Made by a program: the position numbers and the translations under genes. From Oscillatoria salina IIICB1 (lineage in GTDB: Bacteria > Cyanobacteriota > Cyanobacteriia > Cyanobacteriales > SIO1D9), in contig NZ_JAAHBQ010000021.1 of the NCBI RefSeq assembly GCF_020144665.1, positions 1-64,000 on the forward strand: a DNA stretch of 64,000 nt, given 5' to 3'. Below, piece by piece: positions 1-64,000 of the stretch (position 1 is its first letter; each line of letters starts with the position of its first letter). The notes under the pieces were generated by a model. It made no database searches. It had not been told where the DNA came from and saw only the letters and a list, made by a program, of their open reading frames with translations.

Positions 1-891
1 AGCCAAATTCGTTGCCAAATCCACCGCAAACAAAGCCGCAGCCGCACCAGGAATCAAGCTACTCGCCAAACCCGAACCCCCACTGAGGAGCGCTTTTTGT
101 CTCATCAAACGATGAGAAATTTCTCGCGGACTTTCATCAGGATACTTTTGCTGTAACTTTCTTACCTCAACTTCAGCCTTCGCAATATCCACGCGATCGA
201 CCACAAATAACCACTTTAAAGGCAAAGCTTGAGTTAACTTACGCGAAATCGGATTATCGCCAATCCAGTCGATCGCCGAACCCACTTTTTTCGTTGCTTG
301 TACCGCCGCACCCTTCGCGGCTGCACCAGCATTAATTGCACCTCCAGCGACAACTTTTCCCGCTTGATTAGCCGCATCTCCAACCACTTCGCCCAACTCT
401 TTCGCTTTACCTGCTACAGTTTGTCCAGCTTGGTTTGCCGCACTACCAGCCACTTCTGCCGCATCAGCAACCCTCTCTAACATAATTTTTCCCGTCACTG
501 ATGCCACATCGCCGACATTTTCTGTCGTCTCGGCAACATTTTTCAACAATTGATTGAAAAAGGATTTGGGCAGTTTTTTGCCTAACTTTTTCTTTGACAA
601 ATAAACCTTTTTATGTTCAGTTAAATTTAATTCTTGATGCCAATCAGGAATTTCATCTCGGCGATCGCGTCCATAAATATTAACCTGAGCTAGATCGCTA
701 ATTTCCAGCGCCAGTAATCCTTCCCCAATCAAAGGAACAACCATTTGGCGATCGGGCACTTCCGCCCCAACCAGCATCACCTGTAAAGAATTATCCTTCG
801 GCTTAACCTTAACCTCAAGATCGGCGATCGGTAATAACTCAGACAAAGTAACAGCGACAGCGTTCTCATCAAAATTATTTAGTAGTGTCAT
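1..891 (-). CDS. EcsC-like protein, 3' end outside window
   Basis: Open reading frame of 297 codons from an ATG at 889-891, running leftward off the window with no stop, so the C-terminus is missing. The N-terminal third is a mixed alpha/beta stretch without a recognised motif. The middle (about residues 100-190) is Ala/Gly/Val-rich and low in complexity, as in helices that sit on or near membranes. The last visible part has a Pro-Asp-Glu-Ser stretch, a basic helix ending RQKALLSGGSG and a hydrophobic Ala-rich segment, which resembles cyanobacterial EcsC-family proteins. The function of that family is poorly defined. It is divergent from ndhA, with 215 bases between them. The family call is from memory of the pattern; that it is coding is clear from the length and HIP1-rich codon use. 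Confidence 0.6.
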   Translation of the reverse strand, partial: MTLLNNFDENAVAVTLSELLPIADLEVKVKPKDNSLQVMLVGAEVPDRQMVVPLIGEGLLALEISDLAQVNIYGRDRRDEIPDWHQELNLTEHKKVYLSKKKLGKKLPKSFFNQLLKNVAETTENVGDVASVTGKIMLERVADAAEVAGSAANQAGQTVAGKAKELGEVVGDAANQAGKVVAGGAINAGAAAKGAAVQATKKVGSAIDWIGDNPISRKLTQALPLKWLFVVDRVDIAKAEVEVRKLQQKYPDESPREISHRLMRQKALLSGGSGLASSLIPGAAAALFAVDLATNLA

Positions 892-1106
892 AAACTAGCA
901 ACAAAAACTTAATTGGCTTTATTGTGCAATTTTGCCCAGTTAACAAACACTAACCAAGGAGATAAGTAGAATTTCTTAGCAAATAGCTAGAGCGGCGATC
1001 GCAACAGCGATATACTGTAAAGCAGTAGAAAGCAAAAAATCTTCACAATCACACAGCAACAGGCATACCAAGCCAGTATACTAGCTCGCGAATCGAAAAC
1101 AAACAA

Positions 1107-2225
1107 ATGAATTCAGGAATTGACCTACAAGGAAGTTTTATCGAAACGCTCACCAAATTAGGCATCCCACCAGGTGCAGCCAAAGCCATCTGGATGCCCC
1201 TACCAATGTTTTTAATTATCATTGGTGCCACCGTAGGCGTATTAGTCGTAGTTTGGCTCGAACGAAAAATTTCAGCCGCCGCCCAACAACGTATCGGTCC
1301 CGAATACGCCGGACCCTTGGGCGTATTACAACCAGTAGCAGACGGTTTGAAGCTAGTTTTCAAAGAAGACATCGTACCCGCCAAAGCTGACAGAGGATTG
1401 TTTACCCTCGGTCCGATCTTAGTCGTTATTCCAGTATTTCTGTCCTTCCTCATCATACCCTTCGGGCAGAATCTCCTCATCAGCGATATTAACATCGGTA
1501 TTTTCCTCTGGATTACCCTTTCCAGCATCACTCCCATCGGTTTGCTGATGTCTGGTTACGCTTCCAACAACAAATACTCGCTTCTCGGTGGTTTGAGAGC
1601 AGCCGCCCAATCAATTAGCTACGAAATTCCCCTAGCACTTTCCGTGTTAGCAGTTGTCATGATGTCCAACAGCCTCAGCACTATCGACATCGTAGAACAA
1701 CAATCAGGTTACGGCATTCTCGGCTGGAACATTTGGCGACAACCCGTAGGCTTCTTCATTTTTTGGATTGCCGCTTTAGCTGAATGCGAACGCCTACCTT
1801 TTGACCTTCCCGAAGCCGAAGAAGAATTGGTCGCTGGCTATCAAACCGAATACGCCGGAATGAAATTTGGCTTATTTTATATCGGTTCCTACGTTAACCT
1901 CGTTCTCTCCGCCCTCGTATTTGCCATTTTGTACCTTGGCGGTTGGGAATTTCCCATTCCCCTCGACCAACTATCTAACTGGTTAGGCGTAAGCGAAACA
2001 AGTTCTTGGTTACAGGTAATCACCGCTTCTCTCGGCATTACCATGACCGTACTCAAAGCTTATTTTCTCGTCTTTATCGCTATTCTGCTACGTTGGACAG
2101 TTCCCCGCGTTCGCATCGACCAACTACTCGATTTAGGTTGGAAATTTTTGCTCCCAGTTAGCTTAGTCAATTTACTTTTAACCGCAGGTTTGAAGTTAGC
2201 ATTTCCCTTTGCTTTTGGTGGCTAA
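1107..2225 (+). CDS. ndhA: NAD(P)H-quinone oxidoreductase subunit 1 (NdhA)
   Basis: Membrane subunit of the cyanobacterial NDH-1 complex, which passes electrons from ferredoxin to plastoquinone in respiration and cyclic flow around photosystem I and pumps protons. The 372 residues match the usual NdhA length. They contain about eight hydrophobic helices, the family signature around residues 50-90 ([18 protein letters not shown]) and the acidic quinone-site loop near 223-258 ([20 protein letters not shown]). It is the first gene of ndhA-I-G-E, the order conserved in cyanobacteria and chloroplasts. A 220-base composite repeat separates it from ndhI, unusual inside this operon. Identification is secure. 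Confidence 0.97.
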
Positions 2226-2227
2226 AT

Positions 2228-2440
2228 GGGGACTGGGGATTGGGGACTGATGAGGGGGAGGACTTGGGAGAGGGGGGAGAGGGGGAAGACAAGCAGGAAT
2301 TAGGGAATAAACTGTTAACTGTTCACTGTTAACTGGTCACTGTTCACTGGTCACTGTTCACTGGTCACTGTTCACTGGTCACTGTTCACTGAAATCCCTA
2401 ATCCCCGATCGCTAATCCCCAAATACTGATTACCAAATAA
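2228..2440. repeat. Composite intergenic repeat between ndhA and ndhI
   Basis: Modular low-complexity block. It starts with G-rich units (GGGGACTGGGGATTGGGGACT, 2228-2250), followed by a purine-rich GAGGGGGAGGACTTGGGAG stretch. Next come four tandem copies of a 14-base unit CTGGTCACTGTTCA (about 2333-2388), and it ends in a pyrimidine-rich AATCCCTAATCCCC segment (2393-2420). The G-rich start and C-rich end are roughly complementary, so the block could fold into one long imperfect stem. The same module order recurs at 4150 and 5699, and in part at 18245 and 49577. The four G-runs near 2228-2260 also fit a G-quadruplex pattern. Confidence 0.85.
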
Positions 2441-2446
2441 GAAACT

Positions 2447-3064
2447 ATGTTCAAATTTCTCAAACAAGTAGGCAACTACGCCAAAGGAACAGTACAAGCA
2501 GCAAAATACATCGGTCAAGGACTTTCTGTCACCTTCGACCATATGCAGCGCCGTCCGGTTACAGTGCAATATCCTTACGAAAAACTGATTCCCTCAGAAC
2601 GTTTTCGGGGTAGAATTCACTTTGAATTTGATAAGTGTATTTCTTGTGAAGTCTGCGTGCGGGTTTGTCCGATTAACCTACCTGTAGTAGATTGGGAATT
2701 TGACCGGGCAAGCAAAAAGAAAAAGCTCAATCATTACAGTATCGACTTCGGCGTTTGTATTTTTTGCGGCAATTGCGTTGAATATTGTCCCACCAATTGT
2801 CTTTCGATGACAGAAGAATACGAACTAGCAGCTTACGATCGCCACGAACTCAATTATGATAATGTGGCACTCGGACGCTTGCCTTATAAAGTTACTCAAG
2901 ACCCAATGGTAACTCCATTGCGAGAGTTGGGTTATCTGCCGAAAGGTGTTACAGACTCCCACGACTTACCTCCGGGTTCCAAACGTGCAGGAAAACGTCC
3001 TGAAGAAATTCTCGAAGAGATGGAACCCCAAGTCGAAGCAGAAGAAAAAGCAGCAAGTAACTAA
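2447..3064 (+). CDS. ndhI: NAD(P)H-quinone oxidoreductase subunit I (NdhI)
   Basis: Ferredoxin-like peripheral-arm subunit of NDH-1 carrying two [4Fe-4S] clusters that relay electrons toward plastoquinone. Both cluster motifs are complete: C64, C67, C70 followed by C74-Pro, and C104, C107, C110 followed by C114-Pro. An amphipathic N-terminus (residues 1-30) is typical for membrane docking. The length of 205 residues is normal with a charged Glu/Lys-rich tail. It is the second gene of ndhA-I-G-E, with ndhG starting 86 bases downstream. Confidence 0.97.
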
Positions 3065-3150
3065 AGAAAAAACTGGACTGATGGTAGGGAAATTTTTCCT
3101 TTACCATCAAGCCAAATGTAGAGAAAGAAGTTAAGGAGATTTGGCAGAAC

Positions 3151-3774
3151 GTGAATTTAGCTGAAGGCGTTCAAATAGTTTCGTTTGGCATCCTCGCCAC
3201 GATGATGATTGTGACAGCTTTAGGAGTTGTCCTCCTGGAAAATATTGTCTACTCAGCTTTTTTGCTGGGTGGCGTTTTTATCAGTATTTCTGGTTTATAT
3301 CTTCTGCTGAATGCTGATTTTGTCGCCGCAGCACAAGTGCTGATTTATGTTGGTGCGGTTAACGTGCTAATTTTGTTCGCGATTATGTTAGTAAACAAGG
3401 GTGAAGTTTTTACCAACCGACCGAAAGATTGGATTCGTAAAGCCGCAACTGGTTTGGTTTGTGCGGGTTTGTTGGTCTTGCTGACCACAATGGTATTTAT
3501 CACTCCTTGGAATTTGTCTGCGGAGTCACCAGCATTAGTAGAAAATACAGTTGTTACGATCGGCGAACATTTCTTTAGCGACTTTTTGTTACCTTTTGAG
3601 TTAGCTTCGGTGTTGTTATTGATGGCAATGGTAGGCGCAATTATTATTGCTCGTCGGGACTTTATCCCCGAAGAATTGTTACCGGAAGAAAGACGCACCA
3701 CAGCGTTAACTTTGCCCGAAAGACCTCGCGAACTGGCTTCTCTGGGTAGCAATTCTGGGGAAAATAATCAATAA
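3151..3774 (+). CDS. ndhG: NAD(P)H-quinone oxidoreductase subunit 6 (NdhG)
   Basis: Membrane subunit of NDH-1 (NuoJ family) in the proton-pumping arm. The GTG start at 3151 is chosen because a clear AAGGAG ribosome site lies at 3133-3138. The 207 residues hold five hydrophobic helices, including a Gly/Val-rich helix (LIYVGAVNVLILFAIMLVNKG) typical of the family. The C-terminus is soluble and charged. It is the third gene of the ndhA-I-G-E operon, followed after 63 bases by ndhE. Confidence 0.95.
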   Translation: MNLAEGVQIVSFGILATMMIVTALGVVLLENIVYSAFLLGGVFISISGLYLLLNADFVAAAQVLIYVGAVNVLILFAIMLVNKGEVFTNRPKDWIRKAATGLVCAGLLVLLTTMVFITPWNLSAESPALVENTVVTIGEHFFSDFLLPFELASVLLLMAMVGAIIIARRDFIPEELLPEERRTTALTLPERPRELASLGSNSGENNQ

Positions 3775-3837
3775 GATTTTGGCAAAATAGCGTACCGCAA
3801 GGTCGGCGCAGCAATCGCATTTTTCAAGAGGTAATCA

Positions 3838-4149
3838 ATGCAACTACAATTAGAATTTTTCTTACTGTTATCGGCGGCACTGTTTTGCATCGGCATTTTT
3901 GGTTTAATTACCAGTCGGAATGCAGTGCGCGTGCTGATGTCGATTGAGTTAATGCTGAATGCAGTTAACCTGAATTTGATGGGGTTTTCTAATTATTTAG
4001 ACCCCGTAGCGATTAAAGGTCAGGTTTTTACGGTGTTTGTGATTACTGTTGCCGCAGCAGAAGCGGCTGTGGGTTTGGCAATTGTTTTGGCGATTTATCG
4101 CAATCGCTACACAATTGATATGGAGCAGTTTAATCTGCTCAAATGGTAA
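3838..4149 (+). CDS. ndhE: NAD(P)H-quinone oxidoreductase subunit 4L (NdhE)
   Basis: Small membrane subunit of NDH-1 (NuoK family). The 103 residues form three transmembrane helices with the conserved buried acidic residue in the second ([13 protein letters not shown]) and a Glu in the third ([13 protein letters not shown]). Both belong to the charged relay for proton movement known in this family. It ends ndhA-I-G-E; a composite repeat and then a leuC-like gene follow. Confidence 0.96.
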
Positions 4150-4370
4150 TTTGGGAATTGGGGATTGGGGATTGGTGATTGGGGATTGGCGATTGGTGAT
4201 TAGGGATTGGGAAGAGGGGGGAGACAAGGAGGACAAGGAGGACAAGGAGGACAAGGAGGAGGGGGGAGACAAGGAGGACGATAATACAAACTGATAAGGT
4301 GCTATTCCTAATCCCCAGTCCCCAGTCCCCAGTCCCCAATCCCCAGTCCCCAACTTTATATAGGAGCAAA
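4150..4370. repeat. Composite intergenic repeat between ndhE and leuC-like gene
   Basis: Second copy of the module order seen at 2228. GGGGATT units (4153-4190, alternating with GGTGATT) are followed by four tandem copies of the nonamer GACAAGGAG (4223-4258) and further purine-rich sequence. A short AACTGATAAGG segment precedes a C-rich array of CCCCAGT/CCCCAAT units (4312-4352). The G-rich left arm and C-rich right arm can pair. Both arms also fit G-quadruplex patterns, on the plus and minus strand respectively. Apparent open frames here come from the repeat and are not genes. Confidence 0.85.
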
Positions 4371-4375
4371 TTATT

Positions 4376-5695
4376 ATGGGAATGACTTTAACTGAAAAAA
4401 TTATCGCTCGTGCTGCCGATCGCGTCCAGGTCGAACCGGGAGAAAATGTTTGGGTTAATGTTGATGTCCTCATGACTCATGATGTCTGTGGTCCGGGGAC
4501 AATTGGCGTTTTTAAGCGCGAATTTGGTGAAAATGCTCAGGTTTGGGATGCAGACAAAATTGTCTTAATCCCGGATCATTATATTTTTACTGAGGATGCA
4601 CGGGCAAATCGCAATGTGGATATTTTACGCGATTTTGCTCACGAACAAGGAATTAAATATTTCTACGATATTCGCGATCGCTCTAATTTTAAAGCTAATC
4701 CTGATTATAAAGGTGTCTGTCACATTGCCCTAGCCCAAGAAGGTCACACTCGTCCCGGAGAAGTCTTATTTGGGACTGACTCTCACACTTGTAATGCTGG
4801 CGCTTTTGGTCAATTTGCTACGGGTATTGGTAACACTGATGCTGGTTTTATCATGGGAACTGGCAAACTATTAATTAAAGTCCCCGCGACAATGCGTTTT
4901 GTCCTCGATGGGGAAATGCCGGATTATTTGTTAGCAAAAGACCTAATTTTACAAATTATCGGCGATATTAGCGTTTCTGGGGCAACTTACCGGACAATGG
5001 AATTTGCTGGGGAAGCCGTCCAAAACATGACAATGGAAGAAAGAATGACTCTTTGTAACATGGTCATTGAAGCGGGGGGTAAAAATGGTGTAATTGCTCC
5101 GGATGAGACAACTTTCGACTACGTGCGATCGCGCACCGATAAACCTTTCCAAGCAGTTTACAACGATCCTGACGCAAAATTCTATAGCGATCGCACTTAT
5201 GATGTCTCTCAACTCGAACCTGTTGTCGCTAAACCTCATTCTCCTGACAATCGCGCTTTAGCACGAGAATGCCGCGATGTCAAGATAGACCGCGTTTATA
5301 TTGGTTCTTGCACCGGAGGCAAAACCAGCGACTTTCTCAACGCGGCACGAGTCCTCAAAGGACGCAAAGTCAAGGTTCCTACCTACATCGTTCCCGCCAC
5401 TCAAAAAGTCTACGATGACTTATTTACCGTCAAATACGAGGGCGAAACTTTATCAGAAATCTTCATAGAAGCTGATTGTATCGAACCTACCGCACCTTCC
5501 TGCGCCGCTTGCTTAGGCGGTCCGAAAGACACCTTCGGGCGGATGAACAAACCAGAAGTTTGTGTTTCCACCACAAATCGTAACTTCCCCGGTCGCATGG
5601 GCGATAAAAAAGCCCAAATTTATTTAGCTTCGCCTTACACTGCGGCTGCATCAGCCTTAACTGGCTATGTTACCGACCCCCGCGAGTTTATTTAA
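4376..5695 (+). CDS. Aconitase-family dehydratase large subunit, LeuC/HacA type
   Basis: Isomerises a 2-hydroxy acid of the isopropylmalate or homoaconitate type using a [4Fe-4S] cluster. The three cluster cysteines are C312 (IGSCTGG) and C376/C379 (CAACLGG). The substrate-binding signature GTDSHTCNAGAFGQFATGIG and the ending SSNRN-like STTNRNFPGRMG are present. At 439 residues it is shorter than the usual cyanobacterial LeuC (about 467). Its sequence reads like the archaeal-type LeuC/HacA branch rather than the bacterial one. No small subunit (leuD) is adjacent. It could serve leucine synthesis or be a paralogue for a related chain-elongation pathway; the substrate cannot be read from the sequence. 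An ATTATAGGAGC-like ribosome site (TATAGGAGCA) precedes the ATG. Confidence 0.85.
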   Translation: MGMTLTEKIIARAADRVQVEPGENVWVNVDVLMTHDVCGPGTIGVFKREFGENAQVWDADKIVLIPDHYIFTEDARANRNVDILRDFAHEQGIKYFYDIRDRSNFKANPDYKGVCHIALAQEGHTRPGEVLFGTDSHTCNAGAFGQFATGIGNTDAGFIMGTGKLLIKVPATMRFVLDGEMPDYLLAKDLILQIIGDISVSGATYRTMEFAGEAVQNMTMEERMTLCNMVIEAGGKNGVIAPDETTFDYVRSRTDKPFQAVYNDPDAKFYSDRTYDVSQLEPVVAKPHSPDNRALARECRDVKIDRVYIGSCTGGKTSDFLNAARVLKGRKVKVPTYIVPATQKVYDDLFTVKYEGETLSEIFIEADCIEPTAPSCAACLGGPKDTFGRMNKPEVCVSTTNRNFPGRMGDKKAQIYLASPYTAAASALTGYVTDPREFI

Positions 5696-5698
5696 GGG

Positions 5699-5877
5699 AA
5701 CTGGGGACTGGGAAGAGGGGGAGGACAAGGGAGACAAGGGAGAGGGGGAGAACAAGGGGGACAAGGAGGAGGATAAACTGATAACTGTTCACTGCTAACT
5801 GTTCACTGATAATTCCCAATCCCTAATCCCCAGTCCCCAGTCCCCAGTCCCCAGTCCCCAGTCCCCAATCCCTAATC
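5699..5877. repeat. Composite intergenic repeat ending at the symporter stop
   Basis: Third full copy of the composite module. It has a G-rich start (GGGGACTGGGAAGAGGGGG), a purine-rich GGAGACAAGG section and TAACTGTTCACTG/CTAACTGTTCACTG units. It ends in five perfect CCCCAGT heptamers (5828-5862) and CCCCAATCCCTAATC. The C-rich arm abuts the stop of the minus-strand symporter gene, so on that strand a run of GGGGACT units follows the stop codon directly. It lies between two convergent genes. Confidence 0.85.
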
Positions 5878-7375
5878 AATAAACTTGGGGTTGTTGTTCG
5901 GGAATTTCCAACTCTCGTTGTTGAAGTCTTCTTCCTCCTCCGGTTAACTTCGACACTGTAATGAAAGCGACTAAACCGACAAGAGGACTGATTAAAGTGG
6001 GAAAACCGTCAAAATCGCTGGTAAAAATGTTGTTTGGGATGTACAAAAGTGTATTGTCAATCCCGAAAGTTGTCGGCATCAAGACGAAGAAGATTAATCT
6101 TGTCAGCGTACCACTAAGGATACAGGCGATCGCGCCGAATCTGTTTGCATTCAGCCAATAAAGACCTCCCGCTAGGGGAACCAGCAACCCGGCAAAACCG
6201 ATGTCGAAGGCTAGCAAAAGCAAAATCCCTGTTTCTGGCACTTTCAAGGCGAAAAAAATGCCCAATGAGGTGATAACCACAGCCATGATGCGGGTAATTA
6301 ATAACAGTCTGTCTCCCCCGGCATTATGGTCATCGTGACGAACGCCGAGAATATTATGCGCCATCACCGATGAGGTTCCTAAAATTGCTCCGTCGGCAGT
6401 GGAAAGGGAAGCCGAAAGAATCGCCATAATCACCAAAAGACCGAGTATTGGGGGAACGACACCTTTGAGAAGTGAGAAAAGTAGCGGACCATCGGCGCTG
6501 ATACCAGCTTGGCTGAGAATATCGTTAGCTGAGAGGGCAAGAATAGAAAAAGGAACGCCGATAATAATTGTTCCCGCAGAACCAATTAAACAAGCTCTCT
6601 GGGCTGTTTCTGGGCTTTCCGCAGCAAATACCCGCGCCATAAAGTCAATTGCGACAATATCGCCTAATCCTAACGCGAGAAGCGTCGCCCAATTAATTGC
6701 TGCACCGGAAGCGGGGTTAGTGAGTTGTTCAAAAGCAAACGGACCGCTACCAGCCGGGATGTGTAGCCCAAAATTGATGGCAATAAAACCAATTAAGAGT
6801 AAAGTACCAAAAAAGGCGATCGCTACTTGAATCGCATCGGTATAAGCTACGGCGAATAATCCCCCACTGGCAGTATAAATCAAGACAATAATCGCAATTA
6901 ACATTACTCCCGCCGTGTAACTCGTTCCCAGAAAAGCTTCAAACAAATATCCTCCCGCAACCAGATTACCCGCTAGCAAAAATGAAAAGCTCAAAACCAT
7001 AATAATTGAAGCTATCCATTCAGTTTTGCGACAGTATTTAACCCGATAAAAATCCGGTAACGTAATTAAACCCATGCGGTTCATTGGTTTCGCAAAGAAA
7101 AGCGCCGTCATCAACAAACAAAGTGCTAAACCAATTGGTAAAGAAGCACCCGCCCAAAAGCCAAATTCCGCAGCCAAGTCAGTATTTCCTAAAGTAGCAT
7201 TAGAATCCACTGACTGTGCCATTAGCGTCGCTGCCGCCAACGGCAAAACCAAACCTCGTCCAGCTACTAGATAGTTAACACTATCGCCTTTAATTTGCTT
7301 TGCAGCCCAGACACCAATGCCTAGAGTTCCGAAGAGGAATAAAACAATTCCCCAAAAAAGAAGTTTATCTGTCAT
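5876..7375 (-). CDS. Sodium/solute symporter (SSS family), candidate guanidine importer
   Basis: Integral membrane transporter of 499 residues with about thirteen hydrophobic helices and the SSS-family pattern. It has an N-terminal GxWAAKQIKGDSxNYLVAGR segment, the first helix pair with MAQSVDSNATLGNTD, and the conserved STADGAILG region in the middle. These proteins couple Na+ entry to solute uptake; the substrate cannot be told from sequence. It is the last gene of the minus-strand run gdmH-hypA-hypB under a guanidine-I riboswitch, 95 bases after hypB. Import of guanidinium or a related compound is therefore the simplest inference. A strong hairpin in the upstream gap could uncouple its expression from hypB. 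Confidence 0.85.
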   Translation of the reverse strand: MTDKLLFWGIVLFLFGTLGIGVWAAKQIKGDSVNYLVAGRGLVLPLAAATLMAQSVDSNATLGNTDLAAEFGFWAGASLPIGLALCLLMTALFFAKPMNRMGLITLPDFYRVKYCRKTEWIASIIMVLSFSFLLAGNLVAGGYLFEAFLGTSYTAGVMLIAIIVLIYTASGGLFAVAYTDAIQVAIAFFGTLLLIGFIAINFGLHIPAGSGPFAFEQLTNPASGAAINWATLLALGLGDIVAIDFMARVFAAESPETAQRACLIGSAGTIIIGVPFSILALSANDILSQAGISADGPLLFSLLKGVVPPILGLLVIMAILSASLSTADGAILGTSSVMAHNILGVRHDDHNAGGDRLLLITRIMAVVITSLGIFFALKVPETGILLLLAFDIGFAGLLVPLAGGLYWLNANRFGAIACILSGTLTRLIFFVLMPTTFGIDNTLLYIPNNIFTSDFDGFPTLISPLVGLVAFITVSKLTGGGRRLQQRELEIPEQQPQVY

Positions 7376-7425
7376 AATAATTAATCCTGAGTCTGTTTTT
7401 AATTCGGATTCAGTGTTTGGAGTTT

Positions 7426-7472
7426 GGAGCTATCTGTAATCTTGGCAGGATGTGGGATAGCTCCTTTTTTTT
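7426..7472 (+). terminator. Hairpin with T-run on the plus strand, between hypB and symporter
   Basis: Perfect 9-base arms GGAGCTATC (7426-7434) and GATAGCTCC (7456-7464), then eight T at 7465-7472. As written it is a rho-independent terminator for plus-strand transcription. On the minus strand, where the operon runs, the same hairpin lacks a trailing U-run and would be only an intercistronic stem-loop just after the hypB stop. It may block antisense transcription into hypB or affect mRNA processing. Confidence 0.6.
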
Positions 7473-8169
7473 AAGCTGTAGCTAATTGTTTGGTTGGAGA
7501 TTTTTGCACTTGATTTCGCAACCAAGCGAACCAAGTTTCTAATCCCTCGCCTGTTTTCGCAGCTACAGGAATAATTGTGACGTGAGGGTTTATTTGCCGC
7601 ACGTTAAATTCAAGCTTTTCTAAGTCAATATCCAGGTGAGGCGCTAAGTCCATTTTGGTAATCAATAAGCAATCTGCTTCTTGAAACATAACCGGATATT
7701 TTAAGGGTTTATCTTCTCCTTCAGTCACGCTTAATAAAGCAACTTTCGCGTGTTCTCCGACTTCAAATTCTGCCGGACAAACTAAATTTCCCACATTTTC
7801 TACTAAAACAAGGTCGAATTCAGTCGGGTTATATTCATGGGCTAATCGATGAATTCCACCGGACACCATTTTTGAGTCAAGGTGACAGGAACGCCCGGTA
7901 TTAATTGCAATAACTGGAACGTCATATTGACGCAGGCGTTCGGCATCTAATTCTGTCGTCATATCGCCTTCAATTACTGCCATTTTCAATTCTTGATTTA
8001 AGGTGGCAAGAGTGCGTTCTAAAAGGACAGTTTTTCCGGCACCGGGACTACTCATAAGATTTAAACAAGTAATTCCCCATTCATCAAAATGAGCGCGATT
8101 ATGGTCTGCGCCTTGTTGATTAGCATGAAGTAAATTAATTTCTAAAGCGGCATCAAATGTTTGGTGCAT
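7471..8169 (-). CDS. hypB: HypB-like nickel GTPase, guanidine hydrolase activator
   Basis: SIMIBI-class GTPase that inserts nickel into a target enzyme. The P-loop is SPGAGKT (residues 41-47), with the HypB signature [19 protein letters not shown] in the middle and the base-specificity motif ITKMDL near residue 170. It lacks the His-rich N-terminal metal store of many HypB proteins. No hydrogenase genes are near; it sits between a HypA-like gene and a symporter downstream of gdmH. In Synechocystis the HypA/HypB-like pair next to the guanidine hydrolase Sll1077 is needed to load Ni2+ into it. This one is therefore inferred to serve gdmH rather than a hydrogenase. A divergent hydrogenase-type hypB is the alternative. 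Confidence 0.9.
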
Positions 8170-8215
8170 ATTCAGTTACCAGTGAACAGTTATCAGTTAT
8201 CAGTTATCAGTTTGA
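8168..8215. repeat. Short CAGTTATCAGT-type repeat
   Basis: TCAGTTACCAGTGAACAGTTATCAGTTATCAGTTATCAGT, the same decamer family as in the composite repeats, inserted just upstream of hypB between it and hypA. It adds to the spacing within the operon. Confidence 0.6.
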
Positions 8216-8332
8216 ACTTGGAAATCTAGCGAAAATCTTGCTTTTATAGGCTTTAATTGTTCGTATCTTTGTAGTGCAGGTATCTTGCCCGCTTTTGATT
8301 GATTTATTTATGAAAATCAAACATTTAACCAA

Positions 8333-8689
8333 TCATTGAGAATTACTATATTCCAAGCGATCGATTTTTAGTTCTCGTCCCGAACGGATATCTTCCATTG
8401 GCGAATGGCAAGTTGGACAAGCATAATGTAAGCCAATTTCTGGTTTATATTCTGCTTGACATTGATGACAAAAAGCAATCAAAGGTTTAGACTGAATTGC
8501 TAGTTTTGCTCCTGCTAAAAAGGTGTTTTGCGTTTGCACCTCGAAAGCAAATTCTAAACTAGCAGGTTCGACACAAGTGAATTCACCAACAATCAAGTGG
8601 ATTTTGTCGATTTTTGGCTGTTCTGGTTGACTTGAATACCAATCTCGAACCGTCATAATTAATGCTTTTGTCATGTCAGTTTCATGCAC
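8333..8689 (-). CDS. hypA: HypA-like nickel metallochaperone
   Basis: Small nickel-binding chaperone of 118 residues. The N-terminal Met-His-Glu that binds Ni2+ in the HypA family is present, as is the structural zinc site with two CxxC pairs (C74/C77 and C91/C94). It is encoded between gdmH and hypB on the same strand. HypA hands nickel to the HypB GTPase in hydrogenase and urease assembly. Next to a guanidine hydrolase, the known Synechocystis arrangement points to a paralogue dedicated to that enzyme. The gap to gdmH (76 bases) holds a palindromic repeat. Confidence 0.9.
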   Translation of the reverse strand: MHETDMTKALIMTVRDWYSSQPEQPKIDKIHLIVGEFTCVEPASLEFAFEVQTQNTFLAGAKLAIQSKPLIAFCHQCQAEYKPEIGLHYACPTCHSPMEDIRSGRELKIDRLEYSNSQ

Positions 8690-8734
8690 GTTTCACCTCG
8701 CTGTTAAATTTCACCTCAAACAAAAATTTATCTC

Positions 8735-8760
8735 TAGAGACGTTGCACGCAACGTCCCTA
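8735..8760. repeat. Palindromic repeat TAGAGACGTTGC...GCAACGTCCCTA
   Basis: Inverted repeat of 26 bases with arms TAGAGACGTTGC and GCAACGTCCCTA (one mismatch), six bases after the gdmH stop on the minus strand and before hypA. A related palindrome (TAGAGACGTAGC...GCTACGTCTCTA) is at 60814-60840. This resembles a dispersed cyanobacterial intergenic palindrome. Between two operon genes it could act as an mRNA-stabilising stem. Confidence 0.7.
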
Positions 8761-8765
8761 CATTT

Positions 8766-9959
8766 TTATTTCCACTCGGCTAATTCGAGTTGGGCTTCGG
8801 GATGAATATAAGCGGGTTTTTGCTGGCGAGGTAATTGTCCAGAAACAACTAAATGTGCCATCGTGTCACAAATTACGCGAGTCGCCATTAAAGACGTAAT
8901 ATCGCTAATATCATAAGGAGGTGAAACTTCTACAACTTCTAAGCCACAAACGGGCGCATTTTGGACAATTTTCTTGAGTAAATAGAGAGCTTCACGAGGT
9001 AGTAGACCACCCGGTTCGGGCCACCCGGTTCCAGGTACGAAACCAGCATCAATACAATCGATATCAAAACTAATCCAGACGCAATCTGTGCCATCTAATG
9101 CCCGCTCTAAGGCAAAGTCTGCCGCAGCATCTAGCCCCATTTCTGTAATATCGGTTACAGTTAAAATATTCGTGGCTCGTTCGCGACAAACTTTTACGCC
9201 TTCGCGAGGTACTTGCCAGCCACCAATTCCAAGTTGAACGAGGTTTTTTGCGGGGGCATTTTTAATGTTTGTAGCGTGAAACCAAGGGCAAGTGTGCATC
9301 CTTTCGTCGAGGTCTGTTTCTTGGGTATCGACGTGGCGATCGAAGTGAATTATACCTACTTTTTTATCTCCTAAATGGCGACAAATTCCGCGAACTGTGG
9401 GAAAACCAATGGAATGATCGCCGCCTAAAATTATCGGGAATGCGCCGGAACTAAAGACGTGGGCAACACCTTTGGAAATTTGATCGAAGGATTTTTCATT
9501 ATTAGCTGGAATGGTGAAAATATCGCCAACATCGCAAAGAGTTATTTGTTCGCGCAAATCTACACCTAATTCAAAATTGTAGGGTGTATAAAGGGCAGAA
9601 ATGCGGCGAATTCCTTGGGGTCCGAAACGAGTACCGGGGCGATAGGTGGTTCCGGAGTCATGGGGAACGCCTACAATTGCGACGTCGTAGTTCCCCACTT
9701 GACGTACATCTTCTAAATAGGGGGCTTTGAGGAAAGTGTTGATTCCGGCATAGTGGGGTAATTCGCCACGAGAGAAGTTAGGAATGCGGCGATCGCGGAT
9801 ACTCTCAGCCGCTTCTAAACCATATTCTAAACCCCGATCTACTTCTTGTTGCCATCCTGTCAAAGGCAGTTTATTTTCTCGCTCTAAGGCGCGTTTGGCT
9901 TCGCTAGAATAGCCGTTATGATTACTGTTTGGCGGTTGAAATGGTGTATTTTCACTCAT
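8766..9959 (-). CDS. gdmH: Nickel-dependent guanidine hydrolase, GdmH type (ureohydrolase family)
   Basis: Hydrolyses guanidine to urea and ammonium. It is a 397-residue ureohydrolase with all metal ligands of the arginase/agmatinase fold: H182 (GGDHSIG), D207, H209, D211 (FDRHVD) and D299/D301 (SFDIDCID). Several positions differ from ordinary agmatinases: Arg in FDRHVD instead of Ala, and Trp313 in GTGWPEPGG. An extended N-terminus of about 80 residues is also present. These features match my memory of Synechocystis Sll1077, shown to be a Ni2+-dependent guanidine hydrolase. A guanidine-I riboswitch directly upstream and HypA/HypB-like genes downstream support this strongly. The ATG at 9957-9959 has a GAGGAG ribosome site. 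Generic pipelines would probably label it agmatinase. Confidence 0.93.
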   Translation of the reverse strand: MSENTPFQPPNSNHNGYSSEAKRALERENKLPLTGWQQEVDRGLEYGLEAAESIRDRRIPNFSRGELPHYAGINTFLKAPYLEDVRQVGNYDVAIVGVPHDSGTTYRPGTRFGPQGIRRISALYTPYNFELGVDLREQITLCDVGDIFTIPANNEKSFDQISKGVAHVFSSGAFPIILGGDHSIGFPTVRGICRHLGDKKVGIIHFDRHVDTQETDLDERMHTCPWFHATNIKNAPAKNLVQLGIGGWQVPREGVKVCRERATNILTVTDITEMGLDAAADFALERALDGTDCVWISFDIDCIDAGFVPGTGWPEPGGLLPREALYLLKKIVQNAPVCGLEVVEVSPPYDISDITSLMATRVICDTMAHLVVSGQLPRQQKPAYIHPEAQLELAEWK

Positions 9960-9990
9960 TCATTTTCTCCTCAAAAGTCACCTGAAATAG

Positions 9991-10170
9991 GAAAAAAGCC
10001 CAAGAGGTTGACGCGCCTGCTGATACGTCAATTCCTCCCGGGCTTTTTTCCCGCCGTGTAGCTACCAATGTAAGAAGTTCTTTACTGTTCTGACAAAAGT
10101 TTGTTTGGTAGCTTGCTTCTCTCGGACCTGTCACTTCCCGTATAAGTTTGGAAGTCGGAACCCTAGAAGC
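9991..10170 (-). promoter_or_regulatory. Guanidine-I (ykkC-yxkD) riboswitch with overlapping terminator
   Basis: On the minus strand the three conserved blocks of the guanidine-I aptamer appear in order. They are CTAGGGTTCCG (10166-10156), GGTCCGAGAGA (10128-10118) and ACGGCGGGAAAAAAGCCCGGGAGG (10058-10034 region). The last block overlaps an intrinsic terminator. GCCCGGGAGG plus an inner TTGACG/CGTCAA stem pairs with CCTCTTGGGC, followed by TTTTTT at 9997-9992. Guanidine binding should hold the 5' arm and prevent termination, so it is an ON switch as in the known class. It precedes gdmH by about 30 bases. Positions are read directly; the aptamer ends are approximate. Confidence 0.95.
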
Positions 10171-10373
10171 TTTGTTTAAAATGTAATACTTGCATAGTAT
10201 CAGTAGTATTTATCAAAAAAATGTATCGAATACTACGAAATATCAGTTTATTTGCCGCTAATTGTTGGCATTTGATGACTTTAAAGTTGGGGGCGATCGC
10301 GGGGGGTTGCCCCTATGCTTTGGATTTAGGCGTTTTTGTCAAGAGTCTATTTACATTTATTTATTATTTATTT

Positions 10374-10841
10374 TTACTGCCAATTACGATAAGGATTGGT
10401 AACTAAATTAGCGTTAAAATAGCGAGGATCGTCGGTTACTTCTTGACCCAGCCAAGCGGGTAATTCAATAACTTGATTTTCATTTTTTAGTTCAACTTCT
10501 GCGATAATTAAACCTTGATTTTCGCCCAAAAATTCGTCTATTTCCCAAATTAATTCGCCTTGAATTAGTTTATATCTCGTTTTTTCAATTAGTGGCTTTT
10601 CGCATAAAGTCGCCAACATTTCTTCGGCATCTTCTCCAGGAATTAAATATTCAAATTCTGCTCTGGATCTTCCGATAGTTTTACCTTTAATAGTGAGATA
10701 ACCTTGGCTTCCCACGACCCGCACGCGCACGGTTTTTTCGGGAGTGCGGGAAATATAACCTTGGCGATAAATTACACCAGTAGCAAGTTTCCGCCAATCG
10801 TCATTTTTAACTAAAAATTTGCGTTCTATTTCTAAGGGCAT
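10374..10841 (-). CDS. CYTH-domain protein (triphosphate tunnel metalloenzyme)
   Basis: A 155-residue protein starting with the ExExK signature (E4, E6, K8 in PLEIERKFLV) that binds metal and triphosphate in the CYTH tunnel fold. Further basic and acidic strands (KTVRVRV, YLTIKGK, EFEYLI, WEIDEFLGEN, AEVELKN) follow the family pattern. Members hydrolyse inorganic triphosphate or thiamine triphosphate, or make cAMP. In short bacterial single-domain forms the triphosphatase role is most usual, but the substrate cannot be decided here. It is transcribed away from the dynamin gene, 27 bases downstream of a small protein on the same strand. Confidence 0.88.
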   Translation of the reverse strand: MPLEIERKFLVKNDDWRKLATGVIYRQGYISRTPEKTVRVRVVGSQGYLTIKGKTIGRSRAEFEYLIPGEDAEEMLATLCEKPLIEKTRYKLIQGELIWEIDEFLGENQGLIIAEVELKNENQVIELPAWLGQEVTDDPRYFNANLVTNPYRNWQ

Positions 10842-10868
10842 TTTGTCTAAAAGTAATTAAAAAAAACT

Positions 10869-11105
10869 TTATTTCCTTTGAGATTTTTGTTTAGCTAAAA
10901 ATTGAGCAGTTGAACGTTTAACATATTCTTTTTCCGCTTCTTTATCGTCAGTAATTGTCAATAAGTATTCTTTTAATTCTTGAAAGCTCATTTCGGCACA
11001 AGGTTTGCTATTTTTGCGGACGTATTCGCTAATTTCACTCATTGACATGGTAGCAAAATTAGGCTTATTCAGACAATTACGATCTTCACAAGATCTTTGA
11101 AGCAA
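10869..11105 (-). CDS. Small conserved protein, DUF6887-like
   Basis: Up to 78 residues. The text from residue 12 (LNKPNFATMSMSEISEYVRKN) resembles the starts of small cyanobacterial proteins that begin NKPNF and contain a short helix-rich domain. The real start may be a non-canonical CTG at 11072 or the ATG at 11048; the first ten residues (MLQRSCEDRN) look non-coding. The rest is two charged helices (SFQELKEYLLTITDDKEAEKEYVKRS). Function unknown. It is just upstream of and on the same strand as the CYTH gene. Such proteins are often partners of other small proteins, but none is seen here. Confidence 0.55.
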   Translation of the reverse strand: MLQRSCEDRNCLNKPNFATMSMSEISEYVRKNSKPCAEMSFQELKEYLLTITDDKEAEKEYVKRSTAQFLAKQKSQRK

Positions 11106-11221
11106 TTGTCTTTAGATTTCAAGAAAATAAAGTTTGAAGACGCGATCGCGCTATTTCGCAATAATCCTCTTGCAAAAGGGAACTATAACAGAAGTATAGT
11201 ATCTCTCCCTAAATAGAGGAC

Positions 11222-13708
11222 ATGACACAACAACTACCCCAGTGTGACAACCTCCAAGAGCAAGTTAACAGTTTGCTGCAACTGCTGCAAGAAGAACCTG
11301 CTCTCAGACAGCAGGATACCACGACTGTCGAAGCCTCGCTCAAAAAAGCAGTGTCACCGCGATTTGAAATTGTCTTTGCGGGTGCTTTTAGCGCGGGTAA
11401 ATCAATGTTAATCAATGCCCTGCTAGAGCGCGAATTGCTTTATAGTGCAGAAGGTCATGCTACAGGTACAGAATGTTATCTTTCCTATGCTGAACCGGAT
11501 AACGAGCGTGTAGTCTTAACTTTCCTTAGTGAAGCAGAAATTGGCGCACAAGCAAACACTCTTTCTCAAAGTTTAGGATTACCATCACCTGTAAATCTTA
11601 ACCAAGCGGAAGTGAGAAACAAACTGCATCAAGAAAGCGAGAAAATTATTCAACAAGAAGGAGGAGAAAGTAAATCCGAACGCGCGAAACAAGCAAATGC
11701 TTTAAAATTATTAATTGCCGGATTTGAAGCTAACCGATCGCGCATTCACACTTTGCAAAATGCAACTTATGCAATGGAAGCTTTTAATTTTTCTAACTTG
11801 CAAGAAGCAGCTAGTTATGCGCGACGAGGTAGTAATAGTGCTGTTTTGAAGAAATTAGCATATTACTGTCACCATCCCTTGCTAGAAGATGGTAACGTAA
11901 TTATCGATACGCCTGGAATTGATGCGCCAATTGCCAAAGACCGCCAATTAACTTACGATAAGATTGCCGATCCCGATACTTCTGCGGTAATTTGTGTCCT
12001 GAAACCAGCTTCAGCCGGGGATATGACAGCATCAGAAACAGAATTACTGGAAACAATGCGAACTAATCCGGGAATACGCGATCGCGTTTTTTACGTTTTC
12101 AACCGCGTAGACGAAACTTGGTACAACACCCAATTACGCGATCGCCTCAATCACTTGATCAATTCACAGTTTAATTCGACTAATCGCATCTACAAAACCA
12201 GTGCTTTACTCGGTTTTTATGGCAGTCAAATTAAGCATACCACAGCCAGCGATCGTTTTGGTTTAGATTCTTTATTTGCCCAAACTGTAAAGGGTTTAGA
12301 CGGACAAGAAGAAACACCTCAATTTGTTTACGAATTCAATCGCTACTGTTTTATTTCGGAAAAATTACCCACCAACAAATTTCCCATTTTTATCGACAGT
12401 CGCGAAAATCCTACCCAAAATGCGAAATACGTTCGTTTGCTGAAAGATTTCGGCAACGATCTCATCGATCAATTAATCAAAGATAGCGGAATTAGCACTT
12501 TTAGCCAAGCAATTACGCGCTATCTTACCGAAGAAAAACGTCCCCAATTGTTTGAAAATCTCGCTGACGACTTGCAACCTTTGTGTATTAGTCTCAAACA
12601 ATATTACCTTTCTTTTCAGCGAGATTTAGACAGCCAACCCCAAGAAATTGAAGCAATGAAACAACAGGAGTTGGCAAAACTAAGTCAGCAACTCAAGCAA
12701 GTTGGCGACCAATTTCAAGCCCACATAGCGAAAGAAATTAGCGATATTCTCAACGGCGATAACTCAGGTTTTGAAGCCGATTTCCAAGAGCTAAAATTAG
12801 CAATGGTAAGTTGTTTAGATAGCTTATTAACTAAATTTTCCGTAGCCACAGCCCATCGCCGCGCAGTCGAAGCCCATCCGCGCAATTCAGTAGTTCCCTT
12901 ACTCTCAATTTTAGCCGAAGCTTTCTATTACTTAGCCAACGAATTAGAAGATGTCTTGCTTGCTGCTTCTCAAACCCTAGTCATCAAATTTTTTGAACGC
13001 TTGCAAAGCCAAGTTAGACAACAAGAATACTACCGAGAAATTTATCGTTTACTAGGAAATGATAGCGGCATTGAGCGTAACTTAAAACAACTGGAAATCC
13101 AAGTAGATCGCGCCTTAGCTAACGAAACCAGAACCGAATGCGATCGCTACATTCGCGAACGTCCTCAATTTTACTCACAAGGTTCCGTTTCTATGTGGCA
13201 GCTTCACCAAACTTTACAAGAGTCTTGTCGTAGCTTCGACTATCAAAGTATGGTAGAAGCAGAGCCAGCAATTCGTCAATTGCTCAAGCTTGATTTCGAT
13301 CCCAAAGTTTCCCAAACCGTTAATCGTATTTTCCGTCAAACAATTAACCAAACCCTAAAAACTCATCTTTTACCAGCAGCAGGACAACAAGCTGAAGCCA
13401 TTTTACAACAATACAGTGAAGCCCGTACTTACCTAGAACAAACTCTCGAAAAAGAAGCAGAAGCAAAAATAGCTAATAATCAGCGATCGCAAGATAATAT
13501 TCAAAGTAAGATCGCCGCATACAACCAAGCAGTTGCCGGAATAAATTCTTGTTTGGAAGCAATGAAATTAGACCGGGAAAAATTGCCTCCCATCCGAGAA
13601 TCAGACCTGAATTTTGTGCTAGTTAATCCTGAGTTTTATCCTGTAGAGTTCGGAGAATTTGTTGAAGAAAATGAAGAATTAACCGCAGAAGTAACGGAAG
13701 AATTTTAA
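11222..13708 (+). CDS. Dynamin-like GTPase
   Basis: Large GTPase of 828 residues. The G1 P-loop is GAFSAGKS (54-61), G3 is DTPGID from D229, and G4 is FNRVDE shortly after. The long remainder is predicted helical with Gln/Glu-rich stretches, as expected for the stalk of bacterial dynamin-like proteins. No clear paddle or transmembrane hairpin was identified by eye, except a weak hydrophobic patch near residues 555-580 (SVVPLLSILAEAFYYLANELEDVLLAASQTLV). Bacterial relatives bind and remodel membranes; in cyanobacteria thylakoid roles have been suggested. It appears monocistronic, with 116 bases upstream. Confidence 0.88.
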   Translation: MTQQLPQCDNLQEQVNSLLQLLQEEPALRQQDTTTVEASLKKAVSPRFEIVFAGAFSAGKSMLINALLERELLYSAEGHATGTECYLSYAEPDNERVVLTFLSEAEIGAQANTLSQSLGLPSPVNLNQAEVRNKLHQESEKIIQQEGGESKSERAKQANALKLLIAGFEANRSRIHTLQNATYAMEAFNFSNLQEAASYARRGSNSAVLKKLAYYCHHPLLEDGNVIIDTPGIDAPIAKDRQLTYDKIADPDTSAVICVLKPASAGDMTASETELLETMRTNPGIRDRVFYVFNRVDETWYNTQLRDRLNHLINSQFNSTNRIYKTSALLGFYGSQIKHTTASDRFGLDSLFAQTVKGLDGQEETPQFVYEFNRYCFISEKLPTNKFPIFIDSRENPTQNAKYVRLLKDFGNDLIDQLIKDSGISTFSQAITRYLTEEKRPQLFENLADDLQPLCISLKQYYLSFQRDLDSQPQEIEAMKQQELAKLSQQLKQVGDQFQAHIAKEISDILNGDNSGFEADFQELKLAMVSCLDSLLTKFSVATAHRRAVEAHPRNSVVPLLSILAEAFYYLANELEDVLLAASQTLVIKFFERLQSQVRQQEYYREIYRLLGNDSGIERNLKQLEIQVDRALANETRTECDRYIRERPQFYSQGSVSMWQLHQTLQESCRSFDYQSMVEAEPAIRQLLKLDFDPKVSQTVNRIFRQTINQTLKTHLLPAAGQQAEAILQQYSEARTYLEQTLEKEAEAKIANNQRSQDNIQSKIAAYNQAVAGINSCLEAMKLDREKLPPIRESDLNFVLVNPEFYPVEFGEFVEENEELTAEVTEEF

Positions 13709-13832
13709 CTTAAGAAAAGCCCAGAGAATGCGTTGAGTGTAACCACCAATCTTTCTCGTTATTTTTAAGAAAACAACGTATCCTTTTTCTTAGTTGACAA
13801 TTAACCAGTGAGTGCTAATACCGGAGTGCATT

Positions 13833-14255
13833 ATGAACAAGCAAAACGATTTTTTAGAGTGTAAAGAAGATGATGTAATTTCCTTTGGAGAAGATACTTT
13901 TAGAATTGGGAAATTCAGGAAAGCAGTACAGGAAGCATTCGGCTACGATATTGGTTACGCCTTATTAGGCTTACTTGCTAATCAAGGTGTCAGAATAGAC
14001 AAAAAAGTCATCAGTCCCCAAGGAAATAACGAAGATTATACCCAGTGGTTTGATGATGGTATAGATTGCGAAATCCTTAAAACTGATGGTCAAGGTTGGC
14101 GTAAGGCGAAAGTCAAAATTAAACTTGAACTAGAGTTAAATCCTGTTTCAGAAATAGAAACTACCGAATCAGAACCAGAAATAGAAACTGAACCAGAGTT
14201 TGATTATGATACACCTACCGTAAGTGCTGATATTTATAATCATCTAAATGGCTAA
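13833..14255 (+). CDS. KGK-domain protein
   Basis: About 140 residues from the ATG at 13833 (an upstream ATG at 13812 is possible). It contains the pattern of the cyanobacterial KGK family: an acidic start ending DDVISFGEDTFRIGKF, then DGIDCEILK, then GWRKAKVKIKLELEL. The eponymous KGK is KAK here. The acidic C-terminal tail is Glu/Thr-rich. The function of the family is unknown. It overlaps the start of the HNH gene by eight bases (14248-14255), so the two are probably co-translated. Confidence 0.72.
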   Translation: MNKQNDFLECKEDDVISFGEDTFRIGKFRKAVQEAFGYDIGYALLGLLANQGVRIDKKVISPQGNNEDYTQWFDDGIDCEILKTDGQGWRKAKVKIKLELELNPVSEIETTESEPEIETEPEFDYDTPTVSADIYNHLNG

Positions 14256-14490
14256 AACTCCACGCATTTTTATTCCGCTAGTAGTTAGAAAATATGTCTT
14301 TGCACGCGATAATTATTGCTGTCAAAGTTGCGGCAAAACTAGCCAGCAAACTATTCTCAACATCGACCACATTATTCCTCTAGCGAAAGGTGGTAGTAAT
14401 GACATCAGCAACTTACAAACACTTTGTTGTAGCTGTAATCAAAAGAAAAGAGATTATCTTGACTCTCGCTTCCAGCGTCGCTTTAGCTAG
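14248..14490 (+). CDS. HNH endonuclease, small
   Basis: Compact 80-residue HNH nuclease with a zinc-binding frame: C25/C28 (CQSCGK) and C60/C63 (CCSCNQ). The catalytic core is D40-H41 (NIDHIIPLAKGG) and N55 (ISNLQTLC). Stand-alone HNH proteins of this size occur in restriction systems, introns and phage, but also as solitary chromosomal genes; no mobile element is obvious around it. It overlaps the upstream KGK gene by eight bases, which suggests translational coupling. Its target is unknown. Confidence 0.9.
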   Translation: MAKTPRIFIPLVVRKYVFARDNYCCQSCGKTSQQTILNIDHIIPLAKGGSNDISNLQTLCCSCNQKKRDYLDSRFQRRFS

Positions 14491-14562
14491 GTTAAATTTT
14501 TTAGGAGGATTAAAGTCCTCACTACGAACTTTTTCTTAGTAATATACTTGAATTAAAAAATT

Positions 14563-15324
14563 ATGCCTGAACTACAACTTCCTGAACCACCAACGTTTAA
14601 TTCTGTAGAAGATGAACGCCACCACCGCAAACAGCGTTTAGCGGCTGCATTTCGTCTTTTCGCCCGTTACGGCTTTGATGAAGGTGTTGCGGGACATATC
14701 ACCGCCCGCGACCCCGAAAACCTCGACCATTTCTGGGTTAACCCGTTCGGAATGTATTTTGGTCACATCAGTGTCTCAGACTTGCTACTGGTTAACCACA
14801 AAGGCGAGGTTATCCAAGGCGATAAACCCGTCAACGCTGCCGCTTTTGCTATCCACTCTCAAGTCCACCAAGCCCGCCCTGACGTAGTTGCCGCCGCCCA
14901 CGCCCATTCTGTGTACGGTAAAGCTTGGTCGAGTTTGGGGCGAACCCTCGACCCTCTGACTCAAGATGCTTGTTCTTTTTACGAGGATCATGCTTTGTTT
15001 GATGATTATACAGGGGTAGTTCTCGACCTGGAAGAAGGTAAACGCATTGCGGCTACCCTCGGAGAAAGAAAAGCTGTGATTTTGCGTAACCACGGCTTGC
15101 TAACTGTCGGTCACACGGTTGATGAAACTGCTTGGTGGTTTATCACAATGGAGCGAACTTGTCAAGCCCAATTACTCGCCGAAGCTGTAGGAAAACCAAA
15201 ATTAATTGACCCAGAAATTGCGAGTCTTACTTATAGTCAAATTGGTTCTCATTTCATGGGTTGGTTTAGCTTTCAATCACTTTACGAGAAAATTGTTCGC
15301 GAAGAACCAGATTTGCTGGAATAA
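14563..15324 (+). CDS. Class II aldolase/adducin-family protein
   Basis: Protein of 253 residues with the class II aldolase fold. The zinc ligands are the two His of AHAHSVYG and the His of RNHGLLTVG, with the aldolase GHITARDPENLDHFWVNPFG motif near residues 45-65. Members cleave or epimerise sugar phosphates such as fuculose- or ribulose-phosphate, or act on other 2-hydroxy compounds. The substrate is not evident and no sugar pathway genes are adjacent. ATG at 14563; no obvious operon partner. Confidence 0.9.
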   Translation: MPELQLPEPPTFNSVEDERHHRKQRLAAAFRLFARYGFDEGVAGHITARDPENLDHFWVNPFGMYFGHISVSDLLLVNHKGEVIQGDKPVNAAAFAIHSQVHQARPDVVAAAHAHSVYGKAWSSLGRTLDPLTQDACSFYEDHALFDDYTGVVLDLEEGKRIAATLGERKAVILRNHGLLTVGHTVDETAWWFITMERTCQAQLLAEAVGKPKLIDPEIASLTYSQIGSHFMGWFSFQSLYEKIVREEPDLLE

Positions 15325-15517
15325 ATTTTAGTTTGAAAAATTTATGAGTTTTGCTTGTCTGGAAAAAAAGTAGCGATCGCGCTCAACTCAGCCCAGTATA
15401 TTTTATTAACCGAGGATCTCGCAGCCAATCTGTAACAAAAAATTATCTTGCGGTGAAAATATCAAGAAATTCAGTGACATAGCTCAATTTAGTCTGTTAG
15501 ATTAGCGATCGCTCAAT

Positions 15518-16417
15518 TTGTCTAGCGCACTTACTTTGTCGCATCGCTCTTTCGTTAAAATTATTATCTCACTAAACTCAGAACAATCATTCAAACAACC
15601 CGAAAACTTTAGCGAAGCAAAATACACTCGTCTGCTGCAAAAAGCTTCCTTCGGGACACTCGCCGCCGGGTTAGTCATAATTATTTTATCAGCGATCGCG
15701 ATCGCCTCCACACTCAAAGCCACCAAACAAGAAATCAAAACTCTCACAGTTTCAGCACAGCTAAAGCGAGAAACCACATCCGAATTTGATAGCCTACTAG
15801 AAGGTTTACGTGCCGCAAAAAAATTGCGAACCGGATGGGGAAAACTACCTTTCCCCGACAAAGCCGAAGTAGAACAAGACCTGAAACTCGTTATTAATCA
15901 AGCCTTCGCGCCCAAAATTAGAGAAAAAAATCGCTTAGAAAGAGAAAATTGGTCAATCCAAGATATCAGCTTTTCTCCCGACGGCAAACTACTCGCTATC
16001 AGTAATCCGTTCGTAGCGGAAATCTGGACTATCGATAATCAAGAAGTTGTCACTCTCGGAGGGAATACTACTTTCGATAGTATCAGCTTTTCCCCAGACG
16101 GAAAACTCCTCGCTACTGCTGGTGGGGGAACTGCCAAAATCTGGACGCTTGAGAGTCCAGAAATGCTCACTCTTCCTGCACACAAAAATGCGGTCGATGA
16201 TGTGAGTTTTTCTCCAGACGGCAAACTCTTCGCTACTGGTTTGGTTGAGATTGATGATTATGGATTCAAAATCTGGACACTGGAGGGTGAAGAAGTAGCC
16301 CCTATTAATTCAGGAGAGATTCAATATGGTTCCTACGGTACAGTCGAAGAAGTGAGGTTTTCCCCGGATGGAAAGCTCCTCGCTATTGCTGATGTTGTTG
16401 GAAAGGGTGTTATTTGA
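15518..16417 (+). pseudogene. WD40-repeat protein remnant cut by an IS end
   Basis: Open frame of 299 codons with only a TTG start. It begins in the linker that in cyanobacterial NTPase-WD40 proteins joins the ATPase to the propeller: helix LLQKASFGTLAAGLVIIILSAIAI at about 39-62, then a Lys/Glu coiled segment. It continues through four FSPDGKL-type WD repeats (near residues 150, 190, 233, 286). Propellers need about seven repeats, so the C-terminus is missing; the N-terminal signalling and ATPase parts are also absent. The stop codon TGA (16415-16417) lies in the TTGACTACTCCCC of an IS200/IS605-like end. This indicates truncation by insertion. A short functional protein is unlikely. Confidence 0.7.
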
Positions 16418-16560
16418 CTACTCCCCTCCCTCCGCGTTGCTAAAGGGAGGGGATTCACAAGTAGTTCTCTTTCCTCTTGCAGGCACAGTCAAGTTGCCTC
16501 TAGACGCTCAATATGTTGACATATAGCCGCATATATTGCGCTTACTTTTTTGAGTTTTAT
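16415..16560 (-). mobile_element. IS200/IS605-like right-end remnant
   Basis: Begins TTGACTACTCCCCTCCCT and contains a hairpin with arms CCCCTCCCT (16423-16431) and AGGGAGGGG (16444-16452), the form seen at ends of cyanobacterial IS605-family elements. On the minus strand the adjoining bases read as the tail of a TnpB-like frame (CLQEERELLVNPLPLA), degenerate further in. The left end is not identified. The rest of the region to 16870 has no coding frame and no other recognisable feature, so the element is decayed. Extent uncertain. Confidence 0.5.
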
Positions 16561-16917
16561 GCTTTCAAACATCCATCACTCAGCTAGTTTAGTACGCTCC
16601 TCGCTCTGAAGAAAGCTTGCAGTGGTTTAGTCATACTGCCGTTAGAGCCAATCTAACCGTTGTTTCTTACTTACCGGGATTTCGACCTACTAGAGCGAAG
16701 AATCACGTAGATTTTAGTTTTACTCGCGATCGACTATTGTACTAACTTTCTAGTTTCTTTTCAATCAAAGTCGCCGTAGAACAGCGAGGCTTTAAACCCA
16801 TTTTTTTTGGTAAATGGTATCAGAAGCAATTTGGCGGTGAGATGTTTCGCTTCGCTCAACATGACAGCGATTATCCAACAACTAAGCCCGCCTGCGCGGG
16901 CTTAGTTGTTGGAGTTT
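16418..16917. other. 500-base gene-free stretch
   Basis: Contains the IS end described above, then about 300 bases without a gene or repeat that I recognise. At its right edge is the long terminator hairpin of ndhH. It may hold further decayed transposon sequence. Confidence 0.6.
16875..16912 (-). terminator. ndhH terminator hairpin
   Basis: Perfect inverted repeat of 17-base arms around CTGC: CCAACAACTAAGCCCGC and GCGGGCTTAGTTGTTGG. It lies 5 bases beyond the ndhH stop on the minus strand. No T-run follows, but the stem is very strong and would work on both strands. Confidence 0.8.
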
Positions 16918-18102
16918 CTAACGGTCAACCGACCCCATAATGATGTCGATACTACCGAGAATTGCCATGATATCAGCAACTTTCATCCCTTTCAGCAAGT
17001 GGGGCAAAATTTGCAAGTTGTTGAAATCAGCAGCACGAATTTTCCAACGCCAAGGGAAGACATTATCGTTACCAATAATAAAGATACCCAGTTCGCCTTT
17101 ACCGCTTTCGAGACGGACATAATGTTCGCCAGCAGGAATTTTAAAAGTAGGTGGAACTTTTTTGGCGATGTACTGGTATTCAAAATCATTCCACTTGGAT
17201 TTCTTCCCTTCTGCCATTCGCTTGGCTTCGAGGTTTTCGTAGGGACCGCCTGGTAAAGCTTTGAGGGCTTGACGGAGTATTTTGACAGACTCGCGCATTT
17301 CGCGAATCCTGACTACATACCTTGCAAAACAGTCTCCAGCAGTTTCCCACTGAACGTCCCAGTCGAAATCGTCATAGCATTCGTAATGGTCAACTTTCCG
17401 CAAGTCCCATTTAACTCCCGAAGCGCGTAACATCGGACCGCTAAGTCCCCAGTTAATTGCTTCTTCGCGAGTAATTGTCCCAATACCTTCAACGCGACGG
17501 CGGAAAATTGGGTTATCGGTGATTAACTTTTCGTACTCGTCAACTTTGGGTTCAAAGTAGTCGCAGAAGTCTTCGCATTTGTCTACCCAACCGTAGGGTA
17601 AATCCACTGCTACACCACCGATGCGGAAGTAATTATTGTTGACCATGCGATAACCGGATGCGGCTTCCCAGAGGTCGTAAATTAATTCCCGTTCGCGGAA
17701 AATGTAGAAAAATGGCGTTTGTGCGCCCACATCAGCTAAAAAGGGTCCCAACCACAGCAGGTGATTGGCGATGCGGTTCAACTCTAACATGATGACGCGG
17801 ATGTATTGAGCGCGTTTTGGCACTTCAATTCCGGCTAATTTTTCTGGTGCGTTAACCGTAATCGCTTCGTTAAACATCCCGGCTGCGTAGTCCCAACGGC
17901 TAACGTAGGGAACGTACATGATGTTGGTGCGATTTTCGGCGATTTTTTCCATCCCCCGGTGGAGATAGCCGATCGCGGGTTCGCAATCGATTACATCTTC
18001 ACCATCGAGTGTGACAATGAGACGCAATACCCCGTGCATCGAGGGATGGTGGGGACCCATATTGAGTACCATTGGGTCGGTTCTGGTTTCAATTTGTGCC
18101 AT
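16918..18102 (-). CDS. ndhH: NAD(P)H-quinone oxidoreductase subunit H (NdhH)
   Basis: Peripheral-arm subunit of NDH-1 (NuoD/49-kDa family) that forms part of the quinone site. The 394 residues match the usual length. The start has [20 protein letters not shown] with the conserved histidines, and the middle has the family segment [22 protein letters not shown]. The C-terminus ends IMGSVDR as in NdhH proteins. It lies apart from ndhA-I-G-E, on the opposite strand, as is common in cyanobacteria. A strong hairpin follows the stop. Confidence 0.97.
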
Positions 18103-18244
18103 AAATAGGCGCTTTCTCCCTCTTGAAGAATTCGGCTGGTGCGTTTTTTGCTAGAATGGGCGATCTTAAAGTTGTTCTCCAGATGCCTAAAATTAGCAGC
18201 ACCTTATGTTTATTTTTGTTGCTTTCTTGTAATTATTATAGGGG

Positions 18245-18480
18245 GATTGGGGTTTTCAGTTATCAGTTACCAGTTATCAGTGAACAGTCGGGATTGCCAA
18301 TTGGAGAGATTAAAGAAGGTGGAATTAGAAGAACCACTGATTCGAGAGTAAACTGGTAACTGCTCATTGGTAACAGTTCACTGTTCATTGGGGATTGGGA
18401 GAGAGGGGGAAGACCAGGGAGAGGGGGAGGAATTAGAAGATAAACTGATAACTGGTAAATGCGGGTACGTGATAACTGAG
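18245..18480. repeat. Partial composite repeat upstream of rsmH
   Basis: CAGTTATCAGTTACCAGTTATCAGTGAACAG (18258-18288) begins it. Around 18366-18450 it has GTTCACTGTTCATTGGGGATTGGGAG, then purine-rich GGGGGAAGACCAGGGAGAGGGGGAGG and AACTGATAACTGG. These are the same modules as at 2228, 4150 and 5699 in scrambled order. Most of the 392-base gap between ndhH and rsmH (18103-18494) is this material; no gene is seen in it. Confidence 0.75.
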
Positions 18481-18494
18481 TTAGAGATAGGGTT

Positions 18495-19379
18495 TTGAGT
18501 CAGGAAATAGAGAAACAAGAATTTTTTCATGTCCCGGTTTTGAGTCGAGAGTTAAGCGAATGGTTAAATGTTCGTCCGGGGGGACATTATTTGGATGCTA
18601 CTGTGGGTGGTGGGGGACACAGTGAGTTGATTTTAGCTGCTTTTGAGGATGTGCGGCTGATGGCGATCGATCGCGATGAGAGTGCGATCGCGGCAGCTAA
18701 AATTAAGTTATCTTCCTACGGTGAGGAACGAGTACAATTTTGGCAGGGTAATTTTGCTGACTACAATCCTGGTAAGCTTGAGTTTGATGGAATTATCGCG
18801 GATTTGGGTGTCAGTTCGGCTCAACTGGATATTGGATCGCGCGGTTTCAGTTTCCAACAAGAGGCTAGTCTGGATATGCGAATGGATCGTTCTCAGTCCC
18901 TTACCGCAGCCGAAATTGTTAATCACTGGGACGAACAAGATTTAGCTAATCTTATCTATCAATATGGCGAAGAAAGACTTTCTCGACGCATCGCCCGACG
19001 TATCGTGCAAGAACGTCCTTTTCAGACTACCACTGAATTAGCTGCGGCGATCGCCCATAGTGTCCCTCGCAAATACCGCTATGGTAGAATTCACCCCGCT
19101 ACTCGCACTTTTCAAGCTTTGCGAATTGCCGTTAATGCTGAACTTGAATCTTTAGAACGTTTTCTCGAAATTGCTCCTCAATGGCTCAAAATCGGGGGCA
19201 GAATTGGCATTATTAGTTTTCATAGTTTAGAAGATCGCCTTGTCAAACATCGTTTGCGTGACTCATCTTCTTTAAAAGTGCTAACTAAAAAACCCATAAC
19301 TGCACAACCTGACGAAGAAGCTAAAAATCCTCGTTCTCGCTCTGCTAAACTTAGATTTGCTGAACGAATTTTTTCTTAA
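18495..19379 (+). CDS. rsmH: 16S rRNA (cytosine(1402)-N(4))-methyltransferase RsmH
   Basis: Methylates N4 of C1402 in 16S rRNA. The 294 residues carry the SAM-binding start [14 protein letters not shown], the [13 protein letters not shown] motif, the [17 protein letters not shown] segment and the family end with [16 protein letters not shown] and [11 protein letters not shown]. The start is a TTG at 18495, giving a normal N-terminus ([19 protein letters not shown]); no ATG fits. It is flanked upstream by repeats and downstream by a convergent histidine kinase, so it looks monocistronic and away from the mra/mur cluster, as in other cyanobacteria. Confidence 0.95.
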
Positions 19380-19406
19380 CTTTCCCTGGTTGACACCTAA
19401 TTAAAT

Positions 19407-22190
19407 TTAATAAAGTTTCTTCGTTTTTTTCATATTTGCTAGCTTCAGCAACAGAGAATTATCACCGGAAGACTTTTGCTTAACAGCTTGACTTGTTTCA
19501 GGTAATGTGCTAGTAAATTCAGAAACAAAATTACCAACATTGCGAGGTAATTCTACTCGAAAAGTAGAACCCTGACCAAGCTGACTTTCGACAGTAATCT
19601 TTCCTTGCATTAACTGAACTAAAGAATCAGTAATCGTTAGTCCCAAACCCGTACCATAATACTTACGATTTAAAGTTTGGTCTACTTTACCAAACTCTTC
19701 AAAGATATAGCTTCTTTCCTCTTCAGCAATACCGATTCCCGTATCTTTAACCATTAATTCAATGCGATCTTCTGAGACTTCTTTTAGCCCAACTTCAATA
19801 CTACCGCGATCGGTGAACTTAATCGCATTGGAAAGCAAACTCAGAATAATTTGCCGCAAACGAAAACTATCATTAATTACGCGAACATTTTCTAAACTCG
19901 AATTAAAAGCTAAAACCAGATTTTTTTCTTCAGCAATTTCGCGAACATCTTCAACAATTGTTGCTACAAGTTGAACCAAATTTAATTGTTCGAGTTGTAA
20001 CTCCAACCGTTCTCCTTGAATTTTACACAAATCGAGAATATTATCAATAACTTCCAACAATTCTTTACTATTTGCTAAAATTCGTTCTAGCATCTGGTTT
20101 TGCTGTGCAGTAAAACCATCATTTTTGCCACGTAAAAGTAGTTGACAAAAACCAATAATTGCATTTAAAGGCGTGCGTAAGTGATGAGAAATAGTAGCCA
20201 AAAATTGAGTTTTAATCCGAGCTGCTTCTAGCAATTGAAGGTTTTGTAACTGAATTTGTTGACGTTGATTTGCGAGTTCAGTATTTTGTTGAGCGAAGAT
20301 TTTATTTTGTTCTTCGAGACGTTCCTCGCGTTCCTCTAAAGTTTTAATTAAACGAGCATTATCAATAGCGATCGCAGCTTGTTCTCCCACTGCTGATAGC
20401 AAATGTTGGTCTTCCCAATTAAAAGCCTTAACATCTTCCCAATTCCCAACTGCTAAAACGCCTAATCTTCCCGCTTTCACTGATTCAATAGCTACAGCAT
20501 AAATTGCCGCAGGTAAATTACTATTGTCCGTCGCGACACCTTGAACTAAGTGAGAATCTCCGGTTAAAAACACCTGACGCAACCAATTTTCCTCAGAAAT
20601 ATTTTCTAATTTTAAATTATCAGTACCTTGTCCGGCAGCGATCGTTAAAATCAGGCGATCGCACTGAGAATTAAACAGAGTGATAAAACAAATTTCCGCT
20701 CCCGCGATCGCGTCACAAACTGCGCTAGCCATTACTCTTAACAAATCGGGCAAATTTGTCAAGCGTTGATTGAGCAAATTTGTCAGTTGTTGGAGAGTAC
20801 GCAGTTGTTGTTCTTGTTCTCCTAAAATTTGGATTGCTTTGCGATAATTACGGTTAGCAAATTGAGCCGAATCATACAATCTTGCATTTTCGATCGCTAA
20901 AGCAGTGCGTTGTGCTAAATCTTCTGCTACTTCTAAATCAGCTTGAGTATAGTAATTAATCGCAGAACTGCGTACAAACAACAGCGAACCTAAATTACGC
21001 TCTCCTGCTAATAATGGTACAGAAATATAAGAGCGAATTGCTAATTGTTCTAACAATTCTTGTTGCCGCTCATTTTTTGCCATCTCAACCAACAGCGAAT
21101 CAGCAAAATTCAAATCGTTGTTAAATGAGCCAATGTAGAGCATTTTTGCCACGATCAATTCCCCGTCATTATTAGTAGTTAACGACCAAGGTTCTAGCTG
21201 AGAAATGAGCTTTTCTTGCTGAGGATCTACATAAGCAAAAGCCACACGACGGTAAGAATTACGCTCCTCAAGAAGATCGATCGCGCACCAGTCAGCAAAA
21301 CAAGTAACTGCTAATTGAGCGAGATTATTAAGCGTCGATTTATAATCCAAACAAGCACCGAGCAAACTACTAGCTTCGACCAAAAAACTATCTCGCTGCT
21401 CTCGAAATTTTTGCTCAGTAATATCGCTGAGAATACCAGACATCCGAAATGGTTTACCGTAGCGATCTCTTTGAGCTTTACCACGAGCAACACAGTAACG
21501 ATATTCTCCACTACTATGACGCAGGCGAAACTGCACTTCTAGTTCTATTTGTTCGTTAAGATGAAGTTGAACTGCTTGAAATACTTTCGAGTAATCTTCC
21601 GGATGTACTAAAGAGCAAAATAGTTTTGGGGTAGTAGTAATTTCTGGAGAAAGACCGACAATTTCTAAGAGGCGATCGTTACCATAAATTTCCTGTCGGT
21701 TGAAATCCCAGTCCCAAATTCCATCATAAGAACCTTCTAAAATAAAGCGATAACGTTCTTCACTTTCTCGCAAGCGCTGATTAGCTCGTGCTGCTTCTTG
21801 TTCTGCTCGGTAAAGGCGAATTGCATTCGATAAGCTACGGGAAATATTTTCTGGGGAAACCTTAGCTTTTTTAAGACAATCTGATGCTCCAGCTTTCATC
21901 AACTCCACCGCAGTTTGTTCGTCTCCATCTTCCATGAGAACGACGATGGGAACATTGATTCCCGCAGCGCGAAATTTTTTAACTAATTCGAGGGTGGAAT
22001 CTTGAGATAGTTGCTCATCCAGAAAAATACACTCAAATAAATTTTCTTCTAAAGACGACCTCGCAGTTTCCCACTCGTTAACTACGGAGATCCTTACTTT
22101 CACTCCTGCTGCTGTCAGTGCGCGATCTACTACAGCTTGAGTTTCTGCTGAATCTTCTATTATCAGGATTTTTAGTGTTTCATCGATCAT
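19407..22190 (-). CDS. Hybrid sensor histidine kinase with N-terminal receiver, PAS and two GAF domains
   Basis: Sensor kinase of 927 residues with no transmembrane helix, so cytoplasmic. Domains in order: receiver (about 5-125, phospho-Asp in FECIFLDEQL), PAS/PAC (about 145-260, ERYRFILEGSYDGIWDWDF), GAF (about 275-440), second GAF (about 470-610), a Glu/Gln-rich coiled coil, HisKA (about 655-725, ATISHHLRTPLNAIIGF) and HATPase_c (about 775-890; LLSNAIKFTDRG, DTGIGI, GTGLGLTI). An N-terminal receiver before the sensory domains suggests regulation by another kinase. The signal is unknown. A response-regulator gene lies 766 bases away on the other strand and could be a partner; that is only proximity. 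Confidence 0.93.
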   Translation of the reverse strand: MIDETLKILIIEDSAETQAVVDRALTAAGVKVRISVVNEWETARSSLEENLFECIFLDEQLSQDSTLELVKKFRAAGINVPIVVLMEDGDEQTAVELMKAGASDCLKKAKVSPENISRSLSNAIRLYRAEQEAARANQRLRESEERYRFILEGSYDGIWDWDFNRQEIYGNDRLLEIVGLSPEITTTPKLFCSLVHPEDYSKVFQAVQLHLNEQIELEVQFRLRHSSGEYRYCVARGKAQRDRYGKPFRMSGILSDITEQKFREQRDSFLVEASSLLGACLDYKSTLNNLAQLAVTCFADWCAIDLLEERNSYRRVAFAYVDPQQEKLISQLEPWSLTTNNDGELIVAKMLYIGSFNNDLNFADSLLVEMAKNERQQELLEQLAIRSYISVPLLAGERNLGSLLFVRSSAINYYTQADLEVAEDLAQRTALAIENARLYDSAQFANRNYRKAIQILGEQEQQLRTLQQLTNLLNQRLTNLPDLLRVMASAVCDAIAGAEICFITLFNSQCDRLILTIAAGQGTDNLKLENISEENWLRQVFLTGDSHLVQGVATDNSNLPAAIYAVAIESVKAGRLGVLAVGNWEDVKAFNWEDQHLLSAVGEQAAIAIDNARLIKTLEEREERLEEQNKIFAQQNTELANQRQQIQLQNLQLLEAARIKTQFLATISHHLRTPLNAIIGFCQLLLRGKNDGFTAQQNQMLERILANSKELLEVIDNILDLCKIQGERLELQLEQLNLVQLVATIVEDVREIAEEKNLVLAFNSSLENVRVINDSFRLRQIILSLLSNAIKFTDRGSIEVGLKEVSEDRIELMVKDTGIGIAEEERSYIFEEFGKVDQTLNRKYYGTGLGLTITDSLVQLMQGKITVESQLGQGSTFRVELPRNVGNFVSEFTSTLPETSQAVKQKSSGDNSLLLKLANMKKTKKLY

Positions 22191-22956
22191 AGCGAGCTAA
22201 AAATTGCTGCTGGATGGAGGAATATCCCCGATCGCCAGAAATCCACTGTGTGAAAATCATTTTGCCTCATTTTGCTAGGTAAATATATTTACTCGCACCG
22301 TACCATTTTTTTCGTTTCTCAACGAATAAATCACCAATAACTTAAGCAAATTCGCTGTTTTGCTAATTTAGACTTCCTCCACCAAGAATTGTAATCTGAA
22401 TATTGGCTATTTTTTGATTTTATTGAACGAGGAAATTACAAAGCATGAATTTTTCTGACTGTTGTCTTTTGTCTCAAGTCCTGTAAATATTAGCCCAAAT
22501 TAGCCTTTCATTATAAATTGTGTCTTGTTTTGAATCTATCTAGTCTCTCTCCCAAGAGCGATTTGTTTCAGGTTTAACTTAGATAATTGACTCTGCGGGA
22601 GCGATCTCGGCAGGCGATCGCCTGACCTTCACACTACACTGCGAATTCCAAGCTTGTTTTCCTCTGGAATACGGAAATAAATTAGGTTTCCGTATTATAA
22701 TTACAGTTTTGAGTTAAATTTCTGATCAAGTTAATTTGTACTAAAACCAAAAGAGCAAATTGAAAAAATTGTCCCAGGTGAGAGAAAACCCTACCTGAAA
22801 CACCGGGAAAATGCTACTCACTATAGGCGTGAAAATATCTAAACTGAGCTAGTGTCAGTTCTTAGCTGCCTCATCGCAGCCCCTAGGTAAAATTGACACT
22901 ATGTGTGTTGATATTTGTTGATAATTGTTTACTTTGTTTGAGGAAGCGGTTTCAAA
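22191..22956. other. 766-base divergent intergenic region with stem-loops
   Basis: No gene found between the kinase and the regulator. It contains a HIP1-centred palindrome CAGGCGATCGCCTG (about 22612-22625) and a hairpin with 10-base arms AATACGGAAA/TTTCCGTATT (22668-22696). It also contains a longer inverted repeat TAGTGTCA...TGACACTA (about 22851-22901). Sequences for promoters of both genes must lie here; none is assigned. The length leaves room for a small RNA. Confidence 0.6.
22668..22696. terminator. Hairpin AATACGGAAA/TTTCCGTATT
   Basis: Perfect 10-base stem with a 9-base loop, in a gene-free region between divergent genes. No upstream gene points into it from either side within 450 bases, so it could end a small RNA or be part of a leader. 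Confidence 0.4.
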
Positions 22957-23676
22957 ATGAATAAAATTCGGGTTGCTCTAATTGAAGATCACGAACTGAC
23001 AAGAGTCGGACTGAGAACAGCACTACAACAGCGTAGCGAGATCGATTTAGTAGGTGAGGCGGCAAATGCTACCGAAGGAATGAATATTTTAGAACAATAT
23101 AGACCAGATATTGGCATTGTCGATATCGGTCTGCCAGACATGGATGGAATTGAGTTAACTAGGAAGTTCAAGGAATCCCAGCAAAATACTGAAGAAAGGG
23201 TTACGAGAATTTTGATTCTCACGTTACAAGATAACGAAGATGCGGTGCTAGCAGCCTTTGCAGCAGGTGCTGACTCTTACTGTATGAAGAATATCAGCTT
23301 CGATCGCCTCCTCGAAGCACTGAAGACAACCCAAGAAGGTAATGCTTGGATCGATCCGGCGATCGCCAAAATTGTCCTCTCTCAAGCGAAAAAACCTGTT
23401 CCAGAAAGCGAACCTCCCGTAACTAACAAAACAGTGAAAATTAACGCTGCTGAACCAGAATACAGTCAATTAATCGAAGCTTATCCTCTTACTGAACGAG
23501 AATTAGAAGTTTTGCAACTAATCGTTGAAGGTTGTAGCAACGCCGAAATTGCTGAAAAGCTTTTTATCACTGTGGGAACCGTGAAAACTCACGTCCGCAA
23601 TATTCTGAACAAACTTTGCGCTGACGATCGCACTCAAGCGGCTGTCCGCGCTCTCCGTTCTGGTTTAGTTGGTTAA
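22957..23676 (+). CDS. LuxR/NarL-type response regulator
   Basis: DNA-binding response regulator of 239 residues. The receiver domain (1-125) has the acidic pair E10-D11, the phospho-Asp in IVDIGLPDMDG and the Lys of SYCMKN. A Pro-rich linker (about 140-165) joins it to a LuxR-type helix-turn-helix (about 172-235: LTERELEVLQLIVEGCSNAEIAEKLFITVGTVKTHVRNIL). The target genes are unknown. It is in the same orientation as, and 384 bases before, a receiver-GAF-phosphatase gene, and divergent from a hybrid kinase. Confidence 0.95.
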   Translation: MNKIRVALIEDHELTRVGLRTALQQRSEIDLVGEAANATEGMNILEQYRPDIGIVDIGLPDMDGIELTRKFKESQQNTEERVTRILILTLQDNEDAVLAAFAAGADSYCMKNISFDRLLEALKTTQEGNAWIDPAIAKIVLSQAKKPVPESEPPVTNKTVKINAAEPEYSQLIEAYPLTERELEVLQLIVEGCSNAEIAEKLFITVGTVKTHVRNILNKLCADDRTQAAVRALRSGLVG

Positions 23677-23683
23677 AAACCTC

Positions 23684-23711
23684 CCCACCTCACCAATAGG
23701 CTGAAGGTGGG
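23684..23711 (+). terminator. Hairpin after response regulator
   Basis: CCCACCT (23684-23690) and AGGTGGG (23705-23711) form a 7-base stem eight bases past the stop. There is no T-run. A similar CCCCACCT/AGGTGGGG stem follows the SPFH-FHA gene at 36252, so this may be a repeat type as well as a terminator. Confidence 0.45.
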
Positions 23712-23737
23712 TATTCCCTAGAATTCCCTCCTCTAGC

Positions 23738-23767
23738 TTGACAAAAAAAGCATAAATGTGCTATAGA
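23738..23767 (+). promoter_or_regulatory. Sigma-70-type promoter candidate for the RsbU-like gene
   Basis: TTGACA (23738-23743), an 18-base spacer and TATAGA (23762-23767). Transcription from it would give a leader of about 285 bases. The leader begins with a stem GGCGGT/ACCGCC (about 23776-23812) and runs to the ATG at 24061. The rest of the 384-base gap shows nothing else recognisable. Confidence 0.5.
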
Positions 23768-24060
23768 AAGCAAGGCGGTAAAAACCAAAGCATTAATTGT
23801 CTAACCGCCCCACCTGCGAGGAAAATTCATCAAATCAGCGATCTAATTAGGTAAATTTTTGATATCGTAGTTGGTTGTAGTCAGAAATCAAATCTCGCTC
23901 AAGTTAAAGCAGGTGACGACAAAATCAACATCTCCGATTACGGCTAGATGAAAAAAATGGTATGGAGTGCAACTCAAACAGAAAAAGAGTTGCCGTTAAA
24001 TAAATATGTAGGGAAGAAACACAATCTCGCAAGTTTTTATTCAATTGGAAGAGTGAGCAA

Positions 24061-25791
24061 ATGAGTCAGGCAAGCAATCGCAAACTCAAACTAATGGTGG
24101 TGGATGACGAGCCTGACAATTTAGATCTGCTCTATCGTACTTTCCGACGCGAGTTTAATGTTTTTAAAGCAGACGGTGCGCTCAAAGCTTTGGAAATTCT
24201 CGACACCGAAGGTGAAATGGCAGTAATTATTTCTGACCAGAGAATGCCCGTCATGAATGGTACAGAATTATTAGGCAAAACCGTCGAACGTTTTCCAGAG
24301 ACAATTCGCATTCTGCTAACTGGGTACACCGATGTGGAAGACCTGGTTGAAGCAATTAACTCCGGTAAAGTATTTAAATACATCACCAAGCCCTGGAATC
24401 CAGAAAAACTCAAAGAAGTAGTTCAACAAGCGGCGGAAACCTATCAAGTTCTCAAAGCCAGGACAAATGAACTGCGACGCGCCCTCAGACAAGAAGAATT
24501 ACTCAATGTTATCACCAGTGCAATTCGCGAATCTTTAGACTATCGCAGTATGCTACAAACGATAGTCAACAGCATCGGGGAAAATTTTCAAGCAACTGGA
24601 GGCATACTCAAGGCAGTAGAGGAAGGTATACTCGTCTCTGACGCTTTTTATTATCAAGCGTCAGCACCAGCTACTACAGAGGAGGAAAGTGAGGATGAGT
24701 GGCAACTTTTCGATTGCGACTCGCTCATGCAAGAAGTATTAGCGAACTGTCAAACTCGATCGGCGGAAGAAGAAGATGAAAATGGATCTCGCTGGTATCT
24801 CCTGGCTGTACCTCTGATCGTGCAACAAGAACCTTTGGCAGTGCTTGCTCTTTATCAATGTAGCAGTGCTAATCCTTGGCAAAACTCGGACGTGCAATTA
24901 CTAGAAGCTGTCGCCGAACAAGCCGCTTTAGCCGTTTCTCAGGCAAAACTTTATCAGCGTACCAAAACCCTCGCCGAACAAATGCGGGCTGAGTTGGAAG
25001 TAGCGCGACAAATTCAACACAATTTACTCAGACAAACTTTGCCCGAAGTAGAAGGAGTGCGCTTACAAGCAAGCTGCTATCCGGCTCGAGCGGTGGGAGG
25101 AGATTTTTTTGAAGTCTATTTCCATCCCCAAGGAGATGTCTGGCTAGCCGTGGGAGACGTTTCTGGTAAAGGTGTCCCGGCGGCTTTATTCATGGCAAGT
25201 GCGATTAGTATCTTGCGACGAGAACTGGCTCAAGAAACTTCTCCTGAACCAGATGTTGTCATGCAAAATCTCAACCGCACGATGAATGATGATTTATTTA
25301 GTAACAACTGCTTTATTACGATGGTCTTGGCGCGTTATCGTCCTGAGACAAAGGAGTTAGTTTATGCTAATGCAGGTCATATTTATCCGATGGTTTGGTC
25401 TCACCGAACGCTCGTCGAGCAAAGAAGCTCCACAAGCCAAGAAATTACCGTGACACCAAATTATCTCAAAGTTCGTGGCGTTCCCGTGGGAATTTTGCCA
25501 CACTGGAAAGCAAAAGCAGGAAATTTGACTTTGCAAGAAGGATCTACTTTCCTCTTAACCAGTGATGGAATTACAGAAGCAACTTTGACTAAGGAGATGA
25601 AGCAGGTGTCCGGTGGGACAAATTCAGATCGACAAAGCTCTAGTTCGATGCTTAATCAAGAGGGTCTTTGGCAATTGATTCTTCAAGAGCAAGATCCCTT
25701 CGATCTCAATAATCTCTTAACTCGCCTTCGCGAGTACACGAATAAGATTCAGGAAGACGACCAAACTATTCTCTCTCTGGAGGTTCTGTAG
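24061..25791 (+). CDS. Receiver-GAF-PP2C phosphatase (RsbU/SpoIIE type)
   Basis: Serine phosphatase of 576 residues regulated by phosphorylation. A receiver domain (about 8-125, phospho-Asp in VIISDQRMPVMNG) leads to a GAF domain (about 150-295) and a short helix. The PPM/SpoIIE phosphatase domain (about 320-576) has metal-binding motifs GGDFFEV and VGDVSGKGVPAALFM and the late FLLTSDGITEA. In partner-switching systems such phosphatases dephosphorylate an anti-sigma antagonist. The next gene, starting 3 bases after the stop, encodes an RsbW-like kinase, so the two almost certainly work together. No antagonist (RsbV/STAS) gene is next to them. Confidence 0.94.
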   Translation: MSQASNRKLKLMVVDDEPDNLDLLYRTFRREFNVFKADGALKALEILDTEGEMAVIISDQRMPVMNGTELLGKTVERFPETIRILLTGYTDVEDLVEAINSGKVFKYITKPWNPEKLKEVVQQAAETYQVLKARTNELRRALRQEELLNVITSAIRESLDYRSMLQTIVNSIGENFQATGGILKAVEEGILVSDAFYYQASAPATTEEESEDEWQLFDCDSLMQEVLANCQTRSAEEEDENGSRWYLLAVPLIVQQEPLAVLALYQCSSANPWQNSDVQLLEAVAEQAALAVSQAKLYQRTKTLAEQMRAELEVARQIQHNLLRQTLPEVEGVRLQASCYPARAVGGDFFEVYFHPQGDVWLAVGDVSGKGVPAALFMASAISILRRELAQETSPEPDVVMQNLNRTMNDDLFSNNCFITMVLARYRPETKELVYANAGHIYPMVWSHRTLVEQRSSTSQEITVTPNYLKVRGVPVGILPHWKAKAGNLTLQEGSTFLLTSDGITEATLTKEMKQVSGGTNSDRQSSSSMLNQEGLWQLILQEQDPFDLNNLLTRLREYTNKIQEDDQTILSLEVL

Positions 25792-25794
25792 TTG

Positions 25795-26223
25795 ATGAGA
25801 ACAGAACTGCACGTACCAAGCGATCTCAAATTTCTCACTGTCGTTGAGCGCTGGTTGCTTGACTGTCTAGAACTCGAGCTAGGTGAGTCAGTAGATTGGC
25901 CTCGTCAGTCGAATCGCTTACGCTTGGCACTCGTGGAAGCTTACTCGAATGTGGTGCGTCACGCGCACAAAAATCAACCAAATTTACCGGTGTTGCTACG
26001 TCTGGAACTTAAAGAGCGCGACATTGCTTTGGAAATTTGGGATCATGGCAAAGGGTTCGATCTCTCAACTTACTTGCCACCAAAGCCAGATGATAAGCAG
26101 GAAAGCGGCTATGGTTGGCTGATTATGAATCGGCTGATGGATCGGGTGGAATATCGCTTACAAGTTAATGGTCGCAATTGTCTGAAATTGGAAACTAGTT
26201 TACCGGAATTGAAACCAAGTTGA
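25795..26223 (+). CDS. RsbW-like serine kinase / anti-sigma regulatory factor
   Basis: Small ATP-binding protein of 142 residues (GHKL fold). N-box: LALVEAYSNVVRHAHK; G1: DHGKGFD; G2-like: SGYGWLIMNRLMD. The ATG at 25795 is chosen; a TTG three bases earlier directly abuts the stop of the phosphatase gene. Relatives phosphorylate a STAS antagonist and sequester a sigma factor or other partner. Coupling with the upstream receiver-phosphatase suggests a partner switch controlled by two-component input. The final target is not in this window. Confidence 0.92.
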   Translation: MRTELHVPSDLKFLTVVERWLLDCLELELGESVDWPRQSNRLRLALVEAYSNVVRHAHKNQPNLPVLLRLELKERDIALEIWDHGKGFDLSTYLPPKPDDKQESGYGWLIMNRLMDRVEYRLQVNGRNCLKLETSLPELKPS

Positions 26224-26619
26224 TTGGGAATGGTGGGGGCGTACGGCCGTCGCTCCCTTCCCCCTCTTTTCCTCTTCGCTACTTTCCTAACTCAGTTGGC
26301 GAAATTATTTCTCGTTTTTTGTGACAGAAAGTCAAGAAATTGCCTTTTTTCGGCAAAATTTATAATTTTTGTTAAGTTAACTGGCACTCCAAAAACTGAT
26401 TTGTAAAATTTAAATAATACATAAGTAAAAAAAATTAATAGTAATTGTTCTCAGATCGAGGCAATTACCAGACAATCAAATCGGGTTATTTAACGCTATT
26501 TTCGGCTACGGAGATTTTTCAAGATATCCCAGCCTAGCTGTTATCTGACAGCAAAGTTTGTCTTTTTTAATTAACAATTCTTGTTGACGAAATCGAAGTA
26601 TTCAGTGAAGTTGAAGCCA
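26224..26619. other. 396-base gene-free stretch
   Basis: Downstream of the RsbW-like gene. AT-rich, with no convincing gene, hairpin or repeat. A 60-codon frame starting at 26224 has no ribosome site and no recognisable protein. Confidence 0.5.
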
Positions 26620-27054
26620 ATGACACAACCGTTTATCCTTTCTCCTCGCTACCGTCTTGACGATCGCTCTCCTTGGTTAGAAGCAATAGATCCCAGTCGC
26701 AACTACTGGATTGCTGTAAACGGCGATCGCGATCTTCAGGTAGCCATTCCCGGATTAACGGTATCTTCTCTATCCGAGTGGAAGCAAACAATCCGGCAAT
26801 TTCGCTCTCTTCAACCCGCAAAGAAAATGCAAATCGAGCGAATTGCTACTAAGATGATAATTCATTGCATTAGCTCTAATTGTTATGCCATAGAAGCTGA
26901 AGTCGCTACAGCAAAAGTCTGGCATTTATTCGATCGAGAAACCTTAGAAAGTTTGTTAATGACAGCACATCCAGACTGGCAACCTAGCCCGAAAGATCTC
27001 GATTTCGGACGTGAAATGCTCGCAGATTCTTTTGCACAACCTGCGTTTGCTTGA
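26620..27054 (+). CDS. Conserved hypothetical cyanobacterial protein
   Basis: About 144 residues from the ATG at 26620 (a TTG at 26581 would add 13 residues). It has no signal peptide and no membrane helix. The start MTQPFILSPRYRLDDRSPWLEAIDPSRNYWIAVNGDRDLQ looks like a beta-rich compact domain; helices follow (LQPAKKMQIERIATKMI, CYAIEAEVATAKVWHLFDRETLESLLM). No known motif recognised. It is convergent with the CTDH gene (32 bases between). Function unknown. Confidence 0.65.
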   Translation: MTQPFILSPRYRLDDRSPWLEAIDPSRNYWIAVNGDRDLQVAIPGLTVSSLSEWKQTIRQFRSLQPAKKMQIERIATKMIIHCISSNCYAIEAEVATAKVWHLFDRETLESLLMTAHPDWQPSPKDLDFGREMLADSFAQPAFA

Positions 27055-27086
27055 CAAAAAGCTAATTTTGTGTGTAGGAAAAATTG

Positions 27087-27503
27087 CTAACGTCGAAGAT
27101 TGAGTAATTCTTGGGGAGACGCTAACAGCTTGATTTCTACAGCAAGGATTTCTCGCTCGGAGTTGAGAACAAATGACCAAGCCACATTCACGCTGAAATA
27201 GGGCGTGTCTACTTTACCAGTAACTCGAACTTCGATTTGACGATCTTCTGCGAGATTTTTGAGGATACCTTGCTGAGGATAAAGCGTCATCCCCACAGCT
27301 TCCGCTTCCAAGTAGTCAGCAAGATCTGCTGCGGCGATCGCTGACTCAAAAGGCGGGTACATTACTCCGTCAGCAGCAAATAATGCCGCAGTCCCCTCAA
27401 AATCTCCAGCATTCAAAGTTTCAAAATAATCGAGAATGACTGGTTCGGTAATGCCCTCGATTGTTAAACAATTAGTATCAGGATTGGATTTAGCAAGTGT
27501 CAT
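27087..27503 (-). CDS. CTDH: C-terminal domain homologue of orange carotenoid protein
   Basis: Protein of 138 residues with the NTF2-like fold of the OCP C-terminal domain: an opening LTIEGITEPVILDYFETLNAGDF, LFAADGVMYPPF in the middle and IKLLASPQELLNL at the end. The two residues that hydrogen-bond the carotenoid ring in OCP (Tyr201, Trp288) correspond to Y26 and W109. Stand-alone CTDH proteins bind carotenoid as dimers and pass it to HCP partners. The only cysteine is C12, so the Cys near position 103 that forms a disulfide in the Anabaena homologue appears absent. It lies 102 bases after HCP on the same strand, separated by a hairpin. Confidence 0.93.
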   Translation of the reverse strand: MTLAKSNPDTNCLTIEGITEPVILDYFETLNAGDFEGTAALFAADGVMYPPFESAIAAADLADYLEAEAVGMTLYPQQGILKNLAEDRQIEVRVTGKVDTPYFSVNVAWSFVLNSEREILAVEIKLLASPQELLNLRR

Positions 27504-27541
27504 AAGCTGTATGGCTAGATATTCTGCAATCAGTATTCAAC

Positions 27542-27569
27542 AAAAGAGCAGGCAATTTCCTGCTCTTTT
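27542..27569 (-). terminator. Bidirectional hairpin between HCP and CTDH
   Basis: Perfect 11-base stem AAAAGAGCAGG/CCTGCTCTTTT with a 6-base loop. On the minus strand it ends in UUUU, so it should stop or attenuate transcription leaving HCP before CTDH. CTDH would then depend on read-through or its own promoter within the 40 bases that follow. Confidence 0.75.
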
Positions 27570-27605
27570 AGAGAGATTTTGGCGGAAAATAAGGTGTAAT
27601 TTTAA

Positions 27606-28109
27606 CTAAGCCAAAGGATCTACACCCAGATCAGCCGCAGCATTACGCAAAACGGTAATTTGTTGATTAAAATCTAGCTGCTCGATCCCATTCATTACCT
27701 TCAGAGCATTGTTGCTCATCTTATAGCCAGAAGGCACTTGAATGACTTTACCTTCCTTCATGTATTCTGCCAGTTGATACCAAAAAGCAAGCTTAGTATT
27801 AGCGCTCAAAACTCCGTAGGAACGAGTGATGGGTGTATTAACTTTATTAATTAAGTCGCGCATTACCTGCAACTGCTCTTGGGGTTGCATTTGCTTGATT
27901 GTGTTGAGTAAGCCTTCTGCTAATTGTAGCCGTGCTGCACCAGGAGCCGCCGGAGTAATTGAGCGACCAATTTCTGTGTAAACGAACCAAAGTAAAGCGA
28001 GGCGATCGTCAACGCTGAGACGCTTGAATTGTGCGGTGAGAACGGAAACAGCGTCAGCCGAATCGATGTTAAACAAAAGATTTGGGGTTGTATCTGTAGT
28101 GTAAGTCAT
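27606..28109 (-). CDS. HCP: helical carotenoid protein, OCP N-terminal domain homologue
   Basis: Carotenoid-binding protein of 167 residues corresponding to the all-helical N-terminal half of OCP. Key positions keep the OCP numbering: W41 and Y44 (WFVYTEIGRS), W110 (KLAFWYQL) and R155 (ITVLRNAAADLG). This indicates carotenoid binding and possible docking to a CTDH or the phycobilisome. HCPs quench singlet oxygen, and the clade next to CTDH genes (HCP4 type) can quench phycobilisomes. Adjacent CTDH supports that clade, though clade assignment needs a tree. Divergent from queG. Confidence 0.95.
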   Translation of the reverse strand: MTYTTDTTPNLLFNIDSADAVSVLTAQFKRLSVDDRLALLWFVYTEIGRSITPAAPGAARLQLAEGLLNTIKQMQPQEQLQVMRDLINKVNTPITRSYGVLSANTKLAFWYQLAEYMKEGKVIQVPSGYKMSNNALKVMNGIEQLDFNQQITVLRNAAADLGVDPLA

Positions 28110-28281
28110 AGTCGTGTAGGAGATTCTTGAGTGTGTATGCTTCCAACGACAACAGAAAATTTTGTTTTGCCGCTTCAGTTACATTATGCAAACTTTTGTA
28201 AAGTCTTGCAACGTAATTGCAGAAATCTCACCATTAGGGAGTATTTTTGCTAAATTGCGATCTGTGTCACAGTCACTTTTA

Positions 28282-29211
28282 ATGGTTGTTACCAGTAATC
28301 AGATCAAACACAAAGCTAAATCTTTAGGCTTCCATAAAGTAGGCATTGCTCCAGTAAACGCTCAAGCTGAAGATTCAGCCAGAGAACACCTCAAAGCCTG
28401 GTTAGCATTGGGTTATCAAGCAGATCTGGCGTGGATGGCAAATCCTAAACGTTTCGATATTCGCGCTTGTCTGCCAGAAGTACAGTCAGTTATTTGCGTT
28501 GCGTTAAACTACTACACACCTCACCAGCGTCCCCCAAGTGCAGAATATGCCAAAATCTCCCGTTATGGCTGGGGAAGAGACTATCACAAAGTCATGGAGA
28601 AAAAATTGAAAGCGTTTACTCATTGGTTGGAAGCCCAAGGAGAAGACATCAAAGCCCGTTACTATGCCGATACTGGACCCGTACAAGATAAAGTTTGGGC
28701 GCAGAGGGCGGGAATTGGTTGGATTGCCAAGAATGGTAACGTTATTACCAGAGAATATGGTAGCTGGGTATTTTTAGGAGAAATCTTAACCAATCTAGTA
28801 TTAACACCAGATAAGCCTCATACAGAACATTGCGGTACTTGTACTCGTTGTGTAGAAGCTTGTCCGACAAACGCGATCGCCAAACCCTTCGTAGTTGATG
28901 CCAATCGCTGTATTGCTTATCATACCATCGAGAATCGTGCCGAAGAATTACCAGCCGCGATCGCTACCAAATTAGAAGGTTGGGTTGCAGGTTGCGACAT
29001 TTGTCAAGATGTCTGTCCCTGGAATCAACGCTTCGCCCAAGAAACCGATCTCACTGAATTTCAACCTTATCCCCAAAATATTGCCCCAAAACTAACAGAA
29101 TTAGCCCAAATTTCTGAAGAAGAGTGGAATCGTCATTTTCCCGCTTCAGCTTTGCGAAGAATTAAACCTGAGATGCTGCGGAGAAATGCTCGTGCCAATC
29201 TGGAAAAATAA
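28282..29211 (+). CDS. queG: Epoxyqueuosine reductase QueG
   Basis: Last step of queuosine synthesis in tRNA: reduces epoxyqueuosine with cobalamin and two [4Fe-4S] clusters. From the ATG at 28282 the protein has about 310 residues (a longer frame from 28162 looks non-coding). It contains YYADTGPVQDKVWAQRAGIGWIAKNG, the cluster motifs CGTCTRCVEACP and CDICQDVCPWN, and the substrate segment RDYHKVMEKKL. tgt, the first tRNA step of this pathway, is also in the window at 53.3 kb; cobS (cobalamin) is at 55.3 kb. Identification is secure. Confidence 0.96.
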   Translation: MVVTSNQIKHKAKSLGFHKVGIAPVNAQAEDSAREHLKAWLALGYQADLAWMANPKRFDIRACLPEVQSVICVALNYYTPHQRPPSAEYAKISRYGWGRDYHKVMEKKLKAFTHWLEAQGEDIKARYYADTGPVQDKVWAQRAGIGWIAKNGNVITREYGSWVFLGEILTNLVLTPDKPHTEHCGTCTRCVEACPTNAIAKPFVVDANRCIAYHTIENRAEELPAAIATKLEGWVAGCDICQDVCPWNQRFAQETDLTEFQPYPQNIAPKLTELAQISEEEWNRHFPASALRRIKPEMLRRNARANLEK

Positions 29212-29328
29212 CTTTGAAAGTTCGCAAAAAAGTTTATTTTTTAAGCGTAATTTTTTAGACTTGAAATTAGCATAATTACTAAGTAATTATTCTCCTCAAA
29301 AACTAAAAAATGGAGTGAAAAATCTCGG

Positions 29329-30102
29329 ATGAAATTAAATCATCAAACTGGTTTACTTTTAGGTAGTTTGGCGATCGCCTCTTTCGCTAGCTGCAATCTA
29401 GCCAAAGCCGCCACAGTTACCCAAGCTGGATTTACTTGGGATTCAAATAATGCTGTCACCAACGGCTCAATTGTGCAAAATCCTGGGATTTCCTTTAGCT
29501 TAACTGGTTTTCCCGTCGATAATACAGTCGGTACTACTCTCGGATTTCCTAACAAATCAACTGTGAATTTAGGGGATAACACCAATCGAGGAATTATTGA
29601 ACTTAGTTGGGGTGGTTCCCTGCTAGAAAACCTTGCCGGTAACGACTTTGTTATTTACGAAAATGGTGCTGCTAACGCACCAGAAGCATTTGCCGTCGCT
29701 GTCAAACAAAAAGGAGGAAGCTTTACTAACTTTTTGTACCAATTCAGCGATAATTTTGAAAATCAAACCTTTGCTACAGCATTTGATTTAGATAGCTTTG
29801 GTATTGCTATTGGGGAAAGTATTATTGCCATTCGCATTGCTAACTTAATAAGCAGTGATACAGTAGGAGCAGGAGGACAAGGTTTTCTCGGCGGAGGAGT
29901 TACACCTAATACCGGTTCGCTAGGTGGAAATATAACTTATCCATCAGGTAGATTCGATCCTGATATTACTTATGCAGTCGCCCTGAATAATGTTGTTCCT
30001 ACCGCTATTCCCTTTGAATTTTCTCCTAGCTTAGGATTAATTATTTTCGGTGGATGGGTCATGTTTGGCAAGTTAAAACAAACTAGCAAAGTTAATAAAT
30101 GA
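29329..30102 (+). CDS. Secreted protein with PFE-type (cyanobacterial PEP-CTERM) sorting tail
   Basis: Exported protein of 257 residues. A signal peptide at 1-27 (hydrophobic LLLGSLAIASFASCNLAKAA) is followed by a beta-rich domain with many Asn, Gly and Ser. The sorting tail at the end is AIPFEFSPSLGLIIFGGWVMF then Lys-rich, i.e. motif, helix, basic residues. The PFEFSP motif replaces PEP. The same PFEFSPxLGL motif ends the protein at 39553, encoded next to the cyanoexosortase. It is therefore probably processed by that enzyme. Function of the mature domain unknown. Confidence 0.88.
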   Translation: MKLNHQTGLLLGSLAIASFASCNLAKAATVTQAGFTWDSNNAVTNGSIVQNPGISFSLTGFPVDNTVGTTLGFPNKSTVNLGDNTNRGIIELSWGGSLLENLAGNDFVIYENGAANAPEAFAVAVKQKGGSFTNFLYQFSDNFENQTFATAFDLDSFGIAIGESIIAIRIANLISSDTVGAGGQGFLGGGVTPNTGSLGGNITYPSGRFDPDITYAVALNNVVPTAIPFEFSPSLGLIIFGGWVMFGKLKQTSKVNK

Positions 30103-30135
30103 TACCTTTTCCCGATTGAGATCCTTGGTATGGTT

Positions 30136-30166
30136 GAGGGGAGGATGAAAAACAGATCCTCCTCTC
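30136..30166 (+). terminator. Terminator after PFE-type gene
   Basis: Stem GAGGGGAGGAT/ATCCTCCTCTC (11 bases with one G-U pair) 34 bases after the stop; loop GAAAAACAG. The following bases are CTTTGC, so it is weak as an intrinsic terminator. Confidence 0.5.
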
Positions 30167-30309
30167 CTTTGCTTGCTGGTTAATTTGCTAATTCAGAGTA
30201 ATTTAATTGTTCTCTCAAAGATAAATTAAGGTAAAATTAAATTTAACTTAAATATTCTTAGTCTGAATTTATTGTTACGAGTTAGCCAATTAATTAACAA
30301 ACTAAAAAA

Positions 30310-30954
30310 ATGACTATTAAAGTAATTGTTTTTGATTTTGATGGCACAATAGCTGATACTCGTGAAGCTTTTGTCAAGATTTTAAATAATTTGTCAGGAG
30401 AATTTGGTTATCAACCTGTTAGCGAACAAGAAGCATTAGAGCTGAAAAATTTAAGTTCGAGAGAAATTATCAAGCAGTCGCAAATTTCTGTAGTGAAAAT
30501 CCCTTTACTTTTGCGAAGAGCTAAAGTTGAGTTAGGTAAGGAAATTACCAATTTAAAGCCTGTAGAAGAAATGGCAAAAACAGTAGAAGAAATCAGCAAA
30601 AAAGGTTATCAATTAGGAATTATCACTTCTAATATTAAAGAGAATGTAGTTGCTTTTTTAGAGAAAAATAACTTAGAAACAGCGTTTAATTTTATTTATT
30701 CAGGAACGAGCTTTTTCGGCAAAGACAAAGTAATCAATAAATTGTTTAAAGAGTATCAGCTTAGAGCGGAAAATATTGTTTATGTAGGAGATGAAACAAG
30801 AGATATAGAAGCTGCTAAGAAAAGTGGAGTTAAAGTTATTGCTGTAAGTTGGGGTTTCAATTCGGAAGCAGTTTTGGCAGAGTACGAGCCAGATTATTTA
30901 GTTAACGAACCGAAAGCTTTGGTAGAACTAGTGAATAATTTTGAAAAAAGATAA
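30310..30954 (+). CDS. HAD-superfamily hydrolase, phosphoglycolate-phosphatase-like
   Basis: Phosphatase of 214 residues with the HAD motifs: DFDGTIADT (residues 9-17) with the catalytic Asp pair, a Thr/Ser in LGIITSN (motif II), a Lys in FGKDKVI (motif III) and GDETRDIEAAKKSG (motif IV). The small helical cap between motifs I and II is of the beta-phosphoglucomutase / phosphoglycolate-phosphatase type. The substrate is not evident. It is preceded by a 207-base AT-rich gap and followed by a hairpin overlapping its stop. Confidence 0.9.
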   Translation: MTIKVIVFDFDGTIADTREAFVKILNNLSGEFGYQPVSEQEALELKNLSSREIIKQSQISVVKIPLLLRRAKVELGKEITNLKPVEEMAKTVEEISKKGYQLGIITSNIKENVVAFLEKNNLETAFNFIYSGTSFFGKDKVINKLFKEYQLRAENIVYVGDETRDIEAAKKSGVKVIAVSWGFNSEAVLAEYEPDYLVNEPKALVELVNNFEKR

Positions 30955-30983
30955 CCCTGTCGCCACAGTTGTCAAGACAGGGT
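30954..30983 (+). terminator. Hairpin after HAD gene
   Basis: ACCCTGTC (30954-30961) and GACAGGGT (30976-30983) form an 8-base perfect stem beginning at the last base of the stop codon. Probable terminator for the HAD gene, without a T-run. Confidence 0.55.
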
Positions 30984-31065
30984 AAGTTGGTTTGCTTTGA
31001 AAGCCAAAGCTGATGATTTTGGCGCGAGACTTGGCTAAATTTAGGAAAATTGTCGCCAAGAACGC

Positions 31066-31527
31066 TTACAATTGCTTAGATTCATCAATAGTATCGGAAT
31101 AATCCGGACGAGGGGCAGTCAGGGCTTCCCAAGCAGCCTTAGCAGCATCATTCAGGCGATCGCCAAGAGTAGATATTTCTTTAACCAAATTTTCCCAATT
31201 TTGCTCGGCATCCATTTGCATCAATTTAATCGAATATTCAATGCGTTCCGGATCGAATAAATCCATTTGTTCTACTTCTCGACGCGCCGTGCGTATAGCT
31301 TCGAGGTATTTTTCTACAGTAATTTCGCTAGCTTTTTCCGCCTCAGCCTGCATTTGCTGCGCTTGTAGCTGCGCTTTTCTCTTAATCGCTTCAATCAGCG
31401 CCATTGTCTCATTTTTCGCCTGTTCAGTCGCCTCCGGCATTTCTCGTCTAACCATCTCTTGAGTTTCCGGGCTGACATCCAGAGGTGCAAGCGCTTGATC
31501 TTGAGGGACTTGGGGATCGGTAGTCAT
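31066..31527 (-). CDS. Conserved hypothetical, coiled-coil protein
   Basis: Acidic protein of 153 residues. The long central helix (about 35-115; KRKAQLQAQQMQAEAEKASEITVEKYLEAIRTARREVEQ) has heptad-like spacing and should form a coiled coil. There is no signal or membrane segment. The N-terminus is Pro/Asp-rich. I recognise no family; it resembles conserved cyanobacterial hypotheticals. It is convergent with the HAD gene and divergent from a membrane protein. Confidence 0.7.
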   Translation of the reverse strand: MTTDPQVPQDQALAPLDVSPETQEMVRREMPEATEQAKNETMALIEAIKRKAQLQAQQMQAEAEKASEITVEKYLEAIRTARREVEQMDLFDPERIEYSIKLMQMDAEQNWENLVKEISTLGDRLNDAAKAAWEALTAPRPDYSDTIDESKQL

Positions 31528-31885
31528 ATTTATTTCTCCTAAAATACGGTTTAATTACACCGAAGTTAATTTTAATGTAAGTCAAATTTAGGGTTTGACG
31601 TTTCCCGATACTCATTTTATCGGTCTTCTTAGTTTGATGATAGGAGGAAGTCTGTACATCGTCAGGTACGGGTTACAACCCAAAAAAGCCACTAGGGTTA
31701 AGTAGACAGACAATTTCAGTTTCGATCTGTTTCCCAAGGAAGATTTTTGGGGCGATCGCCAAATCCAACCACCAGAAAAGCGAAAATAGGCATTAAGTGT
31801 CGAGTTCTGTAAACTATAAACGAATAGATCGAACTGAATCTATTTTCATGGGGCTAAAACCTAGTTAGCAGAAGCCACCAACCCA
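31528..31885. other. 358-base divergent intergenic stretch
   Basis: Between the coiled-coil protein and a membrane protein. Holds a single HIP1-containing GGCGATCGCC palindrome (about 31752-31761). No gene or strong hairpin seen; it should contain the promoters of both flanking genes. Confidence 0.45.
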
Positions 31886-32902
31886 ATGTTAACTCTCAAA
31901 AAAATGAATAGCGCAAGCAAAAAATCATCAAAATCGCAACAACTCCTTAGCGGTCAAAACATCGTCTATGCTGGAATAGCCTGGGGAGTAGTATCGCTAT
32001 TGTTCTTTTTACTGTTTAGCATTCCCGTCCCTGGAGAAGAAGTTCCCCTGTGGTACTCCCTAGGAACTTATATTCTCGAAAGTCTGCCTTTTCTAATCGG
32101 TGCATGGCTTTGTTACCGCAATTGGCGCAGTCCCCAAATTGCTAGCGGGCGTAATGTCTGGCTAGGTATGGGATTAGGGATGCTATGTTTTTTTATCGGT
32201 AACTTTATTTTTGGGATTTGGGAGCTTTATTGGGAACTCGATCCCGATGTTTCACCAGCAGATTTGTTTTATCTAGCATTTTACGCCTTTGTTGGTTGGG
32301 GAATGTTTCTCGCCGTACTCCCCAGACGATTAAATTTAGAGATGTCCCAGTGGATCGCGATCGCGGCGATCGCTGGTGTGGGTATTCTCTTTGCTATTTG
32401 GGTTACACTTGCTACACCAAGGGATTTAGAAACAGTTGAAGCCATTCCTTCTGCTACAACTGAGGAGGTAAGTCAACCTACTTCAGCCAATACAGAAGAT
32501 GCTAGCCCAGCACCAACAGTAGAAGCTGAAGAAGTATCAGAAAAAGATCTTCCTGAATGGCTAGTAGCAATGGATAATTTTCTCAGTAAGTTTTCTCGAC
32601 CAGTTAATTTTTTCTACATTGTTGGCGACGTAATTTTCTTAATCATCGCTAGCGCTTTGTTATTAGCTTTTTGGGGCGGACGTTTTGCACAATCTTGGCG
32701 GATGATCGCGGCGGCGGCGTTTTCTCTTTATATTGCTGATATGTGGTTTAAGTATGCAGCCACTTTATCAACAGAATACGAAAGTGGTTCGTTGCTAGAA
32801 GTATTTTTTATTTTTTCTGGCGTACTCTTTGCAATGGGTGCTGCTCTAGAATACGATGTTTCGAGTCGTCCTACGAGAAATAGACGCAGAAGAGGCGGTT
32901 AG
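31886..32902 (+). CDS. Integral membrane protein, MASE-like sensor architecture
   Basis: Membrane protein of 338 residues with about eight helices: five in the first 175 residues, a Glu/Thr/Ala-rich soluble loop (about 178-225), and three more after. The segment SPADLFYLAFYAFVGWGMFLAVLPRR is like the membrane-sensor modules found in front of diguanylate cyclase domains. No output domain follows. Start ATG at 31886, with an alternative ATG at 31904. Function unknown; could be a stand-alone sensor or a transporter. Confidence 0.7.
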   Translation: MLTLKKMNSASKKSSKSQQLLSGQNIVYAGIAWGVVSLLFFLLFSIPVPGEEVPLWYSLGTYILESLPFLIGAWLCYRNWRSPQIASGRNVWLGMGLGMLCFFIGNFIFGIWELYWELDPDVSPADLFYLAFYAFVGWGMFLAVLPRRLNLEMSQWIAIAAIAGVGILFAIWVTLATPRDLETVEAIPSATTEEVSQPTSANTEDASPAPTVEAEEVSEKDLPEWLVAMDNFLSKFSRPVNFFYIVGDVIFLIIASALLLAFWGGRFAQSWRMIAAAAFSLYIADMWFKYAATLSTEYESGSLLEVFFIFSGVLFAMGAALEYDVSSRPTRNRRRRGG

Positions 32903-32904
32903 CT

Positions 32905-33090
32905 TCAGTTACCGGTTATCAGTTAACAGTGAGCAGCGATCGGGGAGAAGTTAGCACGTACCCGCCTCTACAAGCTATCAGTGAAAAGTTAGCAGTTTTT
33001 ATACCCTTGAATCTGTTAGTTCCACATTCTTTAATCTCTTCCACTGACTGGTAACTGGTAACTGTTCGCTGTTCACTGACAACCCCAATC
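32905..33090. repeat. CAGTTATCAGT/GTTCACTG repeat segment
   Basis: TACCGGTTATCAGTTAACAGTGAGCAG near 32910, then CTGACTGGTAACTGGTAACTGTTCGCTGTTCACTGACAACCCCAATCCCC (about 33045-33093). Same unit types as the composite repeats, with no purine-rich part. It ends just before the ribosome site (AAGGAG) of the next gene. Confidence 0.65.
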
Positions 33091-33110
33091 CCCATAAGAA
33101 GGAGAAATAA

Positions 33111-33818
33111 ATGTTAGAAAAAAGCTTTTGGCATGATTATGTAAGTTCTGCTTTACGCACTTCTTGGCAACCTGCGGCTTTAATCCCGAAAAAACCGCCT
33201 AGGTTAGCTCCTGACGAGAATATTATCGATTGGTGTCGCGTTGGTCAACAAAACGAAGCAGATTCAATTAATCTTTTTCAAGCTGCTAGTTGTGTCGCGA
33301 CATCTGAAGGTTGGCAAATTTTTGCTCCCCTTTGGTTGCAAGACGAAATGCGTCATTCTGAGGCTTTTCATCGTATGGGAGCTTATTTAGGTTTACCCGA
33401 TCGCTGGGTTGATTCTTTTGTTCCGAGTGTAGAAGTTGTTCAAATGCGCGAGAAATTTTATCGTTGTTTATTCAAAAGCGAACTTCACGTTTGGGCTGCT
33501 TTAGCGATTGACGAATGGAATACCCGTCGCGAATATTTAGAAGACGGAGTGGCGGATTTTGAGGCTTATGGTTTAAGCAAAATGATGAGACTACTCAGTA
33601 GAGACGAAACTCGCCATCATGTTTTTGCTTTAAAAGCATTGCAAACTCATCCTGACAGACAAGCGGCTAAAGCTGCGGTAGAAGACGTAGTCGCGATCGC
33701 TACTACCACCGATAGTTTTCAACAGTTTCTCTTCGATCAGTGGGATTTGAATAATGCTAAACGTACTCCTGGTAATGCTTTGGATGTAATTATGCAAACT
33801 TTAGAAAAAGAAGTATAA
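33111..33818 (+). CDS. Ferritin-like diiron protein, function unknown
   Basis: Helical protein of 235 residues whose residues fit a full carboxylate-bridged diiron site: E49 (QNEAD), E79xxH82 (DEMRH), E135 (IDEWN) and E166xxH169 (DETRH). The order and spacing match ferritin-like oxidases and oxygenases (two helix pairs, each giving Glu and ExxH). It is not one of the familiar cyanobacterial members: no similarity to aldehyde-deforming oxygenase, AcsF or rubrerythrin is evident by eye. An AAGGAG site precedes the ATG by about nine bases. pfkA follows after 74 bases, and a shared transcript is possible. Confidence 0.75.
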   Translation: MLEKSFWHDYVSSALRTSWQPAALIPKKPPRLAPDENIIDWCRVGQQNEADSINLFQAASCVATSEGWQIFAPLWLQDEMRHSEAFHRMGAYLGLPDRWVDSFVPSVEVVQMREKFYRCLFKSELHVWAALAIDEWNTRREYLEDGVADFEAYGLSKMMRLLSRDETRHHVFALKALQTHPDRQAAKAAVEDVVAIATTTDSFQQFLFDQWDLNNAKRTPGNALDVIMQTLEKEV

Positions 33819-33892
33819 GTTTCTTTGTCTGAGCGATCGCCAACAGACCGATCGGCGCGAAAATAGATCGATCGCTTAGGTGAAAGTGAAAT

Positions 33893-34975
33893 ATGGGAGA
33901 ACAAAAAAAGATTGGCATTCTCACCAGTGGCGGTGATTGTGCGGGATTAAACCCCATTATCCGCGCTGTAGTCCATCGTGCTGTGGGCTGTTATGGTTGG
34001 AAAGTAGTGGGTATTTGTCGCGCTACCCACGGCTTGATGAGTCGTCCCCCAGAAATTATGAGCTTAGAACTTGATAAAGTCGATCCTTTACTGACAATGG
34101 GAGGAACAGTTTTAGGGACGACAAATAAAGGAAATCCTTTTGCTTTTCCGATGCCGAACGGGAAAGAGTGCGATCGCTCAGAAGAAATTATTGAGGGCTA
34201 CCGTATTTTAGGCTTAGATGCCCTGATTGGCATTGGTGGAGACGGTAGTTTAGCTATCCTCCACCGTCTCGCTCAGCAAGGAAACATCAATTTAGTTGCT
34301 ATTCCTAAAACTATTGATAACGACGTTGGTAGTACAGAATATTCCACAGGTTTTGATACTGCCGTAAATATAGCCACAGAAGCTCTCGATCGCCTTCACT
34401 TTACTGCCGCTAGTCATAATCGCGTGATGATTTTAGAAGTGATGGGACGAGATGCGGGACATATTGCTCTTCATGCGGGAATTGCTGGTGGCGCACATAT
34501 AATTTTGCTCCCAGAAATTCCTTATACAATAGATTGTGTTTGCCGTAAAATCAAAGAACGTCAAGCATTAGGATTAAATTTCTCGATCGTAATTGTCTCA
34601 GAGGCAGTTTGTACCGAACAAGGTGAAACTGTGACTAAAATGGAACAATTTGGCGAATGTCGTTTGGGTGGGATCGGTCAATATCTCGCTAAACGCATTG
34701 CTGAATGTAACGGCGCGGAAACCAGAGTGACTGTTTTAGGTCACGTTCAACGAGGTGGTATTCCTTCTCCTCTCGATCGCTTGCTTGGTTCTTCTTTTGG
34801 TGTCGCGGCGGTAGATTTAATTGCTCAGGGTAAGTATGGAGAAATGGTTACTTGGCAAAACCGTCAAGTCAGAAGCGTCCCGATCGCTGAAGCAATTAAG
34901 ACTTATCGAGCAGTAGACCCCAATGATACACTGATCCAAACTGCAAGAGGTTTAGGAATTTGTTTGGGTAACTGA
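33893..34975 (+). CDS. pfkA: 6-phosphofructokinase
   Basis: Phosphorylates fructose 6-phosphate in glycolysis. The 360 residues carry the phosphate-donor site GIGGDGSLA, the catalytic PKTIDNDVGSTEYSTGF with its Asp, and the effector-site-like GHVQRGGIPSPLDR. The Gly in GGDGS favours ATP as donor, while Lys in PKTIDND is shared with pyrophosphate enzymes. That combination is known from the long ATP-dependent subgroup common in cyanobacteria and actinobacteria. It follows the diiron gene in the same direction. Confidence 0.95.
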   Translation: MGEQKKIGILTSGGDCAGLNPIIRAVVHRAVGCYGWKVVGICRATHGLMSRPPEIMSLELDKVDPLLTMGGTVLGTTNKGNPFAFPMPNGKECDRSEEIIEGYRILGLDALIGIGGDGSLAILHRLAQQGNINLVAIPKTIDNDVGSTEYSTGFDTAVNIATEALDRLHFTAASHNRVMILEVMGRDAGHIALHAGIAGGAHIILLPEIPYTIDCVCRKIKERQALGLNFSIVIVSEAVCTEQGETVTKMEQFGECRLGGIGQYLAKRIAECNGAETRVTVLGHVQRGGIPSPLDRLLGSSFGVAAVDLIAQGKYGEMVTWQNRQVRSVPIAEAIKTYRAVDPNDTLIQTARGLGICLGN

Positions 34976-35035
34976 CAAAGAAACTTCAGACTCAGTTTTT
35001 CGGTGAATTTTGGCGATCGCCGGAAGCTAAAATTA

Positions 35036-35077
35036 TAGGGGCGATCGCAATTCTTGAATTTGAAGCGATCGCCCCTA
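35036..35077 (+). terminator. HIP1-armed hairpin after pfkA
   Basis: Perfect 13-base arms TAGGGGCGATCGC (35036-35048) and GCGATCGCCCCTA (35065-35077), each holding a full HIP1 octamer, with a 16-base loop. It lies 60 bases past the pfkA stop; a probable terminator, or a HIP1-derived structure. Confidence 0.55.
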
Positions 35078-35166
35078 GATTAGAGGATATTGTAGAAACG
35101 TCAAATCTGGCACTGTCGTCTACAAACTTAGTTTGGGATCTCAATAAAAGTAGTTACCTCAGTCTT

Positions 35167-36241
35167 ATGAACAACCAGTCACCTCCTCTCATCCAAACTT
35201 TAACTCCTGAAAGGTTTGCCGGGTTGAGTATGGACTTCATCGATGCAGGTTATACTGGGCTGCTAGTCAAAAATGGTAAAGTCGTGCGGACTCTTATCCC
35301 TGGCAGACATTTCAGTTTTGCGCTACCCTGGCTGGATAAGTGCAATTTAATTTTAGTCGATACTAAGCTACGAAACCTGAGCATTACTTCTCAAGGCGAT
35401 TTTCTCTCAAAAGATCAATTTTTGCTCAATATCTCGCTCAATATAGTTTATCAAGTCATCGATCCGAGACGAGTAGCGATCGAATTATCAGACCCGATCG
35501 CTGCTTTAACCAGTGCAATCAAAGATAGTTTAGGTATGACTGTCGGTCAATTGGGGGTAGAGCGACTGGTTAACAACGGACGAGTATTAATTCGCGAATA
35601 TCTACTCAATAATGCGGAAACTTCCTATACCCTCGGTTTTAGCCTGGAAGACGTGCGTGTCAGTGATATTAACTTCCCCAAAAGGCATTATTCGCCAAGT
35701 GGAGGGTTTAAGCGCCAGAGAAGAAGCCGAATATCAAGCGAGATTACAAGCGCAAGTAGCTCAAGCAGGTCGTCCAGCGATCGAACCTCCCGTACAGCAA
35801 GTTAACTTTATTCCCGGTCAATCTGCAAGCAGTGAAAAAGTTGTGCGGATCGAAGGTACAGCAAATCAAGCTTCTCTACCTTTACCCCAAGATACACCAG
35901 TATTAGCACCGACAGTATTAGCTGCAACCAGCGAGGATCTCGCATCTGTGATTCATCAAGCTTCGGGTAATGTAATCTCTATCCAAGCCAATCCTTTTAC
36001 CATTGGTAGAGAACCCACTAGCAGCCTTGTCTTACCAGATCCCCAATCTGCCCGTCGTCACGCCCAAATTAAACAAATTACCCAAAATAACGGCGAAATT
36101 CGCTATCAGTTAATCGATATTGGTAGTTCTAACGGTACATTTGTAGACGAAGAAAAACTTACTGCTAATCAACCATTTTGGCTTAGTTCGGGTCAAGTTA
36201 TTCGCATCGGTCATCAGAAATGGACTTTTGAACAAAAATAG
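35167..36241 (+). pseudogene. SPFH (band 7)-FHA protein, apparent +1 frameshift
   Basis: The first frame (from ATG 35167) encodes a band 7/SPFH domain (residues 15-170: YTGLLVKNGKVVRTLIPGRH, KLRNLSITSQGDFLSKD). It loses its sense at CCCCAAAAGG (35676-35685), ending in Arg/Ser-rich junk at 35805. The next frame takes over exactly there: after removal of one base the protein reads DINFPKGIIRQVEGLSAREEAEYQARLQ. It continues through a linker to a C-terminal FHA domain (FTIGREPTSSLVLPD, SARRHAQI, GSSNGTFVDEEKL) ending at 36241. The intact protein would have about 357 residues. The break lies in two homopolymers (C4, A4), so a sequencing or assembly error is as likely as a true mutation. FHA domains bind phosphothreonine. 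Confidence 0.85.
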
Positions 36242-36251
36242 CGACGCATTC

Positions 36252-36276
36252 CCCCACCTGCTCGCACGAGGTGGGG
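36252..36276 (+). terminator. Hairpin after SPFH-FHA gene
   Basis: CCCCACCT (36252-36259) and AGGTGGGG (36269-36276), loop GCTCGCACG; ten bases past the stop. Without T-run, but similar in sequence to the hairpin at 23684. Confidence 0.5.
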
Positions 36277-36398
36277 TGAGCTTCATAGCGTGATTAGTCG
36301 GGTTTTTTCCAACTCCATCCTGCGGACAGACAAAAAAAGAGGCGATCGCTGGGTAAAATCAAAAACAGGAGACAAGCAAAAGGAGTCATACTATCGCC

Positions 36399-36827
36399 AT
36401 GCGAATGTTACATACAATGCTGCGCGTCGGTAACTTGGATGAGTCGCTGAAGTTCTACTGCGATGTACTCGGTATGAAGTTGCTACGTCAAAAAGATTAT
36501 CCCGGTGGTGAATTTACTCTCGCTTTTGTCGGTTATGGCGACGAGTCCGACCATACGGTACTAGAATTAACTTACAACTGGGGTACGGATAGTTACGATC
36601 TCGGTAATGCTTACGGTCACATCGCGATCGGTGTAGATGATATTTACAATACTTGCGAACAAATTAGAAAACTTGGCGGTAAAGTAACTAGGGAACCAGG
36701 ACCAATGAAACATGGTTCGACGGTGATTGCTTTTGTGGAAGATCCCAATGGTTACAAAATTGAGTTGATTCAGCTTGGTACTCAAGGTTTTGCTGAGAAA
36801 AAGGAAACCGCAGCTACAGCTAGCTGA
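36399..36827 (+). CDS. gloA: Lactoylglutathione lyase (glyoxalase I)
   Basis: Converts the methylglyoxal-glutathione adduct to S-lactoylglutathione. The 142 residues start [30 protein letters not shown]. The four metal ligands are present: H5, the Glu in [10 protein letters not shown], the His in [10 protein letters not shown] and the Glu in GYKIELIQ. Length and sequence fit the short Ni-type bacterial enzyme. A clear terminator follows. Confidence 0.95.
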
Positions 36828-36854
36828 ACTACAAACAAACAATCTTAATTTTTT

Positions 36855-36882
36855 GGGTAGGAGTGAATCAAAGCTCCTACCC
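36855..36882 (+). terminator. gloA terminator
   Basis: GGGTAGGAG (36855-36863) and CTCCTACCC (36874-36882), 9-base perfect stem about 27 bases after the stop, followed by TTGTTAAA. Confidence 0.7.
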
Positions 36883-36907
36883 TTGTTAAAGCCAATTTTT
36901 CTCTTTA

Positions 36908-37978
36908 GTGGATAGAATGATCGAGCTTACAATTCTCGTATTTACTGTCATCGTCGGTTCAGCAATTTGTGCTGGTACGGAAGCCGCGTTATTTTCAATT
37001 TCGGCGTTGAAAGTACAGCAATTAGCGCAGTCGAAAGAAAAAAGGGCTTTAGCGCTACTATGGATTTGTGAGAATATGAATCGCGCGATCGTTACTATTG
37101 TCATTGTTAACAATTTTTTCAATATTCTGGGTAGTATTTTTATCGGTAAAATTGCTGCTGAAGTATTGGGAAATGCTTGGCTAGGTGTATTTTCTGGGGT
37201 TTTGACGTTCTTGATTGTTATTTTTAGCGAAATCATCCCCAAAACCATTGGCGATCGCTACACTGAACAAATATCTTTATGCGTAGCTATACCTGTGAAA
37301 AACCTCACTTTTCTCTTTATTCCTCTAGTCTGGATTTTGGAAAAAGTAACCCTACCTTTTACTTCCGAAGAACAGAAATTGACCGCCGATGAATCAGAAA
37401 TTAAATTTTTAACCAAACTCGGTTTTCAACAAGGAGTTATTGAAGGCGACGAAGCGGAAATGATTAATCGCGTTTTTCGTTTAAATGACCTGAAAGCAAG
37501 CGATATCATGACTCCTAGAGTTACCACTACTTATTTATCGGGGGATGCAACTTTAGCTGAAGCTAAAGAAAAAATTATTGCTTCTACTCACACGCGAATG
37601 CTCATAATTGGCGAATCAATTGATAATGTTCTCGGAATAGCTTTAAAAGACGATTTACTCATCGCTATGCTAGAAGGAAAAAGCGACGAAAAAATAGTCA
37701 ATCTCGCCCGTAAAGTTCACTTTGTACCCGAAACATTGCGAACAGATCGACTGCTAAAAGCCTTTCAATCTAGTCACGAACATCTCGCTGTCGTTTTAGA
37801 TAAATACGGAGGAGTTGCCGGCGTAGTAACATTAGAAGACGTTATTGAAGTCCTAACTGGCGAAATTGTTGACGAAACAGATCGCACCGTAAATTTGCGG
37901 AAAATTGCCATACGAAATCGAACAAAATTGTTAACAGTTAAAGGTTTTGAAGCAAGTGTACCGGCAATTCAGGCTTAA
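36908..37978 (+). CDS. CNNM/CorC-type membrane protein with CBS domains
   Basis: Membrane protein of 356 residues, GTG start at 36908. The N-terminal DUF21/CNNM transmembrane part (about 1-140, four helices, SAICAGTEAALFSISALKVQQL at its start) is followed by an acidic helix and a tandem CBS pair (about 200-330: ASDIMTPRVTTTYLSG, DKYGGVAGVVTLEDVIEVLTGEIVDE). The family is linked to magnesium or other divalent cation extrusion and often annotated hemolysin-like. It lacks the C-terminal CorC/HlyC transporter-associated domain of longer members. Substrate not evident. Confidence 0.9.
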   Translation: MDRMIELTILVFTVIVGSAICAGTEAALFSISALKVQQLAQSKEKRALALLWICENMNRAIVTIVIVNNFFNILGSIFIGKIAAEVLGNAWLGVFSGVLTFLIVIFSEIIPKTIGDRYTEQISLCVAIPVKNLTFLFIPLVWILEKVTLPFTSEEQKLTADESEIKFLTKLGFQQGVIEGDEAEMINRVFRLNDLKASDIMTPRVTTTYLSGDATLAEAKEKIIASTHTRMLIIGESIDNVLGIALKDDLLIAMLEGKSDEKIVNLARKVHFVPETLRTDRLLKAFQSSHEHLAVVLDKYGGVAGVVTLEDVIEVLTGEIVDETDRTVNLRKIAIRNRTKLLTVKGFEASVPAIQA

Positions 37979-38107
37979 TATTTACCTGAATGACTTAGCC
38001 CCTGGGTGCGAACTACTTTTTTAGCTAAAAATTACCTAACTATTGGTAGATCCATTCTGGAGAAAAATCTTCTAAAATCCTAATTCAGTTAGCAACTAAA
38101 AACTTTT

Positions 38108-39541
38108 ATGCCAACAGTTACTAAACCTACAAATAAACCAGCCTGGGCGCAAGCAATTCTCTCACCACCCCAAGAATTTCCTCTTACTCGTTTGGAAGTA
38201 TTGTCAGGCAAAATTCCCTCGGGAATAAGAGGTTCATTATATCGAAATGGTCCAGCAAACTTAGAACGAGGCGGTGAGAAAGTTGGACATTGGTTTGATG
38301 GTGATGGTGCAATTTTAGCCGTACATTTTAACGAAGAGGAAGTAACAGCAACTTATCGCTATGTGCAAACCAAAGGCTACCTTAAAGAAAGTGAGGAAAA
38401 TCGATATATCTACCCTAACTATGGCATGACGGCGGCAGGTCCGTTTTGGAATAATTGGCTTAAACCTGTTAAAAATACTGCTAATATTTCCGTGTTACCA
38501 TTGCCGACAAAATTGTTAGCTTTGTGGGAAGGTGGCAATCCTTACGCCCTCGATCTAGATGATTTAACAACTTTTGGAGTAGATTCTTTATCAAAATTAA
38601 CATCAAGGGAACCTTTTTCTGCCCATCCCAAAATAGACCCCAATACAGGCGAAATTTTTAACTTTGGTGTCACGCCAGGACGCAATGCTAAACTCAATAT
38701 TTATAAAAGCGATCCTACAGGCAAGATTGTCCAAAAAAATACAATTGAATTAGATGGTACGCCTTTAATTCATGAGTGTGTTTTTGTCGGTCAGTATTTA
38801 ATCTTTTTCGTTTCACCAGTGCGCTTAAATTTTGTTTCTATTCTTTTGGGTATTAGTAGTTATAGCGATTCGTTAACTTGGAAACCAGAGTTAGGAACAG
38901 AGGTTTTAGTAGTTAATCTTGAAAATCTTTCTTTAAAAAGTCGCAGTCAAACAGATGCTTGGTATCAGTGGCATTTTGCTAATGGTTATGTGGATAATGA
39001 GGGATTTGTAGTTACTGAAATTGTCCAATATCCCGATTTCAAAACTAATCAGTATTTGCAAGAAGTTGCTAGCGGTCAAACGAAAACTTTTGCTCAAGGA
39101 ACTCTCTGGCAAATTCGTCTCGATCCCCAATCTGGTAAAGTAGTTTCGAGGGAACAATTGTTAGACCGTAGTTGCGAATTTCCGATAGTAAAAGCGTCTC
39201 AAGTAGGCAAACCTTGGCGCTATACTTATTTATCTGTCTATCGGGATGGAGTGGATATTAGTAAGGAATTGTTGGGCGCGATCGCGCGTTTTGACCATAA
39301 AACTAATCATTTGTCAATAGCCGATTCCGGAAAAAATCGCTATCCTTCCGAACCAATTTACGTGCCAGACTGGGATAATTCCGAACTAGGTTGGCTACTA
39401 ACAGTAGTTTACGATGGCAATACTAATACTAGCGAAGTTTGGATTTACGACAGCGACAGATTAGAAAATGAACCTGTCTGTCGCCTCGGATTACCAAGCG
39501 TTATTCCGCCCACTTTTCATGGTGCGTGGAAACCAGCTTAA
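38108..39541 (+). CDS. Carotenoid oxygenase family protein
   Basis: Iron-dependent seven-bladed propeller enzyme that cleaves polyene bonds. The 477 residues contain the four His expected to bind iron: in SAHPKIDP, LIHECVF, YQWHFANGY and the C-terminal FHGAW. The typical opening SGKIPSGIRGSLYRNGPANLERGGEKVGHWFDGDGAI is present. Cyanobacterial relatives cleave apocarotenoids to retinal; whether this one acts on apocarotenoid, carotenoid or stilbene is not readable. It is convergent with the PFE-type gene of the cyanoexosortase locus. The carotenoid-binding HCP/CTDH genes are 10 kb away. Confidence 0.92.
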   Translation: MPTVTKPTNKPAWAQAILSPPQEFPLTRLEVLSGKIPSGIRGSLYRNGPANLERGGEKVGHWFDGDGAILAVHFNEEEVTATYRYVQTKGYLKESEENRYIYPNYGMTAAGPFWNNWLKPVKNTANISVLPLPTKLLALWEGGNPYALDLDDLTTFGVDSLSKLTSREPFSAHPKIDPNTGEIFNFGVTPGRNAKLNIYKSDPTGKIVQKNTIELDGTPLIHECVFVGQYLIFFVSPVRLNFVSILLGISSYSDSLTWKPELGTEVLVVNLENLSLKSRSQTDAWYQWHFANGYVDNEGFVVTEIVQYPDFKTNQYLQEVASGQTKTFAQGTLWQIRLDPQSGKVVSREQLLDRSCEFPIVKASQVGKPWRYTYLSVYRDGVDISKELLGAIARFDHKTNHLSIADSGKNRYPSEPIYVPDWDNSELGWLLTVVYDGNTNTSEVWIYDSDRLENEPVCRLGLPSVIPPTFHGAWKPA

Positions 39542-39552
39542 AAATTAGTTGA

Positions 39553-40464
39553 TTAATCTTTTTTGCTACCGCCAACTTCAACCAGTTGGCACACTTTTTT
39601 TGGTGTTTGTGACTGTTTTTTCCGATTTTTCAGTTGAAAAACTGTTAGCCACGCACCCAGAATTAATAAACCCAATCCAGGTGAAAATTCAAAGGGAACC
39701 GCAGCCGCAGTCGTCACCGAAGCCGACCTAAAAGTAAATACACCATCTTCTTGACCTGTATTATCAGCAAAAGCAATAAAGTTAGGAATTTGATAGGGAT
39801 TAAATATCAACGGAGGTTGGCTAGTTGCTGGGTTAAAAACATATTGACGCAACGCACCAGTTATAATTGGCGAACCTCCACCGAAAAGCGTGTAATTACC
39901 ACTGCTAACTCTGATTTCATAGTTGGTGTTTGAGGTAGTATCAAATGCAGCGTTTTCTCCACGAGTGAAGTTAGCATTCTGACCGAAAATTAAACCGTTT
40001 TCAAAAGCTATTTCAATGGCTTGGTTGCCTGCACCAGTCACGAGTACACTAAAAGCAGCGCGATCGTTACTATTGCTAGTAGTAGAATCGAGAGAAGCAT
40101 TGAAAAAGAGACTATAGCCTACAGTATCATCCAGAGTGGGAAATGAGGGATTAACAAATGTGCTGGTCGCAGGATTATAGTTGCTGTAGCCAGAGTATTC
40201 AGCACTATTAGCATCAGTGTCTACTTGTACTCCTCCAGAGACAAGATTTTCGCTGATTATTGTCGGAGAACCATTTGACTGAATAGCACCTGGAATAAGC
40301 TCTCCTTGACTCAGGGGTGCAGTTCCTAACGAACCATCATAAAGAGTAATTGATGCAGCCTGGGCGCTACCCGCTCCGAAAAATAAAGATAAACTGACAG
40401 TAATTAAACTCAGTGTCTTTTTCACCGTTTGCGATCTCCGATTTAATTTGTTTAAGTTTGGCAA
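39553..40464 (-). CDS. Secreted PFE-type sorting-signal protein beside the cyanoexosortase
   Basis: Exported protein of 303 residues. A signal peptide at about 14-36 (LSLITVSLSLFFGAGSAQA) is followed by a beta-rich Asn/Ser/Thr-rich domain with an Asn/Gly-rich repeatless surface. The tail at about 258-282 is AAAVPFEFSPGLGLLILGAWLTVFQLKNRKK: motif, helix, basic residues. A further 20 polar residues follow the basic cluster, which is longer than usual. It is the last gene of the minus-strand run HpsJ-like, exosortase, associated protein, 4 bases after the latter. It is the probable native substrate. Confidence 0.9.
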   Translation of the reverse strand: MPNLNKLNRRSQTVKKTLSLITVSLSLFFGAGSAQAASITLYDGSLGTAPLSQGELIPGAIQSNGSPTIISENLVSGGVQVDTDANSAEYSGYSNYNPATSTFVNPSFPTLDDTVGYSLFFNASLDSTTSNSNDRAAFSVLVTGAGNQAIEIAFENGLIFGQNANFTRGENAAFDTTSNTNYEIRVSSGNYTLFGGGSPIITGALRQYVFNPATSQPPLIFNPYQIPNFIAFADNTGQEDGVFTFRSASVTTAAAVPFEFSPGLGLLILGAWLTVFQLKNRKKQSQTPKKVCQLVEVGGSKKD

Positions 40465-40468
40465 ATAT

Positions 40469-41155
40469 TTAATGCTTTGGAAAGTGTTGTCTCCAATATT
40501 CGTACCAAGATAGGTAAGCTGTTTCTAGCATTCGATAACTAGACTCAGCAGATTCACTATTAAGAGGGGTAGATAAATGCGTCCACAAACAACGGCGATC
40601 GCGTAAACTTTCTTGTCCTAATAACCAAGGAAGCAACCGCTCTATTTTTAAATCATAAGTGCGACGATTTGCCATAAATTGTTGAATTTGGACGGTACTA
40701 CTTCCTCTGGGATTAATACAGGAGAGTAGATGAGCGCGATCGTCATATTCAAAAAGCAGATAGTGACCAATTGTGGTTTTTTTCTGCTGCTTGAAGGGTA
40801 ACTTCCTCATTTTTACAGCTAATTCCGGATGTAGTTTGAGATAAGTGCGATCGCTGCCTAAAGTTCCTACTACATAGCGCATTTCAATTTGTAATTTACG
40901 CTCATCTTGTTGATATTGATATTTTCTCCCCGCTAAGACGGCTTCATAAGCTTTTTTATCTCTATCAATTGGTTCATCTAAAGGGAAATTTTCTACTTCT
41001 ACCCATCCCGGAAATGGCACTTTTTCTGGAAACTCATAATGTCTCACTTGTCGGTTGCCAGCAGCAGGAATTACTAGCAAAGAAATTATAGTCAAGGAAA
41101 CGCTAAAAAAGCTAGTAGCTAAAAGCACTTGTCGATATTTTTGCCAGTTTTTCAT
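40469..41155 (-). CDS. Cyanoexosortase A system-associated protein
   Basis: Protein of 228 residues with an N-terminal membrane anchor (about 9-30: QVLLATSFFSVSLTIISLLVIPAAG) and an otherwise soluble domain, likely outside the cytoplasmic membrane. It overlaps the stop of the exosortase gene by four bases. This position matches the companion protein that follows cyanoexosortase A genes. The domain (FPEKVPFPGWVEVENFPL, YQYQQDERKLQIEMRYVVGTLGSD, HLLSCINPRGSSTVQ) resembles the EpsI-like partner of exosortases. A direct role in sorting is presumed. Confidence 0.85.
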   Translation of the reverse strand: MKNWQKYRQVLLATSFFSVSLTIISLLVIPAAGNRQVRHYEFPEKVPFPGWVEVENFPLDEPIDRDKKAYEAVLAGRKYQYQQDERKLQIEMRYVVGTLGSDRTYLKLHPELAVKMRKLPFKQQKKTTIGHYLLFEYDDRAHLLSCINPRGSSTVQIQQFMANRRTYDLKIERLLPWLLGQESLRDRRCLWTHLSTPLNSESAESSYRMLETAYLSWYEYWRQHFPKH

Positions 41156-42036
41156 AGCTGTTCTACTTCCCTCGCTTTTGCGTTATTTCTCGAATTTTGT
41201 TGCAGTAAATACTGGCAAACCAGCCCAAAAAGCACAATGGAAATAGTAGAAAATATTGACGCACCTTGATGACCATGCCAATAGGCAAAAGCTTGCTCGT
41301 TAGAAACTACTAGCGCCATAATTCCTACTCTGATAACCCCAGAAAAAAAGCCAATTCCCAGACCAGCTAAAACAAGCAGAATTTTCGGTAATTTCTTAGT
41401 AGGAAAAACCAAAAGAAAAACTATTGTCAGCTTTAAAAGTAAAATCATCGATGCCGTTCCGGTACAAGGATGAAATACTTCTACAGCACCGTTGGGGAGA
41501 ATAAGTTTGACTCCGTTTCTTACTACGTCAAACCCTAAGTACCACAGCAGAAAACTAGCATTTTGTGCTGTTAAAAGGCTAAGGGGAAAATTTTCATTTA
41601 TTTTACTTTCGAGATAAAGATCTGGTAAGCAAAGAAGCAATACTAAAATAAATTCTCGCCAGTATTGCTTTAATCCCCGAAATCCAGAAGCTAACAAGCC
41701 TAAACTCAGACTTAAAAAAAGGGGAATTATCTTTAAAAAAGAAGATTCAAACCAAAATAAATTTAGACTTTTGACGAGCATCAATACGAGAATAATTGAA
41801 CCTAGAAAACTAGAGAAAATATCGCTGTCTAGGTTTAGTTTATCTCTTTTACGCCAAAGTAATGAAAGGATTGCTGCCCAGAATAAAACTGAAACGATCG
41901 CGCGATCAATATCGCTAACTACTTTCCAACTTAAAATGAGATGAAGCACTGCTAAAGCAACGGCAAGTCCTCCTAAATATAATTGAGAATTTTGTAATTC
42001 TTTCAGCCAAATAATTGAGTTGATTTTCATAAACAA
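41152..42036 (-). CDS. Cyanoexosortase A
   Basis: Membrane transpeptidase that recognises and cleaves the C-terminal sorting signal of exported proteins. The 294 residues have about eight helices. The exosortase triad is present: C191 (HPCTGTASM), R236 (GVIRVGIM) and His254/256 (WHGHQGAS). Context confirms it: HpsJ-like gene one base upstream, associated protein overlapping by four bases, and a PFE-type substrate next. Cyanoexosortases are placed in the crt series of names by some databases, which collides with carotenoid symbols, so none is given here. Confidence 0.93.
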   Translation of the reverse strand: MFMKINSIIWLKELQNSQLYLGGLAVALAVLHLILSWKVVSDIDRAIVSVLFWAAILSLLWRKRDKLNLDSDIFSSFLGSIILVLMLVKSLNLFWFESSFLKIIPLFLSLSLGLLASGFRGLKQYWREFILVLLLCLPDLYLESKINENFPLSLLTAQNASFLLWYLGFDVVRNGVKLILPNGAVEVFHPCTGTASMILLLKLTIVFLLVFPTKKLPKILLVLAGLGIGFFSGVIRVGIMALVVSNEQAFAYWHGHQGASIFSTISIVLFGLVCQYLLQQNSRNNAKAREVEQL

Positions 42037-42037
42037 A

Positions 42038-42853
42038 TTATTCGTAGTTTCTCACTCGTACCCAACGGGTTAGATGCCACATCCAGATAAATAAAAATCC
42101 GGAGACTAAAGCTCCTAGATTCCATTTCACAGAGTTTTTAATCAAAGTTAGTTTCTGATTCTTTTTGGTATTTTGTCCTTGCTGTTCTAGACTTTTTTGA
42201 TTATTTTCTAATTGCGTTAGCAATTGCTGTTTAAATTCTTTAGTATTATCTATTTGTGGTGTTGCACCTTGTTGATTGAGGGAGGCTATAAAGTTTTGTA
42301 GTTGTGCGTCGGTTGCTCCTTCAATCTGCGTTTGTAACTGTTCTAACTGCTGGTTTTGTTGGCTGAGTCGATCGTCTATTTGTCTATTGTTAGCTCGATT
42401 TATCCGAAAAGTATTGCCGATCCCTAAAGGGATTATTAACAAATATAATATACCAATCAATAAGCTCATCCAAGATAAAAATCTGAGCAAATAAATTTGT
42501 TTTTTTTCAATGATTTCACCCGAAATACGGTAAAATATAAATAGTAAAGCTAGCAAAGGAACGGGTACTCTTTCCACTAGCTGCCCGATAGTTTGAAATT
42601 CCCAAACTGGATTTTTCAATTGTGGTGGGAAAATAATTTGCACGAAGTCGAATAAGCTTAATAGTAATAAACCGTAGCCCACTAAGTGCATAATTGAAGC
42701 CGATCTTTGGGTAACTATTTCGGAGATCAGCAGCGATTGTTTTTTCTTACGGGGATTAGGTTGATTTTTTTTCGGTGAAGTTTTTGCTTTACCTGCTGCT
42801 AAAGCTTGGGGAGACTGCTCTGTTTCTTGGTTAAGTTGATTTTGTTCGTTCAT
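42038..42853 (-). CDS. HpsJ-like protein, cyanoexosortase-associated
   Basis: Membrane protein of 271 residues. A Gln/Lys/Pro-rich cytoplasmic N-terminus (1-45) is followed by three helices (about 55-75, 95-110, 125-150) and a long Gln/Asn-rich helix (about 155-230) that should be a coiled coil. A last helix lies near 245-262. This matches the HpsJ-like family found beside cyanoexosortases and in hormogonium polysaccharide secretion loci. One base separates it from the exosortase gene, so co-transcription is near certain. Its role (chain-length control or complex assembly) is not established. Confidence 0.85.
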   Translation of the reverse strand: MNEQNQLNQETEQSPQALAAGKAKTSPKKNQPNPRKKKQSLLISEIVTQRSASIMHLVGYGLLLLSLFDFVQIIFPPQLKNPVWEFQTIGQLVERVPVPLLALLFIFYRISGEIIEKKQIYLLRFLSWMSLLIGILYLLIIPLGIGNTFRINRANNRQIDDRLSQQNQQLEQLQTQIEGATDAQLQNFIASLNQQGATPQIDNTKEFKQQLLTQLENNQKSLEQQGQNTKKNQKLTLIKNSVKWNLGALVSGFLFIWMWHLTRWVRVRNYE

Positions 42854-43255
42854 ATTTTCTAGCGATAATTATTTTTCTCTAGCATACAGATATTTTCTGT
42901 ATTTAGCTAGTTGCCAAAAATATAATTTTATGATATTTTAAACAAGAAATAATTGAGAACAATCAAACAGAATAAGTGTTAAACTTTACCTAAATATTTT
43001 GTTGGGTAATTATTGTCCTAGGAAAGAATTTACCCGAATTGAGGAAAAGTTCGTACTGCGAGGTTGTCTCACTCAAACACTTCCTTTTTCCTTGGTACTC
43101 CTAGTTAACTTGCTTACCCCCAAAGAACCCGATATTTACTTCATTCAAGTTTGTGAAAACAGTTTCCGGAACTGCAACTGCCCCAAATACCTCGGCTAAA
43201 TACTTATAATTGAGAAAGATTGCAAACCTATCTCGGATTTTCCTCGTAACAGATC
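42854..43255. other. 402-base divergent intergenic stretch
   Basis: Between the HpsJ-like gene (minus) and miaB (plus). A 66-codon frame at 42999-43199 lacks a ribosome site and any known similarity. AT-rich upstream sequences for both genes presumably lie here; nothing else seen. Confidence 0.45.
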
Positions 43256-44614
43256 GTGAAAACTAATTCTCGTCGCTATCACATTACTACTTTCGGCTGT
43301 CAGATGAATAAAGCTGACTCCGAACGCATGGCTGGTATCTTAGAAGATATGGGCTGGCAATGGTCAGAAGACCCTAATCAAGCTGACGTAGTTCTCTATA
43401 ATACCTGTACGATCCGGGATAATGCGGAGCAAAAAGTTTATTCTTATTTAGGAAAACAAGCAAAGCGCAAACACGAACAACCGGATCTCACTTTAATTGT
43501 TGCTGGTTGCGTAGCCCAGCAGGAAGGCGAACAATTGCTGCGTCGCGTGCCAGAATTAGATTTGGTAATGGGTCCCCAACACGCAAATCGCTTGCAAGAT
43601 TTATTGGAACAAGTATTTGCTGGGAATCAAATTGTGGCTACCGAACCAATTCATATTGTTGAAGATATTACTAAACCGCGTCGTGACAGTAAAGTGACAG
43701 CTTGGGTAAATGTAATTTACGGTTGTAACGAACGCTGTACTTATTGTGTGGTTCCTAATGTACGCGGAACAGAACAATCTCGCACTCCTGAAGCAATTCG
43801 TACAGAAATAGAAGAGTTAGGAAGACAAGGTTATAAAGAAATAACTTTGTTGGGACAAAATATTGACGCTTACGGTAGAGATTTACCTGGTACTACTGAG
43901 TCAGGAAGACACCAACATACTCTGACAGATTTACTTTATTTTGTGCATGATGTACCGGGAATTGAACGCATTCGCTTTGCGACCAGTCACCCGCGTTATT
44001 TTACCGAAAGATTGATTCGCGCTTGCTACGAATTACCAAAAGTTTGCGAACATTTCCACATTCCTTTTCAGTCGGGAGATAACGAAGTTCTTAAAGCAAT
44101 GGCGCGAGGTTATACGCAAGAAAAATATCGGCGAATTATTGATAAAATTCGCGAATATATGCCCGATGCAGCAATTAGTGCTGATGCAATTGTTGGTTTT
44201 CCTGGGGAGACTGAAGCCCAGTTTGAGAATACCTTAAAATTAGTTGCCGATCTTGGTTTCGATCGGTTGAATACTGCGGCTTATTCTCCTCGTCCCGGTA
44301 CACCTGCGGCGCTATGGGAAAATCAACTTAGCGAAGAAGTAAAAAGCGATCGCCTCCAACGTCTTAACCATCTCGTCGCTGTCAAAGCCGCCACGCGATC
44401 GCAGCGTTATGCTGGCAGAATTGAAGAAATATTGGTAGAAGACCAAAATCCCAAAGATACCTCCCAAGTTATGGGACGTACTCGTACCAATCATTTGACG
44501 TTCTTTCCCGGTAACATTGACGAACTCAAAGGTAAACTAATTCAGGTGAAAATTACTGAAGTACGTGCTTTTAGCTTGACAGGAGAGCCAGTTTATGCTC
44601 CAGTTTTAGCTTAA
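43256..44614 (+). CDS. miaB: tRNA-2-methylthio-N6-dimethylallyladenosine synthase MiaB
   Basis: Radical-SAM methylthiotransferase acting on i6A37 of tRNA. The 452 residues contain the N-terminal cluster cysteines ([23 protein letters not shown]), the radical-SAM motif CNERCTYC and a C-terminal TRAM-type domain. The start is GTG at 43256 ([20 protein letters not shown]). Monocistronic, ending in a clear terminator. Confidence 0.97.
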
Positions 44615-44620
44615 AGTTAG

Positions 44621-44653
44621 TAGTCAGCGCTGAAGCGCTGACTAGCAATTTTT
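44621..44653 (+). terminator. miaB terminator
   Basis: Stem TAGTCAGCGCT/AGCGCTGACTA (44621-44644) seven bases past the stop, followed by GCAATTTTTTC. Good rho-independent signal. Confidence 0.85.
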
Positions 44654-44684
44654 TCTTTTCGGTAGCGATCGCTATTATCTCAAA

Positions 44685-45299
44685 TCAATTACCTTTTTGC
44701 AGTTGAGTTTTGAGCTGAGAAAATCCCCCAGCAACCCCTAGCAACAACATTCCTAAAATTAGAGATGGTTCGGGAACAGATTTTGTTCTTGGCTTTTGCG
44801 AGTAGGAAGTTATTGTTAATGAGGAAAATTGTCCATCAAAAATATTTAAAACACCAATTTCTCCATCGTAAGACGAGGGAATTCCTTCGCAAACAGTTGT
44901 TAAACAACTTAAAGGCGAAGCAATATTACTAATACTAAAAACCCCGTTATTTCCGTCTTTATCAATTTGGAATAAAAAATTTATTTCTGGATCTAATTCA
45001 TCACCACCAAAATTTTTCAAGATTGCGAAACTTCCTGTTGAAGTAAATAAATCTCTATCAAGAAATAACTCAAAAGAAAAAGTATCTAAAAATGTTGATG
45101 TACCACCGAATTTAACAGCCTCTTCATATTCATCCTCATCAATAGCATAGCTTCCCGAAAAGCTTCCCTGTTCGTAGGTTCCTTCAAAATCAAAAGTAAT
45201 CGCCAAAACTGGTTGAGTAACCATACTTCCCAAGCTAACTAAAGCGGTTCCAACCAAACCTGCGGTAATATTTCTTAAAATTTTCATCAGTATTTCCAC
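44685..45299 (-). CDS. PEP-CTERM secreted protein
   Basis: Exported protein of 204 residues. A signal peptide at about 5-33 (ILRNITAGLVGTALVSLGSM, cleavage near VLA) is followed by an acidic Phe/Gly/Asp-rich beta domain and a classical tail KSVPEPSLILGMLLLGVAGGF with charged end. Here the motif is VPEPS, unlike the PFEFSP motif of the other two sorted proteins in the window. ATG at 45299, with a second ATG at 45287. It is convergent with miaB. Confidence 0.9.
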   Translation of the reverse strand: MEILMKILRNITAGLVGTALVSLGSMVTQPVLAITFDFEGTYEQGSFSGSYAIDEDEYEEAVKFGGTSTFLDTFSFELFLDRDLFTSTGSFAILKNFGGDELDPEINFLFQIDKDGNNGVFSISNIASPLSCLTTVCEGIPSSYDGEIGVLNIFDGQFSSLTITSYSQKPRTKSVPEPSLILGMLLLGVAGGFSQLKTQLQKGN

Positions 45300-45664
45300 T
45301 TATTTTTGAAATAAATTTATTATATATCTGGCTTTGGCACCTGAATATCACCTAAGTAGATACCGAACAAATCTTTATCTCATCTTTAAATTATTAAGAA
45401 AAGTGAAACAAAAGCAACTGAGCTAAAATATTCTCTAGAAATAGGATTGAGTCAAATAGCAGCAAAATCCTCAGCGTTTTGATGAAGATTTGATGAAGCT
45501 GTTTCTTTCAGTTCTTAATTAAATTAAATATTTAGTTCAACTTGAAAAGTAGTTTTTAGATAAACAAAAGTAACAGTCACTATCTCAACGAAGAGAAAAA
45601 CTAAGTTACGCGACCAGTAGTTTATGCTACCCTAGCGGCATTGAGGAGTGGACGAGGTAAAAAA
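45300..45664. other. 365-base divergent intergenic stretch
   Basis: AT-rich region between the PEP-CTERM gene (minus) and ddl (plus), with no convincing gene, repeat or hairpin. A direct repeat TTTTGATGAAG/ATTTGATGAAG near 45477-45497 is the only local structure seen. Confidence 0.45.
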
Positions 45665-46711
45665 ATGACGAAAAAGTTGGTAGGATTGTTGTTTGGGGGA
45701 CGTTCTGGGGAACATGAAGTTTCGATAAGTTCCGCACGCGCGATCGCCGCAGCCCTGCAAGCAGACACAAATCAGACAAAATACGAACTACTGCCAGTTT
45801 ACATCCAAAAAGACGGCATTTGGCAAGCCGGGGAAGTTGCTCAACAAGTCTTAGACACAGGAAAACCCTTGCAAGGGGAAACCGAGAAACAACAACTTTG
45901 GCAATTTCCCTCGCAAGTAACCCAAATAGACGTTTGGTTTCCGATTTTACACGGTCCAAACGGCGAAGATGGCACAATTCAAGGATTGTTGAGTTTAATG
46001 CAAGTTCCCTTCGTGGGTAGCGGCGTGTTAGGTTCGGCTGTGGGAATGGATAAAATTGCCATGAAAACTGCCTTCGCCCAAGCAGGACTGCCCCAAGTAA
46101 AATATATGGTAGTTAATCGTTCTCAAATTTGGTCGAGTCCCTGCGTTTTTCCCAAACTTTGCGACGAAATTGAAGCTACGTTAGACTATCCTTGCTTTAT
46201 TAAACCAGCTAACCTCGGCTCATCGGTAGGAATAACAAAAGTTACCTCGCGTAGCCAATTAGAAACTGCTCTCGATAGCGCTGCTAGCTACGATCGCCGT
46301 ATTATTATCGAAGCGGGAGTTGTCGCGAGAGAAGTCGAATGTGCAGTTTTAGGTAACGATAACCCCAAAGCTTCAGTTATTGGCGAAATTACCTACAATA
46401 GCGATTTTTACGACTACGAAACTAAATATACTGAAGGACTCGCCCAATTACTAATTCCAGCACCAATACCAGAAAATATTGCCACACAAATTCGGGAAAT
46501 ATCTTTAGCTGCTTTCGCTGCCATTGACGCTGCGGGACTTTCTAGAGTAGACTTTTTCTATGTAGAAGAAACTGGCGAACTTTTGCTGAACGAAATTAAT
46601 ACTTTACCTGGTTTTACTGCTACCAGTATGTATCCTCGTCTTTGGCAATCATCGGGGGTAGAATTTCCTCAATTAGTCGATCGCTTAATTCAGTTTGCTT
46701 TAGAAAGATAG
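45665..46711 (+). CDS. ddl: D-alanine--D-alanine ligase
   Basis: ATP-grasp ligase making D-Ala-D-Ala for peptidoglycan. From the ATG at 45665 (GAGG upstream) it has 348 residues. The N-terminal [35 protein letters not shown], and the metal site [29 protein letters not shown] identify it. An upstream TTG at 45641 adds eight unlikely residues. Typical DdlA-like length; monocistronic. Confidence 0.97.
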
Positions 46712-46798
46712 GGCTTTAATTATTAAGTAAACGCAGCGCTCTGTGTAGCTTCATTCTTGATTTTAGACTTTAGATTTTTCAAGCCAAAATCTAAAGTT

Positions 46799-46879
46799 CT
46801 AAAGTCTAAACGATCGCTGTTTTGTGGGCAGAAGTAGATCGGCTACCGCCGTAGGAGATATTTCAATCTGGTAAGCCAT
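46799..46879 (-). pseudogene. Toxin fragment (RelE/ParE-like N-terminus)
   Basis: ATG at 46879 within the last codons of the antitoxin remnant, reading MAYQIEISPTAVADL then unrelated codons to a stop at 46799. The opening (aromatic/hydrophobic strand, SPTAVADL) is how RelE/ParE toxins begin; the remaining 70-80 residues are missing. The overlap with the antitoxin end is typical of such operons. Confidence 0.5.
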
Positions 46880-46995
46880 ATTTTTCCCGAAGTTCAGTAA
46901 ACGCTTGCTTCAGAGGTATCCCTTTCCCTTGCTCAAATTCTTCAATACTTTTGTTGAAACTCCGAGAGAGGATAAATTTCACTCAGACTGAGCAT
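46863..46995 (-). pseudogene. Phd/YefM-type antitoxin, internally deleted
   Basis: Starts MLSLSEIYPLSEFQQ, the common Phd/YefM opening. A frame change follows and then the family's usual end, IEEFEQGKGIPLKQAFTELREKYGLPD, with about 40 middle residues gone. No continuous reading frame exists, so it is inactive. It overlaps the toxin fragment. Confidence 0.6.
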
Positions 46996-47188
46996 AATAT
47001 TTTCAAAAAATTATTAGATAATTTCATGCTAACAGTTAGAAATTGTTTTGTCTATTTGGCGATTATCATGAGGATGTCTACGATACCCTCTCGCTGAGGT
47101 ATCGCCTTTTTTCATGATTGCTTAAAGGCGATCGCGTATTGATTAAGTTTGATTTGAATAATTCTTTTCAAGTAATTAAAAAAGGAAA

Positions 47189-48163
47189 ATGAAATTAATT
47201 TTCTGGTTTCTCGTATTAATTGCTTCTGTAGGGGCAGCACATTGGGGTTCCGATCAATTAGCAGATCCCTTGCAAAAATTGCGGCGAAGGTGGGGCTTGA
47301 CAGAAGCGGCGGGTGCTGCATTTGTGGCTTTAGCTACAGCTAGTCCAGAAATAGGGACAAATACGGCGAGTGCTATCCAAGGTTTGTCAGATATTGGATT
47401 AGGAAATTTACTTGGTTCTAATATTATTTCAGTTCCAGCGATCGTAACTGTAGCTTATATCGCCTCGCAAAAATATCAAGGACGAGGAATACCTTTACGC
47501 ATCAAACCCGAAGCCTTGACGATCCAAGCAATCCCTTATTTAATAATTATCGCGATCGCCGCTATCTTGACTTTACCCGCACCTTGGCGAGGTTTACAAC
47601 CCATTGATGGTTGGATCATGCTCGCAGCTTATTTAGTTTACCTCGCTCAGGCAATTATCCGTCAGCGACAAAGCGCTCAAGAAGTTAATTGGCAGCGAAA
47701 AGAGATTTTGGTAGCTTTTTTAGGTGTATTGGTATTAGCTGCGGGTGCTTATTTAATCGTCACTGCTACCGAGCAAATTGTGACTATTTTAGGCATTTCC
47801 GAGCTAATTGGCGGATTGTTGATCGCTTCCACTTTAAGTATCGCCCCAGAAGTTTTTGCGACTTGGAATGTGGCGAAAAGCGGACAGATAACAGCAGCAA
47901 CCACAAGCGTGATTGCTGACAATACCGCAACGATGACCCTAGCTTTTTTCCCTTTAGCACTAGTAACGTTACCCATCGAAAATTTACTCTTATTTTCAGT
48001 TAATTTAACTTTTGTGGGCTTGCTAGCAGTAGTTTATGCAGGATTTATTTATTGGGGAAGCGAGAAAAACAGTTTTGAACTTTGGGAAGTGCTGGTACTG
48101 AATGGTATTTATGTCGCTTATCTGTGTATTATCTTATTTGGAGTTTTGCGAGTTTTTGGTTAG
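47189..48163 (+). CDS. Calcium/cation antiporter (CaCA family)
   Basis: Membrane exchanger of 324 residues with about ten helices and two alpha repeats: residues 38-60 (GAAFVALATASPEIGTNTAS) and about 202-226 (IGGLLIASTLSIAPEVFATW). The acidic residues that bind the cation are present as Glu in each repeat. Family members exchange Ca2+ or other cations for H+ or Na+. An AAGGAAA site precedes the ATG at 47189. ndk follows after 33 bases, perhaps on the same transcript. Confidence 0.9.
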   Translation: MKLIFWFLVLIASVGAAHWGSDQLADPLQKLRRRWGLTEAAGAAFVALATASPEIGTNTASAIQGLSDIGLGNLLGSNIISVPAIVTVAYIASQKYQGRGIPLRIKPEALTIQAIPYLIIIAIAAILTLPAPWRGLQPIDGWIMLAAYLVYLAQAIIRQRQSAQEVNWQRKEILVAFLGVLVLAAGAYLIVTATEQIVTILGISELIGGLLIASTLSIAPEVFATWNVAKSGQITAATTSVIADNTATMTLAFFPLALVTLPIENLLLFSVNLTFVGLLAVVYAGFIYWGSEKNSFELWEVLVLNGIYVAYLCIILFGVLRVFG

Positions 48164-48196
48164 TTGTTACTGTTTGTAAATTAAAAGGAGATCGCC

Positions 48197-48652
48197 TTGG
48201 AACGGACATTTATTATGATTAAGCCTGACGGCGTACAGCGCAACCTAGTTGGTGAGGTAATCAAGCGTCTGGAAGCAAAAGGCTTTACTTTAGTAGGTTT
48301 AAAAATGATGTCAGTCTCCCACGAACTGGCGGAGAAACACTACGATGTCCACAAAGAAAGACCTTTTTTCAAAGGTTTAGTGGAATTTATCACCTCCGGT
48401 CCAGTAGTTGCTACCGTCTGGGAGGGAGAGGGAGTTGTTGCTTCATCGCGAAAAATCATTGGTGCAACCAACCCCCTTGCGGCTGAACCAGGAACTATTC
48501 GCGGCGACTATGGTATTAGCATAGGTCGGAACCTGATCCACGGAAGCGATGCAATTGAAACCGCACAGCGAGAAATTGACCTTTGGTTTAAAGATGAAGA
48601 ACTGGTGAGTTGGGAACCAAGTATAAAATCCTGGCTCTACGAAGAAAACTAG
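48197..48652 (+). CDS. ndk: Nucleoside diphosphate kinase
   Basis: Transfers gamma-phosphate between nucleotides. The 151 residues start with TTG at 48197 after AAGGAGAT ([20 protein letters not shown]). The phospho-His is in [17 protein letters not shown]. Length normal. Confidence 0.97.
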
Positions 48653-48762
48653 TCACGATTTGCCAGTACCCGCAATTATCCCTGGAAATTTGGGAACAAT
48701 TACGATCGCGGGTATTGGTTACGACTGAGAGAAAAAAGAGATTTAAGCGATCGCTCCCCAAT

Positions 48763-49464
48763 TTATTCTTCAGTTTGAGGAGAAGATTTGGCTTCAGTTC
48801 GTTGAGAGAAACCCCAGATAAAGACAGCCGCGATCGCCACAATCATCACCCATTCGGGAGGAACAAAATCTGGTTTAAGTGCTTTGAGCAAAAGTCTGAT
48901 CCCCACAAATCCCACAGTGATGTAACCAGCATCTTCTAAGTGAGTATATTCATCGAGCCAGCGAATAAACAATCCCGCCAAAAATCTCAAAGCGATCACC
49001 CCCATAGTGCCACCAGCAATAATTAACCAAGTTTGATCGGAAACCGCGATCGCTGTAGTCACACTATCGAGAGAAAAAGCTAAATCCGTAATTGCGATAA
49101 TCGGAATTGCTTGCCAAAGCGTTGAAAACTGGCTTCCTTTACGATTGTGGTCTTCATCTTCTGGAGAGCTAAAGTAATTAAAAACTAGCCAAAGTAAATA
49201 AGCAGCCCCCGCCACCTCAAACTGCCAGAACTGAACTACCCAGGTGGCAGTAATAATCAAAGCGATCCGCAGCACATAAGCTGCTACTAAGCCAAAATTG
49301 AGGGCGCTACGCTGAAGTTTAGGGTCTTCTAGTCCTTGGGCAATAGATGCCAAAGCAACTGCATTGTCTGCTGATAATACTGCTTCTAGCAGGACGAGGA
49401 TCAGCAAAATTAACGGAGTGTGAAATCCGATTTCCAAAGGAATGTCGAGAGCGTGGTCTAGCAT
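48763..49464 (-). CDS. TerC-family membrane protein
   Basis: Membrane protein of about 234 residues from the ATG at 49464 (an earlier ATG at 49500 would add 12). It has seven or so helices and the TerC signature LLEAVLSADNAVALASIA, with a second AITDLAFSLDSVTTAIAVS; the acidic residues in these are conserved. TerC relatives are linked to tellurium resistance, manganese export and, in plastids, to thylakoid biogenesis. The role here is not determined. Convergent with ndk. Confidence 0.9.
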   Translation of the reverse strand: MLDHALDIPLEIGFHTPLILLILVLLEAVLSADNAVALASIAQGLEDPKLQRSALNFGLVAAYVLRIALIITATWVVQFWQFEVAGAAYLLWLVFNYFSSPEDEDHNRKGSQFSTLWQAIPIIAITDLAFSLDSVTTAIAVSDQTWLIIAGGTMGVIALRFLAGLFIRWLDEYTHLEDAGYITVGFVGIRLLLKALKPDFVPPEWVMIVAIAAVFIWGFSQRTEAKSSPQTEE

Positions 49465-49576
49465 TAATGGTGTTTTAACGGCAAGGGCAGTACATGGCAA
49501 AAAAAAAGCTTATTTAGCTCCTACTATTACTCAGCTTAACGGTTTGAGTCAGACTAATCAAAAATTTTGTCCTTTA

Positions 49577-49715
49577 GGGGATTGGGGAGGAGGGGATTGG
49601 GTTCAGTTATCAGTAAACAGTGAAAAGTTTATTCGCTAATTGCTTGTTGTCTCCAATCTCTACTGCTAAGTGCTAACTGTTCGCTGTTCGCTGAAAACCC
49701 TAATCCCCAATAACT
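49577..49715. repeat. Repeat segment upstream of psaM
   Basis: GGGGATTGGGGAGGAGGGGATTGGG (49577-49601, a four-run G-quadruplex pattern), TTCAGTTATCAGTAAACAGTG, and further right CTAACTGTTCGCTGTTCGCTG and CCCTAATCCCCAA. It has the G-rich start and C-rich end of the composite repeat, with the purine-rich part missing. Confidence 0.7.
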
Positions 49716-49757
49716 GGTATTTATATTGAGTATTGTTACGATTCGTTTCATCTAAGC

Positions 49758-49785
49758 TTTACAATCGCCCATACTTATCTAAAAT
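49758..49785 (+). promoter_or_regulatory. Promoter candidate of psaM
   Basis: TTTACA (49758-49763), 16-base spacer, TAAAAT (49780-49785), about 52 bases before the psaM ATG. Plausible sigma-70-type spacing but only a fair match. Confidence 0.35.
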
Positions 49786-49836
49786 CCTGAGAAAATCTTC
49801 GGGTAAGAATCTCAGCAAAATAGGAGTTTATCTAAT

Positions 49837-49932
49837 ATGGGTATATCTGACACTCAAGTTCTGGTTGCTTTAGTTATTGCGCTAATCCCCGGTATTCTTG
49901 CTTTCCGCTTATCAACAGAACTCTATAAGTAG
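49837..49932 (+). CDS. psaM: Photosystem I reaction center subunit XII (PsaM)
   Basis: Single-helix photosystem I subunit of 31 residues: MGISDTQVLVALVIALIPGI then LAFRLSTELYK. The TDTQV-like start, the hydrophobic helix and the FRLxTELYK end match PsaM. A TAGGAG site lies upstream. Too short for most gene finders; found by reading the sequence. Supports the cyanobacterial origin. Confidence 0.95.
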   Translation: MGISDTQVLVALVIALIPGILAFRLSTELYK

Positions 49933-50563
49933 ATTAAGCGAGAAAGGAGTCTTAGATAGCTTGAGTGAGGCTACTAAAGCACTCCCAGAACTGTGTAATC
50001 GAGGTATAGACAAAATAGTACCCAAGGAATTTGGGGAAAAGAAATTAGCTGTCAAGTCAAGCTGTCAGGGGCATTTTACCTAGATAAGTGGCATAGGGCA
50101 GCAAGATCCAATCGCGAGATTAGAAGCCACCACTATACAGCCTAAGCAGTTAGTGGTGGCAGTAATCACGACAAAACCAAGACAGTCTGCCCTTCTTAGC
50201 TTTGAGTAATTAGGGTAGACTGTTTTTTGTGAGTTAAAAGAGAGTGAAAGGTGAAAAAGAAAGCCACAAAATTACTTTTTTCGCTAATTTCCCGATTATT
50301 TTCGTCAATTACTGTACATTGTCTGATAACATCAATTTGCCTGTTATACTTGCTATTCGGCGATCGCCGAACCCGGATTTTGGCTGCCAACTAGCAAACT
50401 GCAAATGAAAAAGGTATCGTAGGTTAGGCAACTCACCGATCTCTAGACACCAAGAGAAGATAGCAAGATGCTATTGATAGTCATGGCGTTTGCTAGCTAC
50501 TGTTGACCATATTTTTCTTGTTCGGGCGGCAAATTGCTGCTTTTACCACATGGTTACCTCATA
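49933..50563. other. 631-base region after psaM
   Basis: No intact gene. Fragments in two frames (ELCNRGIDKIVPKEFGEKKLAVK and then KWHRAARSNREIRSHHYTA ending at about 50142) have a protein-like look that could be the decayed tail of a transposase-like gene. A hairpin GCCACCACT/AGTGGTGGC (about 50123-50160) sits at its end, like IS-end hairpins. A terminator-like stem ACAGTCTxCCC/GGGxAGACTGT followed by TTTTTT lies at about 50179-50231. The rest (to 50563) shows nothing definite. Confidence 0.4.
50179..50231 (+). terminator. Terminator-like hairpin downstream of psaM
   Basis: ACAGTCTGCCC and GGGTAGACTGT with one internal mismatch, large AT-rich loop, then TTTTTTG. Could end the psaM transcript or an unknown small RNA in the preceding 200 bases. 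Confidence 0.5.
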
Positions 50564-50938
50564 ATGAACGCACTTCAAACTACAAGACCTTTAGAAGAAC
50601 CTCGTCGTCGAACTACCCGCCGACCTCGACATCGTCGCCGTTACTCTCAGGGCGCGGTTGTCGCGGAAATTACCGTGAAAATACTGGTCAATGGGGTATT
50701 ATCAGCAGCAGCGATCGCGGCTTTGCTGAAACTTTTACCTTACCATCTCTCTCAACAAGCTAAACTACGCGAGGTTCGTACTGAAGTGAAGCGTACCGAA
50801 CAGCGAGTTAATGAGTTACGCGATCGCTTTAGTTATAGTTTCGATCCTCATCAAACGCAAAATATTATGCAGGAGCAAACAGGGCGAGTTCAGCCGAATC
50901 AACTTCGCGTTGTTTGGTTAGAGAAGAAAACTGATTAG
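50564..50938 (+). CDS. Slr1601-like conserved membrane protein, putative cell-division factor
   Basis: About 124 residues from the ATG at 50564. A very basic N-terminus (residues 1-35, Arg-rich with PRRRTTRRPRHRRR) is followed by one helix (about 42-62: VKILVNGVLSAAAIAALLKLL). A short coiled coil (QQAKLREVRTEVKRTEQRVNELRDRF) and the end TQNIMQEQTGRVQPNQLRVVWL follow. The layout is like small FtsB/FtsL-type septum proteins and matches my memory of the cyanobacterial Slr1601 family. The role is not proven. Confidence 0.65.
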   Translation: MNALQTTRPLEEPRRRTTRRPRHRRRYSQGAVVAEITVKILVNGVLSAAAIAALLKLLPYHLSQQAKLREVRTEVKRTEQRVNELRDRFSYSFDPHQTQNIMQEQTGRVQPNQLRVVWLEKKTD

Positions 50939-50949
50939 TTTTTTTAACC

Positions 50950-51666
50950 TTATTGGATGGGTTTGAGTAACTCATTTAACCAGTTTTGTACTCGCTGTGA
51001 GTGCAAAACTGAGCCTCGATCGTTTTGAAGCAGGGAAAGGGCGTGTTGATAATCGGCGATCGCGCAGTTCCAATCTCCTCGCAAATGATAAGTACGTCCT
51101 CTTTCGGTATAAATGCGTCCTTGATAGCGCTGTCCTAACATTAAGGCGAGATCGAGGTTTTCGAGGGCGAGATCGTATATCCCCAGTTCGCGCCAAGCGA
51201 TCGCTAGATTGATCCGGGCGCGGAGATTAGCTGGATTATAATCTAAAGCTTGGTCATAATCGGCGATCGCCGCAGCTAAATCGCCTACTGCTGCATAGTA
51301 ATTAGCTCGGTTATTATAAGCACTATCAAGTCGGGGATCGATTTCTATGGCTTGGTTATAATCTGCTAAGGCTTGCAAAAATTGATGATTTTTAAAATGC
51401 AGCAATCCTCGGTTATTATAGTGAGCGGCATTTTGCGGCTGGCGAGCAATCAGTTGAGAAAGAGTTGCGATCGCTTCGGCGTATTTACCCTGTTCCACTT
51501 GTTCTCGCACCTTAGCTTGTAAATCTGACTCTGATTGCTGTTGATTCTGGACAAATGTGGCTTGGATCGGATATAAACGTTTGATAAGTGCGTTATACAA
51601 CTTGTTTCCCGGTACCAAGTAGCCATTGACCTGCTGGTGTTGATCTAATAAAATTTTAGCGTTCAT
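50950..51666 (-). CDS. TPR-repeat protein
   Basis: Protein of 238 residues. A 40-residue N-terminus is followed by about five tetratricopeptide units (from residue 50: QGKYAEAIATLSQLIARQPQNAAHYNNRGLLHF...; AYNNRANYYAAVGDLAAAIADYDQALDYNP; LAIAWRELGIYDLALENLDLAL; YTERGRTYHLRGDWNCAIADYQHAL). It is a protein-protein interaction scaffold with no enzymatic domain. Partner unknown. Convergent with the Slr1601-like gene, 11 bases between. Confidence 0.88.
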   Translation of the reverse strand: MNAKILLDQHQQVNGYLVPGNKLYNALIKRLYPIQATFVQNQQQSESDLQAKVREQVEQGKYAEAIATLSQLIARQPQNAAHYNNRGLLHFKNHQFLQALADYNQAIEIDPRLDSAYNNRANYYAAVGDLAAAIADYDQALDYNPANLRARINLAIAWRELGIYDLALENLDLALMLGQRYQGRIYTERGRTYHLRGDWNCAIADYQHALSLLQNDRGSVLHSQRVQNWLNELLKPIQ

Positions 51667-51975
51667 AGTATCCTAAATAATCGATCTAGTCTTCTTATCT
51701 ACTCTCAGGCTAATAGGTTGTTTTTTTGGGATTATGCAAGTTGTGTCAGAGTAGAATTTGTCCTGAATAACACAGATTCTCTCGCTTTTTCGGCAACCTT
51801 CAATAACCAAGAACGATCGCGCCAAATTGGCGTTTCGGCAATAGCAGCCTCGATCCCTTGCTGACAAAAAACTACAGCGATCTCGGTGACGTTTTCGGAA
51901 TTGTCACCTCTTTGTGGCTAGCCAGAGGATCGCGATCGTTGGTAAAATTCACCCAGTATCGAAATTTATCGTCCT
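51667..51975. other. 309-base divergent stretch with a start-less open frame
   Basis: On the minus strand a frame is open from 51917 to a stop at 51732-51734 and reads protein-like text (NVTEIAVVFCQQGIEAAIAE, PIWRDRSWLLKVAEKARESV). It has no usable start codon. It may be a decayed gene or a small gene with an unusual start. Nothing else was seen. Confidence 0.4.
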
Positions 51976-52440
51976 ATGGCAACAGCAACTTTGTTTCCTA
52001 ATGCACCAGACGTTTCCGCCGATGATTACTGCATCTTTGGTTTAGCTACTTGCTTCCTCCGCGATGAGGGAGAAATAACCGAAGTTCAAGTTATCGAACC
52101 GATCCCTTCAGCCGCTTTGGAAGCGATTCTTAAAGGTATTCCTACTTCTTACAAGTTCGCTTGTGCAAAACCAATAGGCGAGTTTTTTGCTGATGAAAAT
52201 TTGCAAAAGCCTGCTGAATTTCCTCCATCAGCCCAATTTAGCGATAATTTTACTGAGCGAGTTGTCGCCGCAGCACGTAGCTATAAACATCGTCCAGAAG
52301 CGCAAAAACATCTTCCTTTGGGTACAACTAAGGACGATTTTAACTATTCTCTTGAGCGCAAGCGAGTTCTCAATAATGTTAACATCGTTAGCACTGAAGA
52401 CAATGTTAAACAGCACGCCTACACTCATCAAGTTCTCTAG
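51976..52440 (+). CDS. Conserved hypothetical cyanobacterial protein
   Basis: Soluble protein of 154 residues, ATG at 51976. There is no signal or helix. The first half is mixed alpha/beta (DDYCIFGLATCFLRDEGEITEVQVIEPIPSAALEAILKGIPTSYK), the second half polar with many His, Arg and Lys (YKHRPEAQKHLPLG). No family recognised with certainty. The GST gene starts 13 bases after, so the two form a likely operon. Confidence 0.75.
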   Translation: MATATLFPNAPDVSADDYCIFGLATCFLRDEGEITEVQVIEPIPSAALEAILKGIPTSYKFACAKPIGEFFADENLQKPAEFPPSAQFSDNFTERVVAAARSYKHRPEAQKHLPLGTTKDDFNYSLERKRVLNNVNIVSTEDNVKQHAYTHQVL

Positions 52441-52453
52441 ATTTTAGCTTACT

Positions 52454-53008
52454 ATGTTAAAACTTTATGGTGGTTCCCGGAGTCGGGCATCAATCGTTCA
52501 ATGGTATCTGGAAGAAATTAATGTTCCTTACGAATATGTGTTGCTGGATATGCAAGCAGGGGAACATCGGCAACCGGAATTTTTGGCAATCAATCCTTTT
52601 GGGAAAGTGCCAGCAATTGTTGAAGGGGATTTTAAGCTTTGGGAGTCGGGAGCAATTTTGCTTTATCTGGCGGAAAAATATGGCAAAATGCCTGATTCTC
52701 TCGAACAAAAAGCGGAAATTACCCAATGGGTATTATTTGCTAATGCAACTCTGGGGGTGGGAATTTTTGTCGAAGCCAACCGGGAACGGGAAATGCCGAA
52801 ACTGATGAGTGCATTAAACCATATTTTTGAGCAGAAACCGTTTGTGCTGGGAGAAGAGTTTACTGTCGCTGATGTGGCTGTGGGTTCTTATTTAGCTTAT
52901 ATCCCGATGATGCTGCAATTAGATTTGAGCGATTATCCCGCAGTCATGGATTACATTAAGCGTATCACCCAGCGAGATCCTTTTCAAAAAGCTATTGGTA
53001 GCAGATAA
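52454..53008 (+). CDS. Glutathione S-transferase family protein
   Basis: GST of 184 residues. Thioredoxin-like N-terminal domain (1-75) starts MLKLYGGSRSRASIVQWYLEEINVPYEYVLLD with a Ser (S8 or S10) where the catalytic residue usually is. It has the cis-Pro in GKVPAIVEG and ESGAILLYLAEKYG. Helical C-terminal domain (about 85-184) has FTVADVAVGSYL. Substrate not determined. Probably co-transcribed with the upstream hypothetical; a bidirectional terminator follows. Confidence 0.92.
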   Translation: MLKLYGGSRSRASIVQWYLEEINVPYEYVLLDMQAGEHRQPEFLAINPFGKVPAIVEGDFKLWESGAILLYLAEKYGKMPDSLEQKAEITQWVLFANATLGVGIFVEANREREMPKLMSALNHIFEQKPFVLGEEFTVADVAVGSYLAYIPMMLQLDLSDYPAVMDYIKRITQRDPFQKAIGSR

Positions 53009-53070
53009 CTGAAAAATTGTCAAGACTTTTGGGTGGTTAATGAGTAATAATTCTTAACCAAGAAGACGGA

Positions 53071-53100
53071 AAAAGCATCCTTTTTTAAGGATGCCTTTTT
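53071..53100. terminator. Bidirectional terminator between GST and psbK
   Basis: AAAAGCATCCTT, TTTT loop, AAGGATGCCTTTTT. The T-run on the plus strand ends the GST operon; the A-run at the other end gives a U-run for psbK on the minus strand. Confidence 0.85.
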
Positions 53101-53117
53101 GTCTTTTAAATTTAATC

Positions 53118-53255
53118 TTAACGGAACCCAACTGCGGCTTGCCAAACGAAGGCTAGCAACAGAAAGAATAAAGGAATGAGTGGTAAAACATCCACAAGCG
53201 GGTCAAAAATTTGGTAAGCTTCGGGAAGTTTGGCTAAAAGCAGTGCTGCTTCCAT
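53118..53255 (-). CDS. psbK: Photosystem II reaction center protein K (PsbK)
   Basis: Single-helix photosystem II subunit of 45 residues: [20 protein letters not shown] followed by [25 protein letters not shown]. The ATG at 53255 is chosen because the protein then has the standard PsbK start and an AAGGAAC site precedes it. A longer frame to 53348 is not real. It lies 49 bases after tgt on the same strand, a linkage seen in other cyanobacteria. Confidence 0.96.
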
Positions 53256-53304
53256 GAATTTATGTTCCTTTCCAACACAGTTTTCTGAATTTATGATAAA
53301 AATT

Positions 53305-54417
53305 TTAACATGAAGCGGTTTCGAGCCAATGACCGAACTCAGAAACAAAGCGATCGCCTAAAATTGCTGCTCGAATTTCCACAGTAAAGCGAATCAATTC
53401 TGTAATGTTGTGAAGAGAAAGTAAAATATAACCAAGCATTTCGCGCGATCGCACCAAATGATTTAAGTAAGCGCGAGTAAAATGTTGGCAAGCATAACAA
53501 GTACAACTTTCATCTAAAGGTTGAAAATCTTCGCGAAACCGAGCATTTTTCAGATTCCAACGTTCTCCTCGCACCAAAGCCGTACCATGTCGTCCTAAAC
53601 GAGTAGGGATCACGCAATCAAACATATCCACACCCGCAGCGATCGCCTGCGCCATTTCGCGATAAGTACCCACTCCCATTAAATATCTCGGCTTATCTTG
53701 AGGCAAATAAGGCGCAGTTGCTCTGACAATATTATTAATCAACTCTGGAGGTTCCCCCACACTCACCCCACCGATCGCATAACCAGGAAGGTCAAATTCT
53801 GCCAAAGACTTCGCCGCAGCGATACGCAACTCTGGATACACACCACCTTGAACGATACCAAACAAAGCTTGCTCTTGAGGGCGCTGGTGAGCCTTAATAC
53901 AGCGCTCCAACCAACGATAAGTACGTTCGGTAGCGACGATTACCTCTTCCTCAGTCGCCGGATAAGGAGGACATTCATCAAAAGCCATAATAATATCCGC
54001 ACCGAGAGCATTTTGAATCGCGATCGATCGCTCTGGTGTAAAATCAATAATTCTCCCATCCCTTGGCGAGCGAAAAGTTACACCTGCATCCGTAATTTGC
54101 CGCAACTCGCTCAGACTAAATACTTGAAAGCCACCCGAATCAGTCAAAATCGGACTATTCCAACCCATAAAGCGATGCAACCCACCTGCGGCTTCAATAA
54201 TCGCCTCTCCAGGTTGCAAATGCAGATGATAAGTATTTGCCAAGATTGTTTGCGCCCCTGCCGCTTTTAACTGGGCTGGCGTCACACCCTTAACTGTACC
54301 CACAGTTCCCACAGGCATAAACCGAGGAGTTTCCATAATTCCATGAGGAGTATGAAAAACACCCACTCTTGCCCGAGTGCGACTGCAACAGCTTTGAGAT
54401 TGAAAAGAAAATCCCAC
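53305..54417 (-). CDS. tgt: Queuine tRNA-ribosyltransferase (Tgt)
   Basis: Exchanges guanine-34 for preQ1 in tRNA, the first tRNA step in queuosine synthesis. About 370 residues from a GTG at 54417 ([21 protein letters not shown]); a longer frame to 54474 adds a hydrophobic stretch that is unlikely to be coding. Motifs: [27 protein letters not shown], the catalytic Asp in [12 protein letters not shown] and the zinc site [17 protein letters not shown]. psbK follows. queG is at 28.3 kb. Confidence 0.95.
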
Positions 54418-54579
54418 TTGTAAATTACTCAGTACAAAAAAAATAAGATAACAAAATAAGTAGTTAAAAATCAATAAAAATATGAGACTCTAGGAGAGAA
54501 ATTAGCTTCAAGTTCCTAATCTCTGCCCTAGAGTGATTTTCGTCCGGGTATTCGATGACTAGACAAGACAAGATAACTT

Positions 54580-55029
54580 TTAAAATGGGCAATCATCCTC
54601 ATCTATTTGTACGTCCCACTTAGCAGAAAGAACTTGCGTTACCATCGCTTCAAGTTCAGCCGCATCCAAATTTTGCGTTCTGGAGTCTTGTAAAGGATTT
54701 AGACAAGGAGTGAGTCGAAGCTGACGATTATCTTGTACTAACTCCAAATAAGTTTCTTTTTCTGAAGACTGACACAGATGTAAGTAATCAAAACTTTGGA
54801 CGTTGATATAGAGAGAATAATTAGCAATTAAGGTAGATTGTTGAGAGTCAGAAAAGACTTCTAAAATGCAACCCTCACCTTCATTTACTATCTTGCCATC
54901 AAGAAAATGAACGTAACGAACCCTACCTAAATTAGTTAACAAGCGTCGCATATCGTCTTTATTGACGATAATGCCAGTTTCGATGATGCAGGGTGCAGGT
55001 AGTTGGTGGGAAAACTTGTCGTAACTCAT
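54580..55029 (-). CDS. Conserved hypothetical cyanobacterial protein
   Basis: Protein of 149 residues, soluble, with mixed strands (CIIETGIIVNKDDMRRLLTNLGRVRYVHFLDGKIV, CILEVFSDSQQSTLIANYSLYINVQSFDYLHL) and an acidic tail (DEDDCPF). Its first half suggests a compact alpha/beta fold. I do not recognise the family. Divergent from cobS with 261 bases between. Confidence 0.72.
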   Translation of the reverse strand: MSYDKFSHQLPAPCIIETGIIVNKDDMRRLLTNLGRVRYVHFLDGKIVNEGEGCILEVFSDSQQSTLIANYSLYINVQSFDYLHLCQSSEKETYLELVQDNRQLRLTPCLNPLQDSRTQNLDAAELEAMVTQVLSAKWDVQIDEDDCPF

Positions 55030-55099
55030 AGAAAAAAGCTATTTGTGGGAACTGGGCTTAGATTGCCATAAAATGAGCAAAAAAGATAGATAGCTCAGA

Positions 55100-55120
55100 C
55101 CCTCAATTTTTTTTTGAGGG
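55100..55120. other. Hairpin CCCTCAA(T7)TTGAGGG
   Basis: Seven-base arms 55100-55106 and 55114-55120 around T-rich loop in the divergent region. A second HIP1-centred hairpin CTTACCGCGATCGCTGGTAAG lies at about 55134-55154. Purpose unknown; could be leader structure of the minus-strand gene or cobS. Confidence 0.4.
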
Positions 55121-55158
55121 CTAGCATAAAAATCTTACCGCGATCGCTGGTAAGCTAC

Positions 55159-55250
55159 AAAAGTTAGGTTTAACTTTTGCACTTAGCAGCAAATAAGGTA
55201 CAAATCCTGCTGTTAATTACAGTAGGCTACGACACAATCTTAGCCTAAGT
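55159..55250 (+). promoter_or_regulatory. Possible degenerate cobalamin-riboswitch-like leader of cobS
   Basis: Contains AAAGTTAGGTTTAACTTT (stem), then AGCAGCAAATAAGGTACAAATCCTGCT, reminiscent of the GGTGCAAATCC core of cobalamin riboswitches, and ACAGTAGGCTACGAC. The match is partial: the GGGAA box and the CCCGC segment are not clear. The placement before a cobalamin gene is the main support. Confidence 0.25.
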
Positions 55251-55290
55251 TTTCTGCACTGTTACCCGAAAATTTGCTTATTTAATTGAG

Positions 55291-56082
55291 ATGAGGGAAT
55301 TTCAGCTTCACCAAATAAAAGAATTAGTCGAAAGATGGACGCGATCGCTGTTGGGAGCGGTTATTTTTTACACTGTTATTCCTCTACCTCAAACTTGGCA
55401 AATGGATTTTACGCGGGTTGCACGTTGGGCTACTGGGATTGGTTTACTGTTAGGAGGATTATTGGGTTTACTCGAGTGGAGTTTACAGTGGCTGGGAATG
55501 CCGATTTTAACTCGTAGTGCTGTAGTCGTGGCAGTTTGGCTGGGTTTGACGGGAGGATTGCATTTAGATGGTGCGATGGATACCGCCGATGGTTTAGCTG
55601 TGTTAGATAAACAGCGACGTTTGGAGGTGATGCAGGATAGTGCGGCTGGTGCTTTTGGCGCGATCGCGGCGGTATTATTATTGTTGCTGAAAACTGTGGC
55701 TTTGAGCGATCTCGGTTCCCCGCGCTGGTTAGCTTTAATGGCGGTTGCTGGTTGGGGACGTTGGGGACAAGTTGTAGCGATCGCCTTTTACCCTTATCTT
55801 AAACCTACTGGTAAAGGTGCTTTCCACAAAGAAACTATTCGTCCCTTGAGCGATCTTGCTTTCGGACTGGTATTGTTGTTTACTGTCAGTGGAGTAGTAA
55901 CTTGGCTCGATCCGGTTCGCTGGTGGAAAGGAATTTTACTCGCTTTTGCTGGAGCTGCGATCGCGGTAATTACTGGTACCTTTTTTTATTGGCAGTTCAG
56001 TGGATTTACTGGTGACGTTTACGGTGCTGTTGTCGAGTGGACAGAAGCAATTTTTCTTTGTTTGCTGACCATATTTTTCTGA
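55291..56082 (+). CDS. cobS: Adenosylcobinamide-GDP ribazoletransferase (CobS)
   Basis: Membrane enzyme joining alpha-ribazole to adenosylcobinamide-GDP, the late step of cobalamin nucleotide-loop assembly. The 263 residues have about seven helices and the signature TGGLHLDGAMDTADGLAVLDKQRRLEVMQDSAAGAFG. ATG at 55291. No other cob gene is adjacent. Confidence 0.95.
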   Translation: MREFQLHQIKELVERWTRSLLGAVIFYTVIPLPQTWQMDFTRVARWATGIGLLLGGLLGLLEWSLQWLGMPILTRSAVVVAVWLGLTGGLHLDGAMDTADGLAVLDKQRRLEVMQDSAAGAFGAIAAVLLLLLKTVALSDLGSPRWLALMAVAGWGRWGQVVAIAFYPYLKPTGKGAFHKETIRPLSDLAFGLVLLFTVSGVVTWLDPVRWWKGILLAFAGAAIAVITGTFFYWQFSGFTGDVYGAVVEWTEAIFLCLLTIFF

Positions 56083-56188
56083 AATCAGCGAACAGTAAAC
56101 CAGAAAAAGTAATTGTCCGTATTTAACATAATTAACAAGAATTGTCAACTTTTAACTAATAACTGGTTGCTGCTCGCTGACTAACTTT

Positions 56189-56644
56189 TTAGTTTACAGG
56201 TCGCAGACGAGTTACTTTCAAAGTAAATTTACCTCCACCAGTTTCGCCAAAAGCACGAACCCGAACAATATAGGAACCAGATTCATTAATTCTGGCAAAT
56301 AAAAGCGAGTTGGTACTACCATCGGGACCATCATCATTTTCAGCGACTGTAGAACCATCGTTAGCAATCAGAGTGACAATCGTATCGAACTCGTCAGAAA
56401 GTAAATCGATCGCTACTTGATCGCCTTCTTCTAATTCAACCAAGTAGTCACGGGAAAATCCTCCCTCACCCGTAGGAATATCTTTTTCGGAAAGCGTATC
56501 GGCAACTTCGTCACCTGTAGGTATGGAAACAGGATTGTACATCCTATTTTGCGCTTTGACTGGTACAGTGTGTAATCCTACCGTCAGCAAAGTAGCGCTA
56601 AAAAACAAAAATGAGTACCAGCGACAAGCAAAAAGTTTAGTCAT
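56189..56644 (-). CDS. Secreted protein with pre-peptidase C-terminal (PPC)-like domain
   Basis: Exported protein of 151 residues. A signal peptide at 1-31 (FLFFSATLLTVGLHTVPVKA) precedes one beta-sandwich domain (about 60-147: DYLVELEEGDQVAIDLLSDEFDTIVTLIANDGSTVAENDDG, SGSYIVRVRAFGETGGGKFTLKV). This matches the PPC domain usually attached to secreted peptidases, here alone. Likely periplasmic or cell-surface; role unknown. No neighbour in operon. Confidence 0.85.
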   Translation of the reverse strand: MTKLFACRWYSFLFFSATLLTVGLHTVPVKAQNRMYNPVSIPTGDEVADTLSEKDIPTGEGGFSRDYLVELEEGDQVAIDLLSDEFDTIVTLIANDGSTVAENDDGPDGSTNSLLFARINESGSYIVRVRAFGETGGGKFTLKVTRLRPVN

Positions 56645-56750
56645 AGATTTCGGACAAATGAAGCTTGAACCCGTCTATTATGTCTTAGATCGGCTAGGTA
56701 GCAAATAGTGAGTGAGATTAAACTATTCACCAACTCAACTCACTTTTCAG

Positions 56751-57824
56751 CTAACTTAGCTCAATTTGAGAGTCGTCACCAATCATAAAGCGTAGAGCTT
56801 TTGGTCGTTGAGGAGCAACGTTTAGTTTAGCGCGCTGTCCGATCACACTATCAACGATACGTTGATTAATATTGAGGACTTTCGCTCCTTCTAGAATAAC
56901 GCTATGGTCGAGTTCGGAATCGATGAGCGTGACGCGATCGCCGATACTACTATAAGGACCGATAAAACAGTTTTCGATCCGACAGTTGTCACCAACGATC
57001 GCTGGACCTCGGATCGTGCTGTTGATAATTTCCGTATTAATACCGATTTCTACTCGTCCGATAATTTGCGAGTCTGGGTTAACTTTCCCCTTAACTGAAG
57101 GTGTGAGATAGCTATCGAGAATGATTCGATTTGCTTCGAGGAGGTCATCTTTTTTTCCTGTATCCAACCACCAACCTGTAAGTTGAGTTGCTTGGATGTT
57201 ACAGCGACGATCGATCGCGCGTTGAATTGCATCGGTGATTTCTAGTTCCCCACGCGCAGAAGGTTGAATTTCGGCGATCGCTTGATGTACGATCGGCGCA
57301 AAGAAGTACACTCCGACTAAAGCTAGATTTGAAGGAGGATTTTTCGGTTTTTCAACTAAACCTAAAAGTTGTCCGTTGGGGGCTACTTTGGCTACCCCAA
57401 AAGCACTCGGATTTTTTACTTGTCGCAGCAGAATTAAAGCATCTAATTGTTGTTGCTCAAATTGCTCTAAAAATTGACTCAATTGGTCTTCAATCAAGTT
57501 ATCTCCTAAATACATTACAAAGGGAGAATCACCCAAAAAAGGTTGAGCAACTTTCACCGCATGAGCGAGTCCTGCTGGTTCGGCTTGTAAAATATAAGTA
57601 ATTTTCGCCCCAAAACGAGAACCATCACCTGTTTTCGCTTTGACCTCTTCTCCAGTTTCCGGACTAATAATAATCCCAATATCGGTAATTCCTGCTGCCG
57701 CGATCGCTTCTATTCCATACCATAAAATCGGTTTATTGGCAACAGGTACAAGTTGTTTTGCTCCAGTGTATGTTAGAGGACGTAAGCGAGTTCCTTTACC
57801 GCCAGACAGAATTAATGCTTTCAT
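56751..57824 (-). CDS. rfbA: Glucose-1-phosphate thymidylyltransferase, long form (RfbA/RmlA)
   Basis: Makes dTDP-glucose from glucose 1-phosphate and dTTP. The 357 residues have the nucleotidyltransferase signature ALILSGGKGTRLRPLT, AKQLVPVANKP and YLGDNLI, followed by a C-terminal left-handed beta-helix (about 240-345: GPAIVGDNCRIENCFIGPYSSIGDRVTLIDSELD). This is the long subtype, which also serves deoxysugar antibiotic pathways. It is the last gene of a minus-strand group GT-rfbC-rfbD-rfbA. Confidence 0.93.
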   Translation of the reverse strand: MKALILSGGKGTRLRPLTYTGAKQLVPVANKPILWYGIEAIAAAGITDIGIIISPETGEEVKAKTGDGSRFGAKITYILQAEPAGLAHAVKVAQPFLGDSPFVMYLGDNLIEDQLSQFLEQFEQQQLDALILLRQVKNPSAFGVAKVAPNGQLLGLVEKPKNPPSNLALVGVYFFAPIVHQAIAEIQPSARGELEITDAIQRAIDRRCNIQATQLTGWWLDTGKKDDLLEANRIILDSYLTPSVKGKVNPDSQIIGRVEIGINTEIINSTIRGPAIVGDNCRIENCFIGPYSSIGDRVTLIDSELDHSVILEGAKVLNINQRIVDSVIGQRAKLNVAPQRPKALRFMIGDDSQIELS

Positions 57825-57825
57825 T

Positions 57826-57870
57826 AGTTATCAGCGATCGTGTAGCCGCATTTACCAGTTATTAATTATT
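57826..57870. repeat. Short ATCAGCGATCG/CAGTTATTAATT spacer repeat
   Basis: AGTTATCAGCGATCGTGTAGCCGCATTTACCAGTTATTAATTATT in the gap between rfbD and rfbA, a degenerate member of the TTATCAGT family. Confidence 0.35.
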
Positions 57871-57890
57871 ACTATTCCCTTTTGTCTCTT

Positions 57891-58778
57891 TTAGTTCTTG
57901 GCTTTTAATTCTTGTTTTAACATCTCTGTTAAAGATTGTCGCCAATGGGGAGGATAAGTTCCCAAAACTTGTTGAATTTTAGCACAATTTAACACCGAAT
58001 ACGCAGGACGTTTTGCTGGAGTCGGATATTCTAAGGTAGTTATGGGAATAACACGCTGAACTTGCAAAGGTAAATTCAACTTTTTTGCTTCTGCAAAGAT
58101 AGCCACCGCGAAATCGTACCAACTAGCGATTCCACTATTTGTGTAGTGGTAAATTCCCGAAATTGCTGGATTCAGATGAGGAATGAAATTAGCGATCGCG
58201 CTAGCTAAATCTCTCGTCCAAGTAGGACTACCAATTTGGTCAGCTACTACCCGAATCTCGTCTCTTGCTGCTCCTAATTTTAACATGGTTTTGACAAAAT
58301 TGCCTTTACCTTCGTTTCCATAAACCCAAGCTGTACGCAAAATTAGATAATTTTCGCAAGCAGATTTAATTGCTTCTTCTCCTGCTAATTTACTTTCACC
58401 GTAAACATTAATCGGCTTAGTTAAGTCTGTTTCTTGATAAGGAGAGCTTTTTCTACCATCAAAGACATAATCTGTCGAAACATGAATTAAAAATGCTTGT
58501 AGCTCTTGCGCCACTTGAGCTATTATTTGGGGGGCATCAGCATTAACTTTATAAGCTAACTCTACTTCAGTTTCAGCTTTGTCTACAGCCGTATAAGCAG
58601 CAGCATTGATAATTATTTTTGGTTGAATTTGCTCAATTAATTGAGGTAGTTTTTCTTTTTCAGTTAAGTCAATTTCTTTACGTCCGACTGCTATAATTTT
58701 TTGTCCAGAAGAATTAAGGATTTGCTTTAATTCTTGTCCGAGTTGACCATTTTTTCCAAAAATTAGAATAGGTTTCAT
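57891..58778 (-). CDS. rfbD: dTDP-4-dehydrorhamnose reductase (RfbD)
   Basis: Last step of dTDP-L-rhamnose synthesis, NAD(P)H-dependent. The 295-residue Rossmann protein has GKNGQLGQELKQ at the start, HVSTDYVFDGRKSSPYQE, the catalytic Tyr-x3-Lys in NVYGESKLAGEE, and the C-terminal substrate domain. Gap to rfbA 66 bases; to rfbC 215 bases. Confidence 0.95.
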   Translation of the reverse strand: MKPILIFGKNGQLGQELKQILNSSGQKIIAVGRKEIDLTEKEKLPQLIEQIQPKIIINAAAYTAVDKAETEVELAYKVNADAPQIIAQVAQELQAFLIHVSTDYVFDGRKSSPYQETDLTKPINVYGESKLAGEEAIKSACENYLILRTAWVYGNEGKGNFVKTMLKLGAARDEIRVVADQIGSPTWTRDLASAIANFIPHLNPAISGIYHYTNSGIASWYDFAVAIFAEAKKLNLPLQVQRVIPITTLEYPTPAKRPAYSVLNCAKIQQVLGTYPPHWRQSLTEMLKQELKAKN

Positions 58779-58993
58779 ACAGCGATCGAGAAAATTTAAT
58801 TATTTTGCTTCAAGGACGCTAAGTAGTTGATGTTAAGTGTTTTTATTGACTTTATCAAAAAGGAGATTTTGTGATTTTTATCGCCAAGTCGCATTCGGCG
58901 GAGCCGTTCTCGCTTCGAGTAGTCGCTAAGGAAAAGATGCTCAGGGATTTTGGGTTGATAAGTTAGTTGTTTTTTGGCAATTTTTTATTGGGT

Positions 58994-59539
58994 TTAGGGG
59001 TAAAATTCGGCATTTTTAAATGGTTTACCTGCTCGATCTTTGGCAGAAATTATGGGAGAATCAGATAAAGACCAATTGATGTTTAATTCGGGGTCGTTCC
59101 ACAGAATAGTTCGTTCGTGTTCTGGTGCATAATATTCGGTGGTTTTATAGAGAACTTCGGCGATTTCAGAAATTACTAGAAATCCGTGAGCAAATCCTGG
59201 AGGTATCCAAAGTTGTCGTTTATTTTCTGCGCTGAGAATACAGCTAATCCATTGTCCAAAAGTAGGCGAAGTTTGGCGAATATCGACAGCTACGTCGAAA
59301 ATTTCCCCAATAACTGCTCGAATGAGTTTACCTTGAGGTTGTTGGATTTGATAATGTAAACCTCGGAGAACATTTTGACGCGATCGCGAATGATTATCTT
59401 GAACAAAATTAGGTGAAATACCTGTTTTTTCGGCAAATACTTGTTGATTATAGCTTTCATAAAAAAAGCCGCGATCGTCGCCAAAAATTTGCGGTTCAAT
59501 TATGAGTATTTCTGGTATTTCAGTAGGTATAACTTTCAT
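58994..59539 (-). CDS. rfbC: dTDP-4-dehydrorhamnose 3,5-epimerase (RfbC)
   Basis: Epimerises dTDP-4-keto-6-deoxyglucose at C3 and C5. The 181 residues of the cupin fold contain the catalytic His in NVLRGLHYQ, then VVDIRQTSPTFGQW-type text (DVAVDIRQTSPTFGQWISCIL) and the second catalytic YxxxEHERTILWNDP. Length normal. Confidence 0.95.
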   Translation of the reverse strand: MKVIPTEIPEILIIEPQIFGDDRGFFYESYNQQVFAEKTGISPNFVQDNHSRSRQNVLRGLHYQIQQPQGKLIRAVIGEIFDVAVDIRQTSPTFGQWISCILSAENKRQLWIPPGFAHGFLVISEIAEVLYKTTEYYAPEHERTILWNDPELNINWSLSDSPIISAKDRAGKPFKNAEFYP

Positions 59540-59569
59540 TTTTTATTTCAAGTAAAAACAGGAAAAAAA

Positions 59570-59640
59570 TAATGTTAACTGATAATTCTTCACTGATAAC
59601 TGCTAACTGCTAACTGATAACTGTTAACTGCTAACTGCTA
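59570..59640. repeat. TAACTGATAACTGCTAACTG repeat
   Basis: Tandem decamers GTTAACTGATAATTCTTCACTGATAACTGCTAACTGCTAACTGATAACTGTTAACTGCTAACTGCTAA between rfbC and the glycosyltransferase. Same family as elsewhere, but without G- or C-rich flanks. Confidence 0.7.
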
Positions 59641-60729
59641 ATCACCAATTCCTCGAAGAATTTCCACAGTTGCTTGTCCGGTTTTTGCCCAACTAAACTG
59701 ACTTGCACGTTGTAAACTGAGGGTACTAAGCTGCGATCGCAAATCATCATCGTTAGCAATTTCTTGCATTGCTGCGGCAATTTCTCTGGTATCATAAGGA
59801 TTAACTAGAATACCAGCATCGATCGCTACTTCAGGTAAAGAAGACAAATTCGACGTAATTACCGGAGTACCACAAGCCATTGCTTCTAGTACCGGAAGTC
59901 CGAAACCTTCCCAGAGACTAGGAAAAACTAGAGATATCGCTTGATTAATAATTAGCGGTAACTCTTGTGGGCTAACATAATCAAGAAACTTGACGCGATC
60001 GCTAACTCCCAACTCTTCAGCTTGGATAATCAACTTGGGTGTATAGCGTTTATCTGGCGATCCAGCTAACCATAGTTCGCGATCGCTGTCAACTGTAGCA
60101 AAAGCTTCAATTACTCGATGTAAATTTTTATAAGGATCGTGACGACCCAAATAAAGAAAATAGCGCCTTTTCGAGTAGGAGTCAACACTCAGGGGACGAA
60201 AGCGAGAAGCATCGTAAGCGAGAGGAATAGAAGTAATTTTGTCAAGAGGAATTCCCCAAAAATTAACAATATCTTTCGCAGTCGCTTCCGAGTTACAAAT
60301 AATATGTTCCGCTTGCTGTAAAACTTGCGGAATATAGTAACGAAAATAAGCTGTGAGGGGCGAAAAACGCCGGGGAAACCGCAAAGGAATCAAATCGTGT
60401 ACCATAACTACAAAGCGACAGTTAGCGTACAGAGGGGCTTCAGGAATCGGAGAAAACAGCAGACGCGACTCTAGCTTTTTCGCAATTTGGGGTAACTGTT
60501 GCTGCGTCCAAATCAAGCGACGCAAATGTCCTTTACTACCTTGTTCCGGTGTCATATTACCAGGTATCGGGTAGCAGGGATAGTTCTTTGCTGCTTGCCA
60601 AATCTCAGCCGCCGAGTTAGATATTAATAAAGTGGGTTCGATTGGTTTTAAATAAGGAAAAAGATTAGCAGCATAAGTTGCAATTCCAGTTGGTTTGGAA
60701 AAAAGAATTGAAAGATTGATTAAAGTCAT
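59638..60729 (-). CDS. Glycosyltransferase family 4 (GT-B)
   Basis: Retaining GT-B transferase of 363 residues. It has a Rossmann N-domain (STLFSK-like start with a GIATYAANLFPYLKP segment) and a C-domain with YLGRHDPYKNLHRVIEAF. The nucleotide-sugar site LVFPSLWEGFGLPVLEAMACGTPVITS contains the E-x7-E pair. As first gene of the rfbC-D-A run it probably adds rhamnose or another sugar in a surface polysaccharide; acceptor unknown. Confidence 0.9.
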   Translation of the reverse strand: MTLINLSILFSKPTGIATYAANLFPYLKPIEPTLLISNSAAEIWQAAKNYPCYPIPGNMTPEQGSKGHLRRLIWTQQQLPQIAKKLESRLLFSPIPEAPLYANCRFVVMVHDLIPLRFPRRFSPLTAYFRYYIPQVLQQAEHIICNSEATAKDIVNFWGIPLDKITSIPLAYDASRFRPLSVDSYSKRRYFLYLGRHDPYKNLHRVIEAFATVDSDRELWLAGSPDKRYTPKLIIQAEELGVSDRVKFLDYVSPQELPLIINQAISLVFPSLWEGFGLPVLEAMACGTPVITSNLSSLPEVAIDAGILVNPYDTREIAAAMQEIANDDDLRSQLSTLSLQRASQFSWAKTGQATVEILRGIGD

Positions 60730-60813
60730 TATTTAGATAGAGGTTAAGGCTTTTCCATTCTGGTTAGCTCAAAGATAGTTATATCATTTTTTCCTTAAAA
60801 GTGGGTAAATTTG

Positions 60814-60840
60814 TAGAGACGTAGCAATGCTACGTCTCTA
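60814..60840. repeat. Palindromic repeat TAGAGACGTAGC...GCTACGTCTCTA
   Basis: Perfect arms of 12 bases around AAT; second copy of the palindrome at 8735. It lies between the divergent glycosyltransferase and phosphoribosyltransferase genes. Confidence 0.75.
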
Positions 60841-60958
60841 TTTGTGTTCTTGCAGTTAATCTCAATTTTGGACTAAAATGATACAGATTTTTGACAAAAA
60901 ATCTGTTAATAATGTAGTTAGTTGTATCCTTTTCTCGACTTATTTCACGACGTTTTCT

Positions 60959-61483
60959 ATGCCGGATTTATATGTCTCTTGGTCAGAGTACCACGAAAAA
61001 ATCGAAACTTTAGCTGTAAAAATTTATCAGTCTGGTTGGAAATTCAATCAGATTGTTTGTATCGCTAAAGGAGGGCTAAGGGTGGGTGACATTCTTTGTC
61101 GAATTTATCGTCAACCTTTAGCAATTATTTCTGCTTCTTCTTATCTTGGTGAAGAAAATCGCATTCGCGGGGAAATCACTTTTTCCGACCATCTTTCCAT
61201 GACTACTAAAAGTTTAGGTAGCAAAGTTTTATTAGTAGATGATTTAGTAGATTCGGGAATTAGTTTACAAGAAACTATTAACTGGTTGCAGCAGCATCGG
61301 GGTACAGAAATTGAGGAGATACGAACTGCTGTGATTTGGTATAAAGATTGTTCGCAAATTGTTCCCGATTACTATGTAGATTACTTACCAGATAATCCTT
61401 GGATTCATCAACCTTTTGAACCCTATGAATTGATAACTCCGGCTGAGTTAGCTGCGCGGAATCAACAGTTGGCTTTTAAATAG
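60959..61483 (+). CDS. Phosphoribosyltransferase
   Basis: About 174 residues from the ATG at 60959 (an ATG at 60878 gives 27 unlikely extra residues). The fold is recognised from IVCIAKGGLRVGDILCRIY and the PRPP-binding motif VLLVDDLVDSGISLQE. It resembles xanthine/hypoxanthine phosphoribosyltransferases of the Gpt type, so purine salvage is likely, but the base cannot be told. A hairpin separates it from the convergent DUF4335 gene. Confidence 0.88.
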   Translation: MPDLYVSWSEYHEKIETLAVKIYQSGWKFNQIVCIAKGGLRVGDILCRIYRQPLAIISASSYLGEENRIRGEITFSDHLSMTTKSLGSKVLLVDDLVDSGISLQETINWLQQHRGTEIEEIRTAVIWYKDCSQIVPDYYVDYLPDNPWIHQPFEPYELITPAELAARNQQLAFK

Positions 61484-61497
61484 CTAGGGATAGTTTC

Positions 61498-61523
61498 AGG
61501 GGTAGCCACGGGGGGCTACCCCT
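61498..61523. terminator. Bidirectional hairpin between convergent genes
   Basis: AGGGGTAGCC (61498-61507) and GGCTACCCCT (61514-61523), 10-base perfect stem, loop ACGGGG. Probable terminator for both the phosphoribosyltransferase and DUF4335 genes. Confidence 0.75.
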
Positions 61524-61528
61524 ACGGT

Positions 61529-63190
61529 TTAATTATCGAGGAAGGTTTGGACTTCGCCGTCGGGTTTGAGGACGAGGCGAATGCGGGGATTTCCTTGTCT
61601 TTCGATGGGAGAAACAAAGGGTTCGCCAATTAAAGGGATATCTGTCCAATCGATGTTGTGTTTTGATGCTTCTCCCAAGGGAATAATGCGCTGAATTGTG
61701 CCGTTTTGATTGAGTACCAGGCGGTATTCTAAGGTTTGGGTTAATCCGTCTGGTGGAACCCATCTCGCTTCAAAGTATCTTCTCGCTTCGCCTATTTGAG
61801 GTATGTTGTCAAATAAGGTGTCGCCAGTGGCTTCGCGGGCTACACCAGAAGAGGTGGCTAGTTCGGGGTTTGCTTGGGGTTGGGGACTAGGTGAGGGACT
61901 AGGTGAGGGACTGGCGGATCTGGTTTGTTGCTGGTTAGAGGTTTTGGGTGTGAGTGTTGGGCGATCGCTGGGAATCGTGGGTTGAGTTGTGGGACTCGCG
62001 GCGATCGTTGGTTGGGGTGATGGGGTTTCTGCTTCTACTCGTGTGGTATTCGGGCGATTCGCGGGTTCTGGTGGCGGTACTTCGGGTTTAACTGCTTGGG
62101 GTTCGGGGGACACGCGAGGAGGTGTCGGATTTTCTCTGGGAGGTACTTTCGGCGCAACTGCGGTTGCTGCTGGTGGTGTTTGCGGTTTTTTCGGTTGTGT
62201 CTGCTGAGTTTGGGGTTGTACTTCCAGCGTTTGCTGTTGAGATTGCTGTGATGCAGATTGATTTTTTTGCTCCTGTGGCTGTTGCTGTGGCTCAGAGGAG
62301 TTAGAATTATTATTTCTTTGGGGTTGAATGGCTTGAGAGGTGGTTTGTCCTGGATTCGGCTTAACTTGGACAGCAGGGGGGGGTGGTAATTTTTCGGCTG
62401 AGTTGAGATTTGGCGGTAATGTTGGTGTAGGTTGGGGGCTTTGATTGGGTGAGGTGGGAAATAAATCGGGAACTAGGGCGATCGGTGCTTCTTCGTTGTA
62501 GAGTAATTGATCTTGTTCGGTTTCGCTGCTAGCTACGGAATTTTCTGAACTTGGGCTGTCAAAATCAACTACGCGCGCGATCGCTGTAGTTAAACCAACT
62601 GCTAAAATTGCGGCGGCGGCAGTACCAACCCAAATTGGTTTACGTTCTCCTTTAATTCCTTTGAGTTGGGGTAAGGTGTCTAGTTCGGAGCTATACTCTT
62701 CTAAGGCGGTGGCTAAGTCGAATAATTGCAACACGGAAAGATTAATCGAAATTCCGGTTTCATCGTTAGCGAGAGAACCAAGAAATAAGTCATGAGCAAG
62801 CAATCCTCTGGCTTTAAGATAGGGAGTTGTGGCTAATGCTTGGACTGAAGGTTGTCCTTCTGGGTTGGGTTGAATTTGAGTGGGACTGTATGCGGAGAAA
62901 CTTTCTGGTTTGCTGCTAGCAATTAAAGGTGTCTGAGGTGTGGGATTGAGGAGAAATTCTTGGACATAGACTGTGACTGCTTCACAAAGTAATTCTAATT
63001 GAGCGCGATCGCCACGAATACTTACTTGTTGGTCTTCGGGAACTCTGGGATCGTCAAAACGAAGCTTGAAACGAACGTTTTTCAGCAAAGGACGATCTCG
63101 CCATCTGGATAAGGGCGAGGTTTTTGCCATAATTTCCAGAGTGCAAGTCGGGGGGGTGTAACGTCGAATGACTGAGTTAGAAGCTAGCAT
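61529..63190 (-). CDS. DUF4335 protein with Pro/Gln-rich linker
   Basis: Protein of about 553 residues from the ATG at 63190 (an ATG at 63208 is possible). The N-terminal conserved domain (about 1-185: NSVIRRYTPPTCTLEIMAKTSPLSRW, FDDPRVPEDQQVSIRGD) matches cyanobacterial DUF4335. One helix follows (about 190-212: PIWVGTAAAAILAVGLTTAIARVV). A 220-residue Pro/Gln/Thr/Ser-rich linker leads to a C-terminal beta-rich domain (about 465-553). The linker should span outside the membrane. Function unknown. It is paired with DUF3038 upstream, a conserved cyanobacterial arrangement. Confidence 0.85.
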   Translation of the reverse strand: MLASNSVIRRYTPPTCTLEIMAKTSPLSRWRDRPLLKNVRFKLRFDDPRVPEDQQVSIRGDRAQLELLCEAVTVYVQEFLLNPTPQTPLIASSKPESFSAYSPTQIQPNPEGQPSVQALATTPYLKARGLLAHDLFLGSLANDETGISINLSVLQLFDLATALEEYSSELDTLPQLKGIKGERKPIWVGTAAAAILAVGLTTAIARVVDFDSPSSENSVASSETEQDQLLYNEEAPIALVPDLFPTSPNQSPQPTPTLPPNLNSAEKLPPPPAVQVKPNPGQTTSQAIQPQRNNNSNSSEPQQQPQEQKNQSASQQSQQQTLEVQPQTQQTQPKKPQTPPAATAVAPKVPPRENPTPPRVSPEPQAVKPEVPPPEPANRPNTTRVEAETPSPQPTIAASPTTQPTIPSDRPTLTPKTSNQQQTRSASPSPSPSPSPQPQANPELATSSGVAREATGDTLFDNIPQIGEARRYFEARWVPPDGLTQTLEYRLVLNQNGTIQRIIPLGEASKHNIDWTDIPLIGEPFVSPIERQGNPRIRLVLKPDGEVQTFLDN

Positions 63191-63286
63191 AGTTTTTCCG
63201 GGTGTCATTTATTCTTTGTCATTTGCTTCTCGTCTTGGTGACTGAGGACAAATGACTAATGACCAGTAAGCGATCGCTATTTAACG

Positions 63287-63874
63287 TTAACGTGAGTGGT
63301 CGAGGAGTGCTAACCAAAGACGGCGATGACCGTTAACTGCACTATAAAACAGCAAGTCGATCAGCAGTTTAAATGCTAGATCGTTAAGATCCTCTGGTGA
63401 AAGCTCTTCGGTGTCTTCCATGCGTTCTTCATAGGTGTTGCTAAAGCCATCGAGATAATCTCCTAGTAAAGCAGCGCGATGGGGTTCTTTGTTTTGTTCT
63501 ACCATTTGTTCGAGTAAACTAACCGCACGACGAATTAATTCTTGGTGCTGTTTGGCGAGATGGCAGATAATCAAAACTAGCGATCGCGCTTCTTCGACAT
63601 CGAGTTTTTTCCTTCCTCCTGAACTTCTCCGTCGGGGGTTGGACTGACGCAAGCGCCATAAGCCCACACGGTCGGCGACAATTGACTTGAGGTTGAGTTC
63701 GTCTGCTGCTTGTAGCATTGCTTCGGAACCGATGCCTGTCAAAGCTTCTAAAGCCAATAATATCAAGTCTAGGTGGGTTTTGATATTTTCCAGTTGTCCT
63801 GCTTCTGGTTCGTTAGCCAAAGGCAGATCGTCTAACTGGGGAGATGAGGTCGGTACATTAGCGGTCGAACGCAT
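63287..63874 (-). CDS. DUF3038 protein
   Basis: Helical protein of 195 residues: LENIKTHLDLILLALEALTGIGSEAMLQAADELNL, SLVLIICHLAKQHQELIRRAVSLLEQM, EELSPEDLNDLAFKLLIDLLFYSAVNGHRRLWLALLDHS. It resembles cyanobacterial DUF3038 and precedes the DUF4335 gene with 96 bases between, as commonly seen. No known function; no signal or membrane helix. The ATG is at 63874; beyond it to 64000 no feature is seen. Confidence 0.85.
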   Translation of the reverse strand: MRSTANVPTSSPQLDDLPLANEPEAGQLENIKTHLDLILLALEALTGIGSEAMLQAADELNLKSIVADRVGLWRLRQSNPRRRSSGGRKKLDVEEARSLVLIICHLAKQHQELIRRAVSLLEQMVEQNKEPHRAALLGDYLDGFSNTYEERMEDTEELSPEDLNDLAFKLLIDLLFYSAVNGHRRLWLALLDHSR

Positions 63875-64000
63875 AACTATAGCTTAAGGAATTTTCTCGG
63901 TTTCGGTTTCCCTGTTACCATTGTTGAAACCGACTACCGAATTTTAAGGGTAGTTTCTCACAAGCTTATCCAATCTAGCGGCGATCTAGCTCAAATTCGC

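Follow-up and report, generated by a model that had tools for sequence, protein, structure and literature searches.

A predicted Na+-coupled guanidinium importer of the sodium:solute symporter family, encoded behind a guanidine-I riboswitch in Oscillatoria salina IIICB1

Guanidine import is known from ABC systems of Synechocystis and enterobacteria (PMC12186494), and a permease of the APC superfamily has been proposed for the same role in comammox Nitrospira (PMC11410670). In Synechocystis PCC 6803, a guanidine-I riboswitch is followed by gdmH (sll1077), hypA, hypB and the three genes of the ABC importer, sll1080-sll1082 (PMC8390497). The stretch of DNA analysed here, a window of 64,000 nucleotides from Oscillatoria salina IIICB1, presents the same order of riboswitch, guanidinase gene and nickel-protein genes, but a single gene of the sodium:solute symporter (SSS) family stands where Synechocystis has three ABC genes (Table 1). 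The comammox permease, encoded beside a guanidinase and likewise associated with a guanidine-I riboswitch, resembles the predicted importer of the window in being independent of ATP; it belongs, however, to another transporter family, and the comammox regions lack the nickel chaperones that are present in the window (PMC11410670). A literature search whose scope did not extend to some key guanidine papers returned no report of an SSS-type guanidine importer, in agreement with the first-pass annotation of this DNA, which knew of no well-described one.

Table 1. Features of the guanidine locus in the 64,000-nucleotide window, in order of transcription.
Feature	Coordinates	Strand	Evidence
Guanidine-I (ykkC class) riboswitch aptamer	10033..10177	-	Rfam RF00442, 83 bits, E 2.7e-13
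Expression platform: terminator-type hairpin and T run	9988..10062	-	RNA fold -43.1 kcal/mol, z -7.45
gdmH, Ni-dependent guanidinase	8766..9959	-	Arginase family, E 2e-77; T105, H222, W313
hypA-type nickel chaperone	8333..8689	-	TIGR00100, 121.6 bits, above cut-off
hypB-type nickel-insertion GTPase	7471..8169	-	TIGR00073, 316.3 bits, above cut-off
SSS transporter, predicted Na+-coupled guanidinium importer	5876..7375	-	PF00474, E 1.9e-33; fold; context survey

Matches to RF00442, TIGR00100, TIGR00073 and PF00474 bear out the first-pass reading of the SSS gene as the last one downstream of a guanidine-I riboswitch, gdmH and its nickel loaders. The aptamer, whose score compares with a gathering score of 63, is the sole Rfam gathering-level match in the window and the sole guanidine-I RNA in the whole genome (5.96 Mb, 163 contigs). 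The platform hairpin takes in the 3' portion of the aptamer and the sequence that follows it; such a strong terminator-type structure, with its T run, is what would be expected for a transcriptional ON switch. The locus thus combines the two marks of a guanidine-I riboswitch regulon, an upstream RF00442 match and a terminator-type platform. Co-transcription from the riboswitch through to the SSS gene is plausible, since the gaps between gdmH and hypA, hypA and hypB, and hypB and the SSS gene are short (76, 163 and 95 bp, respectively) and the minus-strand terminator-like sites flagged in this stretch all fall within the SSS gene rather than between genes.

The GdmH protein of the window has T, H and W at positions 105, 222 and 313, as in the guanidinase signature T105, H222 and W313 defined in N. 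inopinata numbering (PMC11410670), and this numbering also fits in the motif context. The genome also has a urease at another site; with both enzymes encoded, the conversion of guanidine to ammonia is possible in principle.

The SSS gene has an ATG start and encodes 499 amino acids, of which residues 35-422 match Pfam SSF PF00474 with 116.4 bits against a gathering score of 22.8. This is the only Pfam match of the protein, with no ABC or APC family among them. None of the NCBIfam equivalog cut-offs is reached by the window protein, PutP (109 of 515.5 bits) and PanF (99 of 328 bits) both remaining far below, and general annotation goes no further than sodium:solute symporter. Its AlphaFold model (pTM 0.84, mean pLDDT 82.6, less certain in the TM1 region at about 60) shows a LeuT-type fold, the best structure matches being CHT1 and then SGLT, SiaT and NIS. 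By both sequence and fold, the closest solved structures are the human and bacterial high-affinity choline transporters (CHT1 and sfCHT, SLC5A7), DUR3 being more distant. Profile, fold and a conserved pair of hydroxyl residues at the Na2 site place the protein in the SSS family and predict Na+-driven uptake.

In this regard, the residues of the predicted pocket were mapped onto CHT1 through an alignment at about 22% identity, which falls in part on the low-confidence region of the model, with the roles of the Na2, Na3, choline-cage and chloride-loop residues taken from PMC11589582. The Na2 side chains S346 and S347 of TM8 in CHT1 correspond to S325 and T326, which are invariant in 79 relatives; Na3 is partly kept in cyanobacteria and haloarchaea (D180 and D328, but G329) and mostly changed in actinobacteria. 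Whereas these Na2 side chains, and presumably a cation as substrate, are common to both proteins, none of the five aromatics of the CHT1 choline cage is present: W62, Y91, W141, W254 and W406 read S55, L83, L133, A242 and L386 in the window protein, and the chloride loop VGGGY reads VDSNA. The cage aromatics are required for choline uptake by CHT1 (PMC11589582). On the basis of these pocket residues and of the curated PutP and PanF cut-offs, assignment as a choline or a proline/pantothenate transporter was rejected. The wider idea of a symporter for choline, proline or another solute whose gene stands beside guanidine genes by chance draws on the unspecific database label, the weak PutP and PanF scores and the choline transporter as closest solved relative, and it is opposed by the loss of the cage as well as by the genomic linkage described below.

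Two carboxylates would stand in for the chloride loop and the aromatic cage. D57 is invariant among the relatives and absent from the SSS paralogues of our survey; it falls in the stretch where TM1 is unwound and where Cl- is bound in CHT1. D239 occupies the equivalent unwound segment of TM6 and is Asp in 69 and Asn in 10 of the 79 relatives. The peptide DIVAIDFM was used to search for relatives, so that conservation at 239-246 is partly selected, with D57 unaffected. A third residue, D244, was set aside as a substrate-binding carboxylate: it is invariant, but several paralogues are also acidic there, and D244 and R248 are spaced like Asp256 and Arg260, the inner-gate pair of SiaT (PMC5931594), so that D244 was not assigned to the substrate. 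From these residues we infer a carboxylate-lined pocket suited to a planar cation and import driven by Na+, the predicted Na+ coupling resting on SSS family membership and the Na2-site residues.

Among 386 genomes of the phylum, a gdmH orthologue was found in 57 (83-100% identity, one in fragments) and an SSS orthologue in six (69-100% identity, the next SSS matches reaching at most 31%), and all six SSS carriers belong to the 57 gdmH carriers (Fisher p = 8e-6, phylogeny ignored). Two of them, G070 and G011, show the order riboswitch, gdmH, hypA, hypB, SSS gene; in G170 the SSS gene lies 109 bp behind a second guanidine-I riboswitch of its own, with gdmH and the ABC importer on another contig. 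As a control, paralogous SSS genes lie hundreds of kilobases from gdmH in eight single-contig gdmH-bearing genomes (G203, G255, G268, G270, G286, G289, G322 and G376). This distance, together with linkage found repeatedly, in both cyanobacteria and actinobacteria, to two unrelated pathways and behind separate riboswitches, leaves a chance neighbourhood next to no probability. In the same survey, many genomes of family f31, of about 2 Mb, carry strong guanidine-I riboswitches and no close GdmH.

No orthologue of the ABC binding protein was detected in the window's genome at E <= 1e-30. Across the phylum, a Synechocystis-type binding protein (at least 50% identity) occurs in 49 of 51 genomes with gdmH but no SSS orthologue, and in two of the six that have both; put the other way, the ABC importer is missing from four of six SSS-bearing versus two of 51 SSS-free gdmH carriers (p = 5e-4, phylogeny ignored). 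The two kinds of importer tend to replace each other. Strict mutual exclusion was rejected, given that both are present in G070, G170 and 19 of 40 collection genomes. A separate arrangement was seen in G027, a gdmH-bearing genome without the usual ABC binding protein, in which a second guanidine-I riboswitch precedes a different ABC binding protein and a permease (locus L156, about 6367-8878, contig C1).

The SSS family couples transport to inward Na+, and the window protein is an SSS protein with its Na2 side chains kept. Along with the tendency of its gene to replace an ABC importer, this makes export of guanidine or urea, as a relief from toxicity, highly improbable, even though guanidine riboswitches often govern exporters, for example Gdx (PMC12186494).

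A collection of 84,980 species was also scanned and yielded 195 confirmed relatives, the genomic context being taken from the best 80 of them; riboswitches in these loci were called with Rfam and a covariance model, as hand-written patterns missed many copies. About 40 other genomes, almost all cyanobacterial and almost all encoding gdmH, contain a close relative (68-81% identity). Within the best 80 of the 195, gdmH is present in 36 of 39 cyanobacterial-type genomes with the SSS gene, and the SSS locus itself is guanidine-linked in 27 of the 39. These 27 comprise 14 gdmH-hypA-hypB-SSS operons (one contig begins near hypB), two loci with gdmH nearby on the opposite strand and 11 in which the SSS gene directly follows a guanidine-I riboswitch. 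The remaining 12 loci show neither riboswitch nor gdmH in the stretch read, and 10 of these genomes encode gdmH elsewhere.

The 11 such loci among the best 80 of 195 relatives, together with G170 of the phylum survey, give at least 12 in which a riboswitch stands apart from gdmH and directly before the SSS gene. There, the aptamer leads into a terminator-type platform, with the start codon of the SSS gene 93-154 bp downstream (351 bp in L067); at L080, where the SSS gene diverges from the gdmH operon, both have a riboswitch of their own. These stand-alone loci carry the most weight because the guanidine switch precedes the transporter alone. Taken together, the survey that the first-pass annotation had proposed found a group that tracks gdmH, guanidine-I riboswitches or the guanidine carboxylase pathway, rather than one occurring mainly in unrelated contexts, and SSS paralogues that are not near gdmH; linkage across genomes and the 12 stand-alone riboswitch loci lend strong, if indirect, support to the candidate guanidine importer proposed there.

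Several loci of the collection depart from these patterns. In G409 (Hydrocoleum CS-953), the SSS frame has an in-frame stop (L086, 8001-9470), and neither gdmH nor a guanidine-I riboswitch was found in that genome; the stop may reflect decay of a transporter that lost its use, or an assembly error. In L067, a short gdmH-start-like stretch at 2019-2371, perhaps a remnant, lies between riboswitch and SSS gene, with an intact gdmH on another contig. A glutathione S-transferase-like gene separates gdmH from hypA in Xenococcus PCC 7305 (L063, 6154-6762). Two metagenome-assembled genomes have gdmH in pieces: L085, labelled Chloroflexaceae yet cyanobacterial-like and probably mis-binned, and L098, labelled Actinomycetota.

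The actinobacterial relatives (49-63% identity) extend the association to a second enzymatic route. All 16 found among the best 80 of 195 lie in guanidine contexts. In five, the SSS gene is directly behind gdmH (L098, L126, L128, L131 and L134), and a guanidine-I riboswitch precedes gdmH in three of these. The other 11 adjoin a urea/guanidine carboxylase and proteins of DUF1989, the family to which carboxyguanidine deiminase subunits belong; L137 and L140 show part of this set only, the stretch read ending soon after the SSS gene. The carboxylase route proceeds via carboxyguanidine and allophanate, and no urea is made. Asp occupies the positions of K. lactis 1330 and 1584 in all nine carboxylases readable at these diagnostic sites, and Asp1330 with Asp1584 is the mark of a guanidine rather than a urea carboxylase (PMC11410670). 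One transporter subfamily thus accompanies two enzyme routes that are unrelated except in dealing with guanidine.

These observations bear on the possibility of a DUR3-like urea transporter that would recapture, or import, the urea produced by GdmH. Such a role is suggested by DUR3 and UreA, SSS proteins of the same fold that serve nitrogen scavenging with an analogue of guanidine as substrate, and by GdmH itself being a source of urea. It is nevertheless very unlikely: urea as substrate is argued against by the 11 relatives with a carboxylase pathway, which makes no urea, and whose readable carboxylases have the guanidine signature; the controlling RNA is of a guanidine-sensing class; and no DUR3 chain was matched in phmmer or profile searches of the PDB, although DUR3 structures are present there. 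UreA, a urea transporter of fungi and a distant member of the SSS family, has a Ki for guanidine above 3 mM (PMC4077062).

The haloarchaeal relatives (n = 25 among the best 80 of 195, 55-63% identity) have, in 24 of 25 loci, a ureohydrolase within a few kilobases with 34-37% identity to GdmH. Its identification as GdmH was not accepted, as Trp313 is replaced by Glu and the active-site stretch differs. The conserved cluster (L099-L123 and L132) may represent archaeal use of guanidine or of guanidino compounds. In the haloarchaeal loci read in detail, an AbrB/PhoU-like protein is encoded between the SSS gene and the ureohydrolase.

A ureohydrolase without the guanidinase Trp at these 24 loci, and a guanidine riboswitch operon of Vreelandella that also degrades methylguanidine (PMC12508155), raise the question of whether methylguanidine or other related guanidino compounds are imported in addition to guanidine, or better than it, with a guanidino acid or amine as possible substrate in haloarchaea. 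For the window protein we consider this unlikely, because the bacterial neighbours are GdmH or carboxylases with the guanidine signature and the RNA switch is of the guanidine-I class. In a tree of the group, the members from cyanobacteria, actinobacteria and haloarchaea fall into supported groups that are well separated from the paralogues, with an unsure root owing to very long outgroup branches. We put forward only tentatively, and with some doubt, that a single SSS subfamily is dedicated to guanidinium import in all three lineages, with the buried carboxylates D57 and D239 binding the cation, and that the haloarchaeal cluster is an unrecognised system for the use of guanidine or guanidino compounds.

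Our preferred reading, to which we assign a probability of about 0.83 from sequence, structure prediction and genomic context, is that the SSS protein of the window is a Na+-coupled guanidinium importer feeding GdmH and urease, with guanidine serving as a nitrogen source. In the presence of guanidine, the riboswitch would let transcription pass the terminator, and read-through would lead to GdmH, the two nickel-insertion proteins and the importer being made together. The LeuT-fold transporter would bring guanidinium in together with Na+, GdmH would hydrolyse it, yielding ammonium as well as urea, and the latter would be split by the urease from another part of the genome. In this scheme, co-transcription, guanidine as the substrate, the inward direction, Na+ coupling and the carboxylate pocket are the parts that we infer, on top of the observed sequence features, linkage across genomes, predicted fold and conserved side chains of the Na2 site. 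The protein is strongly predicted to be a new functional variant in a known transporter family.

If so, guanidine import would gain a third transporter family besides the ABC and the proposed APC systems, one with no direct use of ATP, and a likely substrate would be given to proteins annotated only as sodium:solute symporters. The gene could serve as a marker for guanidine users without the ABC system and, being a single gene, could be used to equip engineered cyanobacteria for guanidine uptake. It would also pose the structural question of how a pocket related to that of choline transporters was rebuilt for a planar, hydrogen-bonding cation, while the haloarchaeal branch would open archaeal guanidine use to direct testing.

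Some further features were noted around the SSS gene. A stable hairpin, GGAGCTATC...GATAGCTCC, lies on the minus strand at 7426-7472, in the hypB-SSS gap (z -4.2). With a T run behind it on the plus strand, it could act in the termination of antisense transcripts or be an mRNA processing site. Directly downstream of the SSS gene, a GGGGACT-like 7-base unit occurs in tandem copies at 5815-5870, and similar short repeats are found at about 4150-4300, between the ndh genes and an aconitase-family gene.
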